DNA from: Thermoproteota archaeon
GTDB lineage: Archaea; Korarchaeota; Korarchaeia; Korarchaeales; Korarchaeaceae
NCBI GenBank assembly: GCA_027491395.1
Contig: JAOZFI010000043.1
Span: forward strand, 1 to 64,000
DNA: 64,000 bases
Direction of reading: 5' to 3'
Shown here: positions 1 through 64,000 of the stretch, in pieces
Layout: each line of letters begins with the position of its first letter
How positions within the stretch are numbered: the first letter of the stretch is position 1
The notes under the pieces: model-generated
Told to the model about the DNA's origin: nothing
What the model saw: the letters and a program-made list of their open reading frames with translations, nothing else
Databases searched by the model: none
Program-made: the position numbers and the translations under genes

Positions 1-369
1 GAAGTTTCGCGCCTGCTGCGCCCCGTAGGGCCTAGGCCCTTGTCTCAGTGCCCATCTCCGGGCTCCGGCTCCCACCGCCCGCACCCGTCTTAGGCTAGGT
101 GGGCCGTTACCCCACCTACTACCTGATGGGCCACGGTCCCATCCTGGGGCCTCAGCGGGGCCATTCCCCCGCCTACTTTGGGGGTGGACCCATTCCAGGA
201 ATCCACCCCTATCCGGGATTAGCCTCAGTTTCCCGAGGTTATCCCGGTCCCCAGGGCAGGTTGACCGTGTATTACTGAGCCGTGCGCCGCCAGGGGCAAG
301 GGCCCCCAGCCGACTCGCATGGCTTAGTCCGAGCCCGATAGGGGTCCCCTCCGGCAGGATCAACCGGTC
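1..369 (-). rRNA. 16S rRNA, 5' part (runs off window start)
   Basis: The minus strand carries the conserved 5' start of archaeal 16S rRNA, reading CCGGTTGATCCTGCCGGAG just inside position 369. It continues through the 5' domain to the window edge. Only about the first 370 nt of roughly 1,500 are present; the 3' part lies to the left of the window. The mature 5' end is estimated from the conserved start and could be off by 1-3 nt. The rRNA is in the same direction as argF but appears to have its own promoter around 604-613. Confidence 0.96.
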
Positions 370-434
370 TCGCATACGGCCGCAAGGCCTCCCAAAACCG
401 CCACCCACCATTCGTGGGGACATCCGGACTCTCT

Positions 435-468
435 TGAGCACGAGGGGTCTGGCGTTTCCTCGTGCTCA
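435..468 (-). other. Hairpin in the 16S rRNA leader
   Basis: An 11-bp perfect inverted repeat (TGAGCACGAGG at 435-445, CCTCGTGCTCA at 458-468) encloses a 12-nt loop. It lies about 70 nt before the mature 16S 5' end, inside the expected pre-rRNA leader. It may be a processing or folding element. Archaeal 16S processing stems usually pair the leader with the downstream spacer, which is outside this window, so its role is not established. Confidence 0.55.
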
Positions 469-603
469 CATGACCGTACCTAACGTACGCATACTGTCGC
501 CACGGTCGGAAAGACGATCCCTCACCCGATCGGGGTTTCCCCCTTCATCTCCTCGGGACCGCCACCGGGTCAACCGTGGCCAATCAGATTAGTGGTCACG
601 TAG

Positions 604-613
604 CTATATAAAG
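604..613 (-). promoter_or_regulatory. Probable 16S rRNA promoter TATA box
   Basis: On the minus strand the sequence reads CTTTATATAG, a good archaeal TATA box. It sits just past the argF stop, so transcription would start near 580 and give a leader of about 210 nt before mature 16S. A second TATA-like string (CATATAAAT on the minus strand, about 627-637) overlaps the end of argF and could be another promoter. Confidence 0.6.
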
Positions 614-628
614 TTGACTGAGAAAGAT

Positions 629-1561
629 TTATATGAGGAGAGCCTCCAGCACAGCTTTCGCCGTGTGAAGCCTGTTCTCCGCCTGCTCAAACGCTATGGA
701 ATGGGACCCGTAGGCGACTTCCTCGGTTATCTCCTGTCCCAAGAACCAAGGCTGGCAATGCATCACCTTCACGTGAGGAGCAGCGTGGCTCAGAAGCTGG
801 GAGTTCACCTGATAGGGCGGGAATACCTCCTTCCTCCTCTCTATGTCCTCCACACCCATGGAAAACCACGTGTCCGTGTAGATTACATCGGCTCCCTTGA
901 CAGCCTCGATGGGGTCCTCCATCACCCTCAATGTGCCTCCCGTTTCCTCCATGATCTCCTCGACCTTGGACACTATGTCCTTGTCGGGCCAGTATTCCTG
1001 AGGCGCTCCCACGACGTAGTCGTATCCTACTAGAGCGGAGGCTATCATGAGGCTGTGGTTCGTGTTAGCAGCCCCGTCCCCTAGGAAAACGACCTTCAGC
1101 TTCCTATCCCCGAAAAACTCAATCATGGTGAAAACGTCGGTAAGGGCTTGGAGAGGATGGAACTTATCGCTCAGCATGTTGATCACTGGTACATCGGCCC
1201 ACCTAGCGAGTTCCTCGAGGGTGGAGTGGGATTTCACCCTAGCAGCTATCGCATTGACGAACCTGCTCAACACCTGAGCCGTGTCCCTCAACGTTTCTCC
1301 CCTGGATACCTGAAGACTCGTTGTGGGGAGCTCTAGGAACACGCCCCCTAGGTCGAATGTAGCTACAGACATGGAGACCCTAGTCCTAGTAGACGGCTTC
1401 TCGAAGATGCCAGCGACGTACTTGCCCTTCAGGGAATCTCCTCTCGTCAGACCCCACTTGTGCTCTCCGGACCTGACGATGAACGCCTTGAGTTCTAGTG
1501 GCGTGAAATCCAGAAGAGTTAGGAAGTCCCTCCCCTTGAGCCTTCTCAGCACCGAGGCCAT
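629..1561 (-). CDS. argF: Ornithine carbamoyltransferase
   Basis: Transfers the carbamoyl group of carbamoyl phosphate to ornithine, giving citrulline (arginine synthesis, or the reverse in arginine breakdown). The 310 residues match the usual family length. Visible motifs are the carbamoyl-phosphate loop STRTRVS (about 57-63), HPLQALTD in the middle, an SMGVED segment in the ornithine-binding region, and C-terminal FEQAENRLHTAKAVL. The usual HCLP motif reads HCQPW, a departure near the active-site cysteine. No other arginine gene lies nearby. Assignment to the aspartate/ornithine carbamoyltransferase family is firm; ornithine as substrate is likely but not proven. Confidence 0.88.
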   Translation of the reverse strand: MASVLRRLKGRDFLTLLDFTPLELKAFIVRSGEHKWGLTRGDSLKGKYVAGIFEKPSTRTRVSMSVATFDLGGVFLELPTTSLQVSRGETLRDTAQVLSRFVNAIAARVKSHSTLEELARWADVPVINMLSDKFHPLQALTDVFTMIEFFGDRKLKVVFLGDGAANTNHSLMIASALVGYDYVVGAPQEYWPDKDIVSKVEEIMEETGGTLRVMEDPIEAVKGADVIYTDTWFSMGVEDIERRKEVFPPYQVNSQLLSHAAPHVKVMHCQPWFLGQEITEEVAYGSHSIAFEQAENRLHTAKAVLEALLI

Positions 1562-1583
1562 TGATTAACACCGGGATAAGAGG

Positions 1584-2456
1584 TCATGTGAGGATATAAT
1601 CTATTGCCTCCTCTGGGTCGAAATCCCTTACGTCCTCGAAGGACTGACCGATCCCTAAGAAGAGCACGGGCTTTCCGGAGTGGAGAGAAGCAACAAGCGG
1701 GGTGGTTAGGCCCGAGCCATCTACCTTGGTGACCACTAGGGCATCAATACCAACAGCCTCCTCAAAGGAATCGCACTGATTGAGGACATCATTCCCCGCC
1801 ATGCCATCCACCACCAGGACCCTGAGGTCCGGTTGAACGACCCTCACCACTTTCCTCAATTCCTCCGTGAGGTTCTTGTTCAGGTAGTTCCTCCCGGCCG
1901 TGTCGATGAGGACGAACTCGTACCCCTTGGAGGAGGCCATATTGACACCGTCGTACGCGACAGCCGCGGGGTCGGCACCCCTCGGACCCTTGAACATTGG
2001 AACGCCGGCGGATCTGCAGTAACCCTCGAGCTGATCGCCCGCTGCAGCCCTGTAAGTATCAGCCGAGACGACAAGGACCCTCTTCCCCTTACTCTGCAGG
2101 TATTTGGCCATCTTGACAATGCTTAGGGATTTCCCTACACCGTTGAACCCGAAGAACACGACCTTGTAGAGTCCTTTGGCCCCGATAACATCGTCCAATC
2201 TCATCTGAGGGGGAAGCAGCCCTCTTATCGCTGATTTGATCGCGTCCCTCACGATTCTCTTTGGATCTCCCTTGGTCTCCACTCCATCCAGCTTCTTGGC
2301 CACTTCCTCCCTGAGGCTGTCCACTAGGGAGGAGGGAACCCCTTGGGCCACCAGCTCCAGCTCTAAGGAGTCAAATACCCTGAAGACATCCCTCTTACCC
2401 CACTTCTTCCTCACAATTCCTCTGGAGGTCAATTCGTCTACGAGTCTACCTAGCAC
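1584..2456 (-). CDS. ftsY: Signal recognition particle receptor FtsY
   Basis: GTPase that docks the SRP-ribosome complex at the membrane. The 290 residues are essentially the NG domain alone, without a long acidic A domain. The P loop reads GFNGVGKS, where most homologues end in GKTT. It is followed by DTYRAAAGDQL (I-box), DTAGR (G3) and TKVDGSG (G4). It starts with GTG and overlaps the 3' end of the prefoldin gene by 11 bp, so the two are probably co-translated. The GKS and GQ (usually GE) variants are conservative. Confidence 0.95.
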   Translation of the reverse strand: MLGRLVDELTSRGIVRKKWGKRDVFRVFDSLELELVAQGVPSSLVDSLREEVAKKLDGVETKGDPKRIVRDAIKSAIRGLLPPQMRLDDVIGAKGLYKVVFFGFNGVGKSLSIVKMAKYLQSKGKRVLVVSADTYRAAAGDQLEGYCRSAGVPMFKGPRGADPAAVAYDGVNMASSKGYEFVLIDTAGRNYLNKNLTEELRKVVRVVQPDLRVLVVDGMAGNDVLNQCDSFEEAVGIDALVVTKVDGSGLTTPLVASLHSGKPVLFLGIGQSFEDVRDFDPEEAIDYILT

Positions 2457-2847
2457 GTCTCGAGGTCCCCCCCCTCTGTAGGTTCTCTATCTCGAGCTGG
2501 ACCTTAGTGAGGTTTATGCCAACTTCCTGAAGGCCTTTGTTTAACTCCTCCAGCCTCTCCTGGGCCTGCTTCAATGCATCCTCGGGTCCCATCTTAGCAT
2601 ATATGTTGCCACCCATGAGGACGAGCGTCTCCTTGACCTTGACCCCATCAACTAGGAGGGACAGGAAGGAAGATACAGGGATTATCAAAGGGCCAACTTC
2701 TTCCTCCTGTGCCTTATTAAGGACCTTTAGAGTCTCTATTGTCCTCTCTAAGTCTGTCTTGAGAAGGTTCAACCTGTTGTACTCGTCTAGCAGGTATCTG
2801 TAGAGCGTTTGGAGGAAGTTCAGGTCGGCAGCTCTCTCTTGGCTCAA
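2446..2847 (-). CDS. pfdA: Prefoldin alpha subunit
   Basis: Subunit of the hexameric prefoldin holdase that delivers unfolded proteins to the group II chaperonin. It shows the family pattern of two long coiled-coil helices flanking a beta-hairpin core (LIIPVSSFLSL and KVKETLVLMGG). I choose the TTG at 2847 because GAGGTG lies six nt upstream; a GTG at 2856 is possible and adds three residues. Length is about 133 residues, normal for the family. It lies between aIF6 and ftsY in one run of genes. Confidence 0.92.
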   Translation of the reverse strand: MSQERAADLNFLQTLYRYLLDEYNRLNLLKTDLERTIETLKVLNKAQEEEVGPLIIPVSSFLSLLVDGVKVKETLVLMGGNIYAKMGPEDALKQAQERLEELNKGLQEVGINLTKVQLEIENLQRGGTSRRAR

Positions 2848-2869
2848 TCTTCGCACCTCACTGATAGGC

Positions 2870-3541
2870 TCATGGTTCTATATTAAGAGCTTCCGCCAGA
2901 TTTTCTATTTCCATAGGGGTTGTGGGGTAGCCAACTAGGGCACCGGAGTCGCTGGCCACCAGCCCCAGCCTGATATAACCAACGCCATCATTGACGGTGC
3001 CCCTAAAGCACTCCACGCCTAGGATCTCGGAGGCGCCCCTCAGCTCGGCATCATCGGCGGAGGGGGAGATCAGGCATCCCTTGTTATTGGCCACCACTAG
3101 AGAGCCAACCACGGGGACACCGCCTATCCTCCCCTTGATCGCCTTGACTCCGAGGAACTTGCTTATGAGATCCACCTCGTCGTCCGTGAAGAGGGGGTGC
3201 ACCAAAGCCCCATAATCGTTCGCCGCTATATCATTTCCCAAGGCAGTCAGTCTGGCAGAGGGAAGCACATGAACTTCCAGATCCAACTTCTCCATGAGGT
3301 ATCTGATTTCGCCCTCTGATGCTATGGGAGGGACCAGCAGAGATTTGCTGTTTCCAGTCAAGAAGATGCCCAACATCCTACTATCATAAATCGAGGCCTC
3401 AACTACCTTCAGACCTATCTCCTCTACCTCCTCACCAATCACCTGCGAGGCGTTGGGCGGGGCCAGCAGGTAGGGACCCACCGCCCTCAAATAGACCCCT
3501 AAATTGTAGCTGCCGAATACCTTTATCCTAAAAACCACCAT
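2870..3541 (-). CDS. eif6: Translation initiation factor 6 (aIF6)
   Basis: Anti-association factor that binds the 50S subunit near L14/L24e and blocks premature joining of 30S. The 223 residues show the five-fold pseudo-repeat fold, with recurring segments such as LLVPPIASEGE, ALGNDIAANDYGALVHP and LVASDSGALVGYPTTP. It starts with ATG 8 nt after the L31e stop. Close spacing to L31e and L39e upstream is a common archaeal arrangement and supports one operon. Confidence 0.96.
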   Translation of the reverse strand: MVVFRIKVFGSYNLGVYLRAVGPYLLAPPNASQVIGEEVEEIGLKVVEASIYDSRMLGIFLTGNSKSLLVPPIASEGEIRYLMEKLDLEVHVLPSARLTALGNDIAANDYGALVHPLFTDDEVDLISKFLGVKAIKGRIGGVPVVGSLVVANNKGCLISPSADDAELRGASEILGVECFRGTVNDGVGYIRLGLVASDSGALVGYPTTPMEIENLAEALNIEP

Positions 3542-3549
3542 CTATATCC

Positions 3550-3822
3550 CTAAGCCGGCCATATGACTGCTGTCTTCTCATCCTCGTCCAATACCACGCG
3601 CACTCTCACTTTACCGGGTGGATTCCCAGCTCCTCTGGACCACAGTAGCTCGTTCAACTCCGGTCTGACCTTTATCTCGTATTCTTCAGGGATCTTCGCA
3701 TGCCTCCTGACGAAGGCCCTGATGAACTTCACGGCCCTCGCCGCTCTCTTCTTGGGAGGGTACTTCGCCCTTATGATGATCCCCATATTTATGTTGAAGG
3801 CCACTTCCTTCACCTCAGCCAC
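3550..3822 (-). CDS. rpl31e: Ribosomal protein L31e
   Basis: Archaeal/eukaryotic protein of the large subunit near the exit tunnel. The 90 residues match the family along their whole length, including RAAKAVKFIRAFV-like helix text (here RAARAVKFIRAFVRRH) and the LNELLWSRG motif. It sits between L39e and aIF6, the classic archaeal gene order. Confidence 0.96.
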   Translation of the reverse strand: MAEVKEVAFNINMGIIIRAKYPPKKRAARAVKFIRAFVRRHAKIPEEYEIKVRPELNELLWSRGAGNPPGKVRVRVVLDEDEKTAVIWPA

Positions 3823-3833
3823 AGAAGATCACC

Positions 3834-3986
3834 TCACAGTTGGAGCCTGCTCCTCCTCCAGTTCCTGAGGGGTCTGGCCCTGACCTTCCTGTTAGTCCTC
3901 GCGTAGACCCAGGCAGGGACTCTCCTATTACTCTTAAGGGCCCTAGCATATCTCAGCTTACTCCCCAGAGGCCTGTGAGTTGCCAT
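3834..3986 (-). CDS. rpl39e: Ribosomal protein L39e
   Basis: A 50-residue, very basic protein that lines the polypeptide exit tunnel. Translation begins MATHRPLGSKLRYARALKSN and ends RNWRRSRLQL, with the family's NRRVPAWV core and WRRSRL tail. The ATG at 3986 is preceded by a GGTGAT ribosome site. The gene is so short that automatic callers often miss it. It lies 11 bp before L31e in the expected L39e-L31e-aIF6 order. Confidence 0.95.
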   Translation of the reverse strand: MATHRPLGSKLRYARALKSNRRVPAWVYARTNRKVRARPLRNWRRSRLQL

Positions 3987-4002
3987 AGTTATCACCCTAC
4001 AC

Positions 4003-4329
4003 TCACACTATCCTTATGTTGAAGTCCCTCTTGGCCCTCTCCGATAGCTGGGCCAGCAGGGCCTTCAATTCATCGTCGGTCAGTCTCCTAGCTAGTCGAC
4101 CGGCGGTATAAAGTTGAACCAAATATAACTTTACCTCATTGGCTAGGTCGGGTTTAACTAGTTCCACCCTCTTGAGCCTCTGCCAAGCCTCATTGGTCAG
4201 GAGCTGCTTGACGAGTGCATCTATCTTCTGGAGTTCCTTGGCTACTTCCTCCTCTTTACTCTGCTTAGCCGCCATCTCGGCCATCAGCTTCTCCTGTATC
4301 TCCTTAAGCGCTCTATCCTCGGCACTCAT
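4003..4329 (-). CDS. PDCD5 family DNA-binding protein
   Basis: Archaeal homologue of human PDCD5/TFAR19, a small helical protein; archaeal members bind DNA and may assist the chaperonin. The 108 residues show a charged N-terminal helix and the family core NEAWQRLKRVELVKPDLANEV. The stop of S19e overlaps its ATG by four bases, so translation is coupled. The cellular role in archaea is not settled. Confidence 0.92.
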   Translation of the reverse strand: MSAEDRALKEIQEKLMAEMAAKQSKEEEVAKELQKIDALVKQLLTNEAWQRLKRVELVKPDLANEVKLYLVQLYTAGRLARRLTDDELKALLAQLSERAKRDFNIRIV

Positions 4330-4784
4330 GGCGCTTCCACCTTCCCTGGGATTAACTCCATCTCCTTGATTATTCCAGCGGCTACCTTATCCAAGAGGGA
4401 GACTCCCTTAGGTGTGATCCTCCTGCCCCTCCTTTCCACCTTTTCCACTAGACCAGCGGCCTCCAGTTGCTGGAGGATAAGCCGTATCACGTGTCCGCTT
4501 CCCTTAACGAACCTCTCTGGTCTTACCCCCCTATCTTTCCTGCCACCATACTTTGTTCTGAGCCTCTCTACACCGACAGGCCTCCCTCCTCTCATGTAAA
4601 GGGTTCTTAGTATGGAGGCAGCCCTGATGTACCACCAGTCCTCTTGAGCAGGAGGTCTCTCCTTGTGCATCCCTGTTTTAGTGTAGAAAGCCCACTCAGG
4701 TGGCTTTATCGATTCGAACCTCTTAAGCTCCTCCTTGAGGTGATCTATCAGCAGGTCAGCCCGTACATCCCTAGCTGTAGGCAA
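4326..4784 (-). CDS. rps19e: Ribosomal protein S19e
   Basis: Small-subunit protein of archaea and eukaryotes, needed for 30S maturation. It has the KPPEWAFYTKTG, DWWYIRAASILR and KGSGHVIRLILQQLE segments typical of the family. I prefer the TTG at 4784, which gives MPTARDVRADLL, matching the family N-terminus; a GTG at 4793 is the alternative. A TATA-like TTTTATAT lies upstream near 4840. The first gene of an S19e-PDCD5-L39e-L31e-aIF6-prefoldin-ftsY run. Confidence 0.94.
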   Translation of the reverse strand: MPTARDVRADLLIDHLKEELKRFESIKPPEWAFYTKTGMHKERPPAQEDWWYIRAASILRTLYMRGGRPVGVERLRTKYGGRKDRGVRPERFVKGSGHVIRLILQQLEAAGLVEKVERRGRRITPKGVSLLDKVAAGIIKEMELIPGKVEAP

Positions 4785-4894
4785 GCTCCTCACCTTTTTT
4801 CTTCATTAGACCTTCAACAAGCTACTGCAGCCGTGGCATATAAAACCATTAGGGAAGTTGAGGCCTACCAAGGTGTCCTCACATGGTCCCCTAC

Positions 4895-5239
4895 TCAACG
4901 AGATGCTACTCTCCTGATCCTCTTCTCCCTTAAATAGGGAATTCTCCTCATCTCGCCGCATAACCGGCATCTGATCACTAGGTGAGGGAGCCTACGATCT
5001 CTCGTCCTGACGTCGGCGTTTATTCCAGGATAAAGGAAGGATCCGCATCCCTTGCAGTACCTCCACCTCCATTGCTCGGGTATCCTCACTTTTGTTCTTA
5101 GAGCCAACCTTCTAGCCAGCTCTCCATACCGGAGTCCGAGTTCAGGTTCGCTAGGGTATACCTCATCGGCCAACTTGAGCAACCTCACTATCCTTTGCAT
5201 AGCAAGGTCCTTCTCCCTCTTCTTGGCCTTCCTCCTCAT
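4895..5239 (-). CDS. rnp4: RNase P protein component 4 (Rpp21)
   Basis: Zinc-ribbon protein subunit of RNase P, which matures tRNA 5' ends. Visible features are a basic N-terminal helix (MRRKAKKREKDLA), the RRLALRTKVRIP segment, and two zinc ligand pairs, CKGCGSFL and CRLCGEMRRIP. The ATG at 5239 follows GGAGGT by six nt; an upstream ATG at 5245 overlaps that site and is less likely. The gene overlaps the Nep1 stop by a few bases. Confidence 0.93.
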   Translation of the reverse strand: MRRKAKKREKDLAMQRIVRLLKLADEVYPSEPELGLRYGELARRLALRTKVRIPEQWRWRYCKGCGSFLYPGINADVRTRDRRLPHLVIRCRLCGEMRRIPYLREKRIRRVASR

Positions 5240-5895
5240 TCCCATACCTCCAAGTAGTAAAGGTAGGTAAGAATCATGGAGAGAGCCGTTGAAGAGGACA
5301 GTACCCCCCTATATAGGCTGAATATGCTTTTGGCGAGTGATATAACCTCATCAGAGAAGGATCCTTTGGGGAACCCGCCAACCATTATCGATATGTCCTC
5401 CCTCCTCGCTAAGTCCCTAAAGTAGGCTAAGGGATCCCTAAACTCACCACTTTCCTCTAGGAGTATTGCTTGGTCACCTATCAAGTCCCTTAATCTCTCG
5501 TTCACCTCCCATATAAGTGGTTCATCCTCGCTCGGGCCCACCCATCCCTCGTTGAGCAGCTTACTCATCAAACCGAGGAACCTTATGTAGTTGCGAGGTG
5601 GCTTGACCTCCTTGGAGAGGCGGAATATCCTACCATCCAAGGTATGCACGTAGAACTCGATGTGTCCCATAAGGAAGAGGGGATGATCAGTTACGGAAAG
5701 CACAGATCTATGGACTATATCCGGTCTACCCTCCTTTGGCCCCATGTCGACTCTAGCTTGGGGAGGCAGGGCTTGGATGTCCAAGACGTCGTAGAACTTC
5801 CCATACACTTTGGTATATGACCTCTTTATCCTATCATTCTTTAACTTTTCCGAGATTTTTGTTAAAGATGATTCCACTAAGAATACCCTGACCAT
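5236..5895 (-). CDS. nep1: rRNA pseudouridine N1-methyltransferase Nep1
   Basis: SPOUT-family enzyme that N1-methylates a pseudouridine in helix 35 of 16S rRNA. Recognisable segments are KEGRPDIVHRSVLSV, the FYVHTLDGRIFRL strand and the SAM-binding knot ISIMVGGFPKGSFS. The ATG at 5895 is the likely start: a GTG 33 nt further upstream lies before the TATA box (5918-5925) and cannot be on the mRNA. The transcript is essentially leaderless. It overlaps rnp4 downstream. Length 219 residues, normal. Confidence 0.93.
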   Translation of the reverse strand: MVRVFLVESSLTKISEKLKNDRIKRSYTKVYGKFYDVLDIQALPPQARVDMGPKEGRPDIVHRSVLSVTDHPLFLMGHIEFYVHTLDGRIFRLSKEVKPPRNYIRFLGLMSKLLNEGWVGPSEDEPLIWEVNERLRDLIGDQAILLEESGEFRDPLAYFRDLARREDISIMVGGFPKGSFSDEVISLAKSIFSLYRGVLSSSTALSMILTYLYYLEVWE

Positions 5896-5917
5896 CTCCC
5901 TTCTCAGGGAATTAATG

Positions 5918-5925
5918 CTTAAATA
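5918..5925. promoter_or_regulatory. Shared TATA box, nep1 and tRNA-Gly/His
   Basis: CTTAAATA lies exactly midway between the nep1 ATG (5895) and the first base of tRNA-Gly (5949), about 27 nt from each. That is the normal archaeal TATA-to-start distance in both directions. It therefore can drive a leaderless nep1 mRNA leftwards and the tRNA pair rightwards. Confidence 0.65.
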
Positions 5926-5948
5926 CACGATCGCTGGCTATAGAGCTG

Positions 5949-6025
5949 GCGGCCGTAGTCTAGCCTGGACAGGATGGGGGCCTGCCACGCCCCAGACCCG
6001 GGTTCAAATCCCGGCGGCCGCACCA
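5949..6025 (+). tRNA. tRNA-Gly (anticodon GCC)
   Basis: Cloverleaf reads from the GCGGCCG acceptor strand to CGGCCGC, discriminator A at 6022 and encoded CCA at 6023-6025. The anticodon arm is GGGGC-CTGCCAC-GCCCC and the T arm CCGGG-TTCAAAT-CCCGG. It ends only six nt before tRNA-His, so the two are co-transcribed. Confidence 0.95.
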
Positions 6026-6031
6026 CTACTT

Positions 6032-6107
6032 GCCGGGGTGAGGTAGCCTGGTAACCTGGGGGCCTGTGGAGCCCTTAACCCGGGTTCAAATCCCGGCCCC
6101 GGCCCCA
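6032..6107 (+). tRNA. tRNA-His (anticodon GTG)
   Basis: Acceptor GCCGGGG pairs with CCCCGGC. Discriminator is C73 (6104) and CCA is encoded at 6105-6107. The anticodon arm is GGGGC-CTGTGGA-GCCCT. The base before G1 is T (6031), so the extra G-1 that histidyl-tRNA synthetase recognises is not encoded here, unlike in most archaeal tRNA-His genes. It may be added after transcription. Confidence 0.94.
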
Positions 6108-6193
6108 TCTGACTGCCCGCTGATCGGTCGACTGGCCCTGTATGATGCGGTTATCGACATATGGAGGTAGGACTCTTCTCAAGGAGTTAAGGT

Positions 6194-6269
6194 TGGTGGA
6201 CCCGCCGGGACTCGAACCCGGGACCTCCGGCTTGCAAAGCCGGCGCTCTACCATCTGAGCTACGGGCCC
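6194..6269 (-). tRNA. tRNA-Ala (anticodon TGC)
   Basis: Minus-strand cloverleaf: acceptor GGGCCCG with CGGGTCC, giving the G3:U70 alanine identity pair. Anticodon arm is CCGGC-TTTGCAA-GCCGG and T arm CCGGG-TTCGAGT-CCCGG. Discriminator A is followed by an encoded CCA (6194-6196). A TATA-like TTTATTAAAC lies about 26 nt upstream (around 6290-6299). Confidence 0.95.
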
Positions 6270-6449
6270 AATCGTAGGGAGCCACTGAAGGTTTAATAAA
6301 CATTGTCCCACATGCGACCGGAACCATCTCCGGCTAGGCGCTCAATTCAATCAATCGCATGGAAGCGCATCGTCGAACCATATGCCTTACTTTAAATAGG
6401 GAATTGACACCATCCTAAGAGAGAAATAGGAGCGAGAAGGGGATGTGTA

Positions 6450-7655
6450 TTGAAGTCCATAGTGAGATCTGCTACACGCAGAGTTGAGGAGGAGGTAAGG
6501 GAGATCCCCCAAAAGGTCTCCCCAGAAGATTCTGCTCTGAAGGACTTCGTGGAGAGGGTTAAAGCTAGGATAGTAATAATGGGCGTGGGCGGGGCCGGGA
6601 GCAATACTATCACCAGACTGAACGCGATAGGTGTCGATTCCGTTGAGACGGTGGCCGCTAACACAGACGCCCAGCACCTCCTGACCACGATTGCCGATAG
6701 GAAATTCCTCCTAGGTAAAGAGCTATGTGGCGGGAACGGATCAGGTGGTGACCCACATATAGGTGAAGAGGCCGCTAGGGAGAGCATGGAGGAGCTGGAG
6801 CAGTTCCTCAGGGGCACCGACGTACTCTTCATAATGGCCGGACTGGGAGGAGGGACCGGCACAGGCGCCTCCCCTGTGATAGCTGAGGTCGGGAAGAGAG
6901 TAGGAGCCGTGGTGGTTTCCGTCGTTACACTACCATTCTCGGCAGAAGGAACCAAGAAGAAGGAGATAGCCATGAAGGGGCTTGCCAAACTGGCGGAATC
7001 CTCAGACACGATAGTGGTGGTTAACAACGACAGGATATTGGATATAGCAAAGGAGCTCCCTCTACATCAGGCGTTCTTCATCTCGGACGAAATCGTAGCT
7101 AGGGCCGTCAAGGGCATGGTCGAGCTTGTGATGAAGCCCGGTCTGATAAACGTAGACTTGGCCGACCTCAGGAATGTCTTGGAGAACGGGGGTCCGGCGG
7201 TTCTCTCATTTGGAGAGAGCGATGGGGAGAACAGAGCAATAGAGGCCGTTGAGGATGCTCTAGGCAACCCCCTACTCGAGGCTGATATCTCGGGTGGCAA
7301 AGCGGCCATCATAAACATCACTTCGGGGCCGGACTTCTCCCTCGAGGAGATGGAACAGATCGTGGAGACCATAGTGGGATCCTTGGACCCGACAGCCAAC
7401 GTCATATGGGGAGCTAGGATAGACGAGTCCCTAAAGGGAGTGGTCCAAGTCCTCTTGGTGGTCACCGGAGTAGCATCTCCCAGTGTTGAGGCTGCCCTCC
7501 AAGGTGAGATCACCGAGGCGACCACTGAGAGGGCCACTAGGGTAAGAGCAGAGAGACCCACGGCCCCGAGGAGAGTGGTCTCCGATAGGAGGACTGTACC
7601 TCTAGCCAGAGAGGTAAGGGGACCGGAAAGGGACTTAGGTCTGGATGAGTTGTGA
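6450..7655 (+). CDS. ftsZ: Cell division GTPase FtsZ (FtsZ1 type)
   Basis: Tubulin-like GTPase that assembles into the division ring. The 401 residues contain GVGGAGSNT (nucleotide loop, about 51-59), NTDAQHL, the tubulin signature GGGTGTGAS (about 137-145) and the T7 region NVDLADLRNV. The tail after about 340 is basic and variable. The start is TTG, preceded by GAAGGGG; TATA CTTTAAATAG lies near 6391-6401. It is followed by secE and nusG, the context usual for FtsZ1 in Euryarchaeota. A second FtsZ is at 23987. Confidence 0.95.
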   Translation: MKSIVRSATRRVEEEVREIPQKVSPEDSALKDFVERVKARIVIMGVGGAGSNTITRLNAIGVDSVETVAANTDAQHLLTTIADRKFLLGKELCGGNGSGGDPHIGEEAARESMEELEQFLRGTDVLFIMAGLGGGTGTGASPVIAEVGKRVGAVVVSVVTLPFSAEGTKKKEIAMKGLAKLAESSDTIVVVNNDRILDIAKELPLHQAFFISDEIVARAVKGMVELVMKPGLINVDLADLRNVLENGGPAVLSFGESDGENRAIEAVEDALGNPLLEADISGGKAAIINITSGPDFSLEEMEQIVETIVGSLDPTANVIWGARIDESLKGVVQVLLVVTGVASPSVEAALQGEITEATTERATRVRAERPTAPRRVVSDRRTVPLAREVRGPERDLGLDEL

Positions 7656-7666
7656 GGGGATGTCCC

Positions 7667-7876
7667 ATGCCCAGAAAGAAGGATCAGAGAGGTAAGCAGC
7701 CCACCAAGAGCAGATCTGGACTGTGGGATTACATAGTCCAGACGCTCAAGGTCGCGGAGAAACCGAGCTGGGAAGAGGTGTGGAGCACATTCAAGGTGAC
7801 TGTGACGGGCTTCCTGATAGTCGGTGTGATAGGCTTCCTGTTCCAGCTGACGGCGCTCTACCTAGTGGGTGGCTAG
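7667..7876 (+). CDS. secE: Protein translocase subunit SecE (Sec61 gamma)
   Basis: Small tail-anchored subunit of the SecYEG channel. The 69 residues have a basic N-terminus, the amphipathic VAEKPSWEEVWSTFKVT segment and one membrane helix near the C-terminus (FLIVGVIGFLFQLTALYLV). The ATG at 7667 follows GAGGGG by six nt. The gene begins right after the ftsZ1 stop and ends two bases before nusG, so all three are in one operon. Confidence 0.94.
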   Translation: MPRKKDQRGKQPTKSRSGLWDYIVQTLKVAEKPSWEEVWSTFKVTVTGFLIVGVIGFLFQLTALYLVGG

Positions 7877-7877
7877 G

Positions 7878-8378
7878 ATGGAGAGCCAACAATCTCAAGC
7901 ACTCTTTTTTCCAGTCAGAATAGTTTCAGGAAAGGAAATAAATGTAATACGCCTGCTTATGGCGAGGGCATCCTCCACGGGAGCCAAGGTAAAGTCCATT
8001 CTCTTCATACCGAAGTTCAAGGGGTATCTGTTCATCGAGTCAGACAGGGAGTACGAGGTTAGGAGGCTAATTAGGGGTCTTACCAAGGTTAAACTCGCAT
8101 CAACGAGCCCCATTCCACTCCAAGAGATAGAAAACTTGATTGCCTCCGAAACGGCTGCTATAGAGATAGAGCCCGGGGATATAGTGAAGATTATTAAAGG
8201 GAATTTCAAAGGCTACAGGGCCGTCGTGCTCTCGGTCCCTGAGGGTGGCAGGGGCAAGATGCTCACCCTGAAGTTGTTGGACATAGACAGGGACTGGGAG
8301 ATAAAAATGCCCCTAACAAACGTGAAACTGATAGAGAAGAAGGGAGAAGAGGCCGAGGGAGGTGCTCAAAGTGCCTAA
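7878..8378 (+). CDS. nusG: Transcription elongation factor NusG (Spt5)
   Basis: Processivity factor that, with Spt4, clamps RNA polymerase. It has the NGN domain (about 10-85, with [13 protein letters not shown]) and a C-terminal KOW domain ([20 protein letters not shown]). The 166 residues are normal for archaea. The partner Spt4 is encoded at 42565. ATG at 7878 begins two bases after the secE stop. Confidence 0.94.
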
Positions 8379-8853
8379 GAAGGTAGTTAAGGTTATGATA
8401 GAGGGTGGGAAGGCCACACCCGGTCCTCCGCTGGGTCCTGCGCTGGGAGGCTTGGGTCTCAACATGGGACTCGTGGTCAAGGAGATAAACGATAAGACCA
8501 AGGAGTACGCTGGCATGAAGGTTCCGGTGGAGATAGAGATCGACCTAGAGACTAAGGAGTTCGAAGTCAGGGTAGGAACCCCCCCTACCTCCATGCTCAT
8601 CCTCAGGGAATTGGGAGCGGAGAAGGGATCTTCCGATCCGGGATCCAAGAGGATTGGAGACCTCAAGATGGAACAGGTGGTTAAAATAGCCAAGACCAAG
8701 CTAGAGAACGCTAATACGAAGGATCTCAAAAAAGTGGTGAAGCAGATATTGGGGACGGCTCTATCTATGGGCGTGACCGTGGAAGGTAAGGACCCCCGTG
8801 AGATTCAGAGAGAAATAGATTCTGGAGTCTGGGATGAGGTAGTAGGTGGTTGA
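8371..8853 (+). CDS. rpl11: Ribosomal protein L11
   Basis: Protein of the stalk base that shapes the GTPase-associated rRNA. Seen are the N-terminal [19 protein letters not shown] proline motif and the C-terminal rRNA-binding part ending in GVTVEGKDP. The GTG at 8371 is chosen because GGGAGGTG lies six nt upstream; GTG at 8362 is possible. It overlaps nusG by 8 bp. About 160 residues. Confidence 0.95.
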
Positions 8854-8854
8854 G

Positions 8855-9538
8855 ATGTCTCAGATGTTGGTTGAAGACGAGGTGTTGAAGGTAATCTCTG
8901 AGATGCTCGAGAAAAGTCCTAAGAGGAGGTTCACCGAGGCTGTTGATGTGGTGGTCCTCCTCAAGGGCATAGATCTCAAGAGGGATCCAAATGCGAAGAT
9001 AAACGAGATAGTAGAGTTGCCTCATCCGCCGAAGAACAGGCCCATCAAGGTAGCTGTGATAGGAAGAGGGGAGTTCGCAGTCAAGGCCAAGGAGGCCGGA
9101 GCAGATAGGGTAATCGAGCCAGAGGAGATAGAGGCGCTGGCAGGTAACAAGAGGGCACTGAAAAAGCTAGCAAATGAGTACGACTTCTTCATAGCCCAAG
9201 CCGACATCCTACCTAGGATAGTCAGGTACATAGGTCCTGTCTTCGGTCCTAGAAACAAGATGCCGGTGAATCTTCCAGCAGCGGCGGTATCTCAGCTACC
9301 TGCCATGATAGAGAAGTTGAGGAGGTCTGTGAGGATAAGGATGAAGGACCAGCCCGTGGTTCATGTGAAGGTGGGATCTAGGAACATGACTCCCGAGGAA
9401 CTACTGGATAACATAAAGGCGGTACTATCCGTGATAGAGAGGAAGTACGAGGATCCCTCCAAGATAGCCAAGGTGTACGTGAAGACGACGATGGGTCCCG
9501 CGTACGAGCTCCCGATATCCTACACTAAGAGGAGGTGA
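8855..9538 (+). CDS. rpl1: Ribosomal protein L1
   Basis: Protein of the mobile L1 stalk; archaeal L1 also often represses its own operon. The 227 residues include RRFTEAVDVVVLLKGIDL, GPVFGPRNKMPVNLP and the KTTMGPAYELP terminus. ATG at 8855 follows the L11 stop by one base. I did not find an obvious rRNA-mimic operator upstream. Confidence 0.95.
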   Translation: MSQMLVEDEVLKVISEMLEKSPKRRFTEAVDVVVLLKGIDLKRDPNAKINEIVELPHPPKNRPIKVAVIGRGEFAVKAKEAGADRVIEPEEIEALAGNKRALKKLANEYDFFIAQADILPRIVRYIGPVFGPRNKMPVNLPAAAVSQLPAMIEKLRRSVRIRMKDQPVVHVKVGSRNMTPEELLDNIKAVLSVIERKYEDPSKIAKVYVKTTMGPAYELPISYTKRR

Positions 9539-9543
9539 TTCTC

Positions 9544-10419
9544 ATGTCCACTGTTGCTGGAGAGGTAAGGAGGAAGCAGAGTCCTCAGAGGATAAGGAAA
9601 GCCAAGATGATGGAGAGGTTCATAGAGCTAGCCAAGGAGTATCCCACTATAATGCTGGCTGACTTCGCCAGGGTACCGGCTGACCACTTCCAGCGGGTGA
9701 GGAAAGAGCTGGCTCCTGACATAAAGTTCTTCGTGATAAAGAAGAGGCTCGTTCAGAAGGCAGCCGAGAGAATGGACAGGAAGGGCATCCAAGAGTTAGT
9801 CAAGAGGATGCCAATGAGCTTAGTTGCCATTTTCAGTAAGAAAGACCCGTTTGAGACCTACAGGCTAGTAACAGAGAGGAAGGCGGAGGTCTTCCTCAAA
9901 CCCGGTGATATAGCCGAGGAAGATGTAGTTATACCCAAGGGACCCACGGATATAGCCCCTGGACCTATTCTCACCGACTTGAGGGCCATGGGAATACCTA
10001 CAAAAATACAGGGAGGCAAGATAGCGATATCGGAGGACTTCACTATACTAAAGAAGGGTGAAACGGCCTCCCCGCAGGTAGCGGACTTGCTCAGGAACCT
10101 CAACATAAAACCCCTGAAGGTCGGCTTCAGGGTGACCGCTGCCATAGACGAGGACGGGCTCCTCTACCTACCGGAGATCCTCTCGATCACTAGGGAGGAC
10201 ATAATAGAGATGGTCATCAGGGCCCACTCCGCCGCACTGAACTTGGCCCTGGAGATGGGCGAGATAAACAGGCACACAGTGAGGCCTCTCACAGAGAGGG
10301 CTGTCGCGAGGGCCTTAGCTCTTGCCCTAGAGGCCGCTTGGTTGAGCGATAAGACTATACCTCTGCTGATAAGGAAGGCGGTGGTAGCCGCTAAGGTCCT
10401 GCAGGAGAAGGTCTCCTGA
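9544..10419 (+). CDS. rplP0: Ribosomal protein L10 (P0), lacking acidic tail
   Basis: Stalk base protein that binds L11-region rRNA and anchors L12 (P1) dimers. The RNA-binding N-terminus (MERFIELAKEYPTIMLADF) and the P0 insertion domain are present, and C-terminal helices (AALNLALEMG, ARALALALEAAW) could bind P1. The 291-residue protein stops at KVLQEKVS: the charged, phenylalanine-ending tail common in archaeal P0 is absent. No rpl12 follows, although it usually does. ATG at 9544 follows AGGAGGTGAT. Confidence 0.93.
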   Translation: MSTVAGEVRRKQSPQRIRKAKMMERFIELAKEYPTIMLADFARVPADHFQRVRKELAPDIKFFVIKKRLVQKAAERMDRKGIQELVKRMPMSLVAIFSKKDPFETYRLVTERKAEVFLKPGDIAEEDVVIPKGPTDIAPGPILTDLRAMGIPTKIQGGKIAISEDFTILKKGETASPQVADLLRNLNIKPLKVGFRVTAAIDEDGLLYLPEILSITREDIIEMVIRAHSAALNLALEMGEINRHTVRPLTERAVARALALALEAAWLSDKTIPLLIRKAVVAAKVLQEKVS

Positions 10420-10459
10420 CCTCCCCTCATCCTTCCGATTTCAATTGATCAAGGGGCTC

Positions 10460-10484
10460 AGGAGCGGAGAGTCTCCTCATTTTT
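10460..10484 (+). terminator. Probable terminator of the ftsZ1-L10 run
   Basis: A short hairpin (AGGAG/CTCCT, 10460-10464 and 10473-10477) is followed by a run of five T (10480-10484). It lies about 40 nt past the L10 stop, in the convergent gap to tyrS. T runs are the usual archaeal termination signal. Confidence 0.45.
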
Positions 10485-10540
10485 ATTGATAATCTGTCTG
10501 TGGAGCTATCATCACAGCCCCTTTCTTCTAACCATATCTT

Positions 10541-10556
10541 CCCTAAAAATTCAGGG
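10541..10556 (-). terminator. Probable terminator of tyrS
   Basis: On the minus strand, ten nt past the tyrS stop, a short CCCT/AGGG inverted repeat surrounds a T run (AATTTTTAG). It faces the terminator-like site of the L10 operon. No gene is seen in the 146-bp gap between the two. Confidence 0.35.
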
Positions 10557-10565
10557 GGTTATCCC

Positions 10566-11684
10566 CTATGAGATGGATTCGCCCAAGTAGGGTCGGTAGG
10601 ATTTGAGGACCTCCTTCCACTCCAAGTCCCCGAAAAGACCTCTTTCTTTCTGCCATTTCTGCAATCTATAGAGGGGCTCTATCAACCCACTGTCGGACAT
10701 CAGCTTGTCCCTCAACTTGGCGAAGTCCCCCACTAGGTGCTCGGCCACGAAGTTCTTCAGGTCCAGCGGATGTATCTCGCCCCTCCTGTAACTCCTCTCC
10801 AACTCCTCGTAACTCGAGATCTCTATCTCCCCACCGCCAGCAGCCTTGGATTTAGGTAGGACGACGCTACCAGCCCTTGGAAGTATTATATACCTCATTA
10901 TACCGAGGATCGGGTTCTTCAACCTGCCCTCCTCATCGTACTGATCCTCGGATCCGGGAGGACAATAAGCATGCTTTATCTTCTCTCTTATGATCCCAGG
11001 CGGGTCGTGAACGGCTATGTGTGATTTTGGAATACTGCTGCTCATCTTACCCCCCGTAAGCCCTGTCAGCAGCGGAGTGTGTATGGCCGACGGCACGTAC
11101 TTATTGACCCTGAGGGGAACGTTCGTCGAGAATACGTCCCTAGCCAAAGCATGTATCTTCCTCTGGTCGGTACCTCCAATGGCCACCTTTACTTGGAGGT
11201 ACAGGATGTCGAGGGCCTGCATTAAGGGATAGATGTGGTGGGATACTAGGGGGTCCTCCTGCTCCCTAGCTATCATCGACATGGCCCTCCAAGCCCTCCT
11301 CGCGGTTACCCTCTGAGAGAGCGATAGGAGATCTAAAACGTAGTCAGGAGACAGTTCGAAGCTGCTACCAAGTCTTATTTCTATTTCTGGTGAGCCCAGC
11401 TCGTGGAACACCGTCTTCCAGTAAGTCATAGAAACCTCCTCTATGAGCTCCCTAGGTCCCTTCAGGTTGAGGATCGCGTGGATATCCGCCATTAGGGCTA
11501 TTGCATGGAATCCCGCCTCCACCATGTCCTTCAGCTTGTAAAGTGTGATGAGAGTTCCCAGGTGTATCGGACCGGACGGCTCGTAGCCCACATAGGTGTT
11601 GTGCCGTCCCGTCTTGAGTAGCTCCTTTATCTCATCCAGAGTCATGACGAACTCATCCAGCGGCTCTGCCACGCCCCTTAGCAC
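10566..11684 (-). CDS. tyrS: Tyrosyl-tRNA synthetase
   Basis: Class I synthetase charging tRNA-Tyr. The 372 residues show YVGYEPSGPIHLGTL (HIGH-type motif, about 31-45), the IGGTDQRKIHALARD tyrosine pocket segment and KMSSS (about 218-222). The compact length without a C-terminal S4 domain is the archaeal form. The start is GTG at 11684; a GTG 12 nt downstream is another candidate. A TATA-like AATTTATG lies upstream near 11737. Confidence 0.94.
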   Translation of the reverse strand: MLRGVAEPLDEFVMTLDEIKELLKTGRHNTYVGYEPSGPIHLGTLITLYKLKDMVEAGFHAIALMADIHAILNLKGPRELIEEVSMTYWKTVFHELGSPEIEIRLGSSFELSPDYVLDLLSLSQRVTARRAWRAMSMIAREQEDPLVSHHIYPLMQALDILYLQVKVAIGGTDQRKIHALARDVFSTNVPLRVNKYVPSAIHTPLLTGLTGGKMSSSIPKSHIAVHDPPGIIREKIKHAYCPPGSEDQYDEEGRLKNPILGIMRYIILPRAGSVVLPKSKAAGGGEIEISSYEELERSYRRGEIHPLDLKNFVAEHLVGDFAKLRDKLMSDSGLIEPLYRLQKWQKERGLFGDLEWKEVLKSYRPYLGESIS

Positions 11685-11792
11685 TAGCGATAGTCTATCC
11701 GTGGTATCACCCAGAGGAGGTGAGGAAACCTACATAAATTCCTTTGGTCTGATTCGAATTGCATGGGAGGACCTCAGAGTAGGTCAGTTTTC

Positions 11793-12317
11793 TCACGAAT
11801 CATTGCCGTCACCTGTCATCACCGGTCCCCCGGAAAACCGGAGAGAACCCTTTTTCTTCTTTACCTCAGATAGGGTTCTGAGCATATTCCAGTAATGTGT
11901 CCCGAACCAGAAGACATTTCCACAGGACGTGCACACTAGAAACTTGATGTGGGAACGGAGAACCTCTCTAGGCAGACCTTTTACCACGTGAGCCCTCCTG
12001 ACGAGGTTTAACTTGGTATTGCAAAACGGGCACCTGCTCTTCTTGGGTTCAATTTTCAACCTCACCCCCTCGCTCGCTGACAGGATAGCCAGAGCTTCCT
12101 CCAATCTCTCGGGGACGCTAACAACTCTGATCCCGTGGTTAATCGCTCTCTTGACGAGCTCCCTATCCCTAGTGACCAGTATCCTGCTGGTCGAAAGCCT
12201 GAGGATCAGGGAATCCCCTTCACTGGGATCCACATACTCGGTGTCACATCCCAGTATCCTCAGCCACCTCGCCAGTTTCCCACTCATCGAGTCAACTAGG
12301 AACTTGGTGTCGCACAT
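11793..12317 (-). CDS. Mut7-C family PIN-like RNase with zinc ribbon
   Basis: Predicted nuclease (DUF82/COG1656). The N-terminal PIN-like half has FLVDSMSGKLARWLRILG and VTRDRELVKRA with acidic residues. The C-terminal half has two ligand pairs, CPFCNTKL and CTSCGNVFW, followed by HYWNM, a hallmark of the family. ATG at 12317 is taken; a GTG at 12326 is possible. RNA substrate unknown. It ends with a basic, low-complexity tail. Confidence 0.88.
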   Translation of the reverse strand: MCDTKFLVDSMSGKLARWLRILGCDTEYVDPSEGDSLILRLSTSRILVTRDRELVKRAINHGIRVVSVPERLEEALAILSASEGVRLKIEPKKSRCPFCNTKLNLVRRAHVVKGLPREVLRSHIKFLVCTSCGNVFWFGTHYWNMLRTLSEVKKKKGSLRFSGGPVMTGDGNDS

Positions 12318-12350
12318 CCATACCACTCACTTTAGGATGGTTGGGGAGGA

Positions 12351-12426
12351 TGGTAGCCCCGCCCGGATTCGAACCGGGGTCTCCGGGTTCAAAGCCCGGC
12401 GTGCTTGGCCGCTACACCACGGGGCT
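12351..12426 (-). tRNA. tRNA-Gln (anticodon TTG)
   Basis: Acceptor AGCCCCG pairs with CGGGGCT. The anticodon arm is CCGGG-CTTTGAA-CCCGG, and the T arm is CCCGG-TTCGAAT-CCGGG. Discriminator A at 12354, CCA encoded at 12351-12353. The A1:U72 first pair is usual for archaeal tRNA-Gln. Last of three tRNAs in a minus-strand series. Confidence 0.94.
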
Positions 12427-12470
12427 TCAGGAGGTTAATTACAATCCTCCCTATAAAATTTGATCTCAAG

Positions 12471-12560
12471 TGGTGCGGGGGGTGGGATTCGAACCCACGC
12501 GGGCCTGACGCCCACCGGACCCTGAATCCGGCGCCTTGGACCTGGCTTGGCTACCCCCGC
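12471..12560 (-). tRNA. tRNA-Leu (anticodon CAG)
   Basis: Class II tRNA with a long variable arm. Acceptor GCGGGGG pairs with CCCCCGC, the anticodon arm is CCGGA-TTCAGGG-TCCGG and the T arm GTGGG-TTCGAAT-CCCAC. CCA is encoded at 12471-12473. Its first base directly abuts the CCA of tRNA-Glu with no spacer. Confidence 0.95.
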
Positions 12561-12638
12561 TGGTGCTCCGGCCGGGATTTGAACCCGGGTCTGGGGCTCG
12601 AAAGGCCCCTATGCTTGGCCGGGCTACACCACCGGAGC
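12561..12638 (-). tRNA. tRNA-Glu (anticodon TTC)
   Basis: Acceptor GCTCCGG pairs with CCGGAGC; anticodon arm GGGGC-CTTTCGA-GCCCC; T arm CCGGG-TTCAAAT-CCCGG. Discriminator A at 12564 and CCA at 12561-12563. First of the Glu-Leu-Gln series; an AT-rich TATA-like stretch lies about 30 nt upstream (around 12663-12675). Confidence 0.95.
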
Positions 12639-12733
12639 CCAATCCACCTATGAGCGTAAACCCAATAAAAATATTATGAGGCCTCTCGTTGAGGAGAGAC
12701 CCTGATTCTCGAATTGAAGATAGGAGAGTGGGA

Positions 12734-13834
12734 TCAGATACTTATCCCCAGATGTTCATCCAACTTCTCCCTCAAGTACTCGACGAATAGCTCTTTCAGC
12801 TTCTTGGCGGTGGGGCTCATGGCCTTGAATATCTCTATCTCTGCCTTCTTCTTTTTCTCTAGGAACCACCTGTTCTCCCTCTGCCAGAACTCGTTCTGAA
12901 GGTTAGGGAGGAACTGATTGTCCTGGGCGGCCTTGAGATCTGCGGGAGTGAGGGGCTCTAGTGCGAACTGATAATCCCTGAAGAATCCTTCCTCTACATC
13001 CTTCGTGAGTATACCAATGAATCTAGCCTCAGGAGATGCTAAATAAGGTATATGAGCGGAATTTATGCTGTTGTATATCACGGTGGCCGCTATCCTGAGG
13101 GACCAAGGGGACAAGTCCGTGAGTATAGCGATGGGGACCCCCTCATCAGATAGCATCCTCAGGAACCTCCTCATGCTCCTAGAAGCCTGTCCCTGTAAAA
13201 TCGCGATAGCTATCTTTCTTTCCTCTGGGATGCCTAACTCGATCATGTTCTTGGCGGGACCCACCTTCTCTATGGCGACGACTGCCTTGACACCGATCCT
13301 CTTGAACTTTATGTTCTCGGGCCTCGGTGGTACAGAGTATCCCATCTCCCCCACCTGATCAGCTCTCAGGACCCTTCCTGATCTGTCAATGAGCTCTATA
13401 TCCCCGTAGATCCATCCTCTGGGATCGCTGGTTATGGAGAAGGCCTCCCTAGGCATTCCAAGTATGAGCTCCATAAGCACTATTCTGGCATCGGTCTCTC
13501 TCTGATCCTCGGGAAATAGAGTTCCCTTAAGCCTCTCCACTTTATGCACATAGTAGAAATCCCTCTTCGTCATAGTGAGTCCGTTCTCTAGGTGATCTAG
13601 CGCTCTGCTCAGCCCGTACAGGACGCCAGCCAGAGTCTTGAGACTCTTCACTCTGGAGCCTCTTATTTTGCTGTAGGTCTTGGGACTGAATATGTAGCCT
13701 ATGTCCTCATCGAATAGTATGTTTTTCTGACTGTTCGGGGGGTACTCTATCTCGGGGAACTCTCCCCGCTTTATCCTCTCGGCAATCTCCTTGGCTAGTT
13801 CAAGAGCTTTCCTCTTGACCTCCGTCTCCTCCAT
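12734..13834 (-). CDS. top6A: DNA topoisomerase VI subunit A
   Basis: Spo11-like subunit that cuts both DNA strands. The catalytic tyrosine lies in KRDFYYVHK (about residue 95). The Toprim glutamate is in AVVAIEKVG. The expected DxD reads TDLSPWSLRI, so the second acidic residue is serine (codons GAC TTG TCC, near 13110). Length of 366 residues is normal. ATG at 13834 follows GGTGAT by five nt. The gene overlaps the 3' end of top6B, so the subunits are co-translated. Confidence 0.94.
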   Translation of the reverse strand: MEETEVKRKALELAKEIAERIKRGEFPEIEYPPNSQKNILFDEDIGYIFSPKTYSKIRGSRVKSLKTLAGVLYGLSRALDHLENGLTMTKRDFYYVHKVERLKGTLFPEDQRETDARIVLMELILGMPREAFSITSDPRGWIYGDIELIDRSGRVLRADQVGEMGYSVPPRPENIKFKRIGVKAVVAIEKVGPAKNMIELGIPEERKIAIAILQGQASRSMRRFLRMLSDEGVPIAILTDLSPWSLRIAATVIYNSINSAHIPYLASPEARFIGILTKDVEEGFFRDYQFALEPLTPADLKAAQDNQFLPNLQNEFWQRENRWFLEKKKKAEIEIFKAMSPTAKKLKELFVEYLREKLDEHLGISI

Positions 13835-15362
13835 CCTCATCACCTACTTTAACTCTCAACTTATTCAGTAGATTCTCCACAGGAGGACGCTCACCGAGCA
13901 GTTCCTCCAATGTCTCCGCTATTATCTGATAGTACATCTTGAACAGCTCGTACCTCCTTCTGAGCATCTCCTTCCTTCTCTTACGACTCAGGAAGATCCT
14001 CAGATCTCTGGCACAGTTTCTCAGCCCCAGCTCGATTTCCTTGGCTACCTCAGGCACGTTAGCTATGAACTCCTTACCGACTGTCTTGAACGGAACCTTG
14101 GTGGAGACTATGTGAACGAAGAAGACGATCGGCTCGTCCTCGGGACTCTTTATGCCGTAATTACTCCAATCTATCCTCTTAATTATCTGGTAGGATACAT
14201 CACTAGAAATATCGTAGAGGAGAGGTATCCTGTTGGCGTATCTGTACAGCTGTATCTCTCCTGTAGGTCTTATTTGCCCGCCATAGGCTATAGCGGTCTC
14301 TACTATGAAAGGATGAGCCTCGTAAACTGAAGGTGGTCTCTGAACTGCTTTGACGAACTCAGGCTGCAACTCCTTCTTTATACCTGACTCGAAGAGGTCC
14401 GCTCCTAGGGGAGATAGGACGCTGGGGTCGGGAGGAAGGAACTTGTCGTAACTCTTCAGCGCACGGAACAGCCTCTCTATCTCCTCCTTCGTGAGTTTGG
14501 AGGGCCTCTTATCTGGAGGCAAGCCAGCTATCTTCAGGACCTCGCTGGCGGTCTTACTCCCAACCCTCTGGAAGTGCCTAGTCAAGAACGACTTGAGGGT
14601 GCGTGCCTTCGTTGCCTGCAGCAGCCTCTGTAATAGCTCTAAATCCACCCCCTTTGGATGATATAGCGCCTCTTTAGGTCGGGGAGGCAATCTGTCAGTG
14701 CTTCGGGGGAATACGTAGAAGTTACCTTCAGGGTCCATGAAGGAGATGTCCGCGTAGGGGACGACTATGGCCGTCTGGTGCAGGTAATCTATGATCTTCC
14801 TCTTGGCCCTAGGGTAATTACCCTCGAAGTATGATTCCACTACAGTGAAAGAGGCCCTAGATATACCCTTTAAGATCCTCCTATCTAGTACCACAGGCTC
14901 GTTCTTCTGGATGTCTATCATCATGGTTATCTCGTAAACGGGCTCTCCCTTCTTGGCTGATGTCACCTTGAACGGCATATTTGTAGTTATCTGTCCGTAA
15001 AGGAGGGCCATGGTTCCTCCGAGACCGAAGGTACCTCTGCTCTGAATCAGCCTGTATTTGGAACTAACGAAGACTCTACCAAAGGCTCTAGGTATCTCAT
15101 CTGGCCCCAACCCTATTCCATTGTCTGCGACCACTATCCTATACCAAGGCAGGGACCCCACATCCCTCTCCTTATATTCGGTCATCACTACCTGTATCTT
15201 TGGAGGGTTTTCCGCCATCTCCGCCGCATCTAGTGCATTCTCCACCAGCTCCCTGACTATCGTATAAGTAGCTCTGACTGGATTATCGAACCCAGCTAAG
15301 GATTTATTTCTGTAGAAGAAATCCGCAGCACTTATCTCCTCGAGCCTCACGTCTTCGGACAT
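13800..15362 (-). CDS. top6B: DNA topoisomerase VI subunit B
   Basis: ATPase subunit that closes the DNA gate. It has the GHKL motifs ELVENALDAAE (N box), VVADNGIGLG (G1) and GTFGLGGTMALLYGQ (G2). A helix-two-turns-helix insert (SKTASEVLKIAGLPP) and the transducer domain with AYGGQIRPTG follow. 520 residues. ATG at 15362 is preceded by GAGGGGTG. It overlaps top6A downstream. Confidence 0.95.
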   Translation of the reverse strand: MSEDVRLEEISAADFFYRNKSLAGFDNPVRATYTIVRELVENALDAAEMAENPPKIQVVMTEYKERDVGSLPWYRIVVADNGIGLGPDEIPRAFGRVFVSSKYRLIQSRGTFGLGGTMALLYGQITTNMPFKVTSAKKGEPVYEITMMIDIQKNEPVVLDRRILKGISRASFTVVESYFEGNYPRAKRKIIDYLHQTAIVVPYADISFMDPEGNFYVFPRSTDRLPPRPKEALYHPKGVDLELLQRLLQATKARTLKSFLTRHFQRVGSKTASEVLKIAGLPPDKRPSKLTKEEIERLFRALKSYDKFLPPDPSVLSPLGADLFESGIKKELQPEFVKAVQRPPSVYEAHPFIVETAIAYGGQIRPTGEIQLYRYANRIPLLYDISSDVSYQIIKRIDWSNYGIKSPEDEPIVFFVHIVSTKVPFKTVGKEFIANVPEVAKEIELGLRNCARDLRIFLSRKRRKEMLRRRYELFKMYYQIIAETLEELLGERPPVENLLNKLRVKVGDEDGGDGGQEESS

Positions 15363-15373
15363 GGAAACACCCC

Positions 15374-15976
15374 TCACTTCTCCTCGTTCATAGTTTCCTT
15401 GAGGGCCTTCCTCAGCAAACTCTCATCGATCAATGCCCTCTTACTCATCTCGGCTATCTTCTTCTCCATAGCCCTGTAGGCCGTGGAGTGCATAGATCCC
15501 TCCAACAGCGAGAACACCGCTTCTCTAGCGGCTACGACGTCATACGTCCTTCCGATTATGGAGACAGTGTGCCCGTAAACCGATATATGGGTATTGGTCC
15601 TGCTCTCTATATAGGAACGAGCCTTTCCCTTCTCTCCGATTAGCCTCCCCCTCATTCTCTTCAACGCATTCTTCCTAGCACCAACGAACCTCCTTATATC
15701 TATGACCTCGAGCACGTAATCATCCTGCAGGAGCTTCAAAGCTATCTCGGGATTGAAACCTCTGCCTATCGCCCTTATCACCGATTCAAGCTTCATCGGC
15801 ATTAGAGGATCTTCCGGAATATCAGAGAATCTTATTAGGACCTCGCCGGTTCCGCTGTCAACTATGATCTCGGCTCCGGTGAGCTCCTCTATCATGGCCT
15901 TGGTGGAACCCCTCTTGCCTATCAGAACTCCTATCCTGTCCTTTGGTATCCTGACCCTGATCTCCTGCAAGAGCAA
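15374..15976 (-). CDS. KH-domain protein, Dim2/Pno1-like
   Basis: Two KH domains: the first with IGVLIGKRGSTKAMIE (about 16-31), the second with GRLIGEKGKARSYIE (about 110-124). This matches archaeal Dim2p, a homologue of eukaryotic Pno1 that binds the 3' end of 16S rRNA during 30S maturation. The 200 residues fit. It sits between RIO1 kinase and top6B, and RIO1/Dim2/aIF1A clustering is common in archaea. Confidence 0.92.
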   Translation of the reverse strand: MLLQEIRVRIPKDRIGVLIGKRGSTKAMIEELTGAEIIVDSGTGEVLIRFSDIPEDPLMPMKLESVIRAIGRGFNPEIALKLLQDDYVLEVIDIRRFVGARKNALKRMRGRLIGEKGKARSYIESRTNTHISVYGHTVSIIGRTYDVVAAREAVFSLLEGSMHSTAYRAMEKKIAEMSKRALIDESLLRKALKETMNEEK

Positions 15977-15985
15977 TACCCCCTC

Positions 15986-16774
15986 TCAAACTTCCTTAGC
16001 CTTGGCAAGCTCCTCGGCAAGCTCGTAAGGGTCTGGGACATCTATCCGGTATCGCTTTTTAAAAAATAAGGTGACCCTCTCCAAGTCCCTGAGGAGCAGT
16101 GAGAAGGATAAAGGATGCACTATGACCACCGCTTGAGACACGTCTATGATCCAAGGATGGTCCTCCCACACCATCACGTTATACTCACTGAGATCCCCGT
16201 GCACTAGATCCGCCTCTACGTACGACTTCCTTATATCCTCAAGTATCTCCTCGAGGTACCTCTCGGGATCCTCTAGATCAGTATCCTTCAGGAGAGGGGC
16301 AGGTACTCCGTCTCTGCCTATGAACACCATCACTAGCACGTTCCCCACAACATCTACGGGCTTGGGCACCCTCACCCCCACATCCCTCAGTCTCTTGAGG
16401 TTTCTAAACTCCTTCTTCGCCCATAGAGGTATGATTTTGTCTCGGTCCCTGACAGGGGGGAATCTGTGATCTCCTATTATATAATCCAAGTACTTCCTGA
16501 AGTTAGCGGTGTAGATCCTGTATATTTTGATCGCTAGCTCACCCTCGGGTCCCCTTCCAGCCAAGACTAGGGATTCCTTTCCAGCGCTTATGACCCATGT
16601 CAGATCGTCCAGCACTCCCTTATTGAACAGCTTCAGAAGAGACCTTATCGTCCTGTTATCGAAGGCCAGTTGCCTTACCTTGAAATACTCCTCATCCTTA
16701 ATCCTCTTCCTGCTTCGGTCCTTCTCCAGCAGTTCCTCTATCTTCTCCTCCAGCTCCTCGAACCTATCAGACAA
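15986..16774 (-). CDS. rio1: RIO1-type serine protein kinase
   Basis: Atypical kinase acting in late 30S subunit maturation. It shows the catalytic loop LVHGDLSEYNVMV and the metal loop IIDVSQAV. The P loop SAGKESLVLAG replaces the more usual STGKEANVY. The ATP-binding lysine is in LAIKIYR. Starts with TTG after GAGGGAGA. 262 residues. Located between aIF1A and the Dim2-like gene. Confidence 0.94.
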   Translation of the reverse strand: MSDRFEELEEKIEELLEKDRSRKRIKDEEYFKVRQLAFDNRTIRSLLKLFNKGVLDDLTWVISAGKESLVLAGRGPEGELAIKIYRIYTANFRKYLDYIIGDHRFPPVRDRDKIIPLWAKKEFRNLKRLRDVGVRVPKPVDVVGNVLVMVFIGRDGVPAPLLKDTDLEDPERYLEEILEDIRKSYVEADLVHGDLSEYNVMVWEDHPWIIDVSQAVVIVHPLSFSLLLRDLERVTLFFKKRYRIDVPDPYELAEELAKAKEV

Positions 16775-16792
16775 GCTGAAATCTCCCTCGAA

Positions 16793-17155
16793 TCAGCCCT
16801 CCTTATAGAGCGCCCAGTCTTCGGGTATGTATCCCTTCTCCACCAGCCACTGAACCTGTTGGTGTGTGTATCTGACTACTATGTCCCCTCTATCCTTCTT
16901 GAAGGGCCATATTGACACGAGCACGATGTCCCCCCTCTTTATCCAAGATCTCCTTCCTCTAAGCTTACCTCTCACCCTGCACACCCTAATGGCCCCGTCT
17001 GAGCACTCCACTCTGAAGTGTCCCTTCCCCAACGGCTCCAATACCCTACCGAAGATCTCAAGCTCCTCCTCCACAGGAAGGAGCTCTTCCATCTCAGCAT
17101 CTAAGGATCTCTCGATGTCGCTTCCTTTCTTCTTGGATGCCTTCTTCTTGGGCAA
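16793..17155 (-). CDS. eif1A: Translation initiation factor 1A (aIF1A)
   Basis: OB-fold factor binding the ribosomal A site during initiation. The basic N-terminus is followed by the S1-like core IFGRVLEPLGKGHFRV, then VRGKLRGRRSWIKRGDIVLV and WPFKKDRGDIV. The TTG at 17155 is chosen because GAGGGGGTC lies just upstream; it gives MPKKKASKKKG, close to family N-termini. Earlier in-frame codons run into the aIF2-beta gene. 120 residues. Confidence 0.93.
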   Translation of the reverse strand: MPKKKASKKKGSDIERSLDAEMEELLPVEEELEIFGRVLEPLGKGHFRVECSDGAIRVCRVRGKLRGRRSWIKRGDIVLVSIWPFKKDRGDIVVRYTHQQVQWLVEKGYIPEDWALYKEG

Positions 17156-17165
17156 ATGACCCCCC

Positions 17166-17588
17166 TCAGATCTTAGGTATCGGAGTCTCCGCACCGCAAG
17201 CTTGGCACCTGAGAACCCAAGCCTTCTTGATCTTCACTATGACCGTGTCCGGCCTCCCGCAGTGAGGGCATATCACGTAAGTCCTGATGAATCTCTCCAC
17301 CCTATTTTCCACCTGTCTAGGATCTATCCTCCTGCTCAGTATGAGCTTCCTACCATCCTCGGTGAGGAAGTAGGGAGAACCCAATTCTTTGGACAGATAC
17401 CTAGCTAGGAGCTTGGGATCTCTGTTTAAGGCGGTAGTTATCTCCTTGAAATTGACTACGTGAGTTTGCTTGCCCTCTATCGCAATTATGGGCTTAGGAG
17501 GCGTGAACCTCTCCCCGCTGACTACAACGGCAGGTAGCTTCTCTCTAGCTTCTCTAAGCATCTCCAGATACTCCTCTTTGCTTGACAT
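17166..17588 (-). CDS. eif2B: Translation initiation factor 2 beta subunit
   Basis: Subunit of the aIF2 heterotrimer that carries initiator Met-tRNA. It shows the central core THVVNFKEITTALNRDP, LAKYLSKELG-like text (here LARYLSKELG), and a C-terminal zinc ribbon CPHCGRPDT...CQACGAETP. ATG at 17588 follows GGTGAT; about 140 residues. It overlaps the OB-fold gene upstream by about 35 bp. Confidence 0.95.
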   Translation of the reverse strand: MSSKEEYLEMLREAREKLPAVVVSGERFTPPKPIIAIEGKQTHVVNFKEITTALNRDPKLLARYLSKELGSPYFLTEDGRKLILSRRIDPRQVENRVERFIRTYVICPHCGRPDTVIVKIKKAWVLRCQACGAETPIPKI

Positions 17589-18231
17589 GTTTATCACCCC
17601 ATCCAACGTACACGTATTTTCCGTTGTCTTTGTATATTAAACCTAAGTCCTCCAGCTCATGGAGCTGGACGATGAGCATACCCTCATCGACCCTGAGGAG
17701 ATCAGCCATCTCTCTACCATCTAGAGGACCTATCTCCTTGAGCAACTTAATTATGGTCCTTAAGTTAAGGGCTTCCGCTGCAGAAACTCCTCTGGGAGGA
17801 GTCTTATACCTCAATTTCCTCCTTAAAACCTCCAGTTCTCTGAGAAAAATGTCATTAGGATCCCTTACCTTGATCACGAGGATGGGATAGAGGTAGAGGG
17901 TGTCCCTCCAGCTCCTTATCCTGCCTATCACATCGACCAAGGAACTGATTCCCAACAACTTACCAGTGTCAGGATCTATGATCCTGTCTATATCCTCCTC
18001 CCAAGCCTTAACTTGAATGCTTCCGCTACCATCGTGTACCTCTATCCAAGCGAAGGTGCCGTCGTCGCTCATCCATGAGTTAATGACTAATCCCATCACT
18101 CTCACCTTGGAGACGCTCCCCCAAGGTAATCGGAAGTAGCGCACCTGATTGATCGATATATCCTCGAATCTGCCCTCTCTGAGCTCCTCTATCCACACTT
18201 TATGGGCGGGTTCCGGGACAGCCGAACTCAT
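17554..18231 (-). CDS. OB-fold/winged-helix protein, RPA32-like
   Basis: The N-terminal half (about 35-120) looks like a single OB fold: VRVMGLVINSWMSDDGTFAWIEVHDGSG, then a VDVIGRIRSWRDTLYL strand pair. The C-terminal half (about 150-215) resembles a winged helix (GREMADLLRVDEGMLIVQLHELEDLGLIYKDN). That order matches RPA32/Rpa2-type single-strand DNA-binding proteins. Partner subunits are not seen nearby. ATG at 18231 lies about 32 nt from the TATA box at 18259-18267. Family call is inferred. Confidence 0.72.
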   Translation of the reverse strand: MSSAVPEPAHKVWIEELREGRFEDISINQVRYFRLPWGSVSKVRVMGLVINSWMSDDGTFAWIEVHDGSGSIQVKAWEEDIDRIIDPDTGKLLGISSLVDVIGRIRSWRDTLYLYPILVIKVRDPNDIFLRELEVLRRKLRYKTPPRGVSAAEALNLRTIIKLLKEIGPLDGREMADLLRVDEGMLIVQLHELEDLGLIYKDNGKYVYVGWGDKHVKQRGVSGDA

Positions 18232-18258
18232 GCTATCTCCATGAAGCCTAGCTAATCC

Positions 18259-18267
18259 TTATATATA
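18259..18267. promoter_or_regulatory. Shared TATA box, OB-fold gene and tRNA-Ile
   Basis: TTATATATA lies 32 nt from the ATG of the OB-fold gene (18231) and 32 nt from the first base of tRNA-Ile (18295). The core reads almost the same on both strands, so it may serve both directions. Confidence 0.6.
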
Positions 18268-18294
18268 GGTCCAGTGCCTTATCGATCAGGGCTG

Positions 18295-18405
18295 GGGCCC
18301 GTGGCTCAGACTGGATAGAGCGCCCGCCTTATATGGCGGCTCCCGCTACAGGGACCCCAGAGGAAAAGCGGGAGGTCGGGGGTTCAAGTCCCCCCGGGCC
18401 CACCA
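18295..18405 (+). tRNA. tRNA-Ile (anticodon TAT) with intron
   Basis: Acceptor GGGCCCG pairs with CGGGCCC; D arm GCTC/GAGC; T arm GGGGG-TTCAAGT-CCCCC; discriminator A at 18402; CCA at 18403-18405. The anticodon stem CCCGC (18323-18327) pairs with GCGGG (18368-18372), interrupted by a 33-nt intron (about 18334-18366). After splicing the loop is CTTATAA with anticodon TAT, reading AUA. In the precursor CCTT can pair with GAGG (18360-18363) between ATA and AAA bulges, a bulge-helix-bulge-like element, with an inner TCCC/GGGA hairpin. Confidence 0.9.
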
Positions 18406-18677
18406 TTGCCCTTCCTCGGCGTCGATTTTACCCTCAGGAACAGTGCTCTGAGCGTGAGATACCACAGGTAGAGAGCTCCACCTAGAGCTAGGAAGCCAAC
18501 TACGACCTCTGTTAGGGCTATGAAGAGCCCCTTAGTCCCCAAAGTCGTGATCAGCACTTTAATCAAGAATAGTGACATCAAGATGAGTATCCATCCGGAT
18601 ATAACGCTATAGATGGCCAAGAGGAACCCCTTATCCACGATCTTCACCTCGGGGTGAGGAGGAAGAATGTAAGGCAT
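18384..18677 (-). CDS. Small two-helix membrane protein, unknown
   Basis: No family recognised. The 97 residues contain two hydrophobic segments, about 17-45 (FLLAIYSVISGWILILMSLF) and 50-75 (GLFIALTEVVVGFLALGGAL), and a basic C-terminus. The 5' end overlaps the GT4 gene by 34 bp, suggesting co-translation. The 3' end runs 19 bp into the antisense of tRNA-Ile. The membrane pattern and overlap support a real gene, but it has no other evidence. Confidence 0.55.
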   Translation of the reverse strand: MPYILPPHPEVKIVDKGFLLAIYSVISGWILILMSLFLIKVLITTLGTKGLFIALTEVVVGFLALGGALYLWYLTLRALFLRVKSTPRKGNGGPGGT

Positions 18678-19630
18678 GAAAGCAACCCTGAGATCAGTGA
18701 TATCACGACGACCTCCCTAACTATACGATGTTCAACTTTACCCTCATAACTCGTCAGTATGGCTATGAGGGAGATTGGTGCCTCTTTACTGGGATTCGCT
18801 CTTATGACCCCTCCTTCCACGATAACGGGCCGGACCCTTATATCCCTCCTCTCCAGCAATCCCCCTATCGAGGCCAGAATGGAGAAACCTGAAACCATGA
18901 ATGGGAGCAGCGACATAGCGAAGAAGGCCTCAGTGTTGGATATAGCCGCTACCGAGGCGAGAGCGGCCCCGACGAAGAGGGAATTGGAGTCACCACCAAA
19001 TACCCTAGCTGGATACCTGTTCCTTATGTAGTAGGGTATTAGGGATCCATACAGGGTGATGAGCGATAGCAGACCTGCGTGGCTGCCCAGTGCGATCAGT
19101 ACAGGCAATAAGGGCAGGGTAGAAGCGAAAACAGAGGAGGGCATCATCCCGTTGAGCGCATCCATCATGTTAACGCCATTGGAGAAAACAGTGAACATGG
19201 TGGCCAGCACGATCCAGTAGATGTAGTAAAGCCTCGCTCTACCCAGTATGGGCAAGTAGGGCCTAGGAACTATCTCTCCACTCACTGCTAATAGGAGGGC
19301 AGGCACGATCAGGAGTAGAGGTTTCGTCTTGGGACCTAGAGGGGAGAGATCATCAAGAAGTCCGATTAGGAAGGCCAACCCAGTTGAGGCGACAACCCCC
19401 TCAAGTGCTACGCTGCCAGCCAGATGCGATACGACCATCATAGATATAGCGAAGGACAAATAGACCGCGGGTCCCGCTGGCTCCGGGACCTTAGGTCTAC
19501 CCGGTTTGTGAACATCCTCTGAGACATATCCCCTGCTCACCAGTCTAGGGATCCAAGTCCGATGAAACAGCTCAGACGCGACGAGAGATAGCACCATCGC
19601 AAGTGCTGTTAGGGAGATCCAAGTTAGCAT
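18644..19630 (-). CDS. GT4 family phosphoglycosyltransferase (MraY/Alg7-like)
   Basis: Polytopic membrane enzyme that would transfer a sugar-1-phosphate from a UDP-sugar to a polyprenyl phosphate, starting an oligosaccharide lipid. Visible are the family motifs GLLDDLSPLGPKTK (DDxx), NGVNMMDALNGM, and YPARVFGGDSNSLFVGA. About ten hydrophobic segments. In archaea this family includes AglH, the first step of N-glycosylation. ATG at 19630 is chosen because a TATA box lies about 34 nt upstream; a GTG at 19657 lies too near that box. A divergent paralogue starts 38 bp away. Confidence 0.85.
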   Translation of the reverse strand: MLTWISLTALAMVLSLVASELFHRTWIPRLVSRGYVSEDVHKPGRPKVPEPAGPAVYLSFAISMMVVSHLAGSVALEGVVASTGLAFLIGLLDDLSPLGPKTKPLLLIVPALLLAVSGEIVPRPYLPILGRARLYYIYWIVLATMFTVFSNGVNMMDALNGMMPSSVFASTLPLLPVLIALGSHAGLLSLITLYGSLIPYYIRNRYPARVFGGDSNSLFVGAALASVAAISNTEAFFAMSLLPFMVSGFSILASIGGLLERRDIRVRPVIVEGGVIRANPSKEAPISLIAILTSYEGKVEHRIVREVVVISLISGLLSCLTFFLLTPR

Positions 19631-19668
19631 TTTTATCAATAGCCAACCCGTGAGCACCGGATAAAAAG
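19631..19668. promoter_or_regulatory. 38-bp divergent promoter of the GT4 pair
   Basis: The whole gap between the two ATGs holds two mirror-placed TATA boxes: TTTTTATC next to the left start, and GATAAAAAG next to the right start. Each lies about 34 nt from the gene on the far side. Each gene's TATA box therefore touches the start codon of the other gene. Confidence 0.6.
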
Positions 19669-20610
19669 ATGCTACCCGCTGATCCAGTCGTCAGCATCAT
19701 CGCCAGCTCATGTCTGATATTGTCAAGCTTTGCGGTCACCTACTTGCTCACCGGGGTTTGGGAGAAAATCTCTAGGAGGAGGAAACTCGTTTCGAAGGAT
19801 CTCCATAAACCTCGTGAACTGTGGGGAGTCAAAATAGGTGGATTACCAGCGGCATTCACCTTAATAGGGGTCTTGGCAGTGACCTCCCTGATCCCTTCAA
19901 TAGAAGCTTACCCTTTGATTACTGCTGCAGTCTTTTTTGCTTCAATGGGCCTTATAGACGACTTTATCGGCCTTAAAAATATGGAGAAGATCGTATTATC
20001 GGGGATACCTTTCCTCGTGTTCCACAGCTCACTGAAGCCATTCCCACCCTTCCACCAAGATCCACTCCTTCAAGTAGTTGCAGTTACCTTATTTGGAATC
20101 TATGTGACCAATGCCTTCAACACTCTGGCCGGATTCAACGGCCTCGAAGCAGGATCCTCCTTCATAATATACCTAGCGTTAGCGATCCTATTACTCGTAA
20201 GGGGTGATGCCTACGGGATTACCCTGCTGATCTCGGTGTCCATTATATTGGCCTTCCTCCCCTACAACTGGTATCCCGCCAAAGTGTTTCCTGGGAACAC
20301 TCTGACGTTCCTCTTAGGAGGATTCATAGGCTTCATTTCAGCTCAGAAGGGAGCTTACTGGCCTCTAATAATAATGACCATTCCTCACGGATTCGATTTC
20401 CTCCTAAAACTCATAAGTTGGGGGAGAACCGAGAAGAAGATCCCCACTAGGGTCGAACCTGATGGGACCCTGATCCCCCCACCGAACAAGTCTCTGGCAT
20501 GGTTTCTCATCAAAATAGGAGTTAACAAGGAGTATGAGCTGGTGAAAGCTATTCTCGGGATAGAGGCTGTGTTAGCTGCTCTCTCTGTCCTTATATACCT
20601 TCCAAGATAA
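19669..20610 (+). CDS. GT4 family phosphoglycosyltransferase paralogue
   Basis: Membrane enzyme of the same family as its divergent neighbour, 313 residues. Motifs are SMGLIDDFIGLKN, YVTNAFNTLAGFNGLEAG and YPAKVFPGNTLTFLLGG. The last motif has PGN where the neighbour has GGDSN, so the two differ at a likely active-site loop and may use different substrates. Closest in pattern to the UDP-GlcNAc dolichyl-phosphate transferase (Alg7/AglH) type. Its 3' end overlaps gcvPB on the other strand by 39 bp. Confidence 0.85.
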   Translation: MLPADPVVSIIASSCLILSSFAVTYLLTGVWEKISRRRKLVSKDLHKPRELWGVKIGGLPAAFTLIGVLAVTSLIPSIEAYPLITAAVFFASMGLIDDFIGLKNMEKIVLSGIPFLVFHSSLKPFPPFHQDPLLQVVAVTLFGIYVTNAFNTLAGFNGLEAGSSFIIYLALAILLLVRGDAYGITLLISVSIILAFLPYNWYPAKVFPGNTLTFLLGGFIGFISAQKGAYWPLIIMTIPHGFDFLLKLISWGRTEKKIPTRVEPDGTLIPPPNKSLAWFLIKIGVNKEYELVKAILGIEAVLAALSVLIYLPR

Positions 20611-22110
20611 CCACAGTCTCTTATTCGCAAATGAATCATCGATCCTGCCAATGGCCGTGTTCTTGGGAGCGCTGAGCAACTCATCCGGATCACTCCTAGC
20701 CAGATCGGCGAGCTCGCCCATGGCATAAACATAGGCATCCAGCTCACTCAAGCTATCCGATTCCGTAGGCTCTATCATGAACGCTTCCTGAACAATGAGC
20801 GGGAAGTACATGGTCGGCGGATGCACCCCTCTATCCATCAACGCCTTGGCGAAGTCGAGCGCCCTGACCCCATACTCCCTCCTGAATCTGGACAGGGATA
20901 TGACGAACTCGTGCTTACACGGCCTGCCCTTTCCATAGGGAACCTCAAACCCCATGCCCATGAGCCTCTTCCTGACGTAGTTCGCGTTAAGAACGGCTAT
21001 TCCCGAGGAGAGCCTCACACCTTCGCTTCCCAGTAGCTTTAGATAACCCCACGCCTTCACGAGGACGCCTATATTTCCATGAAACATTCTGACCCTCCCT
21101 ATGCTCTTGGGGAGGTCGTAATCTAGGCGGTAGGTGCTACCCTCCTTTACTATTACAGGGACTGGTAGATAATCGGCTAGCTCCTCTATGACCCCGACAG
21201 CTCCAGCACCCGGGCCTCCCCCACCGTGAGGCGCGCTGAAGGTCTTATGTATGTTGAGATGGGCTAGATCGACTCCCATATCTGATAAGCGTACCCATCC
21301 CATTATCGCGTTCAGGTTAGCTCCATCGTAGTAGAGGTAGCTGCCATTAGAGTGTAGGAGATCCGCTATCTCCAGTATATCACTCTCGAATATACCTAGT
21401 GTGTTGGGGTTGGTTATCATCATCCCAGCAGTTCTCTCGCTTATAGCCGCTCTCAATGCCCCCATGTCCACAGTACCTTCCTCAGAGGGCGGAATCCTGA
21501 CCACCTTGAATCCGGCCATTGCCGCACTGGCGAAGTTGGATCCATGGGCAGATTCCGGGATGAGGATTTCATCTCTCCTTTCCCCTAGGTCAAGAAACCT
21601 CTTTCTTATGATCAGAGCCCCGACTAGCTCGCCGTGAGCTCCCGCCGCTGGCTGTAGAGTGAACTTGGACAATCCCGTTATGGAAGAGAGCATCTCCTGA
21701 AGCTCGTAGAGTACCTCCAGTATTCCCTGAACAGTCTCCTCGGGGGCATAGGGGTGTGCGTTCCTGAGGGATGGATGGGACTCCAGCTTCATCGCGACTT
21801 TTGGCGTGTACTTCATCGTACACGAGCCCAACCAGTACGGGCCGCTATCGACCCCGTAATTCATCTGGGCTAGATGACTGTAGTGCCTGGCCACCTCTGG
21901 CTCGGTCAGTCCAGGCAATCCTATAGTTCCTCTCTGGAGATCTCGGGGAATCAGGTCCTCCAGCTCCCCCACTTCCCTCCGTAACTCGTCCTCCACTCTA
22001 GCGACTACGACACCTCCCTTTCCAATTTCCCCTAGCTCGAATACGGTGGGTTCTAGAATCCCCTCGCTGAGCTGCCACTTGGCCTGCACGTATCTCCTGT
22101 TCATGAGCAT
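20572..22110 (-). CDS. gcvPB: Glycine dehydrogenase (decarboxylating) subunit 2
   Basis: PLP-bearing half of the two-subunit P protein, which decarboxylates glycine and passes the methylamine to GcvH. The PLP lysine is in HLNIHKTFSAPHGGGGPGAG. Other features are WLGSCTMKYTPK and FTLQPAAGAHGE. 512 residues, usual for the archaeal type. Overlaps gcvPA by 10 bp upstream. The convergent GT4 gene overlaps its 3' end. Confidence 0.95.
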   Translation of the reverse strand: MLMNRRYVQAKWQLSEGILEPTVFELGEIGKGGVVVARVEDELRREVGELEDLIPRDLQRGTIGLPGLTEPEVARHYSHLAQMNYGVDSGPYWLGSCTMKYTPKVAMKLESHPSLRNAHPYAPEETVQGILEVLYELQEMLSSITGLSKFTLQPAAGAHGELVGALIIRKRFLDLGERRDEILIPESAHGSNFASAAMAGFKVVRIPPSEEGTVDMGALRAAISERTAGMMITNPNTLGIFESDILEIADLLHSNGSYLYYDGANLNAIMGWVRLSDMGVDLAHLNIHKTFSAPHGGGGPGAGAVGVIEELADYLPVPVIVKEGSTYRLDYDLPKSIGRVRMFHGNIGVLVKAWGYLKLLGSEGVRLSSGIAVLNANYVRKRLMGMGFEVPYGKGRPCKHEFVISLSRFRREYGVRALDFAKALMDRGVHPPTMYFPLIVQEAFMIEPTESDSLSELDAYVYAMGELADLARSDPDELLSAPKNTAIGRIDDSFANKRLWLSWKVYKDRESS

Positions 22111-23483
22111 ACCTCCCCCATGAGTCTCAAGAGTAGATCTAAGTCAGCAAGCCGATGTTTCTCTGTTGTAGAGAGCAGACCCAGTTTTCCAGTCGAATCA
22201 GCTTCCGGGAACAGCTTGGATACTTGAAAGGCCCCTAAGATCCCGTTCCTCAACAACCAGCTGTTCACTTCACTCCAAGGTATTTCAGACATGGCGGGAA
22301 TCTCCTTGAAATGAAGAGAGTCCTCGAACAGGACGCTGAAGCATAGAAGGTCGCTCAGCTTCCTCTTGAGGTACTCCGTATTGTATAGGATCTTCTCGGC
22401 GACAGATCTTATACCATCAGGCCCCAGCAATGCCAGATAGATAGCTGCTCTCACTGCCATCAACGAGGAGTTGGTGGTTATGTTCGAAGTGGCCTCCTCC
22501 TGCCTGATATGCTGCTCCCTCGTCTGCAGAACCATGGTATAACCGCGGTACTTTCCATCAACGGTCTTAGTAATCCCTATCAATCTTCCAGGAAGCTGTC
22601 TGATGTGCCTGAAGCTCTTCCTTACCGCGAATATTCCCAATGATGGACCTCCATAATTCATGTATCCGCCCAAGTGCTGCCCTTCTCCAATCACTACGTC
22701 CGCTCCTAGCTCTCCAGGTGGCTTAACTATACCAGCCAGCAGGGGATCGGTTCCAACGACGAGAAGTGCCCCTTTAGAATGGGCCATATCAGCTACATCC
22801 TCAATTTTCCTCTCAACAACTCCGAAGAAATTTGGGGTCTCCAGATACACCATACCAACGTCCTCATCCATATTAGCCGATAATTCATCAAGAGAGATCT
22901 CTCCACTAGCCTCTCGGTTGATCTCAACTATTCGGACATCGAGGGGTTCCATGTAGGTCTTCAATACAGCCTTCCTCTCCGGATGGGTGGTAGTCGCGAG
23001 CAGAATCTTCTTCCTCTTGGTGACCCTAACGGAGAACCTCCCAGCCTCGCCCAATGCGGAGGCGTAGTCATAAAGGGAGGCATTCACCACATCCATGCCC
23101 AACAGCTCCGCCATGAGCGACTGGTATTCAAAGAGAGCCTGTAGGATCCCCTGAGATATCTCGGGCTGATAGGGTGTATACGAGGAGTAGAACTCTTGAT
23201 TGGTCACTAATTCGTCCACCAAGGGAGGCACGTAGTGATCAGCTAACCCTCCTCCCATGAAGCTCAGTTTTACGGTTACATTCTTCTCCAGCTTTTCAGA
23301 GTAAAGAGCTTCCAATTCAGACTGTGTTAGAGGTCTCCCGATTCCGGCAGGCTCGTTCATTAAGATGGAGCCGGGAACATCGGAAAACAGATCCTCTAAC
23401 TTATTAATGCCCAGATAATTCAGCATCCTAGAGATAATGGGGCCCGAAGCATTGGGTATCAAGCCCTCTGCAGGCATCGGCAT
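22101..23483 (-). CDS. gcvPA: Glycine dehydrogenase (decarboxylating) subunit 1
   Basis: N-terminal half of the split P protein. 460 residues with YTPYQPEISQGILQALFEYQ, the family signature near residues 110-130, and GEGQHLGGYMNYGGPSLG. It forms a heterotetramer with GcvPB. The start is ATG at 23483, with TATA-like TTAAGATAAT about 25 nt before it. gcvH lies apart at 29929; no gcvT is in the window. Confidence 0.95.
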   Translation of the reverse strand: MPMPAEGLIPNASGPIISRMLNYLGINKLEDLFSDVPGSILMNEPAGIGRPLTQSELEALYSEKLEKNVTVKLSFMGGGLADHYVPPLVDELVTNQEFYSSYTPYQPEISQGILQALFEYQSLMAELLGMDVVNASLYDYASALGEAGRFSVRVTKRKKILLATTTHPERKAVLKTYMEPLDVRIVEINREASGEISLDELSANMDEDVGMVYLETPNFFGVVERKIEDVADMAHSKGALLVVGTDPLLAGIVKPPGELGADVVIGEGQHLGGYMNYGGPSLGIFAVRKSFRHIRQLPGRLIGITKTVDGKYRGYTMVLQTREQHIRQEEATSNITTNSSLMAVRAAIYLALLGPDGIRSVAEKILYNTEYLKRKLSDLLCFSVLFEDSLHFKEIPAMSEIPWSEVNSWLLRNGILGAFQVSKLFPEADSTGKLGLLSTTEKHRLADLDLLLRLMGEVCS

Positions 23484-23543
23484 CAGATATTATACCACTC
23501 AGATTATCTTAACACTATGGCACTTCCATGTCACAAGCGCGGA

Positions 23544-23568
23544 GTGGAAATGATAGTGATCATACCAC
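23544..23568. promoter_or_regulatory. Inverted repeat upstream of gcvPA
   Basis: The sequence has the form GTGG-2-ATGAT-4-ATCAT-1-CCAC, an almost perfect dyad about 60 bp upstream of the gcvPA start. It could be a regulator binding site. The binding protein is unknown and it may belong to either flanking gene. Confidence 0.35.
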
Positions 23569-23785
23569 AAGTTGCGAGTCATACCCTCTAGGTAATCTAA
23601 GTAGAAAGTCAATTTTAAGATGTGCCGAGCCATCTTCCTTCAATTTGCGCTACATTACTTGTTCGCGGTCCTGCTCTCGGAAAACATTGATTTGTTACTC
23701 TGAAAAGTGACATTACTATATAAAGGATTTATCAAAGAAATATTAACAATACTATTACCGTATACTATTCACCTAACTCAACCAT

Positions 23786-23806
23786 ACCTTAAGGTCACGT
23801 ATATTT
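23786..23806 (+). promoter_or_regulatory. Palindrome and TATA box of the RHH-ftsZ2 operon
   Basis: A perfect 10-bp palindrome ACCTTAAGGT (23786-23795) lies three bases before a TATA box GTATATTT (23799-23806). The TATA centre is about 24 nt before the RHH gene's ATG, so the mRNA is nearly leaderless. The palindrome covers the expected TFB-recognition (BRE) position and is a good candidate operator for repression. Confidence 0.5.
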
Positions 23807-23825
23807 CATTGATCTCGGTGGTATC

Positions 23826-23987
23826 ATGGTAGTAGTATCGTTCCATATACCTCACTCCCTTATGAGAGAACTGGAGAAACTGGTCCAAGAAGTCGGTTTC
23901 ACGAGCAAGAGCGAGGCCATAAGGGAGGCTATAAGACTCCTCATAAGGGAGTATAAGAGAAGGAACGCTGGAGGTGTGGCTTTCTGA
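23826..23987 (+). CDS. Ribbon-helix-helix regulator, CdrS-like
   Basis: A 53-residue protein beginning MVVVSFHIPHSLMRELEKLV, with a strand then two helices (SKSEAIREAIRLLIREYKRR). This is the whole CopG/Arc-type RHH fold, a dimeric DNA binder. Its stop overlaps the ftsZ2 start in a TGATG, so the two are translationally coupled. In haloarchaea a similar short RHH protein, CdrS, precedes ftsZ2 and controls division genes; equivalence here is inferred from size, fold and position. Confidence 0.85.
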   Translation: MVVVSFHIPHSLMRELEKLVQEVGFTSKSEAIREAIRLLIREYKRRNAGGVAF

Positions 23988-25213
23988 TGTTTGAGGGGAT
24001 GCAAGAGACCGGATCTCCCCAAGGAAGGGAGATGGTGGATCTCTTCAGGAGGATCTTTAATGGTCCAACCGACGATGAGTCCGGCATGCCGATGATGGAC
24101 GCCGCGAGGGCTATCGACTCCTTAGACACCCCGGTGAAGAGTGAGGACTACTCCGCCGGCAACATAGTCATAGTAGGGGTGGGAGGATGCGGCTCCAATA
24201 CCGTTCACAACCTGAATAAGTTGGGCGTCGAGGGAGTCAGACTCGTCGCTATAAACACAGACAAGGTACATTTGGATGGTGTAGAGGCTCCCCATAAGAT
24301 ACTTATAGGGGAAAACATAACCAACGGTCTGGGCGCAGGCGGAAGGCCGGAGGTGGCGAGAGCCTGCGCAGAGCAAGATTCCCACAAGATCTCGGATGCC
24401 TTGGGAAGCAGACCGGATTTGGTCTTCATAGCGGCGGGTATGGGAGGTGGAACCGGAACCGGTGCCGCCCCTATAGTAGCGAAGATAGCTAAGGACAAGG
24501 GGGCTAAGGTGATAGGATTCGTAACACTCCCCTTCAAGACCGAGGGGAGGCATAAATACAAGATAGCCCAAGAGGGAATAAGACAGCTTAGAAAATGGGC
24601 TGATACAGTCGTACTCATATCTAATGACAAGCTCCTGCATCTGGCTGGTGAGCTCCCGATAGATAAGGCCTTCGTAATGGCCGACTATACCCTCGCTATA
24701 ATGGTGAAGGGAATAGCCGAGATCATCAGGAAGAGGACCATGGTGAATGTGGATCTCAACGACATAAGGACGCTCATGTCCGCTGGAGGAGTGGCGGCTG
24801 TGGGGATAGGGGAATCCAGTGATCCTAAGAGGAGGGCAGAGGAGGCTGTCAAGATGGCCCTTAGGAACCAGCTGATAGAGATCTCCCCAGACGGGGCCAA
24901 GGGAGCCCTGGTAGTCGTATACGGAGGGAAGAACCTCAAACTCACTGAGGTCCACCAGATAACGGAGATAGTGGCATCTAGGATGTCCAGCGATGCCATA
25001 ATAAAGATAGGGGCCGATATGGACGAGCAGCTTGGGGACAGCGTGAGGGTGATACTCCTGCTGACGGGTATAAAGTCCCCCGATGTCCTTGGACCGGAGA
25101 GGATAGGGCAGATACAGCCCGTTATTAGCACTGGTATAACGGCAATGGACGGACAGTACGATCCTGTGAGCGTGATAGAGGATGCCTTAGGCAGAGCCTA
25201 CGTGCTCTATTGA
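23987..25213 (+). CDS. ftsZ: Cell division GTPase FtsZ (FtsZ2 type)
   Basis: Second FtsZ, 408 residues. It has a 55-residue extension before the GTPase core, then IVGVGGCGSNTVHNLNKLGV, NTDKVHL, the signature MGGGTGTGAAP and NVDLNDIRTL. It differs from the copy at 6450 in these loops (GVGGCG against GVGGAG). The RHH-coupled position matches haloarchaeal FtsZ2, which acts in constriction. The 3' end overlaps the convergent NAD-kinase-like gene by 7 bp. Confidence 0.95.
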   Translation: MFEGMQETGSPQGREMVDLFRRIFNGPTDDESGMPMMDAARAIDSLDTPVKSEDYSAGNIVIVGVGGCGSNTVHNLNKLGVEGVRLVAINTDKVHLDGVEAPHKILIGENITNGLGAGGRPEVARACAEQDSHKISDALGSRPDLVFIAAGMGGGTGTGAAPIVAKIAKDKGAKVIGFVTLPFKTEGRHKYKIAQEGIRQLRKWADTVVLISNDKLLHLAGELPIDKAFVMADYTLAIMVKGIAEIIRKRTMVNVDLNDIRTLMSAGGVAAVGIGESSDPKRRAEEAVKMALRNQLIEISPDGAKGALVVVYGGKNLKLTEVHQITEIVASRMSSDAIIKIGADMDEQLGDSVRVILLLTGIKSPDVLGPERIGQIQPVISTGITAMDGQYDPVSVIEDALGRAYVLY

Positions 25214-26343
25214 GTCAACCTCACTCTAACTATTTTCTCCTCCCTATAACCTATTATCACCCTGATATATCTAGGGACATTCTCGAGGGGCTCGTCCACA
25301 TCTACTAGCAGCTCCTCTATGTCCCTGATTTTAGAGGGAGTAGAAACTATCAGGACACCCTCCCCCCAGTCGGCTCTCCTTATGGCGGGTATGAGCTGGT
25401 GATTCCCCCTCCCAAGGAGGAAAGAGGTTCCCCCTATTGGGGTTAGAATAACTAACGGCCTGTCCCGGGAACCCCCGATGATGGATTCCATCTCAAAGTA
25501 ATCTACATCCTCCAAGTACTTCCCTCCTACTATCACATCTACAGTTGAAGGGTTCTTCTCGTAGCCCATCTTGGCGGCTATAAAGCTCACAGTCCTACCT
25601 TGGCCTAGAACGATCAGTCTTTTCGCTTCCAATCTGCTTCTGATGTATCTATAAATCCCCTCGAGCACTACCTCATCTGGAGCCTCCATACTCTTGCTGC
25701 CCTGCACTAAATGTGAGCAGGGTACTCTCAACGTACCGATAACCTTGGGGGAGAAGGAGCCACTCCTGTAGTCTTCCTCCGGTATATCAACGACCTCTCC
25801 TACGGTTTCATCCAATCTTCCCTCTAAATAATCCCTCGCTACTCTTCCAGCATCCTCCGGAGTCTTTGCGAAAACGGACGAGAATACCTTGACACCTGAA
25901 GGTATACCCAAGACCACCAACCTGTGGTTCACAGCCCTCAACACATCTGCTGCCGTTCCGTCTCCACCTGAGAATAAGAGAAGGTCAACGCCCTTCCTAA
26001 AGATCTCCTCAGATGCCCTCAGTGTATCCTCCCTCGTGCTGGGACTGGAGGGCGTGTACTCCAGAGGGACGAACTTAGGTCCCAGACCAGCGGAAATAAC
26101 AGAAATTTCGCCCATCTCCCCCCTTGGAGCGTATACAATCACGTCGATACCCCTGAGGAACTTCAAAGCCCTAGTAGCCCTCTCTAAAGAGATCTTCTTG
26201 AGTCCCCTCCTTAGTGCCTCAGCAACCGTCTTATGATCATCTGTGCCCTTCCTACCGAGAGGACCACCGAGCCCGGCTATGGGGTTTACTATTAACCCAA
26301 TTTTGCGCCTTTTCTTGTATATATTACTCACCCACAATCTCAA
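25207..26343 (-). CDS. ATP-NAD kinase-like protein (COG3199 type)
   Basis: Shows the NAD kinase/diacylglycerol kinase fold motifs: IVNPIAGLGGPLG near the N-terminus and LLFSGGDGTAADVLRAV (GGDGT, about 120). A SGVKVFSSVFAKTPEDAG segment follows. The C-terminal half (GQGRTVSFIAAKMG, LTPIGGTSFLLGRGN) is typical of the archaeal/bacterial COG3199 branch, whose substrate is not established. The TTG at 26343 is the longest start; a GTG at 26331 is an alternative. Start lies next to the divergent helicase. Confidence 0.8.
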   Translation of the reverse strand: MRLWVSNIYKKRRKIGLIVNPIAGLGGPLGRKGTDDHKTVAEALRRGLKKISLERATRALKFLRGIDVIVYAPRGEMGEISVISAGLGPKFVPLEYTPSSPSTREDTLRASEEIFRKGVDLLLFSGGDGTAADVLRAVNHRLVVLGIPSGVKVFSSVFAKTPEDAGRVARDYLEGRLDETVGEVVDIPEEDYRSGSFSPKVIGTLRVPCSHLVQGSKSMEAPDEVVLEGIYRYIRSRLEAKRLIVLGQGRTVSFIAAKMGYEKNPSTVDVIVGGKYLEDVDYFEMESIIGGSRDRPLVILTPIGGTSFLLGRGNHQLIPAIRRADWGEGVLIVSTPSKIRDIEELLVDVDEPLENVPRYIRVIIGYREEKIVRVRLTQ

Positions 26344-26344
26344 G

Positions 26345-28099
26345 GTGTGCGAGGGAATTGAAAGGCATTTTCCCTTTGATGAGTTCAGGCCGGGACAGAG
26401 GGAGCTCTTGGCTTACCTGTGTCATTCGTTGAGTGGAAGGGGTCTAGCACTCATAGAAGCTCCGAACGGGATAGGTAAGACGGCCACTGTCCTTACCGCC
26501 ATGGAATACCTCTCACAAGAAATTGGAGCTACATTCTTGTATCTCGTCAGGACCCACAGCCAGATAGATCGTGTGTTAGATGAATGTAGAAGGTTTAGCA
26601 TGATCAGGGTAGCTGCCTTGAGGGGTAAGAGGGAGTTGTGTTTGAACTGGAGGGCCAACCGCATCGCAAACTACCACCTCTTCAATAAGAGATGCGATGA
26701 ACTCAGAGAGGAAGGAAAGTGCCCCTATTTCGCCAGAAACAGCCAGAGAAATATGGAGAGGTGTTTTGATCCCCTAAATTTGGGCGGAAACGGATGTCCT
26801 TATTACGGATCCCTCAGGACCATAGCTAAGGGGAATTACGATGTGGTAGTCGCGTCGTATGCATATATCATGGATGAAGACTTGCTGAAGTTCGTGGAGG
26901 GAACTCTCGGAGGCAGAAGATCGATCCTAATAGACGAAGGCCACAACCTGAAGAAAGCGTGGCTGTCTAACCATTTTATCACAATAGAGCGGGACCTACT
27001 CAGCCCGATATCACACCACTGCTGGAAGATTAGAGATTTACTATCATACTTTAAGAGGTCGAGGCTGAGCTACGTAGCTCTTCCCAAGAGGTATCTAGCT
27101 GCCTCCTTGGTCTGTGAGGGAACCGTCCCTAAAGAGGTTAGAGAGACCCTGATATGGCTGAGAGGCGAAGTTATAGAAGCAGAAAAGGTCTTTCTATCTG
27201 GCGAGGGACTCCTTCTACTCAGGAGACCCAAGAGCACCCTAGAGGAGATCTTCAGCAAGTACGAATCGGTCGTTCTAATATCAGGGACATGGGGTGAGAG
27301 CGAGTCTAGGGGAGAATTCTTAGTGGATGCTAACTACAGAAGGGTGTCCTTGCCGAGATGGGGCCGTCTAGAGGCGTACATAACGAGAGACTTCACCACG
27401 AGATTCGAGGAGAGAAGCAGCTATGAGTATTACAGGCTAGCTACTGCTCTAGCGGACTTGTCTCACAGAGTATTCGGGAATATAGGAGTGTTCGCTTCCT
27501 CATATGACATCTTACAGGGACTGCTTGATGCTGGCCTAGAGGAGCTCGTTGAGAGACCTATCTTCGTTGAGAGAAAGGGAATGCGGGAGACAGAGAGGGC
27601 TTATCTCATCGAGAGATACAAGAGGTCTTGGAGAGAGAGGGCAATACTTCTAGGGGTTCAGGGGGGAAGGAACAGCGAGGGTGAGGATTTTCCAGGACCA
27701 TACATGTCCACATCCGTGATTGTGGGAATGCAGTTCATGAAACCCGGTATCGTCAGATCCCTCACACTCTCTTTATGGAGAAGGTATTCGAGACTCGACA
27801 ATCCCGAGCTTCTAATAGCGTGTAGATCCGCGGCGCAAGCGGCAGCTAGACCTGTAAGGTCGTCCGACGATCTAGGATTTGTGGTGTTCGCGGATGATAG
27901 ATTCAAGCTATGTCTGAACCTGTTCCCTGGATGGCTCAGGGGGATGACCAAGGTTGCATCCCTCGAAGATGTACCTCAGTTAGCCGATGAGTTCTTTAGC
28001 TCGAACGGATACTTACTCGAAGATGCAAGGGTGCCCCTCGATGGAGTTAATAGCAGCACCATCCCACTTGAAGGGAGGCCTCTTGAGAAGGGATATTGA
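26345..28099 (+). CDS. XPD/Rad3-like iron-sulphur DNA helicase
   Basis: Superfamily 2 helicase. Walker A is EAPNGIGKTATVL (about 45-57) and the DEAH-like box is LIDEGHNLKK. Between them are four cysteines (CLNW, RCDE, KCPYF, GCPYYG contexts) in the position of the XPD 4Fe-4S cluster. A late motif, CRSAAQAAARPVRSSDDLGFVV, is the typical QxxGRxxR region, with variation. The GTG at 26345 is chosen because TATA TGTATATATT lies about 24 nt upstream, giving a leaderless mRNA. 584 residues. Confidence 0.87.
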   Translation: MCEGIERHFPFDEFRPGQRELLAYLCHSLSGRGLALIEAPNGIGKTATVLTAMEYLSQEIGATFLYLVRTHSQIDRVLDECRRFSMIRVAALRGKRELCLNWRANRIANYHLFNKRCDELREEGKCPYFARNSQRNMERCFDPLNLGGNGCPYYGSLRTIAKGNYDVVVASYAYIMDEDLLKFVEGTLGGRRSILIDEGHNLKKAWLSNHFITIERDLLSPISHHCWKIRDLLSYFKRSRLSYVALPKRYLAASLVCEGTVPKEVRETLIWLRGEVIEAEKVFLSGEGLLLLRRPKSTLEEIFSKYESVVLISGTWGESESRGEFLVDANYRRVSLPRWGRLEAYITRDFTTRFEERSSYEYYRLATALADLSHRVFGNIGVFASSYDILQGLLDAGLEELVERPIFVERKGMRETERAYLIERYKRSWRERAILLGVQGGRNSEGEDFPGPYMSTSVIVGMQFMKPGIVRSLTLSLWRRYSRLDNPELLIACRSAAQAAARPVRSSDDLGFVVFADDRFKLCLNLFPGWLRGMTKVASLEDVPQLADEFFSSNGYLLEDARVPLDGVNSSTIPLEGRPLEKGY

Positions 28100-28481
28100 G
28101 GAATCTCTAAGAGTGGGTTCAAAAGTAGCCTTAGTATCCTTCGAGAGTTACACACTCCGAACGCTCGGAGAGATCTTCAGACGGGAGAGAAACCTCCTGC
28201 TAATAGATGCTACCCTATCGGGGGGAATATATCCACTCCTAATGCTTGCTCACCTGCTTGGAAGATACGATGGATTCATTGACGAGGTATACGGACCTTA
28301 CGCTGTGTCTTTAAGCCTCTCTAATGAGTTCGGTGGTATTAGAAGGAAATTTTTGATAGCCATGAATCTACTGAGGTTCCTCGAGAGACAAATTCCCTCC
28401 CGTGTGAGGGCTTATACATCGTTTACTCAGTTTAACGCCCATTTCATGAGAGTCTTCGATAAAGTGACCTTCGTTAGGTGA
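28041..28481 (+). CDS. Uncharacterised protein
   Basis: No family recognised. The 146 residues from ATG at 28041 include ESYTLRTLGEIFRRERNLLLIDATLSGG split across a strand-helix-strand pattern that recalls a degenerate RecA-like core, but no Walker A is present. It overlaps the helicase by 59 bp and ends 3 bp before carS, so it is probably in the same operon. An upstream ATG at 27987 lies deeper in the helicase and is unlikely. Confidence 0.6.
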   Translation: MELIAAPSHLKGGLLRRDIEESLRVGSKVALVSFESYTLRTLGEIFRRERNLLLIDATLSGGIYPLLMLAHLLGRYDGFIDEVYGPYAVSLSLSNEFGGIRRKFLIAMNLLRFLERQIPSRVRAYTSFTQFNAHFMRVFDKVTFVR

Positions 28482-28484
28482 TAA

Positions 28485-28970
28485 ATGATGCTAGATTTGA
28501 CGATCCTGATCCTGAAATCCCTCTGGTACATTCTACCTGCATATATGGCTAACATGTCACCAGTCATTTTTGGAGGGGGGAGACCCCTAGACATGGGGAA
28601 GAAGTTCCTAGATGGAAGGAGGATACTTGGAGACCACAAGACCATCAAGGGTTTCGCCTCCGGAATACTGATTGGCACATTAGTGGGATGCCTACAGGGA
28701 AGGTCTCTAACGGGCTTCCTCCTCTCCTCGGGTGCAATGCTTGGGGATTCTCTAGGCTCGTTCGTAAAAAGGAGAATGGGGATAGAGGCTGGTGGTTCTG
28801 CCCCCTTTCTCGATCAAGAGGGATTCCTAATAATTTCCATTCTTCTCTCTTATCCAGTGGAACCTCTGGATATTGGGTCCATTCTATTCCTCTTGGTGGT
28901 GACTCCCGCGCTCCATAAGGGCACTAATGTGATAGCGCATAGGCTAGGGTTGAAGGGGGTCGATCATTGA
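28485..28970 (+). CDS. carS: CDP-archaeol synthase
   Basis: Membrane enzyme that joins CTP and unsaturated archaetidic acid to give CDP-archaeol, the branch point of archaeal polar lipids. The 161 residues have GGGRPLDMGKKFLDGRRILG, the DHKTIKGF motif, GDSLGSFVKRRMG and APFLDQEGF, and about four membrane helices. Two ATGs stand in tandem (28485, 28488). Its stop overlaps the recombinase start (TTGA). Confidence 0.93.
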   Translation: MMLDLTILILKSLWYILPAYMANMSPVIFGGGRPLDMGKKFLDGRRILGDHKTIKGFASGILIGTLVGCLQGRSLTGFLLSSGAMLGDSLGSFVKRRMGIEAGGSAPFLDQEGFLIISILLSYPVEPLDIGSILFLLVVTPALHKGTNVIAHRLGLKGVDH

Positions 28971-29881
28971 GATTCGAAGACCTCTCATTCCTCAGGGGGA
29001 GGATCCCCGATGAGTACCTGAAGAAGCTCGTCGAAAAGGGTATATCGGTTAGGGACCTGCTCACCTTCTCTGAAAAGCAGCTTGCAGATGAGCTGGCTAT
29101 CGACAGGAAGGTTGCTAGGGGGATATTGGACACAGTTGCCTCAATTCTACTCAAACCCGTACCTGCCGATGAACTTCTAAGGGAAGAGAAGCCCATCCTG
29201 AGTACCGGGATCAAAAGGTTAGATGACCTGCTGAGCGGAGGATTACAAATAGGAACTATAAATGCCATATTCGGACCTCCAGCCTCGGGTAAAACGCAGT
29301 TCTGTCTCCATATGACAGCTAGATCTCTACTGGATGAGCATGAGGGTGGCGTAGCCTCTGAGGAGGCTATATTCTTGGATACGGAGGGGACTTTCGTTCC
29401 GGAGAGAATGAAAGCATTCCTGTACAGTAACGGTCTGGTAGACAGAGATCTATCTAGGGTGAGGGTGTTCTCGGCCCCGGGTGTATCCCAACTGAAGGTA
29501 GCCCTCAAGCTTTCCTCTGACTTCGTTAAAGAGGGTACCAGCAGGTTCGTATGTGTGGATTCGATATCCTACCCTTTCAGGGGATATAAAGGGTTGGATG
29601 GCCTGAGAGAAAGGCAGGAAGAGCTCCAAGAGGCGCTGATGCTCGTGAGAAGGATCGCAGAACTGGACGCGGTGATCCTGATCACGGCCCACGCTGTCAG
29701 ATGGGGTAAGGAGATCACCTCTAAGGGCGGTTTTGTTCTCGGCCATGTCCCCCACAACACCCTTTACTTCAGAAAGGCTAGGGAGAACCTAGTGATAGTA
29801 TCCTTGGAGGACTCCTCTTACCTGCCTCCAGGTCAGGCAGCCTTCAAAATAACTGAATTTGGCCTAGAATCCCCGCGATAA
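28967..29881 (+). CDS. RadA/Rad51-family recombinase
   Basis: N-terminal helix-hairpin-helix-like domain (about 5-65), then a RecA core: Walker A GPPASGKTQFCLH, LDTEGTFVPERM, Walker B FVCVDSISYPF. The L1 region reads RGYKGLDGLRERQ rather than RSEYVGRG-like, L2 is short (TAHAVRWGKEITSKGG), and no clear FxxA polymerisation motif is seen in the linker. 304 residues is on the short side for RadA. It may be the main recombinase or a diverged paralogue. TTG start overlaps carS. Confidence 0.85.
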   Translation: MRFEDLSFLRGRIPDEYLKKLVEKGISVRDLLTFSEKQLADELAIDRKVARGILDTVASILLKPVPADELLREEKPILSTGIKRLDDLLSGGLQIGTINAIFGPPASGKTQFCLHMTARSLLDEHEGGVASEEAIFLDTEGTFVPERMKAFLYSNGLVDRDLSRVRVFSAPGVSQLKVALKLSSDFVKEGTSRFVCVDSISYPFRGYKGLDGLRERQEELQEALMLVRRIAELDAVILITAHAVRWGKEITSKGGFVLGHVPHNTLYFRKARENLVIVSLEDSSYLPPGQAAFKITEFGLESPR

Positions 29882-29928
29882 TCATCTAAGGATTAAAAGG
29901 AATAGGAGTAATCCTACTAGGTGATCGC

Positions 29929-30354
29929 ATGCACGAGGTCCCTGAGGACAGGTACTATACCAAGACTCACGAGTGGGTCAAGCTGGAGGGTGACACCGCT
30001 AAAATGGGCCTGACCTCCTATGCCGTGGAGGAGCTGGGCGATATTACATATCTCGAGGTCAAGCCAGTGGGAACTAAGGTCAGCCAAGGGGAGCCCATAG
30101 GATTGGTGGAGAGTAGTAAAACCACCGAGAAGATATATGCTCCACTATCGGGCGAGATCTCCGAGTTGAACAGAGAGGTCGGCGTGGTAGAGGAGGGAAG
30201 TGATGAAATTCCGATGGGTTTGGAGACAATAACCGAGGATCCCTACGGGGAGGGTTGGATTCTCGCTATAAAGGTGGGGCCGGAGGCTGAGAAGGAGATA
30301 AAGAACCTCCTCTCACCTGAAGAGTACGAGAAGCTCTTGGAGGAACACCGATGA
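29929..30354 (+). CDS. gcvH: Glycine cleavage system H protein
   Basis: Lipoyl carrier that shuttles methylamine between the P and T proteins. The lipoylated lysine is in VESSKTTEKIYAPLSG (about residue 65). The 141 residues fit the family, with THEWVKLEGD at the start and GEGWILAIKV near the end. ATG at 29929 follows GGTGAT. It overlaps the HD protein start by four bases (ATGA). The P subunits are at 20572-23483. Confidence 0.96.
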   Translation: MHEVPEDRYYTKTHEWVKLEGDTAKMGLTSYAVEELGDITYLEVKPVGTKVSQGEPIGLVESSKTTEKIYAPLSGEISELNREVGVVEEGSDEIPMGLETITEDPYGEGWILAIKVGPEAEKEIKNLLSPEEYEKLLEEHR

Positions 30355-31541
30355 TGGGTAAGTACGTCAAATCAATAAAGGACCCTATCCATGGTTACAT
30401 AGAGCTGACTCGCCTCGAGCTTGAGATAGTGGACACCTTACCGCTTCAGAGGCTGAGGAGGATAAAGCAGCTCCCTGGATCGGAGTACGTCTATCCTGGG
30501 GCAATGAACACGAGGTTCGAGCATTCTCTCGGTGTGATGCATCTAGCAGGGCTCATGGGAAAGAGGATAAGCGAGCAATCAGGAGATGAGGATATAGTGA
30601 CTCTCCTGAGGGTATCTGGCCTGCTCCATGACATAGGCCACGGCCCCTTCTCTCACTCCTTTGAGCCCATCCTGAAAAGGTCTCTAGGCATGACTCACGA
30701 GGAGATGAGCGTCCACCTCGTAAAGAGTACCGAGATATCTGACATCTTGGGGAGATGGGGCGTGGAGGTTAATGAGGTAACCGACCTGATAGAGGGCGTT
30801 CATCCTAGGAGGAGCTTCTCTAGAATAATAAACTCCTCGGTGGACGCAGATAAAATGGATTATACCGTTAGGGATTCCTATCACACGGGAGCTGGTTACA
30901 GTGTCGACATTCATAGGATCGCACTTAACTCATTAGAAATTAATGGGGACCTCGTCATCAATGCCAGAGCGCTAGAAGCTGTGGAATCCCTCCTAATGGC
31001 CCGATTACTATCTTTCAGGACAGTCTACTACCATAAAACATCAAGAGCAGTCCAACTGATGTTGGAGAGGGCGATGCTGTCGGTGATTGACAGATTGAAT
31101 CTCTCGAAATGCTTAGACGATCCAGAGGTCTTCCTTCATCTAGATGATTACACCATGTGGGATATCCTCAGGAGAGACGGGAGAAGTAAGGAGATAATGG
31201 ATAGGTTGATGAGGCGCTACATACTCAAACTAGCAAAGGAGTGGTACGACACATCCCTTTCTGAGGAAGAGGTCTCCGACCTAAAATCTCACATAGCGGA
31301 CCGCGCGGGCCTGAAGGATGACGATCTCGTGGTGGACTCCCCCCATATAGAATTCATAAAATCCACAGATCTTCCCCTTCTATGGAGAGAGGGTTCTCTA
31401 TTGGATCCCTTAGAGGCCTCTCCGGTTTTGAGTAGACTGAGAAACCTTCTACCTAGGATGGTGAGGGTCTATACATGGCCACCTTACAGGGATAGGGTAA
31501 GACGGGTATTGAAAGACCGACGCCCCGAGGATCTACTTTGA
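30351..31541 (+). CDS. HD-domain phosphohydrolase (SAMHD1/dGTPase-like)
   Basis: Metal-dependent hydrolase. It opens with KDPIHGYIELTRLE, typical of the COG1078 family, then TRFEHSLGVMHLAG, the HD pair LLHDIGHGPFSH, and SSVDADKMDYTVRDS carrying the distal metal aspartate. 396 residues. Relatives hydrolyse dNTPs or other nucleotides; the substrate here is not known. It is coupled to gcvH by an ATGA overlap, an uncommon pairing. Confidence 0.9.
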   Translation: MMGKYVKSIKDPIHGYIELTRLELEIVDTLPLQRLRRIKQLPGSEYVYPGAMNTRFEHSLGVMHLAGLMGKRISEQSGDEDIVTLLRVSGLLHDIGHGPFSHSFEPILKRSLGMTHEEMSVHLVKSTEISDILGRWGVEVNEVTDLIEGVHPRRSFSRIINSSVDADKMDYTVRDSYHTGAGYSVDIHRIALNSLEINGDLVINARALEAVESLLMARLLSFRTVYYHKTSRAVQLMLERAMLSVIDRLNLSKCLDDPEVFLHLDDYTMWDILRRDGRSKEIMDRLMRRYILKLAKEWYDTSLSEEEVSDLKSHIADRAGLKDDDLVVDSPHIEFIKSTDLPLLWREGSLLDPLEASPVLSRLRNLLPRMVRVYTWPPYRDRVRRVLKDRRPEDLL

Positions 31542-31580
31542 GGTGCCGGGGTTACCGGGAACCATTTTTAACTTAGAGGT

Positions 31581-32123
31581 TTGGTCGTAGAGCGGGGGTC
31601 CCCCATATTAGGTAAGGAGTTCCTAGTTTGCGGAGAGAGCTGCAGGAAGGTTCTGTCAATGACCCTGATAGGACTATCGAGACTTCACGGGATCCACGAG
31701 GAGAGGGAACTCTGGTCGGGTTCTACCCCCCAAGTTAAGAAGGGTTATGTGTCCTATGAGGTAGTTCTACTGGAAGAAGGAGAGAAACCCTCCCCCTTTC
31801 AAGGAGGGAACGCAGTTAAGCATGTCATAAAGGTTCTCCATGGTCCCGAGGATCCCATAGGAGAGACCCACAGGTTCAGAGTGACACTAGGCTACTATTA
31901 CATAAGTGGGGGAAGGGCCATCCATCTCAAGAGGGACATCTACCGGGTGGATGTCCGGGGGATCGAGGGAGGTGCGTTAGTCTCGTTGAAACTCGAGAAG
32001 GGCTTATCTAGGATCGGATACGATGAACTGATCTCTAAAATCATGGAAAAGGCTCAAGAGTCTAGCTGGGAATCTAAGATAGTCTACGCCTCCTTTCCTG
32101 ACGAGATAAGCTCCTGTAGATAG
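31581..32123 (+). CDS. Uncharacterised protein
   Basis: No family recognised. 180 residues, predicted soluble, alpha/beta, with no clear motif. Two cysteines lie near the N-terminus (VCGESCRKVL) and one near the end. TTG at 31581 follows a TATA-like TTTTTAAC (about 31565-31572), fitting a short leader. It overlaps the convergent zinc-ribbon gene by 50 bp at the 3' end. Confidence 0.6.
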   Translation: MVVERGSPILGKEFLVCGESCRKVLSMTLIGLSRLHGIHEERELWSGSTPQVKKGYVSYEVVLLEEGEKPSPFQGGNAVKHVIKVLHGPEDPIGETHRFRVTLGYYYISGGRAIHLKRDIYRVDVRGIEGGALVSLKLEKGLSRIGYDELISKIMEKAQESSWESKIVYASFPDEISSCR

Positions 32124-32460
32124 AGCTGGTCTTCTCGATCGCCTCCAGCAGAGAATTTATCCTCGATAAGTCGTCGTCATTCAGTTCCTCACCCGCCTCG
32201 TGGACTATCCTGTCCAGATGTCTTATTAGATCCCTCATTATTCTCTCCATCACTAACCTCTGTTCCTCTATCCTCACCTCTTCCTCCGAACTTACCAAGA
32301 TGACCTTGGTCCCACACACCGCACAGACAACCTCTCCACCGGGGGTTTCGAAGAGGGGAGATCCGCAGACAGGACAGGTCTCGGGGAGCATCTTCCATCC
32401 CCTAAGCAGGGCCTCCGCCAGCTTTCTACTCCTCTCCTCCGGCCCCACGCTCCCCGACAT
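32074..32460 (-). CDS. SSSCA1/p27 autoantigen-like zinc-ribbon protein
   Basis: The segment LLRGWKMLPETCPVCGSPLF and the second pair CAVCGTK form a zinc ribbon typical of the Sjogren/scleroderma autoantigen 1 (ZNRD2) family, found in archaea and eukaryotes. A charged helical C-terminus follows (RDLIRHLDRIVHEAGEEL). 128 residues. Function in archaea is unknown. Overlaps the convergent gene by 50 bp. Confidence 0.85.
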   Translation of the reverse strand: MSGSVGPEERSRKLAEALLRGWKMLPETCPVCGSPLFETPGGEVVCAVCGTKVILVSSEEEVRIEEQRLVMERIMRDLIRHLDRIVHEAGEELNDDDLSRINSLLEAIEKTSSIYRSLSRQERRRRLS

Positions 32461-32555
32461 CGAGTGATCCCCTTAGCCTAATCGCTTAGGTAATAATTTT
32501 TTAAGTCGATGAGGCGCGATCCTACCGGAGTCTGCTTGATTCGGAGGTGATTGTT

Positions 32556-32840
32556 ATGGCCACCAAGAAGTCCCAGAAGATTAAGGAGTATGAGCAGTTC
32601 CTATCAGAGGCCATCCAGAGACTTGATAAGATTTCTCAGGATAGGAGTGTCCCAAGAAATATAAGGAGAGCCACGACCGAAGCTATTGAGGCTCTCAGAG
32701 ATGAGAACTTCAGTTACGGGGTAAGGGCCAACAAGGCCATTTCTATCCTGAATGAGATAGTAAATGATATCAACATGCCCTTCCCGACTAGGTCCGAGAT
32801 CCTCCTAATAATCGGCCTCTTGGAGAGGATAAGGGACTAA
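32556..32840 (+). CDS. UPF0147 family protein
   Basis: Small all-helical archaeal protein of about 94 residues. The family core VPRNIRRATTEAIEALRDEN and the MPFPTRSEILLIIGLLE tail are present. Function unknown. ATG at 32556 follows GGAGGTGATTGTT. Ends four bases into the convergent coiled-coil gene. Confidence 0.88.
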   Translation: MATKKSQKIKEYEQFLSEAIQRLDKISQDRSVPRNIRRATTEAIEALRDENFSYGVRANKAISILNEIVNDINMPFPTRSEILLIIGLLERIRD

Positions 32841-33568
32841 AGGTCCCTTTTTCTGCACAGGGCCGAGATCAACTCGCTCTTAAGGAGGATGTTCTCCCAT
32901 AACAGAACCTTACTTCCCGAAGTATCTTCCGCGATAAGCCTCATCAGATCCGACAGAGAGGAAACCGAGTAGGAGATTAAGTGATATAGATCGTCAGCTA
33001 CTGGCCGCTGCTCCAGTAATGACTTTATGTTCTCCAAACCCCTTAGAATGGGTTTAAGTCCTTCCAGATCAGCCGAAATATTACGCAACCTTTCAATTAC
33101 CCTATCAAGCACCTCGGCGTAGTTCCTTGCTCTCTCCTCCCCTATCGAGCTATGAGGCTCGCAGCATAATCTAACGGATCTAGCTAAGGCATCCAAAATG
33201 CCTATAGCCGCCTCTATCTCCCTCCTCAGGTTAGCCCTCCTTGAAGTCCTAGTACCCACATCGCTCAATATCCTCTCCCGAGCCCACTTAAGCTGGGATT
33301 CCAAATCGCCGATCTTAGAGCTCAGGGCAGATAGCTCCCTCTTTAACTTGATAATGGCCTGAGGTCCGTACTCATCGAGAAATCCCATGAAAGAAGCTCT
33401 ATCTACCTCTGCAAGCTCCAATATCTCCTCAGGAATGTCTCCGGTCAGATCATCGAAGCAGGTGATTCCCGTCTTGGAGAGTAGATCAGCTAATCTCTCC
33501 CCAACCTCACTGCCGAAGTAGCTCTTCAGCGAACTGAGGAGGTAATCGGAGACGCGATCTCTTCCCAT
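32837..33568 (-). CDS. Uncharacterised coiled-coil protein
   Basis: No family recognised. ATG at 33568 lies 19 nt after the end of tRNA-Phe, so it may share the tRNA transcript. The N-terminal 75 residues could form a small helical domain. A predicted coiled coil follows (LKRELSALSSKIGDLESQLK, about 80-115). 243 residues, no membrane segment. Longer readings upstream run through the tRNA and are rejected. Confidence 0.65.
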   Translation of the reverse strand: MGRDRVSDYLLSSLKSYFGSEVGERLADLLSKTGITCFDDLTGDIPEEILELAEVDRASFMGFLDEYGPQAIIKLKRELSALSSKIGDLESQLKWARERILSDVGTRTSRRANLRREIEAAIGILDALARSVRLCCEPHSSIGEERARNYAEVLDRVIERLRNISADLEGLKPILRGLENIKSLLEQRPVADDLYHLISYSVSSLSDLMRLIAEDTSGSKVLLWENILLKSELISALCRKRDL

Positions 33569-33586
33569 ACTACCATCCCTAAGGAG

Positions 33587-33658
33587 TGCCGGGGGAGGGA
33601 TTTGAACCCTCGACCTTCCGGTCTTCAGCCGGACGCTCTCCCCCTGAGCTACCCCGGC
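33587..33658 (-). tRNA. tRNA-Phe (anticodon GAA)
   Basis: Acceptor GCCGGGG pairs with CCCCGGC; anticodon arm TCCGG-CTGAAGA-CCGGA; T arm GAGGG-TTCAAAT-CCCTC; discriminator A. The next bases are CTC, so CCA is not encoded. Follows tRNA-Ala(GGC) by 7 nt on the minus strand. Confidence 0.94.
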
Positions 33659-33665
33659 AGTCAAA

Positions 33666-33741
33666 TGGTGGACCGGGGGGGACTCGAACCCCCGACCTCC
33701 CGCATGCCAAGCGGGCGCGCTACCAGCTGCGCCACCGGCCC
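33666..33741 (-). tRNA. tRNA-Ala (anticodon GGC)
   Basis: Acceptor GGGCCGG pairs with CCGGTCC, with the G3:U70 alanine pair. Anticodon arm CCCGC-TTGGCAT-GCGGG; T arm GGGGG-TTCGAGT-CCCCC. CCA is encoded at 33666-33668. Confidence 0.94.
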
Positions 33742-33835
33742 CAGACCATCATGGACGACTTGGGAATTTTAACCTTTTCTCTGCATCGTGAGGCGCTCCC
33801 AAGGGGGAGGGGTGAATGGATTAAACGCATTGAGG

Positions 33836-34027
33836 TTATACGACCCTTAAACCCTTCCACCTCACCTTGTTGGCCCATTCGTACCTTCTCATCCTCTTAC
33901 TCCTTCCAAAACCACATGCTGCACAGTAACCCTTCCTTACATTGTACGAGTGCCGTCCGCACCTCCTGCACCTGATGTGGGTCTTGCCCCTTCCCCTTCT
34001 ACCCATCGACGGAGTTCCCTTCACCAT
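33836..34027 (-). CDS. rpl37e: Ribosomal protein L37e
   Basis: Zinc-binding protein of the large subunit. The 63 residues show [15 protein letters not shown] and [14 protein letters not shown], giving two CxxC ligand pairs. It starts 13 bp after the LSm stop; the LSm-L37e pair is a conserved archaeal operon. Confidence 0.96.
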
Positions 34028-34040
34028 AACAGTACCCTCC

Positions 34041-34289
34041 TCACTCCATCTCTATCTTCGGTGTGGATATAGCGATCACGTTGTCTCCCCTTATTAAAAC
34101 CCTCTTACCTATTCTGCTCTGTTTAGTCTCCCCATCGGGGCTGGTATATATCTCCTCAGCATTGTCCAAGATGAGGTTGAGGTGGTTATCGTAGGCCCTC
34201 AATATTCCCCTAACGAATATGCCATTCTTCAAGGATACCAAGATATTTGTGTTAACGCTCTTGGAGAGGTATCTCATGGCGCTGGACAT
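34041..34289 (-). CDS. LSm (Sm-like) RNA-binding protein
   Basis: Sm-fold protein that forms a ring binding U-rich RNA. Sm1 motif is [32 protein letters not shown]; Sm2 is [13 protein letters not shown]. Quoted in parts: the [11 protein letters not shown] and YDNHLNLIL cores are diagnostic. 82 residues. A TATA-like CTATTTAAAAG lies about 45-55 nt upstream. Confidence 0.95.
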
Positions 34290-34547
34290 GTCGGTTCCCC
34301 TCGTCGATTCATTGAATAAGGAGGCTTTTTCCTTTTAAATAGGTTTTGGATGCGATATCCTAGATCAGATCTGCGGGACTTGCTAGGATAATCAGCTCCC
34401 TGTAAAGGAACCTCCATTGGAAATTCTCTCCCATCCCCATATAAAGCGATCGGGGAAAGGAAAATCCTCTTTTCATGCCCCCAGTCGAGTAGTCTTTAAA
34501 TATGTGTTGAGGTGAGATTATCGAAGCAAGTTCGTGGGGGTTGTACT

Positions 34548-34952
34548 TTGGGTTTCTTCAGAAAGCTCTTCGGAAGGGGAGAGGAGGAGTACGAGGAAGA
34601 ATATCCCGAGGAGGGGTATGAGGAGGAGATTGAGTATGAAGATCTAGATTACGAGGTAGAACCGGCGAAGGCCAAAGTTCTAGCTGAGAAGGCGATCACT
34701 GTGAAGCCCATGAGTCTGAGAAACGCTGAGGATGTCGAGCAAGTTCTCAACGAGATAAGCGAGGGTAACATAATTCTTCTGAGATACGATGACTTGGCTG
34801 CTGAGGGTGAGGAGAAGCTGAGGTTCATCATACAGAGGCTGAAGGAAAGGGTTCTGGAGATGGGTGGGGACTTGGTGCTGATAAGGGACAGGGGCTATCC
34901 TCCCATACTGATAGTCCCTAGGTTCGTGGAGATATGGCGCAGTCCCGAGTGA
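34548..34952 (+). CDS. sepF: Archaeal SepF, FtsZ membrane anchor
   Basis: The N-terminus MGFFRKLFGR is a membrane-targeting amphipathic helix. A long acidic linker (about 12-40, rich in E and Y) follows, then a SepF core with KPMSLRNAEDVEQVLNEISE and GGDLVLIRDRGYPPILIVP. In other archaea SepF tethers FtsZ to the membrane and is essential. The TTG at 34548 is chosen because GTGGGGG lies seven nt before it and it places the helix at the very start; TATA CTTTAAATATG is near 34493-34503. 134 residues. Confidence 0.92.
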   Translation: MGFFRKLFGRGEEEYEEEYPEEGYEEEIEYEDLDYEVEPAKAKVLAEKAITVKPMSLRNAEDVEQVLNEISEGNIILLRYDDLAAEGEEKLRFIIQRLKERVLEMGGDLVLIRDRGYPPILIVPRFVEIWRSPE

Positions 34953-34965
34953 CTCAAGGCGTTGC

Positions 34966-36861
34966 TCAAGCCAGTTTGAATGTCTCTCCCATATGGGGGG
35001 CGGAGAACCTCATTCCGCCTATACTCTTGTGGGCTAGGGGGATGAACGATCTTATTTTGTTCTCCTCTCCGTGCACTAGGAAGACCCTGTGCGGCCTGGG
35101 CTCAACCGTATTCAGGTAGGTGAGGAGCTGCACCTTGTCGGCATGAGCCGAGAACCCCTCGACGACATGAACTTTGGCCCTCACCTCGACCGTGACCATC
35201 TCACCTTCCTCGTTTGGCACCCTGATTTCCCTAGCTCCGTCCCTTATTCTCCTACCCAAGGTTCCTTCGGCTTGGTAGCTCACCAGCACTATGGAGTTAT
35301 CCTCATTCGGTGCCATGAGCCTCAGATACTCGACACTAGGACCTCCTGTGAGCATTCCCGAGGGAGCTATAATCACAGCAGGCCCTCCAGTGGTCACATC
35401 AGGCCTCTCATCGGGACCGCCGATGAAGTTGAAATGGGGATCGGTGAAGGGATCCCTGTCCTCCTTGAAGACCCTGTTCCTGACGTAGGAGGAGAGGTAG
35501 TCTGGATAAGCCGAATGGATCGCTGTCGAGTCGTAGATCATACCATCTAAGTAAACTGGTACGTCTGGAAGTGATTCCCTGCGGAACCCATCCACTAGGG
35601 AGAGCATTATCTCTTGGGCCCTGCCTACAGCCAGAGCGGGTATGAGAACCTTCCCTCCCCTCTCCGTCGTCTCCCTTATTATGGAAAAGAGGGTTTCCTC
35701 AGCCTCCCTGAGGCTGGGCAGCACGTCCCTCTCTCCACAGTATGTACACTCCATTATGAGGGTCTCAACCCTCGGGAACCTCCTCATGGCCTTATCTAAC
35801 AACTTGGTATCTCTATATCTGAAATCCCCGGTGTAGAGGATGTTATGCCTGGCGCTCTCTATGTTGAGATGGGCCAAGCTCGAACCCAGTATGTGCCCAG
35901 CGTTGTAGAGGGTGAGCTTTATGTCTGGAGATATATCGACGGTCTCTCCGTAATCCAAGGTAATCATATGGTTCATCAGATTCACAACATCCCTCCACGA
36001 GAAGAAGGGTGTTATCCCCATCTTCTGGGAGAGATTCAGATAGTCGTAAAGTAGGAGCATTATCAGGTCCCTAGTTGGTTTCGTCAAATATACGGGACCC
36101 CTATATCCATACTTGAACAGGAGAGGTAGAGCCCCAGAATGATCTAGATGGGCGTGAGTCACCACAACGGCATCGAGTTCGTCCAGCCTAAATATGGGAA
36201 GATCGAACCTTGGAAACGGATTCCTACCACCCACACTTATCCCGCTATCCAGTAGTACGGTGCTCTCATCTGTGTGAATTAGGATGGCGCTCCTGCCCAC
36301 CTCCCTAGCCGCCCCCAAGAATGTGACGAACAGGCCCCTGTCAGCTCCTACTGGGGGCCTATATATCCTAGAAGAGAGCCTCTTAAGGATTCTCTTCCTC
36401 TCGGCAGATCCGGATATCAAGATGTTGTAGAAGGTCTCCAAGAAGGCTGATTTTATTGTGGGAGCCCTTATTATGATGGGTCTCCACCCTGTCTCCTTCA
36501 GGATCTCCAGTATGTTTGAACCGCCCTTCCCGACGACGTAACCCGTCCTCTTAGCAATTATATATACCTCGTTAGTCTCATGAACAAATTTTATATCAAT
36601 TATCTCGGCTTTCTGAGGAACTAACTTCCTTATGAACTCTATAGTGGCACTTTCGTCCTTGAGAGGCTTCGATGCCAGTACTATAATTTTCTTCTTCAGG
36701 GTCTTCGCGGCGTTGGTGATGACATCAGGTATGTCCAGTATCTCCTTGGGATCCTCCGCATAAACGACGACGAAAGGTCCCTCCAAATCGACCTTGGTTA
36801 TCCTAGCGTACTGGGAGAGGTATTCCCTAACTCTCCTTTTCAGCTGATCTATGGGCTGCAA
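34966..36861 (-). CDS. fttA: Termination factor FttA (aCPSF1), beta-CASP nuclease
   Basis: CPSF73-like endonuclease that cleaves nascent RNA and terminates transcription in archaea. Two KH domains at the N-terminus (second with RTGYVVGKGGSNILEILKE), then a metallo-beta-lactamase core (THAHLDHSGALP; AGHILGSS; YTGDFRY) and a beta-CASP domain (ALAVGRAQEIM; GFSAHAD). 631 residues, typical. TTG start follows GGGTG. Ten bp downstream of psmB. Confidence 0.95.
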   Translation of the reverse strand: MQPIDQLKRRVREYLSQYARITKVDLEGPFVVVYAEDPKEILDIPDVITNAAKTLKKKIIVLASKPLKDESATIEFIRKLVPQKAEIIDIKFVHETNEVYIIAKRTGYVVGKGGSNILEILKETGWRPIIIRAPTIKSAFLETFYNILISGSAERKRILKRLSSRIYRPPVGADRGLFVTFLGAAREVGRSAILIHTDESTVLLDSGISVGGRNPFPRFDLPIFRLDELDAVVVTHAHLDHSGALPLLFKYGYRGPVYLTKPTRDLIMLLLYDYLNLSQKMGITPFFSWRDVVNLMNHMITLDYGETVDISPDIKLTLYNAGHILGSSLAHLNIESARHNILYTGDFRYRDTKLLDKAMRRFPRVETLIMECTYCGERDVLPSLREAEETLFSIIRETTERGGKVLIPALAVGRAQEIMLSLVDGFRRESLPDVPVYLDGMIYDSTAIHSAYPDYLSSYVRNRVFKEDRDPFTDPHFNFIGGPDERPDVTTGGPAVIIAPSGMLTGGPSVEYLRLMAPNEDNSIVLVSYQAEGTLGRRIRDGAREIRVPNEEGEMVTVEVRAKVHVVEGFSAHADKVQLLTYLNTVEPRPHRVFLVHGEENKIRSFIPLAHKSIGGMRFSAPHMGETFKLA

Positions 36862-36871
36862 TCAGACACCC

Positions 36872-37549
36872 TCATCCCGAAAGCTCCTTCCACAATTCAG
36901 TAACCTCCTCCCTAGAGAGGAACCTCACGCCACCTCTGTCTATGACCACTACGTCAATTCCATCCCCAGTAGCCGAGTCTCTAGAGAGGGCGGCCATCAT
37001 TCCAGAGATTACGAGCCTGAGAGCGCTCTCTTCATCCATATCCGGGGAGTATCCTTCCTCTATAACTGAAATAGCGACCGGAGATCCAGAACCCGTGGCT
37101 AGATAATCTTCCTCGGTCAACGTCCCGAAGAAGTCCACATTGAATAGATGCGGACCCTCTCTGTCTATACCTCCCACTATCAAGTGAGCCATGAGAAAAT
37201 ATGGTCTGTAATTCCTCAGCATCACGGCTAGGAGCTTCGATATACCCTTCAAGTTCAGTGGCCTCTCCATATCTAGCTGGTAGAGTTCGGCCATGGCCTT
37301 TATGTGGTTGACTAGGTACTGCCCATCAGCGACCAGCCCCGAAATAGTAGCGACCGCATAGTCAGTCAACTGGATGGTTTTCACAGCGCTCTTACTGGCA
37401 ACAAAGGTACCACTCGTAGCCCTCTTATCAGAGGCGATTATCACCCCATCCTTGAACTTGACGCCGACAGTCGTAGTTCCCTTCAGCAGCTTTTCTAGCT
37501 GCTCGGGGACGTCAGCACGTGCCCCTTTAGTCCTAATACCATGGAACAT
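36872..37549 (-). CDS. psmB: Proteasome beta subunit
   Basis: Catalytic subunit of the 20S core. A propeptide of 24 residues ends in LLKG, followed by the N-terminal nucleophile TTTVGVKFKDG. Counting from that Thr1, Asp17 (IIASD) and Lys33 (SAVK) are in place. ATG at 37549 follows GGTGGT; an in-frame start 51 nt upstream is less likely. 225 residues. Paired with FttA downstream. Confidence 0.95.
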   Translation of the reverse strand: MFHGIRTKGARADVPEQLEKLLKGTTTVGVKFKDGVIIASDKRATSGTFVASKSAVKTIQLTDYAVATISGLVADGQYLVNHIKAMAELYQLDMERPLNLKGISKLLAVMLRNYRPYFLMAHLIVGGIDREGPHLFNVDFFGTLTEEDYLATGSGSPVAISVIEEGYSPDMDEESALRLVISGMMAALSRDSATGDGIDVVVIDRGGVRFLSREEVTELWKELSG

Positions 37550-37643
37550 AGAACCACCTTTAGGTGAGGTTAAGTAGCTATCCCCATTCACTGGGGACAA
37601 TTGAATTAAAAGGATTCCGTTGAATCAGCATCGGTGCACTTAA

Positions 37644-38087
37644 ATGACTGATGGGGAAATAGTAGGCTTGGTACCGTCCTCTATAGCTAAAAGAGGGTTC
37701 AAATTCACCTTTGAAGGGATATCAGAAACGTGTAAGACCTGCAAGCTGAGGTCAGCATGCGTTGACGGGTTGGAGATGGGCAGGGTATATGAGGTCGTGG
37801 AGATTAACAGGAAGAAGAGATTTCCCTGCCCTCTGCACGGTGAGGTCGTGTTGGCCACCTTGAGGAAGGCACATATCCTCGTCGCCCTACCCTCCGGCCT
37901 CATAGAGGGCGCCACTATGCAGTATAAGGGGATAGAGTGCGAGGATATCTCATGCAAGAATTACCCATACTGCAAACCGGAGGGGATCGTGCCCGGAGAC
38001 AAGATAAAGATCGTGAGAGAGGTGGGCCCTCTATCCGGCTGTTCCAAGGTGGCTGGCTTCAAAATATACGAGGTTGAGGTCAGGTGA
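37644..38087 (+). CDS. UPF0179 family protein
   Basis: Archaeal protein of unknown function, 147 residues. It has the family cysteine layout: ETCKTCKLRSACVDGLE, FPCPLHGEV, then CEDISCKNYPYCKPEGI, suggesting a metal or iron-sulphur site. ATG at 37644; a TATA-like AATTAAAAG lies about 36 nt upstream, in the gap shared with psmB. Confidence 0.9.
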   Translation: MTDGEIVGLVPSSIAKRGFKFTFEGISETCKTCKLRSACVDGLEMGRVYEVVEINRKKRFPCPLHGEVVLATLRKAHILVALPSGLIEGATMQYKGIECEDISCKNYPYCKPEGIVPGDKIKIVREVGPLSGCSKVAGFKIYEVEVR

Positions 38088-38108
38088 TCTCAACCCCAAT
38101 CAGGGCTC

Positions 38109-38834
38109 TCAAGTTTGAGACTCTTCAGCTTCCGACTCCTTCTTGGGGATTTCAAACTCCTCCAGAAAGCGGACCTTTCTAATGCTCTTGATGTGTCTCA
38201 TTATCAGAGAGAGGGATCTTATCTTCCTTGAGTAAGCGTCCCTCAGCACGTATGCCTTGGAAGGAAGCTCTACAGTCACCACGCCCCCCTCTACCTCCTC
38301 GACTTTTATGTCCTCCAAGGGCACATCGAAGGAGTCCGCTACTATAGCCCTTACCTTATCCAGGTCATTCTCTATCTTCCTGACCACCTTCCCAGATACC
38401 GCCAGTTCCCTGCCCGCCAAGGGGTGATTGAAGTCTATAGTAACCCTCCCACCGCTTATGGACTGGATTATCCCTCTCTGTCCGTCTACGTAGACAGTAG
38501 CTCCGATCTGGGGCTTGATACCCTCTCTTTCCAGCCTCTTCACCGAGAAGACCCTGACCTTACCCCTGTCGTAGGGGCCATATGCCTCCTCTGGACTCAA
38601 CTTGACCTCGAAGCTCTCTCCTTCGTTGAGATCTTTCAGCGTCTCCATCACCTTGGGGAAGAGGTCCGCCTCCCCGGGTATCACCAGTACTGGCAGGTAC
38701 ACGGATCTCTCGTCGTATATTCCAGATTCCTTGGCTATCTCCTCCACAGTAGTCTGGTATATCTTATCCTCCTTCGCGTCCTTTACCGTGAGATCAACTA
38801 GGAGGAACGCTTTACTGCTCAAATTCAACACCAA
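38109..38834 (-). CDS. FKBP-type peptidyl-prolyl isomerase (SlyD-like)
   Basis: Proline isomerase and chaperone. FKBP half-motifs VLVIPGEADLFPKVMETL and GESFEVKLSPEEAYGPYD are present, then an insert-in-flap domain ending in DFNHPLAGREL. A longer C-terminal domain (about 150-241) is of the long archaeal FKBP form. Starts with TTG or GTG at 38834/38831. Confidence 0.91.
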   Translation of the reverse strand: MVLNLSSKAFLLVDLTVKDAKEDKIYQTTVEEIAKESGIYDERSVYLPVLVIPGEADLFPKVMETLKDLNEGESFEVKLSPEEAYGPYDRGKVRVFSVKRLEREGIKPQIGATVYVDGQRGIIQSISGGRVTIDFNHPLAGRELAVSGKVVRKIENDLDKVRAIVADSFDVPLEDIKVEEVEGGVVTVELPSKAYVLRDAYSRKIRSLSLIMRHIKSIRKVRFLEEFEIPKKESEAEESQT

Positions 38835-38867
38835 GGAGAGAAAAGGGTGAGAGTATAATAAATTGAC

Positions 38868-40328
38868 CTAACCCTTGACGACGCCTATGGGTCTGAGTCT
38901 CGCGACGAGCTTCGCTATGCCCGCGCGATGGGTGACATTCACGACCTCATCCACATCCTTGTACGCGCCCGGTGCCTCCTCCGCAGCCACTGCGAAGGAA
39001 GCGGGCTTGACTATTATGCCCCTCTGAGCAAGCATCTGAACTATCTGGGTGCCCCTATATATCCTCTTGGCCCTAGCTCTGCTCATCACCCTACCAGCGC
39101 CGTGCGCGGTCGTCCCGAAGGACTCACTCATCGCCTGATGGGTACCCACCATGAGATAGGAGGCAGTTCCTTGGGATCCGGGAATGAGCACAGGTTGACC
39201 GACGTCCCTGTAATCGCTGGGCACCGCTGGATGGCCGGGCGGGAAGGACCTAGTAGCTCCTTTCCTGTGAACGTAGACCTTCACCCTCTTCCCATCCACA
39301 TAATGCTCCTCCAGCTTGGCTATGTTGTGGGCGACATCATAGACGAGCCACATACCCATATCTTCGGCGCTCCTCCCGAACACCTTCTCGAAGGATTCCC
39401 GGACCCAGTGGGTTATCATCTGCCTGTTGGCCCAAGCGTAATTCGCCGCCCCTCTCATGGCCTTGAAGTACCTCTGAGCCAGTTCCGTGTTGGCGTAGGC
39501 ACATATTAGCTGCTTATCTGGGAGCCGGAAGTCCAAGTTCTTGATGTTGGAAAGCATGAGTCTGAGGTAATCGTCAGCTACTTGGTGTCCGAACCCCCTG
39601 CTTCCAGTGTGGACCATGGCTGTGACTTGTCCCTCATGAGTTATACCCATGACCCTCGCTACCTCCGGATCATATATCTTGTCAACCACCTGAACCTCCA
39701 AGAAGTGATTGCCGCTCCCCAAGGTTCCCAGCTGAGGGGCACCCCTCTCCTTGGCCCTCCTGCTTATCACGGAGGGATCAGCTCCCTCCATCATTCCCCC
39801 TTCCTCAGCGTGTTCTAAGTCCTTCTCCCACCCGTAACCGTGTTCCACGGCCCACCTGGCTCCCATCAGTATGACCTCATCGAGCTGCTGAGGCGTCAAC
39901 CTCAACTTGCCTCTGCTGCCCAATCCCGAAGGGACATTGGCGAATAGGGTGTCGACCAGATGCCTCAGCTTGGGTCTGACCTCGTTCTCACTCAGATCGG
40001 TCCTTATCAGCCTGACTCCGCAGTTGATGTCAAAGCCGACTCCTCCAGGACTTATCACCCCCTCATAAGCGTCGAAGGCAGCCACTCCCCCTATGGGGAA
40101 CCCGTATCCCTCATGTATGTCCGGCATAGCTATGGAGTACTTGTAAATGCCAGGAAGTGTTGCTACATTAGCCAGCTGTTCCACAGCCCCCCTCTCTATC
40201 TGCTTCATCAGCTTTTCATTGGCGAAGACCAGCCCAGGAACTCTCATTCCGGGTTTAAACCCTTTTGGAAGTTCCCATCTCACCTCATCGATTTTCTTGA
40301 AGAGAGACTCCACACTCAAGCTTCTCAC
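38868..40328 (-). CDS. rtcB: tRNA-splicing RNA ligase RtcB
   Basis: Joins 2',3'-cyclic phosphate and 5'-hydroxyl RNA ends, as produced by EndA on intron-bearing tRNAs. Motifs: MPDIHEGYGFPIGGVAAFD, VGFDINCGVRL (metal cysteine), GSGNHFLEVQ, HTGSRGFGHQ and the guanylated histidine in TTAHGAGRVMSR. 486 residues with no intein. GTG start is 26 nt from TATA CATATATAAG, so leaderless. Its helper archease is at 60489 and EndA at 52630. Confidence 0.96.
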   Translation of the reverse strand: MRSLSVESLFKKIDEVRWELPKGFKPGMRVPGLVFANEKLMKQIERGAVEQLANVATLPGIYKYSIAMPDIHEGYGFPIGGVAAFDAYEGVISPGGVGFDINCGVRLIRTDLSENEVRPKLRHLVDTLFANVPSGLGSRGKLRLTPQQLDEVILMGARWAVEHGYGWEKDLEHAEEGGMMEGADPSVISRRAKERGAPQLGTLGSGNHFLEVQVVDKIYDPEVARVMGITHEGQVTAMVHTGSRGFGHQVADDYLRLMLSNIKNLDFRLPDKQLICAYANTELAQRYFKAMRGAANYAWANRQMITHWVRESFEKVFGRSAEDMGMWLVYDVAHNIAKLEEHYVDGKRVKVYVHRKGATRSFPPGHPAVPSDYRDVGQPVLIPGSQGTASYLMVGTHQAMSESFGTTAHGAGRVMSRARAKRIYRGTQIVQMLAQRGIIVKPASFAVAAEEAPGAYKDVDEVVNVTHRAGIAKLVARLRPIGVVKG

Positions 40329-40349
40329 CCGTTAGCTAACCTAGGCAAC

Positions 40350-40359
40350 CATATATAAG
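40350..40359. promoter_or_regulatory. Shared TATA box, rtcB and Dim1 gene
   Basis: CATATATAAG lies about 26 nt from the rtcB GTG on the left. On the right, a start near 40381 would begin the Dim1 transcript just before its ribosome-binding site. No other TATA-like string is in the gap. Confidence 0.6.
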
Positions 40360-40395
40360 CTTGTTAACCTCATTCTCAAAGGATGGTGATCTCTC

Positions 40396-41148
40396 CTGAG
40401 GCTTAAAAAGAGCTTGGGCCAGCACATAATGATATCGAGGAAGTGGCTCGGTGTCATGGCGGATCTACTTTCAATAAGATCCACCGATTCCGTGATCGAG
40501 CTGGGAGCTGGAACTGGAAATCTGAGCGAGGAGATCCTGAAGAGAAGTCCCAAGAGGCTTACGCTTGTAGAGAAGGACCCCAGCATGGTATGGCATCTCA
40601 AGTTGAGGTTCTCATCAGATCCCCAGGTGGAAATAGTTGAGAAGGACATCAGAGAGGTGCTACCCATCAGAGGCTACGAGAAGGTAGCTGCTAACCCACC
40701 TTACTACCTGTCCTCCACTATTCTGATAGGTCTCGCGAGGAGCGATTTCGAGAAGGCAGTGATGACCTTCCAGAGAGAATTCGCCGAGAGGATGGTCGCC
40801 TCCCCTGGGACCCCAGAATATGGAAGCCTGACGGTGATATCTTCCCTCCTTTTCAGCGTGAATATCGTGGCTATAGTGGGAAGGAGGGCCTTCAAACCCC
40901 CACCTAAGGTCGAATCGGCCATAGTGGTGATAGAACCCAAGGATGTTGAACCCGAGGTGAGGGAGGCAATCCTCAAGTACTCTAAGACGATATTCTCTAG
41001 GAGAAAGAGAACCCTCAGGAACGTCCTGAGACCCTTGGTGGGCGAAAAGGTGGAATCGGCTCCCCATGTGGATAGAAGACCGTACCATCTCTCTCCAGAG
41101 GAGGTATTGGAGGTGGTACTTTGGCTGAGAGAGCTAAGATCAGAGTGA
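40396..41148 (+). CDS. rsmA: 16S rRNA dimethyladenosine transferase (Dim1/KsgA)
   Basis: Dimethylates two adjacent adenines near the 3' end of 16S rRNA. SAM motif ELGAGTGNLSEEI, catalytic ANPPYYLSS and FKPPPKVESAIV are clear. The N-terminus is puzzling: the family's KK-LGQH stretch (here LRLKKSLGQH) lies before the first usual in-frame start, TTG at 40414. A CTG at 40396, five nt after GGTGAT, would supply it, so I take it tentatively. A +1 shift from the ATG at 40383 is another option. Confidence 0.88.
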   Translation: MRLKKSLGQHIMISRKWLGVMADLLSIRSTDSVIELGAGTGNLSEEILKRSPKRLTLVEKDPSMVWHLKLRFSSDPQVEIVEKDIREVLPIRGYEKVAANPPYYLSSTILIGLARSDFEKAVMTFQREFAERMVASPGTPEYGSLTVISSLLFSVNIVAIVGRRAFKPPPKVESAIVVIEPKDVEPEVREAILKYSKTIFSRRKRTLRNVLRPLVGEKVESAPHVDRRPYHLSPEEVLEVVLWLRELRSE

Positions 41149-41747
41149 GAGGTCTCGAGATCGAGACTGACAGGGAGGTCTATACGCCTGCCGAGGACTC
41201 ACTACTCATGATCGACTCCGTAGATCTGTGGGGAGATCTTAAAGGAATCAAATGCTTGGATGTGGGAACGGGCACGGGCATAGTGGCCATATTCATGGCT
41301 GGGAAGGGATGTGAGACCTTCGCGACGGACATAACCTCTGAGTCAGTGGAATTAGCACGTAGAAATGCCGAGCTAAATGGTGTAGACATCCATGTCACCC
41401 AGGGTAACCTGATGGATCATTTCAGGGATTCTTCCTTCGACATCATAACGTTCAACCCACCGTATCTCCCGGAACCCCCGAGCGATGTCAAGCTCTCCGT
41501 ATCTTGGGCCGGGGGTTCGATGGGCAGGGAACTCATCGATCGCTTCCTCTCCGATCTTCCTCGTGTTATTAAAGAGGATGGTAGGGCAGCAGTATTGCAC
41601 GCGGACTACAACGAGCCGCATCTGACTCTAGAATGGGGAAGAAAGAGGGGATTCGATTCCCGCGTACTAGGCAGGAGGAAGCTAGCATTTCATGAGCTGA
41701 TTGTTATCGAGCTCAGACCTAGAAGCCTGAGAGCTGAGCGTCCCTGA
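41121..41747 (+). CDS. HemK/Mtq2-like protein glutamine methyltransferase
   Basis: Class I methyltransferase with SAM motif CLDVGTGTGIVAIFM and the catalytic FNPPYLPEP (NPPY), as in enzymes that methylate the release factor GGQ glutamine. The 208 residues and YTPAEDSLLM N-terminus match the archaeal/eukaryotic Mtq2 branch. The likely substrate is aRF1, encoded at 43983. TTG at 41121 lies inside the Dim1 gene (28-bp overlap), so expression is coupled. Confidence 0.88.
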   Translation: MAERAKIRVRGLEIETDREVYTPAEDSLLMIDSVDLWGDLKGIKCLDVGTGTGIVAIFMAGKGCETFATDITSESVELARRNAELNGVDIHVTQGNLMDHFRDSSFDIITFNPPYLPEPPSDVKLSVSWAGGSMGRELIDRFLSDLPRVIKEDGRAAVLHADYNEPHLTLEWGRKRGFDSRVLGRRKLAFHELIVIELRPRSLRAERP

Positions 41748-41898
41748 CCTGCTTCACCATCTTGTAATGCTTCCTGCATAGGGGGATCTTCTTCCCCACA
41801 TCATCCTTCAGCTTCAACTTCAACTCTTGGATGAAGGGGAGGAACGATCTATCTACCTCCTTCGAGGCCGGTTCGTTACAACCTTCTATTGCGCACAC
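41719..41898 (-). CDS. Small cysteine/histidine protein, possible zinc finger
   Basis: No family recognised. 59 residues: CAIEGCNEPA near the start and LCRKHYK near the end give a C-x4-C...C-x2-H layout that could hold zinc. GTG at 41898 follows GAGGGGTG by six nt. Overlaps the convergent methyltransferase by 29 bp. The clear ribosome site and cysteine layout favour a real gene. Confidence 0.6.
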   Translation of the reverse strand: MCAIEGCNEPASKEVDRSFLPFIQELKLKLKDDVGKKIPLCRKHYKMVKQVRDAQLSGF

Positions 41899-41931
41899 CT
41901 TTTCACCCCTCAAACCGAAGCACCTCCCTCA

Positions 41932-42009
41932 TGGCGGGCCCGGGGGGACTCGAACCCCCGACCTCCGGCTCCGGAGGCCGGCGCTCTATCCATGCTGAGC
42001 TACGGGCCC
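41932..42009 (-). tRNA. tRNA-Arg (anticodon CCG)
   Basis: Acceptor GGGCCCG pairs with CGGGCCC; anticodon arm CCGGC-CTCCGGA-GCCGG; T arm GGGGG-TTCGAGT-CCCCC; discriminator G at 41935; CCA at 41932-41934. Confidence 0.95.
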
Positions 42010-42059
42010 GGAGATTAATAGCCCGAATCCGATATAAAATCGATGTAGGAGCGTAGGGA

Positions 42060-42224
42060 TCAATCCTTCTTCTTGAACTCAGTATAGCCGCATTTACCGC
42101 AGGTGTACCTGTCCTTATGCTCGGCCATGAAGGAGCCGCATCTCGGACACACCCTCTTTTTTCTGACTAGCTTGTTCCCCTCAATGGAATAATACTTCCA
42201 CACTTGAACTGGCTTGTGCTTCAT
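42060..42224 (-). CDS. rps27ae: Ribosomal protein S27ae
   Basis: Zinc-ribbon protein of the small subunit, 54 residues beginning [20 protein letters not shown]. Ligand pairs are CPRCGSFM and CGKCGY. The ATG overlaps the end of S24e in an ATGA, so the pair is coupled. The gene is short and easily missed. Confidence 0.95.
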
Positions 42225-42517
42225 GAGGATGCACCCTCCCCCTCTCCCTCATTCCTCTTTATTATGTGGTCTGGCTCCATAAGCAGGGCAAAACCCCTGC
42301 TGCTATAGGCCATTGCCACGACCTCGGCCTCCTCCTTCCCATACTCAGTGATAATCCTCCTGATGAAGAGGTTCCCGACGGGTTTTCCGAGCTCCTTAGC
42401 TAAGGACTCTCTTATCTCTTTCCTAGATGGAGTGCCGCCCTCAAACCGCACCCTAGCGATGACCTCTTCCCTCTGCAGCAGCGGGTTTTCCCTGCGCCTG
42501 ATGATCTCCAACTCCAT
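42221..42517 (-). CDS. rps24e: Ribosomal protein S24e
   Basis: Small-subunit protein, 98 residues. Core text [21 protein letters not shown] and [21 protein letters not shown] matches the family. A TATA-like GGTTATATATTGG lies about 35 nt upstream, so S24e-S27ae can be transcribed on their own. Confidence 0.95.
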
Positions 42518-42564
42518 TTTCGCCTCCCGTTTTGCGTTTACCCCTCCAATATATAACCTCTACC

Positions 42565-42753
42565 TCACCATACCCTCAGGGCGTACATACCTACCTTCTC
42601 GTGTCCGAGCATCTTGGCGAGCTGGGAGCGTAGAGGGTCTGTGATGGCAACTATGCCCTCCCAGTTGTAGGTTAAGTCATCAGATCCACATAAAGGACAC
42701 TTGTTCTCGGTGGTGAGAGCCTTACAATTCCTGCAGGCCTTCCATTTAGCCAT
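42565..42753 (-). CDS. spt4: Transcription elongation factor Spt4 (RpoE2)
   Basis: Zinc-binding partner of Spt5/NusG, 62 residues. CRNCKALTTENKCPLCGS holds the four cysteines, and YNWEGIVAITDPLRSQLAKM is the dimer surface with Spt5. It follows Rpo7 by 8 bp. The 47-bp gap to S24e contains no gene, though many archaea have a DUF359 gene there. Confidence 0.95.
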   Translation of the reverse strand: MAKWKACRNCKALTTENKCPLCGSDDLTYNWEGIVAITDPLRSQLAKMLGHEKVGMYALRVW

Positions 42754-42761
42754 AAGATCAC

Positions 42762-43334
42762 CTATTCACGAGCCCCCTTCTCTTTTTCCTTCTCCTCTAT
42801 CTTTCCGAGCTTCGGCTGTCTCATCGTTAAGGAGACCCTGACTATGGGCTCTCCTCTGAGGAGGGCTGCGGGACTGGGCTTACTCACCGTAGTTATCCTA
42901 GCCCTGACCCTATCTCCCTTTCTGAAGGTGATCTTAGCCTTCTTACTCTGCAGAACTCCCGCTCTATGTATGAAGACATCATCGCCCAGCTGGGAGATGT
43001 GAACGAACCCGCTTATCGGACCTATAGAGACGAACATCCCGTAGTCCACGATGTTCTCTACCTCTCCCTCGACTATCTCGTCCTTGAGGGGGAGGTATGT
43101 TAATACTTTGAACTTCGCCCTGACGTATATGTTTGGACTGCCTATGATGGACTTACCGTGGCTCAATTCAGTGACCTCGAGCACATCCAGAACCAGACCC
43201 ACATCCCTGAGGTAGCGTCCTATGTACTTCGAGCCGAACTGCTCCCTCAGTATTGATCTAATATCCCCAGTTATATCAGCAGGCCTTATGAAACCTACAT
43301 CGCTCATCTCCGTTATATAAAACAATTCTTCCAT
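42762..43334 (-). CDS. rpo7: RNA polymerase subunit Rpo7 (RpoE1)
   Basis: Stalk subunit that binds nascent RNA with Rpo4. It has the N-terminal tip domain (SKYIGRYLRDVGLVLDVLEV) and an S1 domain (VEGEVENIVDYGMFVSIGPISGFVHISQLGDD region). 190 residues from ATG at 43334; the TTG at 43325 aligns better with family starts. Neighbours Spt4, S24e and a PIN protein make the usual archaeal cluster. Confidence 0.95.
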   Translation of the reverse strand: MEELFYITEMSDVGFIRPADITGDIRSILREQFGSKYIGRYLRDVGLVLDVLEVTELSHGKSIIGSPNIYVRAKFKVLTYLPLKDEIVEGEVENIVDYGMFVSIGPISGFVHISQLGDDVFIHRAGVLQSKKAKITFRKGDRVRARITTVSKPSPAALLRGEPIVRVSLTMRQPKLGKIEEKEKEKGARE

Positions 43335-43372
43335 TCCCCCGCTGGCCCCGAGAGGTCTTACCTCTCCAGAGA

Positions 43373-43780
43373 TCAGCTTTCCTTACTTAACCTTAACGGA
43401 TCATCAAGCACCAGTTTCTTCCCTGCTCTGAGGTAGATCACTGGAATGCCCTCTCTCAACAGCCTCTCCTTCAACTTAAGATCGAAGGTGACCACAACAG
43501 CTCCCAGCTCCTTAGCCAGCGCAATTAGATCTTCGTCAGCCTCTCCGCGATATTTTTCATCTACAATGATGCCATGCCTCTCTATTACCTGCAGGGCAAC
43601 ACTAGCGGAAACCCTCCTCCCTCCTCCAAGAAAACTCTCAAGTTCCTTAACCACGGATTTTGTGGTAATTAATTTTGCATTTGGATAGAACTTCCTCAGA
43701 TCGCTCAGGCTCAGAAATCTGAGCTCTGTCAAGGCCATCAAGAAGGAGGTGTCCAAGACAATATACCTCAAATCGATCAC
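43373..43780 (-). CDS. PIN-domain nuclease (Fcf1/Utp24-like)
   Basis: 135 residues with the PIN acidic residues in VLDTSFLMAL, TKSVVKELESF, EADEDLIALAKE and VVTFDLKLKERL. Its place next to rpo7-spt4-S24e-S27ae is conserved in archaea for a nuclease related to Fcf1/Utp24, which matures pre-rRNA. GTG at 43780 lies five nt after the tRNA-Ile, so it may share its transcript. A free-standing VapC toxin is less likely because no antitoxin is present. Confidence 0.83.
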   Translation of the reverse strand: MIDLRYIVLDTSFLMALTELRFLSLSDLRKFYPNAKLITTKSVVKELESFLGGGRRVSASVALQVIERHGIIVDEKYRGEADEDLIALAKELGAVVVTFDLKLKERLLREGIPVIYLRAGKKLVLDDPLRLSKES

Positions 43781-43785
43781 CCTAG

Positions 43786-43860
43786 TGGGCCCGGGGGGAC
43801 TTGAACCCCCGACCTCCCGGTTATCAGCCGGGCGCTCTGACCAGTCTGAGCCACGGGCCC
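43786..43860 (-). tRNA. tRNA-Ile (anticodon GAT)
   Basis: Acceptor GGGCCCG with CGGGCCC; anticodon arm CCCGG-CTGATAA-CCGGG; T arm GGGGG-TTCAAGT-CCCCC; discriminator A. The next bases are CTA, so CCA is not encoded. Body resembles the intron-bearing tRNA-Ile at 18295. Confidence 0.95.
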
Positions 43861-43862
43861 AG

Positions 43863-43936
43863 TGGACCGGGGGGGACTTGAACCCCCGACCTCCGCCTTG
43901 CGAAGGCGGCGCGCTACCAACCTGCGCCACCGGCCC
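43863..43936 (-). tRNA. tRNA-Ala (anticodon CGC)
   Basis: Acceptor GGGCCGG with CCGGTCC (G3:U70); anticodon arm CCGCC-TTCGCAA-GGCGG; T arm GGGGG-TTCAAGT-CCCCC. CCA is not encoded. Only two bases separate it from tRNA-Ile(GAT) downstream. TATA-like ATTTTATTTAGGG lies about 25-35 nt upstream. Confidence 0.95.
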
Positions 43937-43982
43937 AATGACCAACTACCCACTCCCTAAATAAAATTTTACAGTCAGAGGG

Positions 43983-45233
43983 TCAGTATTCCCTCAATTC
44001 ATATCGGAGAACAGCTGCCACGCCGCCCAGAGCTTTGAGCTGCGTACCCCATTCAGTACCCGATGAGATCACGTAGATCTCAGCACCGCTCTGCTTTCCC
44101 ATCTCTCCCAAGTGCTCTATTATATCAACCTCCTCCACCTCGTATACTGTTCCCCCGCAATTCGGGCACTGCCAGCCGGATAGAGAAGCCTCCCTGTCCT
44201 TCCTGATGATCCTCTGCTCCTCGTAGCCACACTGCGAGCACCTAATTTTCACTTTCTTCACAGGTATGTCCTCCAGCACTAGCACCTTCTCGGCAGCCCC
44301 GGCTTCCAGCGCTCTCTCTACCTCACTTATCCCGTAAGCCACTTTACCTGGCTCCTTGGCCAAGAGTCGAAAGACCTCCTCCACCAAGGCCTTCTCCTTG
44401 TAGAGGGAGGACTCTTTCAGGAGATCCTCCGCCTTCATCACTAACTCCCTGACTCCCTGCTCCTCGGTGTAGGACAGAGGTATGTTCGCGATCACCTTCT
44501 TCTGCAATCTGTAATCCAAGAAGTTACCCTCCTCGAATTTCTCTCTAGCATCTCCCGGCCCCCCAATTATTATTCCCTCTAGCTCATCCTCCAACGGCAG
44601 GAGAGCCTCGTTAGCCCTCTTCCCCAGCCTCTTGAAGAAGTCGTGCACCCTCTCCTCTCTTATCCTCTCGAACCTCCTCTGGGACTGTCCTCCAGCGCTG
44701 TGCTTTGGAGGTATGTCCGAGGTGACCCAGTCCACTATCTTGTAGTTGGGACCCCTAAGTACGGCTATGACGCCACCCCCCCTGTCCATAACTATGAGGC
44801 CGTAGGCCTTCTTCTCCTTAGCCATCTCCTCTAGGGGTTCCACGTAGAACTCGTGATCGCATATGTACTGGAAGGATCTGACGGGTTCTGGTGGTTCTAT
44901 CACGTAGATCTCTATCTTCTCAGTCCCTCTATCTTTACCCTGAGGTATCGCCCCACAGAAGACGACCAGTCCGTGCTCAGGTACCTTTCGGTACAGTTTA
45001 AGCCTCTGTATTATGCTCTCTATAGCGCTCTGGACATTTTTCCTAGTTAGCTTGTCCTTGATATTGCTCGCTTGATCGTACTCATCCCTCAAGTACTTTA
45101 TAACGTCATAAACATTTCTCCCGGGTGGGATATATAGGGAAATAAGCTCAGTGCCTCTACCTCTCTTATCCTTCAGCTCTTTTATCAGCTTCTTGAACTC
45201 ATAGCGCTCGTAGGTTAGGGACAAAGTTTTCAC
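43983..45233 (-). CDS. prf1: Peptide chain release factor aRF1
   Basis: Recognises all three stop codons and triggers peptide release. GGQ motif is in KHSAGGQSQRRFERIREE. The stop-codon motif NIKS reads ASNIKDKLTRKNV, with Asp for Ser (codon GAC, near 45055). A mini-domain zinc ribbon follows (CSQCGYEE and CPNCGGTVY). GTG at 45233 gives 416 residues, the family length; the longer frame upstream crosses the promoter at 45261-45270. Confidence 0.95.
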   Translation of the reverse strand: MKTLSLTYERYEFKKLIKELKDKRGRGTELISLYIPPGRNVYDVIKYLRDEYDQASNIKDKLTRKNVQSAIESIIQRLKLYRKVPEHGLVVFCGAIPQGKDRGTEKIEIYVIEPPEPVRSFQYICDHEFYVEPLEEMAKEKKAYGLIVMDRGGGVIAVLRGPNYKIVDWVTSDIPPKHSAGGQSQRRFERIREERVHDFFKRLGKRANEALLPLEDELEGIIIGGPGDAREKFEEGNFLDYRLQKKVIANIPLSYTEEQGVRELVMKAEDLLKESSLYKEKALVEEVFRLLAKEPGKVAYGISEVERALEAGAAEKVLVLEDIPVKKVKIRCSQCGYEEQRIIRKDREASLSGWQCPNCGGTVYEVEEVDIIEHLGEMGKQSGAEIYVISSGTEWGTQLKALGGVAAVLRYELREY

Positions 45234-45260
45234 CCTTACGAGAGGTGGAATGGCATCCGA

Positions 45261-45270
45261 CTTAAAAAAC
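45261..45270. promoter_or_regulatory. Shared TATA box, aRF1 and GlmU-like gene
   Basis: CTTAAAAAAC lies about 32 nt from the aRF1 GTG on the left and about 29 nt from the ATG at 45295 on the right. It is the only TATA-like string in the gap. Confidence 0.5.
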
Positions 45271-45294
45271 TCCATTAGGTGTAGCATGGTGCCT

Positions 45295-46515
45295 ATGATC
45301 CAAGTTGTGCTGTTCGAGGACACGCGGGTTAGTGAAATCTCCCCCCTGACCGACCTCACACTGATGCAGGAGATCGTAGTTGGTGGGGTTAAGCAGTTCG
45401 AGAGGATGGATAAGTGGCTAGGTACTCGAACGAGATGGCTCGTGAGGGATGGCTACGAGGAGAAGGTCCCTAAGGATAGAAAACCCGATTTCGGAGATCC
45501 TGCTCTACTGCTGAATTCCCGTCTGATATCGCCTGAGGTCCTGTCCAAAGTCAGGGGGTTGGAACCCGGTGAAGCGTTGGTGAGTAAGGGGCAGGTGGTC
45601 GCCGCTAGAGTCAGCTCCCTAGATTACGATGACAGTCTCATGATCTTTAGAGGGGACGCGGGGACATTCAAGGCGAGGCCATGCGATGCCCACCTGCTCA
45701 CCTCGCCTTGGGACGTCTCCCCGACATCGTTAATCACTCACCTATCCAAGGACCTGATGGATTTCTTCAAACCACCCACTAACAGGAAGTTCGGAGAAAT
45801 CAAGGTGCTGGGGAACTATCCTGTTGATCTGCCTGAGGAACTACAAATTCTTGGGCCTGTAACGATAGATGCTAGGGAGGGACCTGTAGTCATTGGTGAG
45901 GGTGTTCAGATTGAGCCGTACGCTTATCTCAAAGGGCCACTCTACGTAGGCCCGAACACTGTCATAGTTACCGGCTCTAGGGTTGCTGGGAGCTACATAG
46001 GGGTGCAAGGGAGGATAGGAGGAGAGGTGACCACTAGCATAGTTTCGGACTACTCGAACAAGTACCACTTGGGATTCTTGGGGCACAGCTACGTAGGCAG
46101 GTGGGTGAACATAGGAGCTGGATCCATAACTTCCAACTTGAAGAATACTTACGGCGAGATCAAGGTGGGGGGAGTTCTAACAGGCCTCAATAAAGTGGGT
46201 GCGTTCATAGGGGATCATGCTAAGCTCTCTATAGGGACATTGACGTATGCAGGAGTCAGGATCGGTCCTGCATCGCATCTACACGGTCTAGTGCATGAGG
46301 ACGTACCTCCGTTCACCATTTACGCTAGGAGCCTCGGATGGGGTCTCTACGAACTGGATCCAGAGTCGGCCATCAGGACCTACAGGAGAATGGCTCCACG
46401 CAGGGGCGTGGACCCTGACCCGGTCGAGGAGCAGCTCCTCAGGAAGCTCTTCTACGAAACAGAACATCTTAGAAGGGGCAAGGGAGTGAAGAAGGGAAGA
46501 CTTGTAGTGAGGTAG
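45295..46515 (+). CDS. GlmU-like sugar nucleotidyl/acetyl transferase
   Basis: The N-terminal part (MIQVVLFEDTRVSEISPLT) resembles the alternative GlmU family best known from Bacteroidetes, not the usual GlmU pyrophosphorylase. The C-terminal half (about 190-350) is a left-handed beta helix of hexapeptide repeats (YLKGPLYVGPNTVIVTGSRV; GAGSITSNLKNTYGEIKV). Likely makes or modifies a nucleotide sugar. 406 residues from ATG 45295; an ATG at 45286 is possible. Its stop touches the end of tRNA-Cys. Confidence 0.8.
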   Translation: MIQVVLFEDTRVSEISPLTDLTLMQEIVVGGVKQFERMDKWLGTRTRWLVRDGYEEKVPKDRKPDFGDPALLLNSRLISPEVLSKVRGLEPGEALVSKGQVVAARVSSLDYDDSLMIFRGDAGTFKARPCDAHLLTSPWDVSPTSLITHLSKDLMDFFKPPTNRKFGEIKVLGNYPVDLPEELQILGPVTIDAREGPVVIGEGVQIEPYAYLKGPLYVGPNTVIVTGSRVAGSYIGVQGRIGGEVTTSIVSDYSNKYHLGFLGHSYVGRWVNIGAGSITSNLKNTYGEIKVGGVLTGLNKVGAFIGDHAKLSIGTLTYAGVRIGPASHLHGLVHEDVPPFTIYARSLGWGLYELDPESAIRTYRRMAPRRGVDPDPVEEQLLRKLFYETEHLRRGKGVKKGRLVVR

Positions 46516-46587
46516 AGCCGGGTGGGGGATTCGAACCCCCGTCCACGGGTCTGCAGCCCGCTGCCTGAACCGCTCGGCCAACCCGGC
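46516..46587 (-). tRNA. tRNA-Cys (anticodon GCA)
   Basis: Acceptor GCCGGGT with ACCCGGC; anticodon arm GCGGG-CTGCAGA-CCCGT; T arm GGGGG-TTCGAAT-CCCCC; discriminator T (U73), the cysteine identity base. CCA is not encoded. Its 3' end abuts the stop codon of the convergent GlmU-like gene. Confidence 0.94.
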
Positions 46588-46669
46588 CCATCATTGTATG
46601 GGGAGACCACCGTAATAAGTTTTGTTCCGAGTCAAAGTTATAAATGGGTTGACCCACAACTACTGAGTG

Positions 46670-46747
46670 GGGCCCGTAGCTCAGCAAGGATAGAGCGGCG
46701 GCCTCCTAAGCCGCAGGTCGGGGGTTCGAGTCCCCCCGGGCCCGCCA
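46670..46747 (+). tRNA. tRNA-Arg (anticodon CCT)
   Basis: Acceptor GGGCCCG with CGGGCCC; anticodon arm GCGGC-CTCCTAA-GCCGC; T arm GGGGG-TTCGAGT-CCCCC; discriminator G; CCA at 46745-46747. TATA AGTTATAAATG lies about 28 nt upstream (46636-46646). Confidence 0.95.
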
Positions 46748-46750
46748 TGT

Positions 46751-46827
46751 GCGGCCGTAGTCTAGCCTGGATAGGATGCCGGCCCCCCAAGCCGGCGACC
46801 CGGGTTCAAATCCCGGCGGCCGCACCA
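46751..46827 (+). tRNA. tRNA-Gly (anticodon CCC)
   Basis: Acceptor GCGGCCG with CGGCCGC; T arm CCGGG-TTCAAAT-CCCGG; CCA at 46825-46827. The anticodon arm is CCGGC-CCCCCAA-GCCGG, so position 33, almost always U, is C. Three bases after tRNA-Arg(CCT), so co-transcribed. Body is nearly identical to tRNA-Gly(GCC) at 5949. Confidence 0.93.
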
Positions 46828-46955
46828 CTTTGGACTGCTTATGGGACGATATGAGGATTCCAGCTTGAAACGCTCATCTAAATGGATCAATCTGGTTTAG
46901 GATCGATAGTATCTCAGTGGACTAGCTACCAGAGTAACATTGAATGTAGCTTGAC

Positions 46956-47045
46956 TGGTGCGGGGGGTGGGATTCGAACCCACGCGGGCCTGCTGCCCAC
47001 CAGCTCCTAAGGCTGGCGCCTTGGACCTATCTCGGCCACCCCCGC
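46956..47045 (-). tRNA. tRNA-Leu (anticodon TAG)
   Basis: Class II tRNA with long variable arm. Acceptor GCGGGGG with CCCCCGC; anticodon arm CCAGC-CTTAGGA-GCTGG; T arm GTGGG-TTCGAAT-CCCAC; CCA at 46956-46958. Outside the anticodon arm it closely matches tRNA-Leu(CAG) at 12471. Confidence 0.95.
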
Positions 47046-47097
47046 CCGCTCTCTATCTGAGTGTCAAGGGTATTTAACTATATTCTCCGCCCGAGAA

Positions 47098-48084
47098 CTA
47101 ACTGAGTATACTCCTCATAAGTCTGGGTATTTCTTGCGGATCTCTCAATTCATGGAACTTGCCGTTACCCAGTCTAGCTAGGTCTTTGCAGAACTTGGCC
47201 CCTCTGCTGGAAGATCTTCTCCCTACATAAACCACATGCAATCCCCTCATACGGGATACCACCTTTCTCGGATCCTCCCCCACGTTGTACTCCCCATCGG
47301 TCAGCAATATGAACCTCGGATTCACCAGACTCTTGGACTCCTCTAGAGCCTTGATTAAGCCGTCAGCTATATTGGTGTAGCCTAGGGGCACCAAGTCCAG
47401 TATATCCTCCACGACCTCGATGGACCCCTTGCTCTCATTCACATGCTTGATCGGAAAGGCCTCAGTGTTGAATCCAATAACGGAATACTTACCTCCCCTG
47501 ATCTTGTGAGATATCAGCGCGGCCATGGTGGCGGCGCTCAGTATCTTCCTGCCGGACATGGAACCACTGGAATCTATTATGACGACAGCAGAGCACTCAC
47601 TTCTCCTCTTATCTAAACCCACGATGTCGCTGTAATTCAACTCATCGATCTTCTTTCCCCTCTCAATTAGCTCTTCGATGGTCCTCTCAACATCGAAATC
47701 CATTCCTACCTCGTAGGATGCCTCTGATCTCCTGTCCTCCTCCAAATTACCCCTCCCCCCCTTCACAACTAAGTTCACCACGGCCTTTGCTACCAGCCGT
47801 CTGAACATCCTCCTAGCCCTCTCGTTGAGCCTCCATCTGACCTGCCTGTACAGCCTGACGGCGGCCTCAGGATCTCTCTCTAGGGAAGAGACCATCTTTG
47901 GAGTGAAATTGCCCTTGGATATGGCCTTAGCCACCACTATCTGGCTGTAGTTGGATATCCTTAACAATCCTTGGAGATCTCCCTTCATTAGGTAGTACTC
48001 CGCAGCTTTCCTCAACACCTCGTAATCGCTTGCTAGAGGTTCTCTAAGTCCTGGTATGTTTCTTACTTGGGAATAATCCGTCAT
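47098..48084 (-). CDS. VWA-domain protein partner of MoxR ATPase
   Basis: C-terminal von Willebrand A domain (about 165-328) with the MIDAS motif DSSGSMSG, the threonine in PLGYTNIADGL and the aspartate in LLTDGEYNVGED. The N-terminal half is helical and basic, without known motifs. 328 residues. It begins 8 bp after the MoxR gene; MoxR-VWA pairs act as metal-insertion or assembly chaperones, but the client here is unknown. Confidence 0.88.
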   Translation of the reverse strand: MTDYSQVRNIPGLREPLASDYEVLRKAAEYYLMKGDLQGLLRISNYSQIVVAKAISKGNFTPKMVSSLERDPEAAVRLYRQVRWRLNERARRMFRRLVAKAVVNLVVKGGRGNLEEDRRSEASYEVGMDFDVERTIEELIERGKKIDELNYSDIVGLDKRRSECSAVVIIDSSGSMSGRKILSAATMAALISHKIRGGKYSVIGFNTEAFPIKHVNESKGSIEVVEDILDLVPLGYTNIADGLIKALEESKSLVNPRFILLTDGEYNVGEDPRKVVSRMRGLHVVYVGRRSSSRGAKFCKDLARLGNGKFHELRDPQEIPRLMRSILS

Positions 48085-48092
48085 CGGAGCCT

Positions 48093-48983
48093 TTAACGGC
48101 TCCTCAATTCGAGAAAACCCTCTCCCCCTCCAAGTACTGATCTAACGATGTCCCTTATCAGGGACTCCTTGCTGGCAGCTGTGTCCCTGAGCTCTATCCT
48201 CTGAGGCAGGACCATGAGGGCGGCATTGTACCAGCGCTCCCCGTCACCCCTCAGCATCAGCGCTATCTTCGCCAAGTCTATGGACGATCTTATTGACCCG
48301 CCTCTCAGGATGTTCGGATGCTCTCTGGTGCTCCTCACGATATCCACGCTGATCTCGGCGGTTTCATCATCGATATCGGGCACATGCCTCCTGACTATCT
48401 CCACCTCCTCCTCCCTTCTAGGATATCCCAGCTTAACGAGAACGAACCTGTCCTTCAAGGCCTCAGACAACCTGAGCACGCCGACGTCCTCCTCCGGATT
48501 CTGTGTGGCTATTATGAGGAACCCTTTCTTCGCTTTCAGGGTCCCTAAGTGGGGTATGTGAATGAGACCCTCATCCATGACGGGGAGAAGCGCGTTCTGA
48601 GCCGATTCTGGGAGTCTGTTTAACTCGTTTATGAAGAGGACAGAGCCGCTGGTCGCAGCCCTGGTGAGGGGCCCGGGAACGAAGGCCTCCTCGACATATC
48701 CCTTCTTCAACACCATAGGAGGATCCCAATATCCGATCAGCTTCGTCTCGTTAAGTCTCTCATCACCATCTACCCTCACGAAGTCCCTCGAGAGGTATTC
48801 TGCTATCGATCTGGCGAGGAGCGTCTTGCCAACACCAACCGGTCCCTCCAAAAGTATGTGTCTGCCGCTTTTGACCGCGATCAGCATCTTGAGTAGCTCC
48901 TCTCGTCTTCCCACTATGCCGTATCGCTGACCTATCTCCTCCACCTCATCCAGCAGTCCCTTTACCAGCATCTCCCCTATCAT
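48093..48983 (-). CDS. MoxR-family AAA+ ATPase
   Basis: AAA+ ATPase with Walker A LLEGPVGVGKTLLARS, Walker B VLFINELNRLPESAQNALLP (first acidic residue replaced by Asn-Glu pattern of MoxR), and sensor 1 IIATQNPEE. 296 residues from ATG 48983, which lies about 26 nt from TATA-like CTTAATATT; an earlier in-frame start would precede that box. Works with the VWA protein downstream. Confidence 0.9.
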   Translation of the reverse strand: MIGEMLVKGLLDEVEEIGQRYGIVGRREELLKMLIAVKSGRHILLEGPVGVGKTLLARSIAEYLSRDFVRVDGDERLNETKLIGYWDPPMVLKKGYVEEAFVPGPLTRAATSGSVLFINELNRLPESAQNALLPVMDEGLIHIPHLGTLKAKKGFLIIATQNPEEDVGVLRLSEALKDRFVLVKLGYPRREEEVEIVRRHVPDIDDETAEISVDIVRSTREHPNILRGGSIRSSIDLAKIALMLRGDGERWYNAALMVLPQRIELRDTAASKESLIRDIVRSVLGGGEGFLELRSR

Positions 48984-49082
48984 GCATATCTGTCCAACGT
49001 CGAATATTAAGTTGAGCCGGAGCGCTGCCCTCTTTAGTAACAAAATAAACCATATCCTAATATAACTGGATATAATATCAAA

Positions 49083-49658
49083 TTACTTCAACCAACTATC
49101 AATAAATTTGCTTACTATGGAGAATACCTCGCTGGCATTTAACCTCGTGGTGTCTAATACGAGATGGAAGGGAGTGAGGTCTTTGCCGAGCTCAAAGCCG
49201 TAGATCCTCTTATATATGCGATAAGTCTCCTCCTCTTTCAATTTTATTCCCTTTATCGCCTCATCAAAGCTTATCCTATCCCTTCTAGCTACTCTGAGAG
49301 CCCTAACTTCCAGATCTGCTTTCAGGAAGATCTTGATACAGTCCTCGGAGTCCAAGAGGTAGGCCATGGTCCAAGAGTCTAGTACGTAGCCCCCTTCAGA
49401 GGCTAAGGACATGAGCCTCTTGTCCACTTCCATGTCCAGCTCCGGATTGGACATCCTCTCGGCCATCGCCCTGCCGGCTTCCTCCCTTTCCCACCAGCCC
49501 GGATCCTTCAAGCTCTCTTTACCCCCTATTATCTCCTTCAGTATATCTCCGCCGGATACCCTCTTCAATCCGTACCTCTCAACCAACCTCCTAGCTAGTG
49601 TGCTCTTGCCGCTCCCAGTGAGACCCGATAGGCACACATTGAACCTCTTCCTTCCCAA
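49083..49658 (-). CDS. cmk: Cytidylate kinase (archaeal type)
   Basis: Phosphorylates CMP/dCMP. P loop LSGLTGSGKSTLARRL, then VSGGDILKE and ERMSNPELDMEVDKRL, typical of the archaeal short form. 191 residues. TTG start after GGTGAT, ten bp downstream of Kae1 stop. Confidence 0.88.
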   Translation of the reverse strand: MGRKRFNVCLSGLTGSGKSTLARRLVERYGLKRVSGGDILKEIIGGKESLKDPGWWEREEAGRAMAERMSNPELDMEVDKRLMSLASEGGYVLDSWTMAYLLDSEDCIKIFLKADLEVRALRVARRDRISFDEAIKGIKLKEEETYRIYKRIYGFELGKDLTPFHLVLDTTRLNASEVFSIVSKFIDSWLK

Positions 49659-49668
49659 TCGATCACCC

Positions 49669-50646
49669 TCAGATGTCGGTCAGTGGCCACTCTATCTCAT
49701 CTATCCTCCACTGGGGTTTTATGGAAGACTCCTCAATGGGTTCGGGTCCCCTTATCCTATAAGAGAGTATCGCGGTCCAGGCTATCATGGCCCCGTTGTC
49801 CCTCACGAGCTCCACGGGAGGGACCTTGAGCTCAGCACCCCTCTCGCGGCACATGACCTCCGCTTTCTCCTTCAATCTAGGGGAGGCAGCGACCCCTCCG
49901 ACCAATAGGAGTTCGTCTTTACCGCTCAGGGCCAAGGCCCTCTCAGCCACCTCTATCGTCATGGAGAAGGCCACTTCCATGAAACTCCAGACGACATCCT
50001 CGACCCTCTCTCCCGACTTTATTCTCCTCAATGCCTCGGTGAGGAGGCCGCTGAACGACAGGTCCATCCCTTTCACGGTGTAGGGGAGCTCCACCCACGT
50101 ACCAACCATTCTATCCAATTTCGGTCCGGCCGGAAAGGGAAGACCTATCTCTCTGCCCAATTTGTCCTGAGCATTACCCAAGCCCACATCTAGGGTCTCT
50201 CCTAGGACCACATACCTCCTGCCGTTGTGGGTGATCACTTGGGTGTTGCCACCGGAAATGTAGAGCACGACGGGATCATAACTCTTAGTGATCTTCCTGC
50301 CTATCTCCACGTGGGCCAAGGGATGGTTGACACCCACTAAGGGCTTCCCATATCTCAGTGCCAGTGATCTAGATATGAAGGCTCCTATTAACAGGGCCTG
50401 TCCTATTCCAGGTCCCCGAGAATAACCGATGATGGAGATGTCAGAGAGGGTCAGGCCAGCTCGATCCAAGGCATCCTTTATCACCTTCACCGCGGTGTTG
50501 AAATGATGTTCAGCTAACTCATGGGGCCTCATGCCCCCCTCCGGAGACTTGTAGGAGTCCCACACGTTGGCGAGTATCTCGCCCTCTGAGGTTACGATCC
50601 CCACCCCGAAGGTGTGGGCCGTCGACTCTATACCTAGTGAGATCAC
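49669..50646 (-). CDS. kae1: tRNA t6A threonylcarbamoyltransferase Kae1
   Basis: Catalytic subunit of the KEOPS complex, which makes t6A37 in ANN-reading tRNAs. ASKHA-fold motifs: GIESTAHTFGVGIV, the metal histidines in NHPLAHVEIG, ISGGNTQVI, and LPFPAGPKLD. 325 residues, not fused to Bud32. Its start overlaps the stop of the TsaC-type gene by four bases, so two steps of one pathway are coupled. Confidence 0.96.
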   Translation of the reverse strand: MISLGIESTAHTFGVGIVTSEGEILANVWDSYKSPEGGMRPHELAEHHFNTAVKVIKDALDRAGLTLSDISIIGYSRGPGIGQALLIGAFISRSLALRYGKPLVGVNHPLAHVEIGRKITKSYDPVVLYISGGNTQVITHNGRRYVVLGETLDVGLGNAQDKLGREIGLPFPAGPKLDRMVGTWVELPYTVKGMDLSFSGLLTEALRRIKSGERVEDVVWSFMEVAFSMTIEVAERALALSGKDELLLVGGVAASPRLKEKAEVMCRERGAELKVPPVELVRDNGAMIAWTAILSYRIRGPEPIEESSIKPQWRIDEIEWPLTDI

Positions 50647-51263
50647 CTTACCCTCTCGTAAACCCTCAGTATTCTCTCGAATGGCACATCTCCCTCCCTC
50701 ACTAGCACGGGTCTCTCACCCGTGAGGTCCACTACGGTGGATGGCCTGCTGGGTGGAAGAACGCCGTAGTCTAGGAGTAGATCAACCTCAATCTCCTCAG
50801 CTACCTCCCTAGGATCTCTCTTAGGGGGTGAGCCCGACCTGTTCGCGCTAGTGGCCGTTACGGCCCTACCGAAGGATCTAATGAGGCCACGAGTCATATC
50901 CAGATCCGGGATCCTCACGCCTATAGCCCTAGGATTCACAGAATCCAGGACCCTCTCGGTCTTGGGCAGTATGAAAGTCACCTTGCCCGGTAGGAAGTGC
51001 CTAATCAGCTCCCTGCTTACCTTGTTCAGCACGGCGTACCTCTCTAACATGTCAAAGTCGCTGACCGCTATAGTCAGGGGCTTGTCTCTCCCTCTACCCT
51101 TGACCTCGTACACCCTCAACACCGCCCTCTCATTCTCCGCATCTGCGCCCAGCCCATACACCGTGTCCGTGGGGTAGACCACTAGCCCTCCGGATCTCCA
51201 TACACCCACCACTTCACTGACACAGGCGTCATCGCACCCTCTCTTAACGTCCAGCCACCTCAC
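50643..51263 (-). CDS. tsaC: Threonylcarbamoyl-AMP synthase (TsaC/YrdC type)
   Basis: Makes the threonylcarbamoyl adenylate used by Kae1. YrdC signature VYPTDTVYGLGADAEN, the KGRGRDKPLTI lysine-arginine site and TSANRSGSPP are present. Only the YrdC domain is present; the Sua5 extension is absent (206 residues). GTG at 51263 is chosen because TATA ATTTAATAAT lies 26 nt upstream, giving a leaderless mRNA; a farther ATG at 51323 overlaps map. Confidence 0.92.
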   Translation of the reverse strand: MRWLDVKRGCDDACVSEVVGVWRSGGLVVYPTDTVYGLGADAENERAVLRVYEVKGRGRDKPLTIAVSDFDMLERYAVLNKVSRELIRHFLPGKVTFILPKTERVLDSVNPRAIGVRIPDLDMTRGLIRSFGRAVTATSANRSGSPPKRDPREVAEEIEVDLLLDYGVLPPSRPSTVVDLTGERPVLVREGDVPFERILRVYERVR

Positions 51264-51283
51264 AAAGCGAATGGGATGAAACG

Positions 51284-51293
51284 ATTTAATAAT
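51284..51293. promoter_or_regulatory. Shared TATA box, tsaC and map
   Basis: ATTTAATAAT lies about 26 nt from the tsaC GTG on the left and about 33 nt from the map ATG on the right, where GATAGGG precedes the start. It is the only TATA-like string in the 58-bp gap. Confidence 0.5.
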
Positions 51294-51321
51294 CCTCCCG
51301 TGAGAGTTCCAGCGATAGGGC

Positions 51322-52236
51322 ATGGATGATGAGCAGCTTGAATCTTACTTGAAACTGGGTGAAGAGCACTCTTACATCCTAGAGCGTATGAGAAGAAAGA
51401 TCGAACCCGGTGCAAGCGTTCTGGATCTTGTTGAAGAATCCGAGAGACTGGTCAGGGAGAGGGGATACTCACTAGCCTTCCCCACCAACCTCTCCATAAA
51501 CGAGGTCGCAGCTCACTACACCCCCTTTCCAGGGGACGAACTGAGGATCCCAGAAACTGGCTTAATAAAGCTGGATATGGGCTCCCACCTGGGAGGGTGG
51601 ATAGTAGATGCCGCTAGATCCGTCGCTCTCGAAGAGAAATACGAGGAGATGGTTCAAGTTGCCAGAGAGGCCCTCGATAACGCGATAGATAGGATGATCC
51701 CGGGGAACAAGATAAGGGAGGTCAGCGAGGCGATATACGACACGATAGTGTCAGCAGGATACAAGCCCATACGCAACCTCACTGGCCATATGGTGAGGCC
51801 ATACGAACTCCACGCTGGCATCGAGGTTCCAAACGTCCCAACCGGGAGAAGCATGGGTTACAAGATCAAGGAGAAGGATATCTTCGCGATAGAGCCCTTC
51901 GTAACCCTCCCAGAGGCCAGAGGATATGTGGTTCCTTTGGGAGAGCCCCTAATATTCTCCTTAGGTAGGAAGAAGGGCAGAACCCGCGATGAGATTGAGA
52001 GGAGGATTCTCAAGATAGTGGAAAAGAATTACAAGAGGCTTCCCTTCTGTGAGAGATGGCTATTCAAGGAGATCGGCCACAGAGTTAATCATGCCCTGTC
52101 CAGACTGGTAGATAAGAGGATCCTCATACCCTACCCTCCCCTGATTGAGGTCTCGGGGATGATGGTCGCCCAATATGAGGACACGGTCCTCGTAACTGCA
52201 GATGGCCCCCTCAGGCTTACGGGGGAGAGGGGTTGA
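51322..52236 (+). CDS. map: Methionine aminopeptidase, type II
   Basis: Removes the initiator methionine. Metal ligands fit: two Asp in KLDMGSHLGGWIVDAA, His in NLTGHMVRPYELHAG, Glu in FAIEPFVT, and Glu in MVAQYEDTVLV. The active-site His is in INEVAAHYTPFPGD. 304 residues with the type II helical insert. Overlaps hjc by four bases. Confidence 0.96.
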   Translation: MDDEQLESYLKLGEEHSYILERMRRKIEPGASVLDLVEESERLVRERGYSLAFPTNLSINEVAAHYTPFPGDELRIPETGLIKLDMGSHLGGWIVDAARSVALEEKYEEMVQVAREALDNAIDRMIPGNKIREVSEAIYDTIVSAGYKPIRNLTGHMVRPYELHAGIEVPNVPTGRSMGYKIKEKDIFAIEPFVTLPEARGYVVPLGEPLIFSLGRKKGRTRDEIERRILKIVEKNYKRLPFCERWLFKEIGHRVNHALSRLVDKRILIPYPPLIEVSGMMVAQYEDTVLVTADGPLRLTGERG

Positions 52237-52640
52237 GGAGAAAGGCTAAGGGGACTAGAGCAGAGAGGGACCTCCTAGACAAGTTATGGAGGCAGGGAAT
52301 AGCGGCAGTGAGGATAGCAGGAAGCGGATCCACCAGTCATCCATCTAGCGATGTGATCGCTGGCTACAAGGGAAGAATAGCTGTCATCGAAGTTAAGACC
52401 ACATCTAAGGAGACCGTTTACATTCCCTCAGAAGAGGTGACCTCCATGAGGAGGCTGGCAGAGCTGCTTGGGGGGGAGTGCTGGTTCGCGGTGAAGTTCT
52501 CCTCAGATAGGGGTAAGTTCTACCTGCTGAAGATGGAGGATGCCAAGGAATTGAAATCAGGATCCATCGCTATAGACATAGGGACAGCGAGGTCCAAGGG
52601 GCTGTCCGTAGAGGATTTCGCCCAGGTGATCAAGGCTTGA
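52233..52640 (+). CDS. hjc: Holliday junction resolvase Hjc
   Basis: Cuts four-way DNA junctions. The nuclease motif is seen as the Glu in TRAERDLLDKL, PSSDVIAGYKG (Asp) and VIEVKTTSKETVYI (ExK). The conserved RIAGSGS follows. 135 residues, with TTG start at the map stop. Overlaps endA by 11 bp on the other strand. Confidence 0.95.
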   Translation: MRRKAKGTRAERDLLDKLWRQGIAAVRIAGSGSTSHPSSDVIAGYKGRIAVIEVKTTSKETVYIPSEEVTSMRRLAELLGGECWFAVKFSSDRGKFYLLKMEDAKELKSGSIAIDIGTARSKGLSVEDFAQVIKA

Positions 52641-53706
52641 ACCAAGACATCTTGTAGCTGACCACATGCTCTCCAGAAACTAGTGATACGATGAGGTCCT
52701 TTCTCACTGAAGTTGCAACCCTCCCAGACCTTATCAGATCAACAGGACGCACCTTATCTCCTACCGATCCAGCTACGCATAGGTAAGGTGCATGTTCGAG
52801 ACCAGGACCTCTCTCATATATCAGGAAGTCGGCTCCATACTTGGATCCAGCCTTGGGAACGTATCCCAAATCCCTCCAGTACCTGAACACCCTCTCCCTG
52901 ATCCTAGACCCCTCTCTCACCTCCGAAAAGATCCTTCTCAACTTGTCTAGGTCCAAGATCCTCCCATCGTAGGTCTCGACCCTCAGTTTGCCCTTGGAGG
53001 AGAGGTATATAGCTTCTATCAGAGGTAGCTGCAAGGGCTCTTCGTACTGCTTGAACGGTTCGGGCTTATCCACACCGAGAGGATGACCCCAAAACCCCTT
53101 AGCGTATAGATCTCCGGACCTCTCGTCGAACACTACAACCCTATCTCCCACTAGGGTACCTATAAGCTCCGGCAACTCTTCGACATCGTATCCGGTTCTC
53201 TTATCGGGCAAGAAGTTTTGGGCCCTGTAGTAGGTGACATTCATCTCGTCATCCACGACAGCCAATATAAGACCCTTCCTCAGCTTGGCCACCTTCTCAA
53301 CGGTGTCCAAGATGTACTTATGGGGTATGGGCTGGTCCTCGGAGAGAGGGAGGATTAGATCCTTGGCAGCAGCCTCTCCCACTCTAGCCCCCTTCGGATA
53401 GAGCCTGAGAAAGTCGGTTGATCTCTCGTACACGACGAGCCTTTCCCTTCTCCTGAGATCACTGAACACTACATACTTCAAGAAGGCCCTAGGATCGCTC
53501 ACAAAGAGTCTCATAAGATCCCGCAGCCCGACTTCACCGCTCTCGCCGAGAACCCTCAACCTCCCCCTCCAAACTAGGAATGCGGCCTCAAGCGGGTGGA
53601 GCTCTAGCTCACTACCGACGATCTCACCGTATCCTTGCTTATAGAGTCTGTCGACCTGCTCTGACACGTAGATCATCCCTTCCTTGAGCCTTCCCTCCAC
53701 AGACAT
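52630..53706 (-). CDS. endA: tRNA-splicing endonuclease EndA (homodimer type)
   Basis: Cuts tRNA introns at bulge-helix-bulge sites. The catalytic C-terminal repeat has Tyr in YVPKAGSKYGADFLIY, His in GPGLEHAPYLC and Lys in TSVRKDLIVSL. An N-terminal, degenerate repeat doubles the length to 358 residues, the alpha-2 (fused) form found in many Euryarchaeota, unlike the two-subunit crenarchaeal enzyme. It should splice the tRNA-Ile at 18295. Confidence 0.95.
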   Translation of the reverse strand: MSVEGRLKEGMIYVSEQVDRLYKQGYGEIVGSELELHPLEAAFLVWRGRLRVLGESGEVGLRDLMRLFVSDPRAFLKYVVFSDLRRRERLVVYERSTDFLRLYPKGARVGEAAAKDLILPLSEDQPIPHKYILDTVEKVAKLRKGLILAVVDDEMNVTYYRAQNFLPDKRTGYDVEELPELIGTLVGDRVVVFDERSGDLYAKGFWGHPLGVDKPEPFKQYEEPLQLPLIEAIYLSSKGKLRVETYDGRILDLDKLRRIFSEVREGSRIRERVFRYWRDLGYVPKAGSKYGADFLIYERGPGLEHAPYLCVAGSVGDKVRPVDLIRSGRVATSVRKDLIVSLVSGEHVVSYKMSWFKP

Positions 53707-53717
53707 TCCCGCATCCC

Positions 53718-54653
53718 TCAGGAAACCAATCTATTATCCAATCCCTCGAATAAGGAGTTCAGCACATTCTTGGCTAAGTCGATCCCGATCTCGGGATCAT
53801 CCCCCTTTCTCACATGTTCCACGAAGTACGCGAGTTCTCCCTGTAGGGGCTCCTTCCTCCTTATCCTAGGCTGCTCTATCCTGTCTGATGACTCTATCCT
53901 CACCGTTTGATCAGGGTAGTTCACAATGAGACTGCCCTCGTCACCCATTATCAGGGCCTCCCTGATCCCCGATGGCGTGAGCCAATTCGTTTCAATGGTG
54001 GAAACTATCCCACTTGGGAATCTAGCGAGGAATATCGCGAGGTCCTCCCCTCCCTCACCGTCCAGCAGCTTAGCCGTGTAGGAGGACACACTTGAGGGTG
54101 CCTCTCCCACTATGTGGTGCTGCACATACATCTCATGTATAGCTAAGTCCAAGGAGACACCTATCTTCCAGCCAATACTCTTCTTAGGGAGCCTTCCTAC
54201 TCTCCTAGACCATATAGACAACAATTTGCCTATCTTCTCATCATCTAGAAGCGATTTGGCCATGGACACGGCCGGGTTGAAGAGCTCTATGAATCCAGGC
54301 ATGAATACACCATCGGCCCTCTTAACGAGGGATTCCAAATTCGAGAGCTCTTCCCTACTGGTAACTACCGGTTTTTCGACGAGTACGGATGCCTCTGCCT
54401 CTAAAGCCTCCTTTGTGTCTCGAAAGAGGTACTGCGGAGTGACAGCTATGCTTACAGCATCCAAAGACTCCCTCCTGATCATCTCCTCTATCGATGTGTA
54501 ATGGTTCACATGGTAAATCTCCGCCAACCTCTTGGCGTTTTCCTCAACGATATCCATGACGGCAACGAGCTGAGCCTCGCCTATGGTCCTGTACACTCTA
54601 GCGTGAGCGGATCCGAACCACCCGCACCCCACTACACCGACTCTGACGGGCAA
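53718..54653 (-). CDS. Gfo/Idh/MocA family oxidoreductase
   Basis: NAD(P)-dependent sugar or inositol dehydrogenase family. Rossmann motif VGVVGCGWFGSAHARVY at the N-terminus and the catalytic VLVEKPV (EKP, about 92-98); the C-terminal sheet domain has SLDLAIHEMYVQHHIVG. 311 residues, TTG start. Substrate cannot be told. Such enzymes are common in nucleotide-sugar pathways. Confidence 0.88.
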   Translation of the reverse strand: MPVRVGVVGCGWFGSAHARVYRTIGEAQLVAVMDIVEENAKRLAEIYHVNHYTSIEEMIRRESLDAVSIAVTPQYLFRDTKEALEAEASVLVEKPVVTSREELSNLESLVKRADGVFMPGFIELFNPAVSMAKSLLDDEKIGKLLSIWSRRVGRLPKKSIGWKIGVSLDLAIHEMYVQHHIVGEAPSSVSSYTAKLLDGEGGEDLAIFLARFPSGIVSTIETNWLTPSGIREALIMGDEGSLIVNYPDQTVRIESSDRIEQPRIRRKEPLQGELAYFVEHVRKGDDPEIGIDLAKNVLNSLFEGLDNRLVS

Positions 54654-54708
54654 ATCCGATCCCGATAGGTATATTTCTTAGCCCATAAAAAGGGACCGGT
54701 GTAGGTCC

Positions 54709-55566
54709 ATGGGGGGCGGCAACATCGGGGGCTACTTGAGGCTCTTCCGTCCCAAGAACGCCCTAATGTCCGTATTGGGAGTTCTTGTCGGCTGGGTGAA
54801 CGTATCTGCCTCCCTTGGGCTCATTCCGAATCTGATCTTGGCTTGCGCTGTGCCGCCCCTCATCCTGATGGCCGGTAATGCGGTGAACGACTACTTTGAC
54901 GCTCCCATAGACAGGGTGAATAAACCAGACAGACCAATACCATCTGGGGAGGTCCCCCCTAGGGAAGCGATGACTTCCTATATCGTCTTGTCCCTCATAG
55001 GGGTTGCCTTGAGCATTCCCTTAGGTGTGGAAGAATTCATCTTAGCTTCTCTTTTCGCCCTCTCTTGGTACCTCTACGCCCGATGGATCAAAGCGATGGG
55101 ATTAGTGGGCAACATCCTAGTCAGCTTGGGGGTAGCATTTACTCTTATATTTGGAGCCTTGGCGGCTGACGGACTCAATGGAAAGGTGATCCTATTCTCC
55201 ACGATAGCCTTCACATCCAACTTAGCTAGGGAGGTAGTTAAAACCGTGGAGGACTTAAAGGGAGATTCACTCTATGGTTTAAGGACGGTGGCAGTGGTGA
55301 TGGGCCCCAAGAGGGCAGGCGCTTACGCCTCCCTGATGATCATTGTGGCCTCTGTCCTCACAATTTTACCTCCTCTAGCTGGCTTGACGGGCCCGGTATA
55401 CTTTCTCCTCTCAGTGATTCTCTCCCTTCCCCTATTACTCTACTCCGCTAGGGAATCGCTCAAAATAGATGAGATTAAGGCTAAGAGACTGAGCAGCACG
55501 CTGAAACTCTCCATGTTCCTCGGAATAATGGGGATGCTACTGGATCCTCTCATCCGATTAACCTGA
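54709..55566 (+). CDS. UbiA prenyltransferase, DGGGP synthase-like
   Basis: Membrane enzyme that probably adds the second geranylgeranyl chain of archaeal lipids. The two Mg-pyrophosphate motifs are AVNDYFDAPIDRVNKPDRP and KTVEDLKGDSLYGLRT. About eight to nine hydrophobic segments; 285 residues. Together with carS at 28485 it covers two consecutive steps of lipid synthesis. Convergent overlap of 17 bp with the first CBS gene. Confidence 0.9.
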   Translation: MGGGNIGGYLRLFRPKNALMSVLGVLVGWVNVSASLGLIPNLILACAVPPLILMAGNAVNDYFDAPIDRVNKPDRPIPSGEVPPREAMTSYIVLSLIGVALSIPLGVEEFILASLFALSWYLYARWIKAMGLVGNILVSLGVAFTLIFGALAADGLNGKVILFSTIAFTSNLAREVVKTVEDLKGDSLYGLRTVAVVMGPKRAGAYASLMIIVASVLTILPPLAGLTGPVYFLLSVILSLPLLLYSARESLKIDEIKAKRLSSTLKLSMFLGIMGMLLDPLIRLT

Positions 55567-56338
55567 GTAGGCTCCTCCTCTCTAGGACGCCGATCACCTT
55601 ATCGTCTTCGTTGACCACGGGAAGGGCTGGTAGGCCAGATTCTAGGAAGAGGTCTCTGGCCTTATTCACTGGGACGAACCCTCTGAGCCTCCTCGGGGCC
55701 TCCACCATCACATCCTCCACCAAGATCTTCCTGACCACGTTGTCCATGCGTATGGGATCCACATTTTCCCTAACGCCTAGGAAAGCCCTTGCCAGATTCC
55801 TCTCCGTAACTATGCCTATGAGCTTGCCTCCCTCCACCACAGGGAGTATCCTAGCGCCTCTCTCAAGCATCACGTTCCTCGCATGGACTATTCTCTCATT
55901 GGGCATTATCCTCGGGTGATCCTCCTTCACTAAGGCCTCAATGTCGCCATCATAATCGAGGGACTTCACTAAGTCCGTCTCGGTAATTATACCTACTAAC
56001 CTATCTCCTTCCACTACTGGGAGCGATCCGATCCCATTCTCGAGCATGATAGAAACTGCCTCCTTTATGGACATTCTGGGACCGATAGTAACTGGAGGCT
56101 CTGTCATCAGGGCGCTGACGTATATCCTCCTAGCCGGTATCCTCTCGAACCTAGACGAGCCTAGGCCCTCCATTATGTCCCTTATGCTGAGCACACCGAC
56201 GACCCTATCTCCGGAGGTGACTACCAAGTGGTTCACGTCGTTCCTCTCCATGAGGTCCAATGCGACCTCTACAGTTTCTCCCTTATCGATCGTGATGACC
56301 GAGGTCCTCATTATGCTAGAAACATCATTCTTAGGCAT
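55550..56338 (-). CDS. Four-CBS-domain protein (1 of 3)
   Basis: Contains four CBS motifs in tandem over 262 residues, with repeats such as VVTSGDRVVGVLSIRDIMEG and LPVVEGDRLVGIITETDLVK. CBS pairs bind adenosine nucleotides and act as sensors. No effector domain is attached. ATG at 56338 follows GGTGTGG. Last of three adjacent CBS genes; overlaps the next CBS gene by 8 bp. Confidence 0.87.
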   Translation of the reverse strand: MPKNDVSSIMRTSVITIDKGETVEVALDLMERNDVNHLVVTSGDRVVGVLSIRDIMEGLGSSRFERIPARRIYVSALMTEPPVTIGPRMSIKEAVSIMLENGIGSLPVVEGDRLVGIITETDLVKSLDYDGDIEALVKEDHPRIMPNERIVHARNVMLERGARILPVVEGGKLIGIVTERNLARAFLGVRENVDPIRMDNVVRKILVEDVMVEAPRRLRGFVPVNKARDLFLESGLPALPVVNEDDKVIGVLERRSLLRLIG

Positions 56339-57146
56339 TTGCCACACCTCTCACTAGGGCCTTCTTATCGACCACACCCACCAACTCATCGCCATCGAAG
56401 ACGGGGATTGCACTCACCCCCCACTCGATCATGTACCTAGCAGCCTTGGCTGCATCTTCCTCAGGATTGAGCCTTATCTCTATCTCCTTCATTATGTGCC
56501 TGGCGGTCTTCACCCGGACGTCCACACTGATCCTTCCGGTCCTCGATGGGATGAGAACGTACTTCTTAGCGAGATTGGGTTCCCACAGGGCTATATCTCC
56601 CTCGGTTATCATGCCCAAGTAGTTGCCCTCCGATCCAACTATCAGTACCCTGCTACCGTTGGCTATCAGCTTGGCCACCTTCTTTAGGTTGGTATTCGGG
56701 GGAATCACCTGATATTTCTCATCCATAAGATCCTTTATCTTGTAGGAGCCCCTCATACTCTCGGCGAAGAACCTAGAGATATCTGTCTCCGTCAGTATGC
56801 CCACTAGGGAAGAGTCCTTCACCACTGGAAGGCCCCCTATGCCCTTCTCGCTCATAACCTTGGAGGCGGTCCTGACGAGCTCATCGGGCCCTATTGTTAC
56901 GGGATTCCTCGTCATGAACCTGTCGATCAGGGAGTTCTCTGGATTCCTCCATCTCCAAGGCGCACCCCTCCTAGCTAGGGCCTTGGCGATGTCCGTCGCG
57001 GTAATTATCCCAACTACGTTATTTCCCTCCACAACCACCAATCGCCTTATCTTCCTCTCTAACATGAGGTTCCGGGCCCTACCGAGGGTATCTCGGGGGG
57101 TCACGGTGACGACTCTATCGGTCATATAATCCTTTACCTTAGCCAT
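56331..57146 (-). CDS. Four-CBS-domain protein (2 of 3)
   Basis: Four CBS repeats across 271 residues, e.g. VVVEGNNVVGIITATDIAKA and LPVVKDSSLVGILTETDISR. No fused catalytic or DNA-binding domain. Similar in layout to its neighbours, so probably from local duplication. ATG at 57146. Confidence 0.87.
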   Translation of the reverse strand: MAKVKDYMTDRVVTVTPRDTLGRARNLMLERKIRRLVVVEGNNVVGIITATDIAKALARRGAPWRWRNPENSLIDRFMTRNPVTIGPDELVRTASKVMSEKGIGGLPVVKDSSLVGILTETDISRFFAESMRGSYKIKDLMDEKYQVIPPNTNLKKVAKLIANGSRVLIVGSEGNYLGMITEGDIALWEPNLAKKYVLIPSRTGRISVDVRVKTARHIMKEIEIRLNPEEDAAKAARYMIEWGVSAIPVFDGDELVGVVDKKALVRGVANA

Positions 57147-57164
57147 CAAAATCGGGTACCCCCT

Positions 57165-57653
57165 TTATACTAGGCTCCAACCCTTCTTAGACTTAGCTAG
57201 CCTCAACCTCTCGGACAAGATGAACCATATGTGCGGAGCCACCTTCAGTATGTCGCGGGAGGAGATTATCCCAACTACCTTCTTGTTGGAGTTCACCACT
57301 ATCAGCCTTCTGACGTTGTGCTCCACCATGATCCTCGCTGCCTCATCGATATCTATGTTGTCCCTTACTATGACAGGCTCCTTGGTCATGACTTCCTCTA
57401 CCTTAACCTCTTCAGGTCTCCTTCCATCCTTCTTAGCTATGTACCGGGAGATCAGGTCCCTCTCCGTGACTATCCCCCTCAAGACCCCTTTCTCCATCAC
57501 GACCACGGAGCCTATGTTATGCTCGCTCATGAGCTGCGCTACCTTGAAGACCGTATCCTGAGGGGTCACGGTGATCAGGTTCCTGTTCATTATCTCGGAT
57601 ACCTTAAGCCTGAACTTGGGTTCATCACCTTTCTCGGGGAGCAGAGACCACAT
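57165..57653 (-). CDS. Two-CBS-domain protein (3 of 3)
   Basis: Two CBS repeats in 162 residues (VVVMEKGVLRGIVTERDLIS; LIVVNSNKKVVGIISSRDIL). ATG at 57653 follows GGAGTGAT. First of the CBS series and overlaps or touches the end of the NFACT gene, so the four genes likely form one operon. Confidence 0.87.
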   Translation of the reverse strand: MWSLLPEKGDEPKFRLKVSEIMNRNLITVTPQDTVFKVAQLMSEHNIGSVVVMEKGVLRGIVTERDLISRYIAKKDGRRPEEVKVEEVMTKEPVIVRDNIDIDEAARIMVEHNVRRLIVVNSNKKVVGIISSRDILKVAPHIWFILSERLRLAKSKKGWSLV

Positions 57654-57658
57654 AACTA

Positions 57659-59560
57659 TCACTCCACTATCGTAACTTTCCCGGGGGGCAACGCCCTCAC
57701 TATATCATCCACACTCACTTCCACAGGCTCCGCCGGGGGTTCTGAGTCCCCACGTATTTTAATGTTTTCTTGCAGCCAACCCTCCAGCACATTCTTTAAC
57801 ACTTTTGCGGCCTCTTCCTTGCCAGTGGATCCAGGTCTAAGGCATACAGAGTAGAGGAGGGGGGCTCCCGGGGGCGCTGCAGTCAATTTGATCCCGTCAG
57901 GGGTCTTCTGAAAGCCCACGCAGATCTCGAGCCTCACCCGCAAGTAATTCCTCCTACCAGTTATGTAAAAGCTCCCCTTAGGGAGATACAGTCCGGAGGG
58001 CGCATGTTTCGAGACTTGGGATCCCTTGACGTAGTAAACATCCACCGAGGTCAGACCCTCTCTCCATGCTCTAGAAAACACCCCAGCTGCAGTGGCCGCT
58101 TGATTCACTGATGCTTCATCCGGCTCCCTCCCATCCAGCTTGAGTACCACCACTGAGCCCCCCGGCATGTCAACGTGGAAGAACAGGTCGTTCTCGTCCA
58201 AGTACTTGGACACTATCTCGGCGTTGGTTTGGGCATCCCTCCCCCCTATCACTAGGAAGCCCCCCGATGTATAGAACCACCTGAATCTCTCGTACCATCG
58301 GAGCTTCCGTCTCTTAGTTGGGACTTTTTTGGAAGCCCTCTCCTTGGCTTCAGTCCTGAGCCTGTTAAGCTTCTCCTTCAAGGACAAAATGGCCGTATCG
58401 ATCCTTTCATGCTTCTCCCTATACTTCTTCGCCCTGTTATAGTACTCGGAAGCGTTTTCAGTGGCCGATTTGAGCATGTCTAGCTCGATCTCTCGACCAT
58501 CCAGATTCAACACGACCTTGCCGGACTTTCTGTCAACTGAAACTATGGGAGGAGGCGAAATCCCCTTCCTAGCCTTCTTCAGCGCCTCATCCACCTCGGT
58601 CAAGTGGAGATATATGAGATCGCCCATAGACCTGTATTCCTCCGCCTTTTCCGCATACTCCTTCTTCAGCTCTTCCTGCCTTTGAATCTCAACCTCCAAA
58701 GATCTTATCTTCTGGTCTTCCTCATATTCAGGCCTTTCAGCGGTATAATAGAGCTGAATCGCTCTAGATAGACTGTGTATGGACCTCCTCTCCATCTGGA
58801 GGTGATGTAGTGGGAAGGCCGAGAAGTTCACCACTTCACTGTCCTGAACGTAAATCATGGGTTCCGTCTCCCTATTGAGGAACGAATGGATCAGATCGGC
58901 CAGCTCAGCGATAAGAGCCTCGATCTCGGGTAGAGGTGACTTCAGATCCACACCCATCAGGTGAGAGATCTCGTCCATGTAAGGGGGGCCCACCCCGAAG
59001 GACCCTATAAGTACCTTCCACAGGGGCAGTCTCTCCTTTACACCCTTCCTGAGGAGCGTTAGTACGGCATCCCTGTCACTGGGATCCAGCTCAATCCCCG
59101 GACCAGCTGGTGGCCGGTAGATATCGCCAGGCCTGATAGATCTACCCCTAAACTCGACTCTCTTGAGGGGCAAGAGGATCTCACCCTCCTGAACAAGTAT
59201 GAGATTCCCTCCACCGAACAGCTCCACCACAAGCTGCATATCACCGAAAGATAAACGAAGGATTCTCTCGACTCCTACTTGGGATATCTCTGTGAATCTC
59301 CTACCCTCTAAGTGCTTTCTGAGGGCCATGATGAATGGGGGCGGGCTCCGAGGTTTCGGCCACTTGAGGTCTGTCAGAAAGATGAAACCGCTCAGGTCGA
59401 TCACGAGTTCCTTGCTCCCATCAACTTCCGGGTAGAAGAAGAGGGAAAAGACACCTTCATCCAACAGGTAAGCCTTCTTAAGTATCTTACCATCCAGTGA
59501 GAGCAGCTCTCTGACCAGATGCCTGAGATCCAGACCAGTAACCTTTCTCTTCCGTCCCAT
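57659..59560 (-). CDS. NFACT family protein (RqcH/Rqc2 homologue)
   Basis: Binds large ribosomal subunits with stalled peptidyl-tRNA; relatives add C-terminal tails. N-terminal NFACT-N (LDLRHLVRELLSLDGKILKK), a central coiled coil (about 285-410) and NFACT-R with WYERFRWFYTSGGFLVIGGR and FFHVDMPGGSVVVL. 633 residues, typical for archaea. ATG 59560 lies about 29 nt from the TATA at 59585-59594. Confidence 0.93.
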   Translation of the reverse strand: MGRKRKVTGLDLRHLVRELLSLDGKILKKAYLLDEGVFSLFFYPEVDGSKELVIDLSGFIFLTDLKWPKPRSPPPFIMALRKHLEGRRFTEISQVGVERILRLSFGDMQLVVELFGGGNLILVQEGEILLPLKRVEFRGRSIRPGDIYRPPAGPGIELDPSDRDAVLTLLRKGVKERLPLWKVLIGSFGVGPPYMDEISHLMGVDLKSPLPEIEALIAELADLIHSFLNRETEPMIYVQDSEVVNFSAFPLHHLQMERRSIHSLSRAIQLYYTAERPEYEEDQKIRSLEVEIQRQEELKKEYAEKAEEYRSMGDLIYLHLTEVDEALKKARKGISPPPIVSVDRKSGKVVLNLDGREIELDMLKSATENASEYYNRAKKYREKHERIDTAILSLKEKLNRLRTEAKERASKKVPTKRRKLRWYERFRWFYTSGGFLVIGGRDAQTNAEIVSKYLDENDLFFHVDMPGGSVVVLKLDGREPDEASVNQAATAAGVFSRAWREGLTSVDVYYVKGSQVSKHAPSGLYLPKGSFYITGRRNYLRVRLEICVGFQKTPDGIKLTAAPPGAPLLYSVCLRPGSTGKEEAAKVLKNVLEGWLQENIKIRGDSEPPAEPVEVSVDDIVRALPPGKVTIVE

Positions 59561-59584
59561 ACAGCCTTTCTCAGGCCAGCTCTC

Positions 59585-59594
59585 TTTATATATT
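59585..59594. promoter_or_regulatory. Shared TATA box, NFACT and EMC6-like gene
   Basis: TTTATATATT is the only TATA in the 51-bp gap. It is about 29 nt from the NFACT ATG (59560), and 23-26 nt from the tandem ATGs of the gene on the right (59612, 59615). Both mRNAs would be leaderless. Confidence 0.65.
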
Positions 59595-59611
59595 CAATTG
59601 GTTACTGGGGC

Positions 59612-60484
59612 ATGATGAAGCCAAAGCACAAAGTCTATTACCTCAGGGTAGCCCTATTATCCCTAGTTGGGCTAGTGAGCGGTATCGCTGGACTCACTCC
59701 GATGGAGGGGCTGAGCCTCTTCTTGCTTGCTTACTTCCTCGTTACACCCCTATCCCTCAAACTCTGGGGGGACGAACTGAAGGACCTTGGGCTGATGAAA
59801 CTATACAGAGAGGCCTTGGGATCATCGTTCCTGGCTCTCCTCCTGATTTGGACCCTAGTCATTAATCTGATGGGTCCGGGAGTCCCCATCTACGTGGTGA
59901 GGGCATCTCAGGGTGGTATATATCCCATACAGACGATAGATGGTCGGATCGTTGGTCCCGGCGAGAGACCCCTAGCCGGATACAATGCCGTCTATCTGAA
60001 GCTCACGGACCACAACATAGAGGACATATACATCGGTTCTTACGCCAAAAAGGGAGACCTAACGAAGGTCATACTAGGTCGCACAGAGGTAACCCTGTCT
60101 AAAGGAGAGATACACATCTCCGGCGTCTACAACTTGTCGATCGGGTCAGACTATAAGAGGATGAGCAAGCTATTGGGGAACATAACAATATTCGTGAACG
60201 GGACCCTCGTCATAAATGGGACTATGAAGCTCAATCCCGGTGAGACCAAAGAGTTTACCTACAACTCCACCATGATGGAGGTGTCCCATACCGCTCCCGG
60301 CGTCCTCGACGTAGAGATAGACTCAACGAGGGGCAGGATTACCGAGTACCCCGTTTCAGTCTTCATAAGCTCAATAGAGGAGAAGGAAGGCTATATCTTC
60401 GTTTTTGATTCAGTTAAACCGTTTTGGAAGACTAGGACGGCTAGGGTAGATGACAGCTACGTTGTCGTCCTGCCCCCGGGGTGA
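59612..60484 (+). CDS. Membrane protein, EMC6-like N-terminus
   Basis: Three hydrophobic segments near residues 10-30, 34-52 and 68-88 are followed by an outside-facing beta-rich domain. The first segment with SLVGLVSGIAGLTPMEGL recalls the EMC6/Rab5IP pattern (small residues, then AGxxGLT), a component of membrane-protein insertion complexes; this is inference from pattern only. The outer domain has five N-x-S/T sites (NLS, NIT, NGT, NGT, NST) within about 45 residues, consistent with N-glycosylation. Tandem ATGs at 59612/59615. Confidence 0.65.
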   Translation: MMKPKHKVYYLRVALLSLVGLVSGIAGLTPMEGLSLFLLAYFLVTPLSLKLWGDELKDLGLMKLYREALGSSFLALLLIWTLVINLMGPGVPIYVVRASQGGIYPIQTIDGRIVGPGERPLAGYNAVYLKLTDHNIEDIYIGSYAKKGDLTKVILGRTEVTLSKGEIHISGVYNLSIGSDYKRMSKLLGNITIFVNGTLVINGTMKLNPGETKEFTYNSTMMEVSHTAPGVLDVEIDSTRGRITEYPVSVFISSIEEKEGYIFVFDSVKPFWKTRTARVDDSYVVVLPPG

Positions 60485-60488
60485 TATT

Positions 60489-60899
60489 GTGGGCAGGAAG
60501 CTGGTCGATGTCGAGGCTGATGTGGGGTTCGAGGTATGGGCTAACGACCTGAACTCCCTCTTCGAAGAGGCAGCCCTCGCCATGTACGAGGTAATGGTGG
60601 ATGTCGAGAGCGTTAATCCAGTTGTAGGGAAGGAGCTGGAATTGGAATCCGAGGACCTTTCCCTACTCCTCCATTCATGGCTGTCAGAACTCCTATTCAT
60701 CACGGATGTGGAGGGGTTGGTGTTCTCGAAGTTTGAGGTCACGATCCAAGGTACCAAGCTCAGAGGCAAGGCGTGGGGCGAACCGGTGGATCCCGAGAGG
60801 CACAAGCCCAAGACCGAGGTGAAAGCGGTCACCTACTACAAACTCAAAGTGGAGAAAGAGGGAGACCTCTGGAGGGCCGTGGTTATTTTGGATCTCTGA
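60489..60899 (+). CDS. Archease, RtcB activator
   Basis: Small protein that speeds RtcB guanylation and turnover. 136 residues. It shows the archease layout: ADVGFEVWANDLNSLFEEAA near the start (usual text DxGxxxxG), LLHSWLSELLFITD, and a C-terminal AVTYYKLKVEKE strand set. GTG at 60489 follows GGGGTGATATT and starts 5 bp after the membrane gene. RtcB is at 38868, not adjacent. Confidence 0.92.
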   Translation: MGRKLVDVEADVGFEVWANDLNSLFEEAALAMYEVMVDVESVNPVVGKELELESEDLSLLLHSWLSELLFITDVEGLVFSKFEVTIQGTKLRGKAWGEPVDPERHKPKTEVKAVTYYKLKVEKEGDLWRAVVILDL

Positions 60900-61026
60900 T
60901 ATACAAGGACGGCATCGAATATGCCGCTGAAGTTCGCTGTCTCCACAGGAGAGGGCCCCCCTGACATACCAAACTTTAATAAACCCCAAGCTTGTCTTGT
61001 GTTGGAAAGTTAACGGGGTGCTAGTG

Positions 61027-62034
61027 ATGCCCAGAAGACACGGTTCGCTACAGTTCGCTCCTCGGAAGAGGGCTAGAACTCAGAAGGCAGTCTTCAGATC
61101 CTACCCTGAACTGCCCCTTGAGGAGCCGATCCTAGTGGCCTTCCCGGGCTATAAGGTGGGTATGGTTCACGTCTTGATGAAGGAGGATAGGCCTGGTAAG
61201 CTCAACATAGGTCAGCCAGTGACCTTGGCCTCCACCGTAGTGGAGACCCCCCCAATAGAGGTTGTCGGCTTCAGACCCTACGTGGGAACCTACTACGGGA
61301 TGAAGGCCGTGACCACAGCCATCAAAATCGAGCAGAATGATCTGATCTCCAGAACTCTCACTATAGGCGATGGGGTTGACAACTGGGACGAGGCCCTCGC
61401 CAAGGTGGAGGCTAACAAGGATAGGATAGAGGAGGTCAGGATTCTAGCCTACACCAGGCCTGATCTGGCGGGGATACACAAGAAGAAGCCAGAATTCCTT
61501 GAGATCCCGATTAAGGGCGGTTCCATGGATAGGAGGCTTGAGTACGCCCAGTCCTTGGTTGGCTCTAAGGTCAAGGTGAACCAAGTCTTCAAGGCGGGAC
61601 AGCTGGTGGATGTCACCGCGGTCACCAAGGGGCACGGGTGGCAGGGAGTCGTCAGGAGGTTCGGAGTCGAGCTGCTCAGGCACAAGGCCGGCAAGGGTAG
61701 GTGGAGGGTCGGGAGCTTGGGATCTAGGCATCCGCCCTACGTGACTTGGAGGATCCCGAGGGCTGGCCAGACTGGTTACCACAAGAGGACGGAGTACAAC
61801 AAGAGGATACTGATGATTGCCGATCTGTCAGAGGAGGGGGCTCTGAACGTAACGCCTAAGGGTGGATTCAAGAATTACGGGATCCTGAAGAGCCAGTATG
61901 TGATCCTCTCCGGATCGATACCCGGTCCAACGAAGAGGTTCGTGTTCATGAGGCATCCGATAAGGCCCAAGTACGAGGAACTTCCAGAGCCCGAGATAAG
62001 CTATGTGAGCTCCGTGGGCTGGTTGAAGAGGTGA
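61027..62034 (+). CDS. rpl3: Ribosomal protein L3
   Basis: First protein of the large ribosomal operon. 335 residues in the long archaeal form: MPRRHGSLQFAPRKRA, KGHGWQGVVRRFG and the loop near the peptidyl transferase centre (RVGSLGSRHPPYVTWRIPRAGQTG region). ATG at 61027 follows GGGGTG. No HemK or other gene intervenes before L4. Confidence 0.96.
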   Translation: MPRRHGSLQFAPRKRARTQKAVFRSYPELPLEEPILVAFPGYKVGMVHVLMKEDRPGKLNIGQPVTLASTVVETPPIEVVGFRPYVGTYYGMKAVTTAIKIEQNDLISRTLTIGDGVDNWDEALAKVEANKDRIEEVRILAYTRPDLAGIHKKKPEFLEIPIKGGSMDRRLEYAQSLVGSKVKVNQVFKAGQLVDVTAVTKGHGWQGVVRRFGVELLRHKAGKGRWRVGSLGSRHPPYVTWRIPRAGQTGYHKRTEYNKRILMIADLSEEGALNVTPKGGFKNYGILKSQYVILSGSIPGPTKRFVFMRHPIRPKYEELPEPEISYVSSVGWLKR

Positions 62035-62038
62035 TTAC

Positions 62039-62827
62039 ATGGCCTCGGTTCCGGTGTTCAATCTGAACGGCGAGAGAATAGGGGAGGTGGAGCTTCCCTC
62101 CATCTTCGACATGGAGGTCAGGCCCGACACCATAAGGCGGACCTACCTGTCCCAACTGACCGCTAGGATACAGCCCCAAGGTAGGGATCCCTTGGCCGGA
62201 CTCAGGACGTCGGCTGAGTCTTGGGGGGCAGGTCACGGAGTGGCTAGGGTGCCTAGGGTGAAGGGTAGGGGCTACCCCGCCGCCAGCAGGGCGGCTAGAG
62301 CGGTCATGACCGTGGGCGGCGCGAAGACCACGGCACCCAGATCTTGGAAGGTCATCTGGGAGAGGGTGAACAAGAAGGAGAGGAAGCTGGCTATCCTATC
62401 GGCCATAGCGGCGACTGGGAGGATAGACTTGGTCAAGGCCCGGCATAGGGTGGATCTGGACTATGTCCCCTTGGTAGTGACGGACGATCTGGAGGGCATA
62501 TCCAAGACGTCCGAACTCCACTCCCTGCTGCTGAAGCTAGGTCTGAAGGACGAGCTGGATAGGACCAAGAGGAGGTTCAAGAAGATAAGGGCCGGACGGG
62601 GGAAGATGAGGGGAAGGGTCAGGCAGAGGGCGAGGGGCCCGCTTATAATATACCTCAACGAGGGCTCTCCAATAGCTAGAGCTGCCAGGAACATACCTGG
62701 AGTTGATGTAGTCGCTCTCAGGAACCTGAGCGTGATCCACTTGGCCCCGGGAGGTGTTCCCGGGAGACTGACCGTATGGACGGAGGGAGCCCTCCGTTCC
62801 CTGGAGGAGGTGATGGGTATTGCCTAA
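62039..62827 (+). CDS. rpl4: Ribosomal protein L4
   Basis: 262 residues of the archaeal L1e/L4 form, with an internal loop that reaches the exit tunnel ([18 protein letters not shown]) and NVDVVALR-like [14 protein letters not shown] near the end. It overlaps L23 by 8 bp. Confidence 0.96.
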
Positions 62828-63101
62828 GATAGGCGACTTCGATCCCTACAAGATACTGAAGGCCCCCATCTCCACCGAGAAAGTTGTTAGGATGATCAAC
62901 GAGGAGAACAAGCTAGCTTTCTTCGTGGACAGAAGGGCTAACAAGAAGGAGATAAAGAGAGCTGTTGAGGAAGCCTTAGACGTCAAGGTAGAGAGGGTGT
63001 GGACCATAATTACCATAGACGGCAGGAAGAAGGCATACGTGAAGCTCAGTCCCGAGTATAGGGCCTCGGATGTCGCTGCCAAGCTGGGCATAATAGGGTG
63101 A
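62820..63101 (+). CDS. rpl23: Ribosomal protein L23
   Basis: 93 residues, contacts the exit tunnel and SRP. Text: [40 protein letters not shown] and [19 protein letters not shown] start overlaps the L4 stop. Confidence 0.95.
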
Positions 63102-63105
63102 TGGT

Positions 63106-63840
63106 ATGGGTAAGCGTATACTGGTTCAGAGGAGGGGAAGGGGAGGTATCCAGTTCAGATCTAGGGATCATCTCAAGATAGCTCCCGTGAAGTACCCGCC
63201 TCAGATAGGAATGAACGGCCTCGTTAGGGGAGTCATAAGGGAGATACTACACGAGCCAGGAAGGCACACCCCGATCTCTCTAGTGGAGCTCGAAGATGGC
63301 ACCAAGTTCTATTACGTGCCTCCGGAGGGAGTATACGAGGGTCAGGAGATACAGATAGGTCCTGGAGCCGAGATAAAGACGGGAAACGTCCTTCCCTTGG
63401 CTGATATACCTGACGGGACCTTGGTCTCCAATGTGGAGATAAGGCCGGGAGATGGGGGAAAGATAGCTAGGAGGAGCGGGACCTACGCTCTAGTGTTCTC
63501 TCACGAGGGAGATAGAGTCCTCTTGAGGCTTCCCTCTAGGAAGGAGAAGTTCGTGGATGCCAGATGCAGAGCCACCATAGGCATAGTGGCTGGTGGCGGC
63601 AGGATAGAGAAGCCGTTCATGAAGGCGGGTCTCAAGTATTACCACGAGAGAACCCATCCGAAGAGGTGGCCTGTGGTCAGGGGTGTGGCCATGAACCCAG
63701 TCAGCCACCCGCACGGTGGTGGATCCCACAAGAGACCTGGCAAGCCTACAACTGTGGCTAGGACGGCTCCGCCAGGACAGAAAGTTGGACATATAGCTGC
63801 TAGGAAGACGGGTAGGGCCAAGAGGAGGGCTGGCCTCTGA
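63106..63840 (+). CDS. rpl2: Ribosomal protein L2
   Basis: Core large-subunit protein. 244 residues with [15 protein letters not shown], and the family signature [20 protein letters not shown] carrying the conserved histidine near the peptidyl transferase centre. Confidence 0.96.
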
Positions 63841-63880
63841 GCCCAACCTTTATTTATGGCTCAAGTATGGGGTGACATGT

Positions 63881-64000
63881 ATGTCCTCCAAGGAATTCAG
63901 GTACAGGGGTTATACGCTGGAGCAGCTCCAGAGCATGACCCTAGATGAGCTGGCAGAGGTGATGCCAGCTAGAATCAGAAGAACTCTGAAGAGAGGTCTC
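63881..64000 (+). CDS. rps19: Ribosomal protein S19 (runs off window end)
   Basis: First 40 residues of S19 only: [20 protein letters not shown] and [17 protein letters not shown] are typical of archaeal S19. ATG at 63881 follows GGGGTGA. It continues the L3-L4-L23-L2-S19 order. A TATA-like TTTATTTATGG lies in the 40-bp gap, so an internal promoter is possible. Confidence 0.94.

Follow-up and report, generated by a model that had tools for sequence, protein, structure and literature searches.

A CdrS-like ribbon-helix-helix gene overlapping ftsZ2, with a candidate operator at its promoter, in a Korarchaeal archaeon

Introduction

How archaea control production of the division ring is understood for just a few model species. 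The aCcr1 protein of Sulfolobales, a ribbon-helix-helix (RHH) repressor of cdvA, is a small regulator that stands alone, with no ftsZ beside it, and acts on a division gene of the ESCRT type. In Haloarchaea, the short single-domain RHH_1 protein CdrS is encoded directly upstream of ftsZ2, almost without a gap (Darnell 2020; Liao 2021). Darnell 2020 (PMC7439475), whose survey took in Korarchaeota, reported cdrS with ftsZ2 from every archaeal clade other than DPANN. The same gene neighborhood across archaea is described by Pende et al. (Pende 2021, PMC8178401), who observed ftsZ2 "frequently with parD", an antitoxin name, and ftsZ1 next to genes of translation.

The locus considered here lies in a 64,000-nt stretch of Korarchaeal DNA (the window), which is part of contig C37 of a 1.7-Mb genome. 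A first-pass annotation of this stretch had noted a small RHH gene translationally coupled to ftsZ2, likened it to CdrS and read the layout as a sign of ancient division control. The observation proved correct and the interpretation partly right, being partly supported and largely published already; a candidate operator is the one new addition. The window protein resembles haloarchaeal CdrS in its short single RHH_1 domain and in its position immediately before ftsZ2, but differs in scoring far below the cut-off of the CdrS model, in having no CdrL gene upstream and in the presence of a conserved site at its own promoter. With aCcr1 it shares the small size and the putative role of an RHH regulator of a division gene; NikR, the nickel-responsive RHH regulator, has the nearest RHH core by both pairwise score and structure search.

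Organization of the Gene Pair

The RHH gene (23826–23987, forward strand) encodes a 53-aa protein, MVVVSFHIPHSLMRELEKLVQEVGFTSKSEAIREAIRLLIREYKRRNAGGVAF, that matches PF01402 (RHH_1) with an E-value of 1.3e-9 and a score of 38.1 bits (cut-off 20.5). It is followed on the same strand by ftsZ2 (23987–25213), whose 408-aa product scores 337 bits against TIGR00065 (cut-off 295). The two genes overlap in a TGATG (23985–23989, forward strand) read directly from the sequence, with one base common to the RHH stop codon TGA (23985–23987) and the ftsZ2 start codon ATG (from 23987). The coordinates and the two model matches thus confirm that a 53-residue RHH gene ends in the TGATG that starts ftsZ2. Within the span originally assigned to the pair, 23786–25213, positions 23786–23825 form a leader with a GGTGGT Shine-Dalgarno sequence. 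As for the claimed translational coupling, the overlap is present, and the coupling itself is suggested by this overlap of stop and start codons.

Ribosome-binding signals accompany both genes. The Shine-Dalgarno-like GGTGGT of the RHH gene (23817–23822, forward strand) contains a GGTG that is invariant in 16 aligned genomes of the genus. That of ftsZ2, GGAGGTG (23970–23976, forward strand), lies inside the 3′ end of the RHH gene, 10 nt before the ATG, where it codes for Gly-Gly-Val. Each of the 16 genus members has either GGAGGTG or GGGGGTG at this place, some 10 nt ahead of the ftsZ2 start codon, and other genera have GGAGGTG, GGAGG or GAGGTGAT, with one exception (GGTGAGGT in G018). Given this conservation, the Gly-Gly-Val tail of the RHH protein would be most simply explained as the ribosome-binding site of ftsZ2. 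The 3′ end of the 16S rRNA, which bears on Shine-Dalgarno pairing, was not found in the assembly.

The fold pattern proposed for the small protein is borne out by the RHH_1 match and by an AlphaFold model built from an 8-sequence alignment, which predicts helices at residues 10–23 and 28–48 (pLDDT 85); the model covers the helix-helix part, the ribbon arising only in the dimer. A structure search with this model ranked NikR DNA-binding domains best (1q5v, TM 0.75), followed by ParD- and MazE-type RHHs, as for any RHH. Unlike NikR, the window protein ends after the RHH without a C-terminal metal-binding domain, and its gene is followed by ftsZ2.

Conservation in the Korarchaeal Family

Among 26 genomes sampled from the Korarchaeal class, a clear orthologue of this FtsZ was found in 23, all from the family of the window. 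In every one of these 23 genomes the RHH gene stands directly before ftsZ2, and in 22 of them the two genes share 1 nt (TGATG) or 4 nt at the stop and start codons; the exception is G021, whose ftsZ2 start lies 12 nt further on. Absence of the pair from related genomes, named beforehand as a finding that would speak against the proposal, is therefore not the case, and the layout goes beyond chance, considering that all 23 family genomes have the pair and 22 have the overlap. The divergently oriented gcvPA lies upstream of the pair in 23/23 genomes, and an NAD-kinase-like gene lies downstream of ftsZ2 in 13/23, the other stretches being perhaps too short or the gene different. The RHH sequence itself evolves fast even inside the family (G018 and G016).

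In G026–G028, which belong to the same phylum at a greater distance, no RHH gene was seen upstream of the FtsZ2 gene, G027 offering only about 120 bp of upstream sequence, and the same is true of the divergent second FtsZ of G025. Tandem arrays of several divergent FtsZ/tubulin-like genes were also seen in six genomes, five of the genus and one from elsewhere in the family (G010 C1:900621-906130; G012 C1:840598-846104; G013 C7:13579-19074; G005 C48; G011 C54; G021 C34); the genome of the window has none.

Distribution across Archaea

The pair was also found in Haloferax, Halobellus, another Halobacteriales genome, Methanocorpusculum, one Thermoplasmatota genome and one Bathyarchaeota genome, as well as in four further archaea of other families, whereas none of the bacterial ftsZ loci examined has an upstream RHH gene. 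In the phylum of the Bathyarchaeote, a homologue of the Bathyarchaeal RHH occurs in 106 of 151 genomes; among the best 30 RHH loci of that phylum, ftsZ follows the RHH gene directly in 21 and is missing from its side in nine. The pair is thus common to many Thermoproteota, Bathyarchaeota included. This distribution is mostly not new, since it extends rather than originates the published one (PMC7439475; PMC8178401). The same layout in Korarchaeota and its wide occurrence are therefore upheld, while the notion of an ancient control of division repeats a claim made in those two studies and is no new inference.

Two further observations concern the homologues in the Bathyarchaeote's phylum. In several loci (L235–L239 and L246–L248), an RHH closely related to the FtsZ2-linked one is kept together with its conserved promoter repeat and has no ftsZ beside it, its neighbor resembling a MiaB-type gene. 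In addition, aCcr1-like RHHs (L262–L281, especially L269–L272) constitute a second homologue group for the RHH linked to FtsZ2 in the Bathyarchaeote, and several genomes carry both.

Identity of the FtsZ and Other Division Genes in the Window

Two FtsZ trees were built, of 125 and 128 proteins, with 20 and 34 RHH-linked FtsZ sequences, respectively. In both, all linked sequences fall outside the clade that unites haloarchaeal FtsZ1, the other FtsZ of the window and bacterial FtsZ. In the 128-protein tree this clade holds 66 sequences (SH-aLRT 99), none of which (0/66) has an upstream RHH gene; in this quick tree the FtsZ2 side forms a grade and not a supported clade. The gene at 23987–25213 is rightly named ftsZ2, because every RHH-linked FtsZ lies outside the FtsZ1-bacterial clade, which bears out the original assignment.

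The FtsZ1 paralogue (6450–7655, forward strand; PF00091 and PF12327) falls into the FtsZ1 clade and has no RHH neighbor. It lies among Spt5- and ribosomal-protein-like ORFs (named by eye), in agreement with the published context of archaeal ftsZ1 beside translation genes (PMC8178401). A SepF protein, the probable membrane anchor of FtsZ, is encoded at 34548–34952 on the forward strand (PF04472, E-value 4.4e-7). The genes ftsZ1 (6450–7655), RHH-ftsZ2 (23826–25213) and sepF (34548–34952) all lie within 29 kb; the context of archaeal sepF is usually described as variable. The window also contains a head-to-head pair of Glycos_transf_4 genes (PF00953), 11 bp apart, at 18644–19657 on the reverse strand and 19669–20610 on the forward strand.

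Relationship of the RHH Protein to CdrS

Sequence does not establish the window protein as the same CdrS. Its best NCBIfam match is aCcr1 (NF053762) at 30.7 bits, under the cut-off of 60, followed by NikR at 30.4 bits and by CdrS (NF058555, a haloarchaeal model) at 29.6 bits against a cut-off of 100. Pairwise scores of the RHH core outside the family are likewise highest for NikR domains, at up to 105, compared with 89 for aCcr1-like RHHs, 87 for antitoxin RHHs and 83 for FtsZ2-linked Euryarchaeal RHHs. In ten archaeal genomes that contain a linked RHH, the window RHH found the ftsZ2-linked one as its top match in only three, and NikR often came ahead of it, so that no clean orthology emerges from this best-match test. 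Group-HMM profile scores of the Korarchaeal RHHs were set aside, being biased by the diversity of the groups and by their choice.

In an RHH tree of 49 columns, the non-Korarchaeal FtsZ2-linked RHHs come together with the aCcr1-like proteins (support 86–87), and the Korarchaeal RHHs lie outside this CdrS/aCcr1 group, beside three VapB-like RHHs. Constrained trees fit equally well, with p-AU values of 0.95 for Korarchaeal RHHs joined to CdrS/aCcr1, 0.92 for antitoxins and 0.97 for NikR, and a tree of this length cannot choose among the CdrS, NikR and antitoxin placements. The comparison with CdrS and other RHH families that had been proposed thus places the protein in the RHH family without grouping it specifically with CdrS, nor does it clearly cluster with toxin-antitoxin RHHs, given that the alternatives to its place beside the VapB-like proteins fit equally. 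Since sequence placement cannot decide, the protein is described here as CdrS-like, with common descent resting on synteny.

These results bear directly on an alternative in which the Korarchaeal family recruited an RHH gene to the ftsZ2 locus independently, or exchanged an earlier one for it, so that its product would function like CdrS without descending from it. The high core scores against NikR domains, the position of the Korarchaeal RHHs in the unconstrained tree and the FtsZ genes without an upstream RHH in G025–G028 would all be expected under such a history. On the other hand, the tree that joins Korarchaeal, CdrS and aCcr1 RHHs fits no worse than the unconstrained one, the RHH evolves rapidly within the family, and the Korarchaeal pair agrees with those of other archaea in the kind of gene, its position, its close spacing and the FtsZ paralogue concerned. 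Separate recruitment or replacement is regarded as somewhat unlikely.

A Candidate Operator at the RHH-ftsZ2 Promoter

Upstream of the pair lies a palindrome, TGTTACT-CTGAAA-AGTGACA (23693–23712, unstranded), which is conserved in the genus with a 7-6-7 architecture and is proposed as the operator of the RHH-ftsZ2 promoter. A TATA box, ATATAAA (23718–23724, forward strand), lies 5 bp beyond it, at a distance of 108 nt from the start codon of the RHH gene. Alignment of the upstream regions of 16 genus members gave the consensus TGTnACt-N6-aGTnACA, recognizable in 15 of them (four with A as the first base and G008 with one mismatch). The remaining genome, G002, keeps the gene pair but lacks this palindrome; at −97 it carries another one, likewise of 7-6-7 shape. 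The distance from the right end of the palindrome to the TATA box is 4–5 bp, or 3 bp in one genome, and across nine divergent genomes the half-sites are 92% pairwise identical, compared with 41–55% for the flanks. An independent symmetry scan also peaked at the palindrome (−133/−134), with 5.9 of 7 pairs matched against a median of 3.1, and showed a second, weaker peak 13 bp upstream, which might represent a third half-site. From TATA box to ATG (23718–23826 in the window), the distance stays at 108–110 nt in each of the 14 genus genomes where the site was located, although the leader sequence has diverged across the genus. Because gcvPA is a constant neighbor, rearrangement gives no indication of which gene the palindrome belongs to, and its assignment to the RHH gene depends on its proximity to the TATA box. 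No report of such a palindrome was found in the literature cited on the pairing, and the candidate operator is the new element of this analysis.

The strict pattern occurs exactly once per genome in 10 genus genomes, always at the RHH-ftsZ2 promoter; as it was derived from the same alignment, this uniqueness speaks to the regulon and not to significance. The size of the regulon matters for a second alternative, in which the RHH protein acts broadly, as CdrS does in Haloferax, with the palindrome as just one among numerous degenerate sites. Such a role has a precedent in the 18 sites of Haloferax CdrS (PMC8406309), would suit the tolerance of RHH proteins for variable half-sites and could account for a third half-site 13 bp upstream. 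It is opposed by a one-mismatch search of five genomes, in which sites showed no excess over a reversed-pattern control, and by the ftsZ1 and sepF promoters, which contain no site with up to two mismatches. A broad regulon is thus considered rather improbable.

In other Thermoproteota, too, RHH-ftsZ2 promoters have conserved repeats of their own next to the TATA box. Upstream of the RHH gene in the loci L249–L261 and L232–L248, these take the form of ATAC-N-GTATTAC in one group and CATGTTT..CATATTT in the other, as if the RHH protein of each lineage had its own operator. In L050 and L051 (G016 and G020), an inverted repeat, CCCGCGGG-N9-CCCGCGGG, flanks a TATA-like sequence that immediately precedes the RHH gene. 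Haloarchaeal cdrS promoters (L143, L148 and L141) contain repeated GTAAGAC/GTCTTAC palindromes, which CdrS or CdrL may bind.

Proposed Regulation of the Pair

Taken from the sequence evidence, a fairly probable reading is that the pair is a single operon, the Korarchaeal counterpart of the known cdrS-ftsZ2 locus, inherited as an ancestral pair and regulated by its own first product. The RHH protein would bind, probably as a pair of dimers, to the palindrome at 23693–23712 next to its own TATA box, and binding would set the amounts of both the RHH protein and FtsZ2. Translated from one mRNA, the two proteins would probably be made in a fixed ratio, as the overlap of stop and start codons and the position of the ftsZ2 Shine-Dalgarno sequence inside the RHH gene suggest. 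The wide synteny suggests that the pair goes back to an RHH-ftsZ2 pair of an ancestral archaeon.

The direction of regulation may be judged from the position of the site. If transcription starts about 25 nt downstream of the TATA box, near 23745, the middle of the palindrome (its tenth base) lies at about −44. In Haloferax, CdrS sites at CdrS-activated promoters lie at −41 to −50 (PMC8406309), and this similarity slightly favors activation over repression. The palindrome also abuts the region where TFB binds, an arrangement compatible with repression. Counting against the reading as a whole are an RHH core closer to NikR than to CdrS, scores far below the CdrS and aCcr1 cut-offs and the lack of the palindrome in G002; a regulator other than the RHH protein could also bind the palindrome. 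The ChIP-Seq sites of Haloferax CdrS do not include the cdrS promoter itself (PMC8406309), and the Halobacterium cdrS promoter is bound by CdrL (PMC7439475).

That the gene encodes instead an antitoxin-type RHH (VapB/ParD, the "parD" of Pende et al.) placed before ftsZ2 by chance is highly improbable and was rejected: the weak VapB and ParD matches (about 20 bits) are outscored by the aCcr1 and CdrS models, the proximity to three VapB-like RHHs comes from the short tree, the locus contains no toxin gene, ftsZ2 is the next gene in 23/23 genomes, and several genuine antitoxin RHHs of these and other archaeal genomes have a PIN or MazF-like gene directly after them.

Implications

With a candidate operator that is conserved and present in single copy in a deep TACK lineage, what was an argument from synteny can be tested by binding, for which a 53-aa protein and a 50-bp DNA suffice. 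Self-regulation, if true, would differ from the situation in Haloferax, where CdrS binds many promoters. More tentatively, a single ancestral RHH division regulator, located before ftsZ2 and regulating itself, may have become the aCcr1 of ESCRT-type division where ftsZ2 was lost. Such a history is on the doubtful side of possible; it draws on the grouping of non-Korarchaeal FtsZ2-linked RHHs with aCcr1-like RHHs, whose support of 86–87 is not decisive, and on some genomes near the Bathyarchaeal one that keep the RHH without an adjacent ftsZ2. If true, the link to aCcr1 would tie together the regulation of FtsZ-based and ESCRT-based division in archaea.
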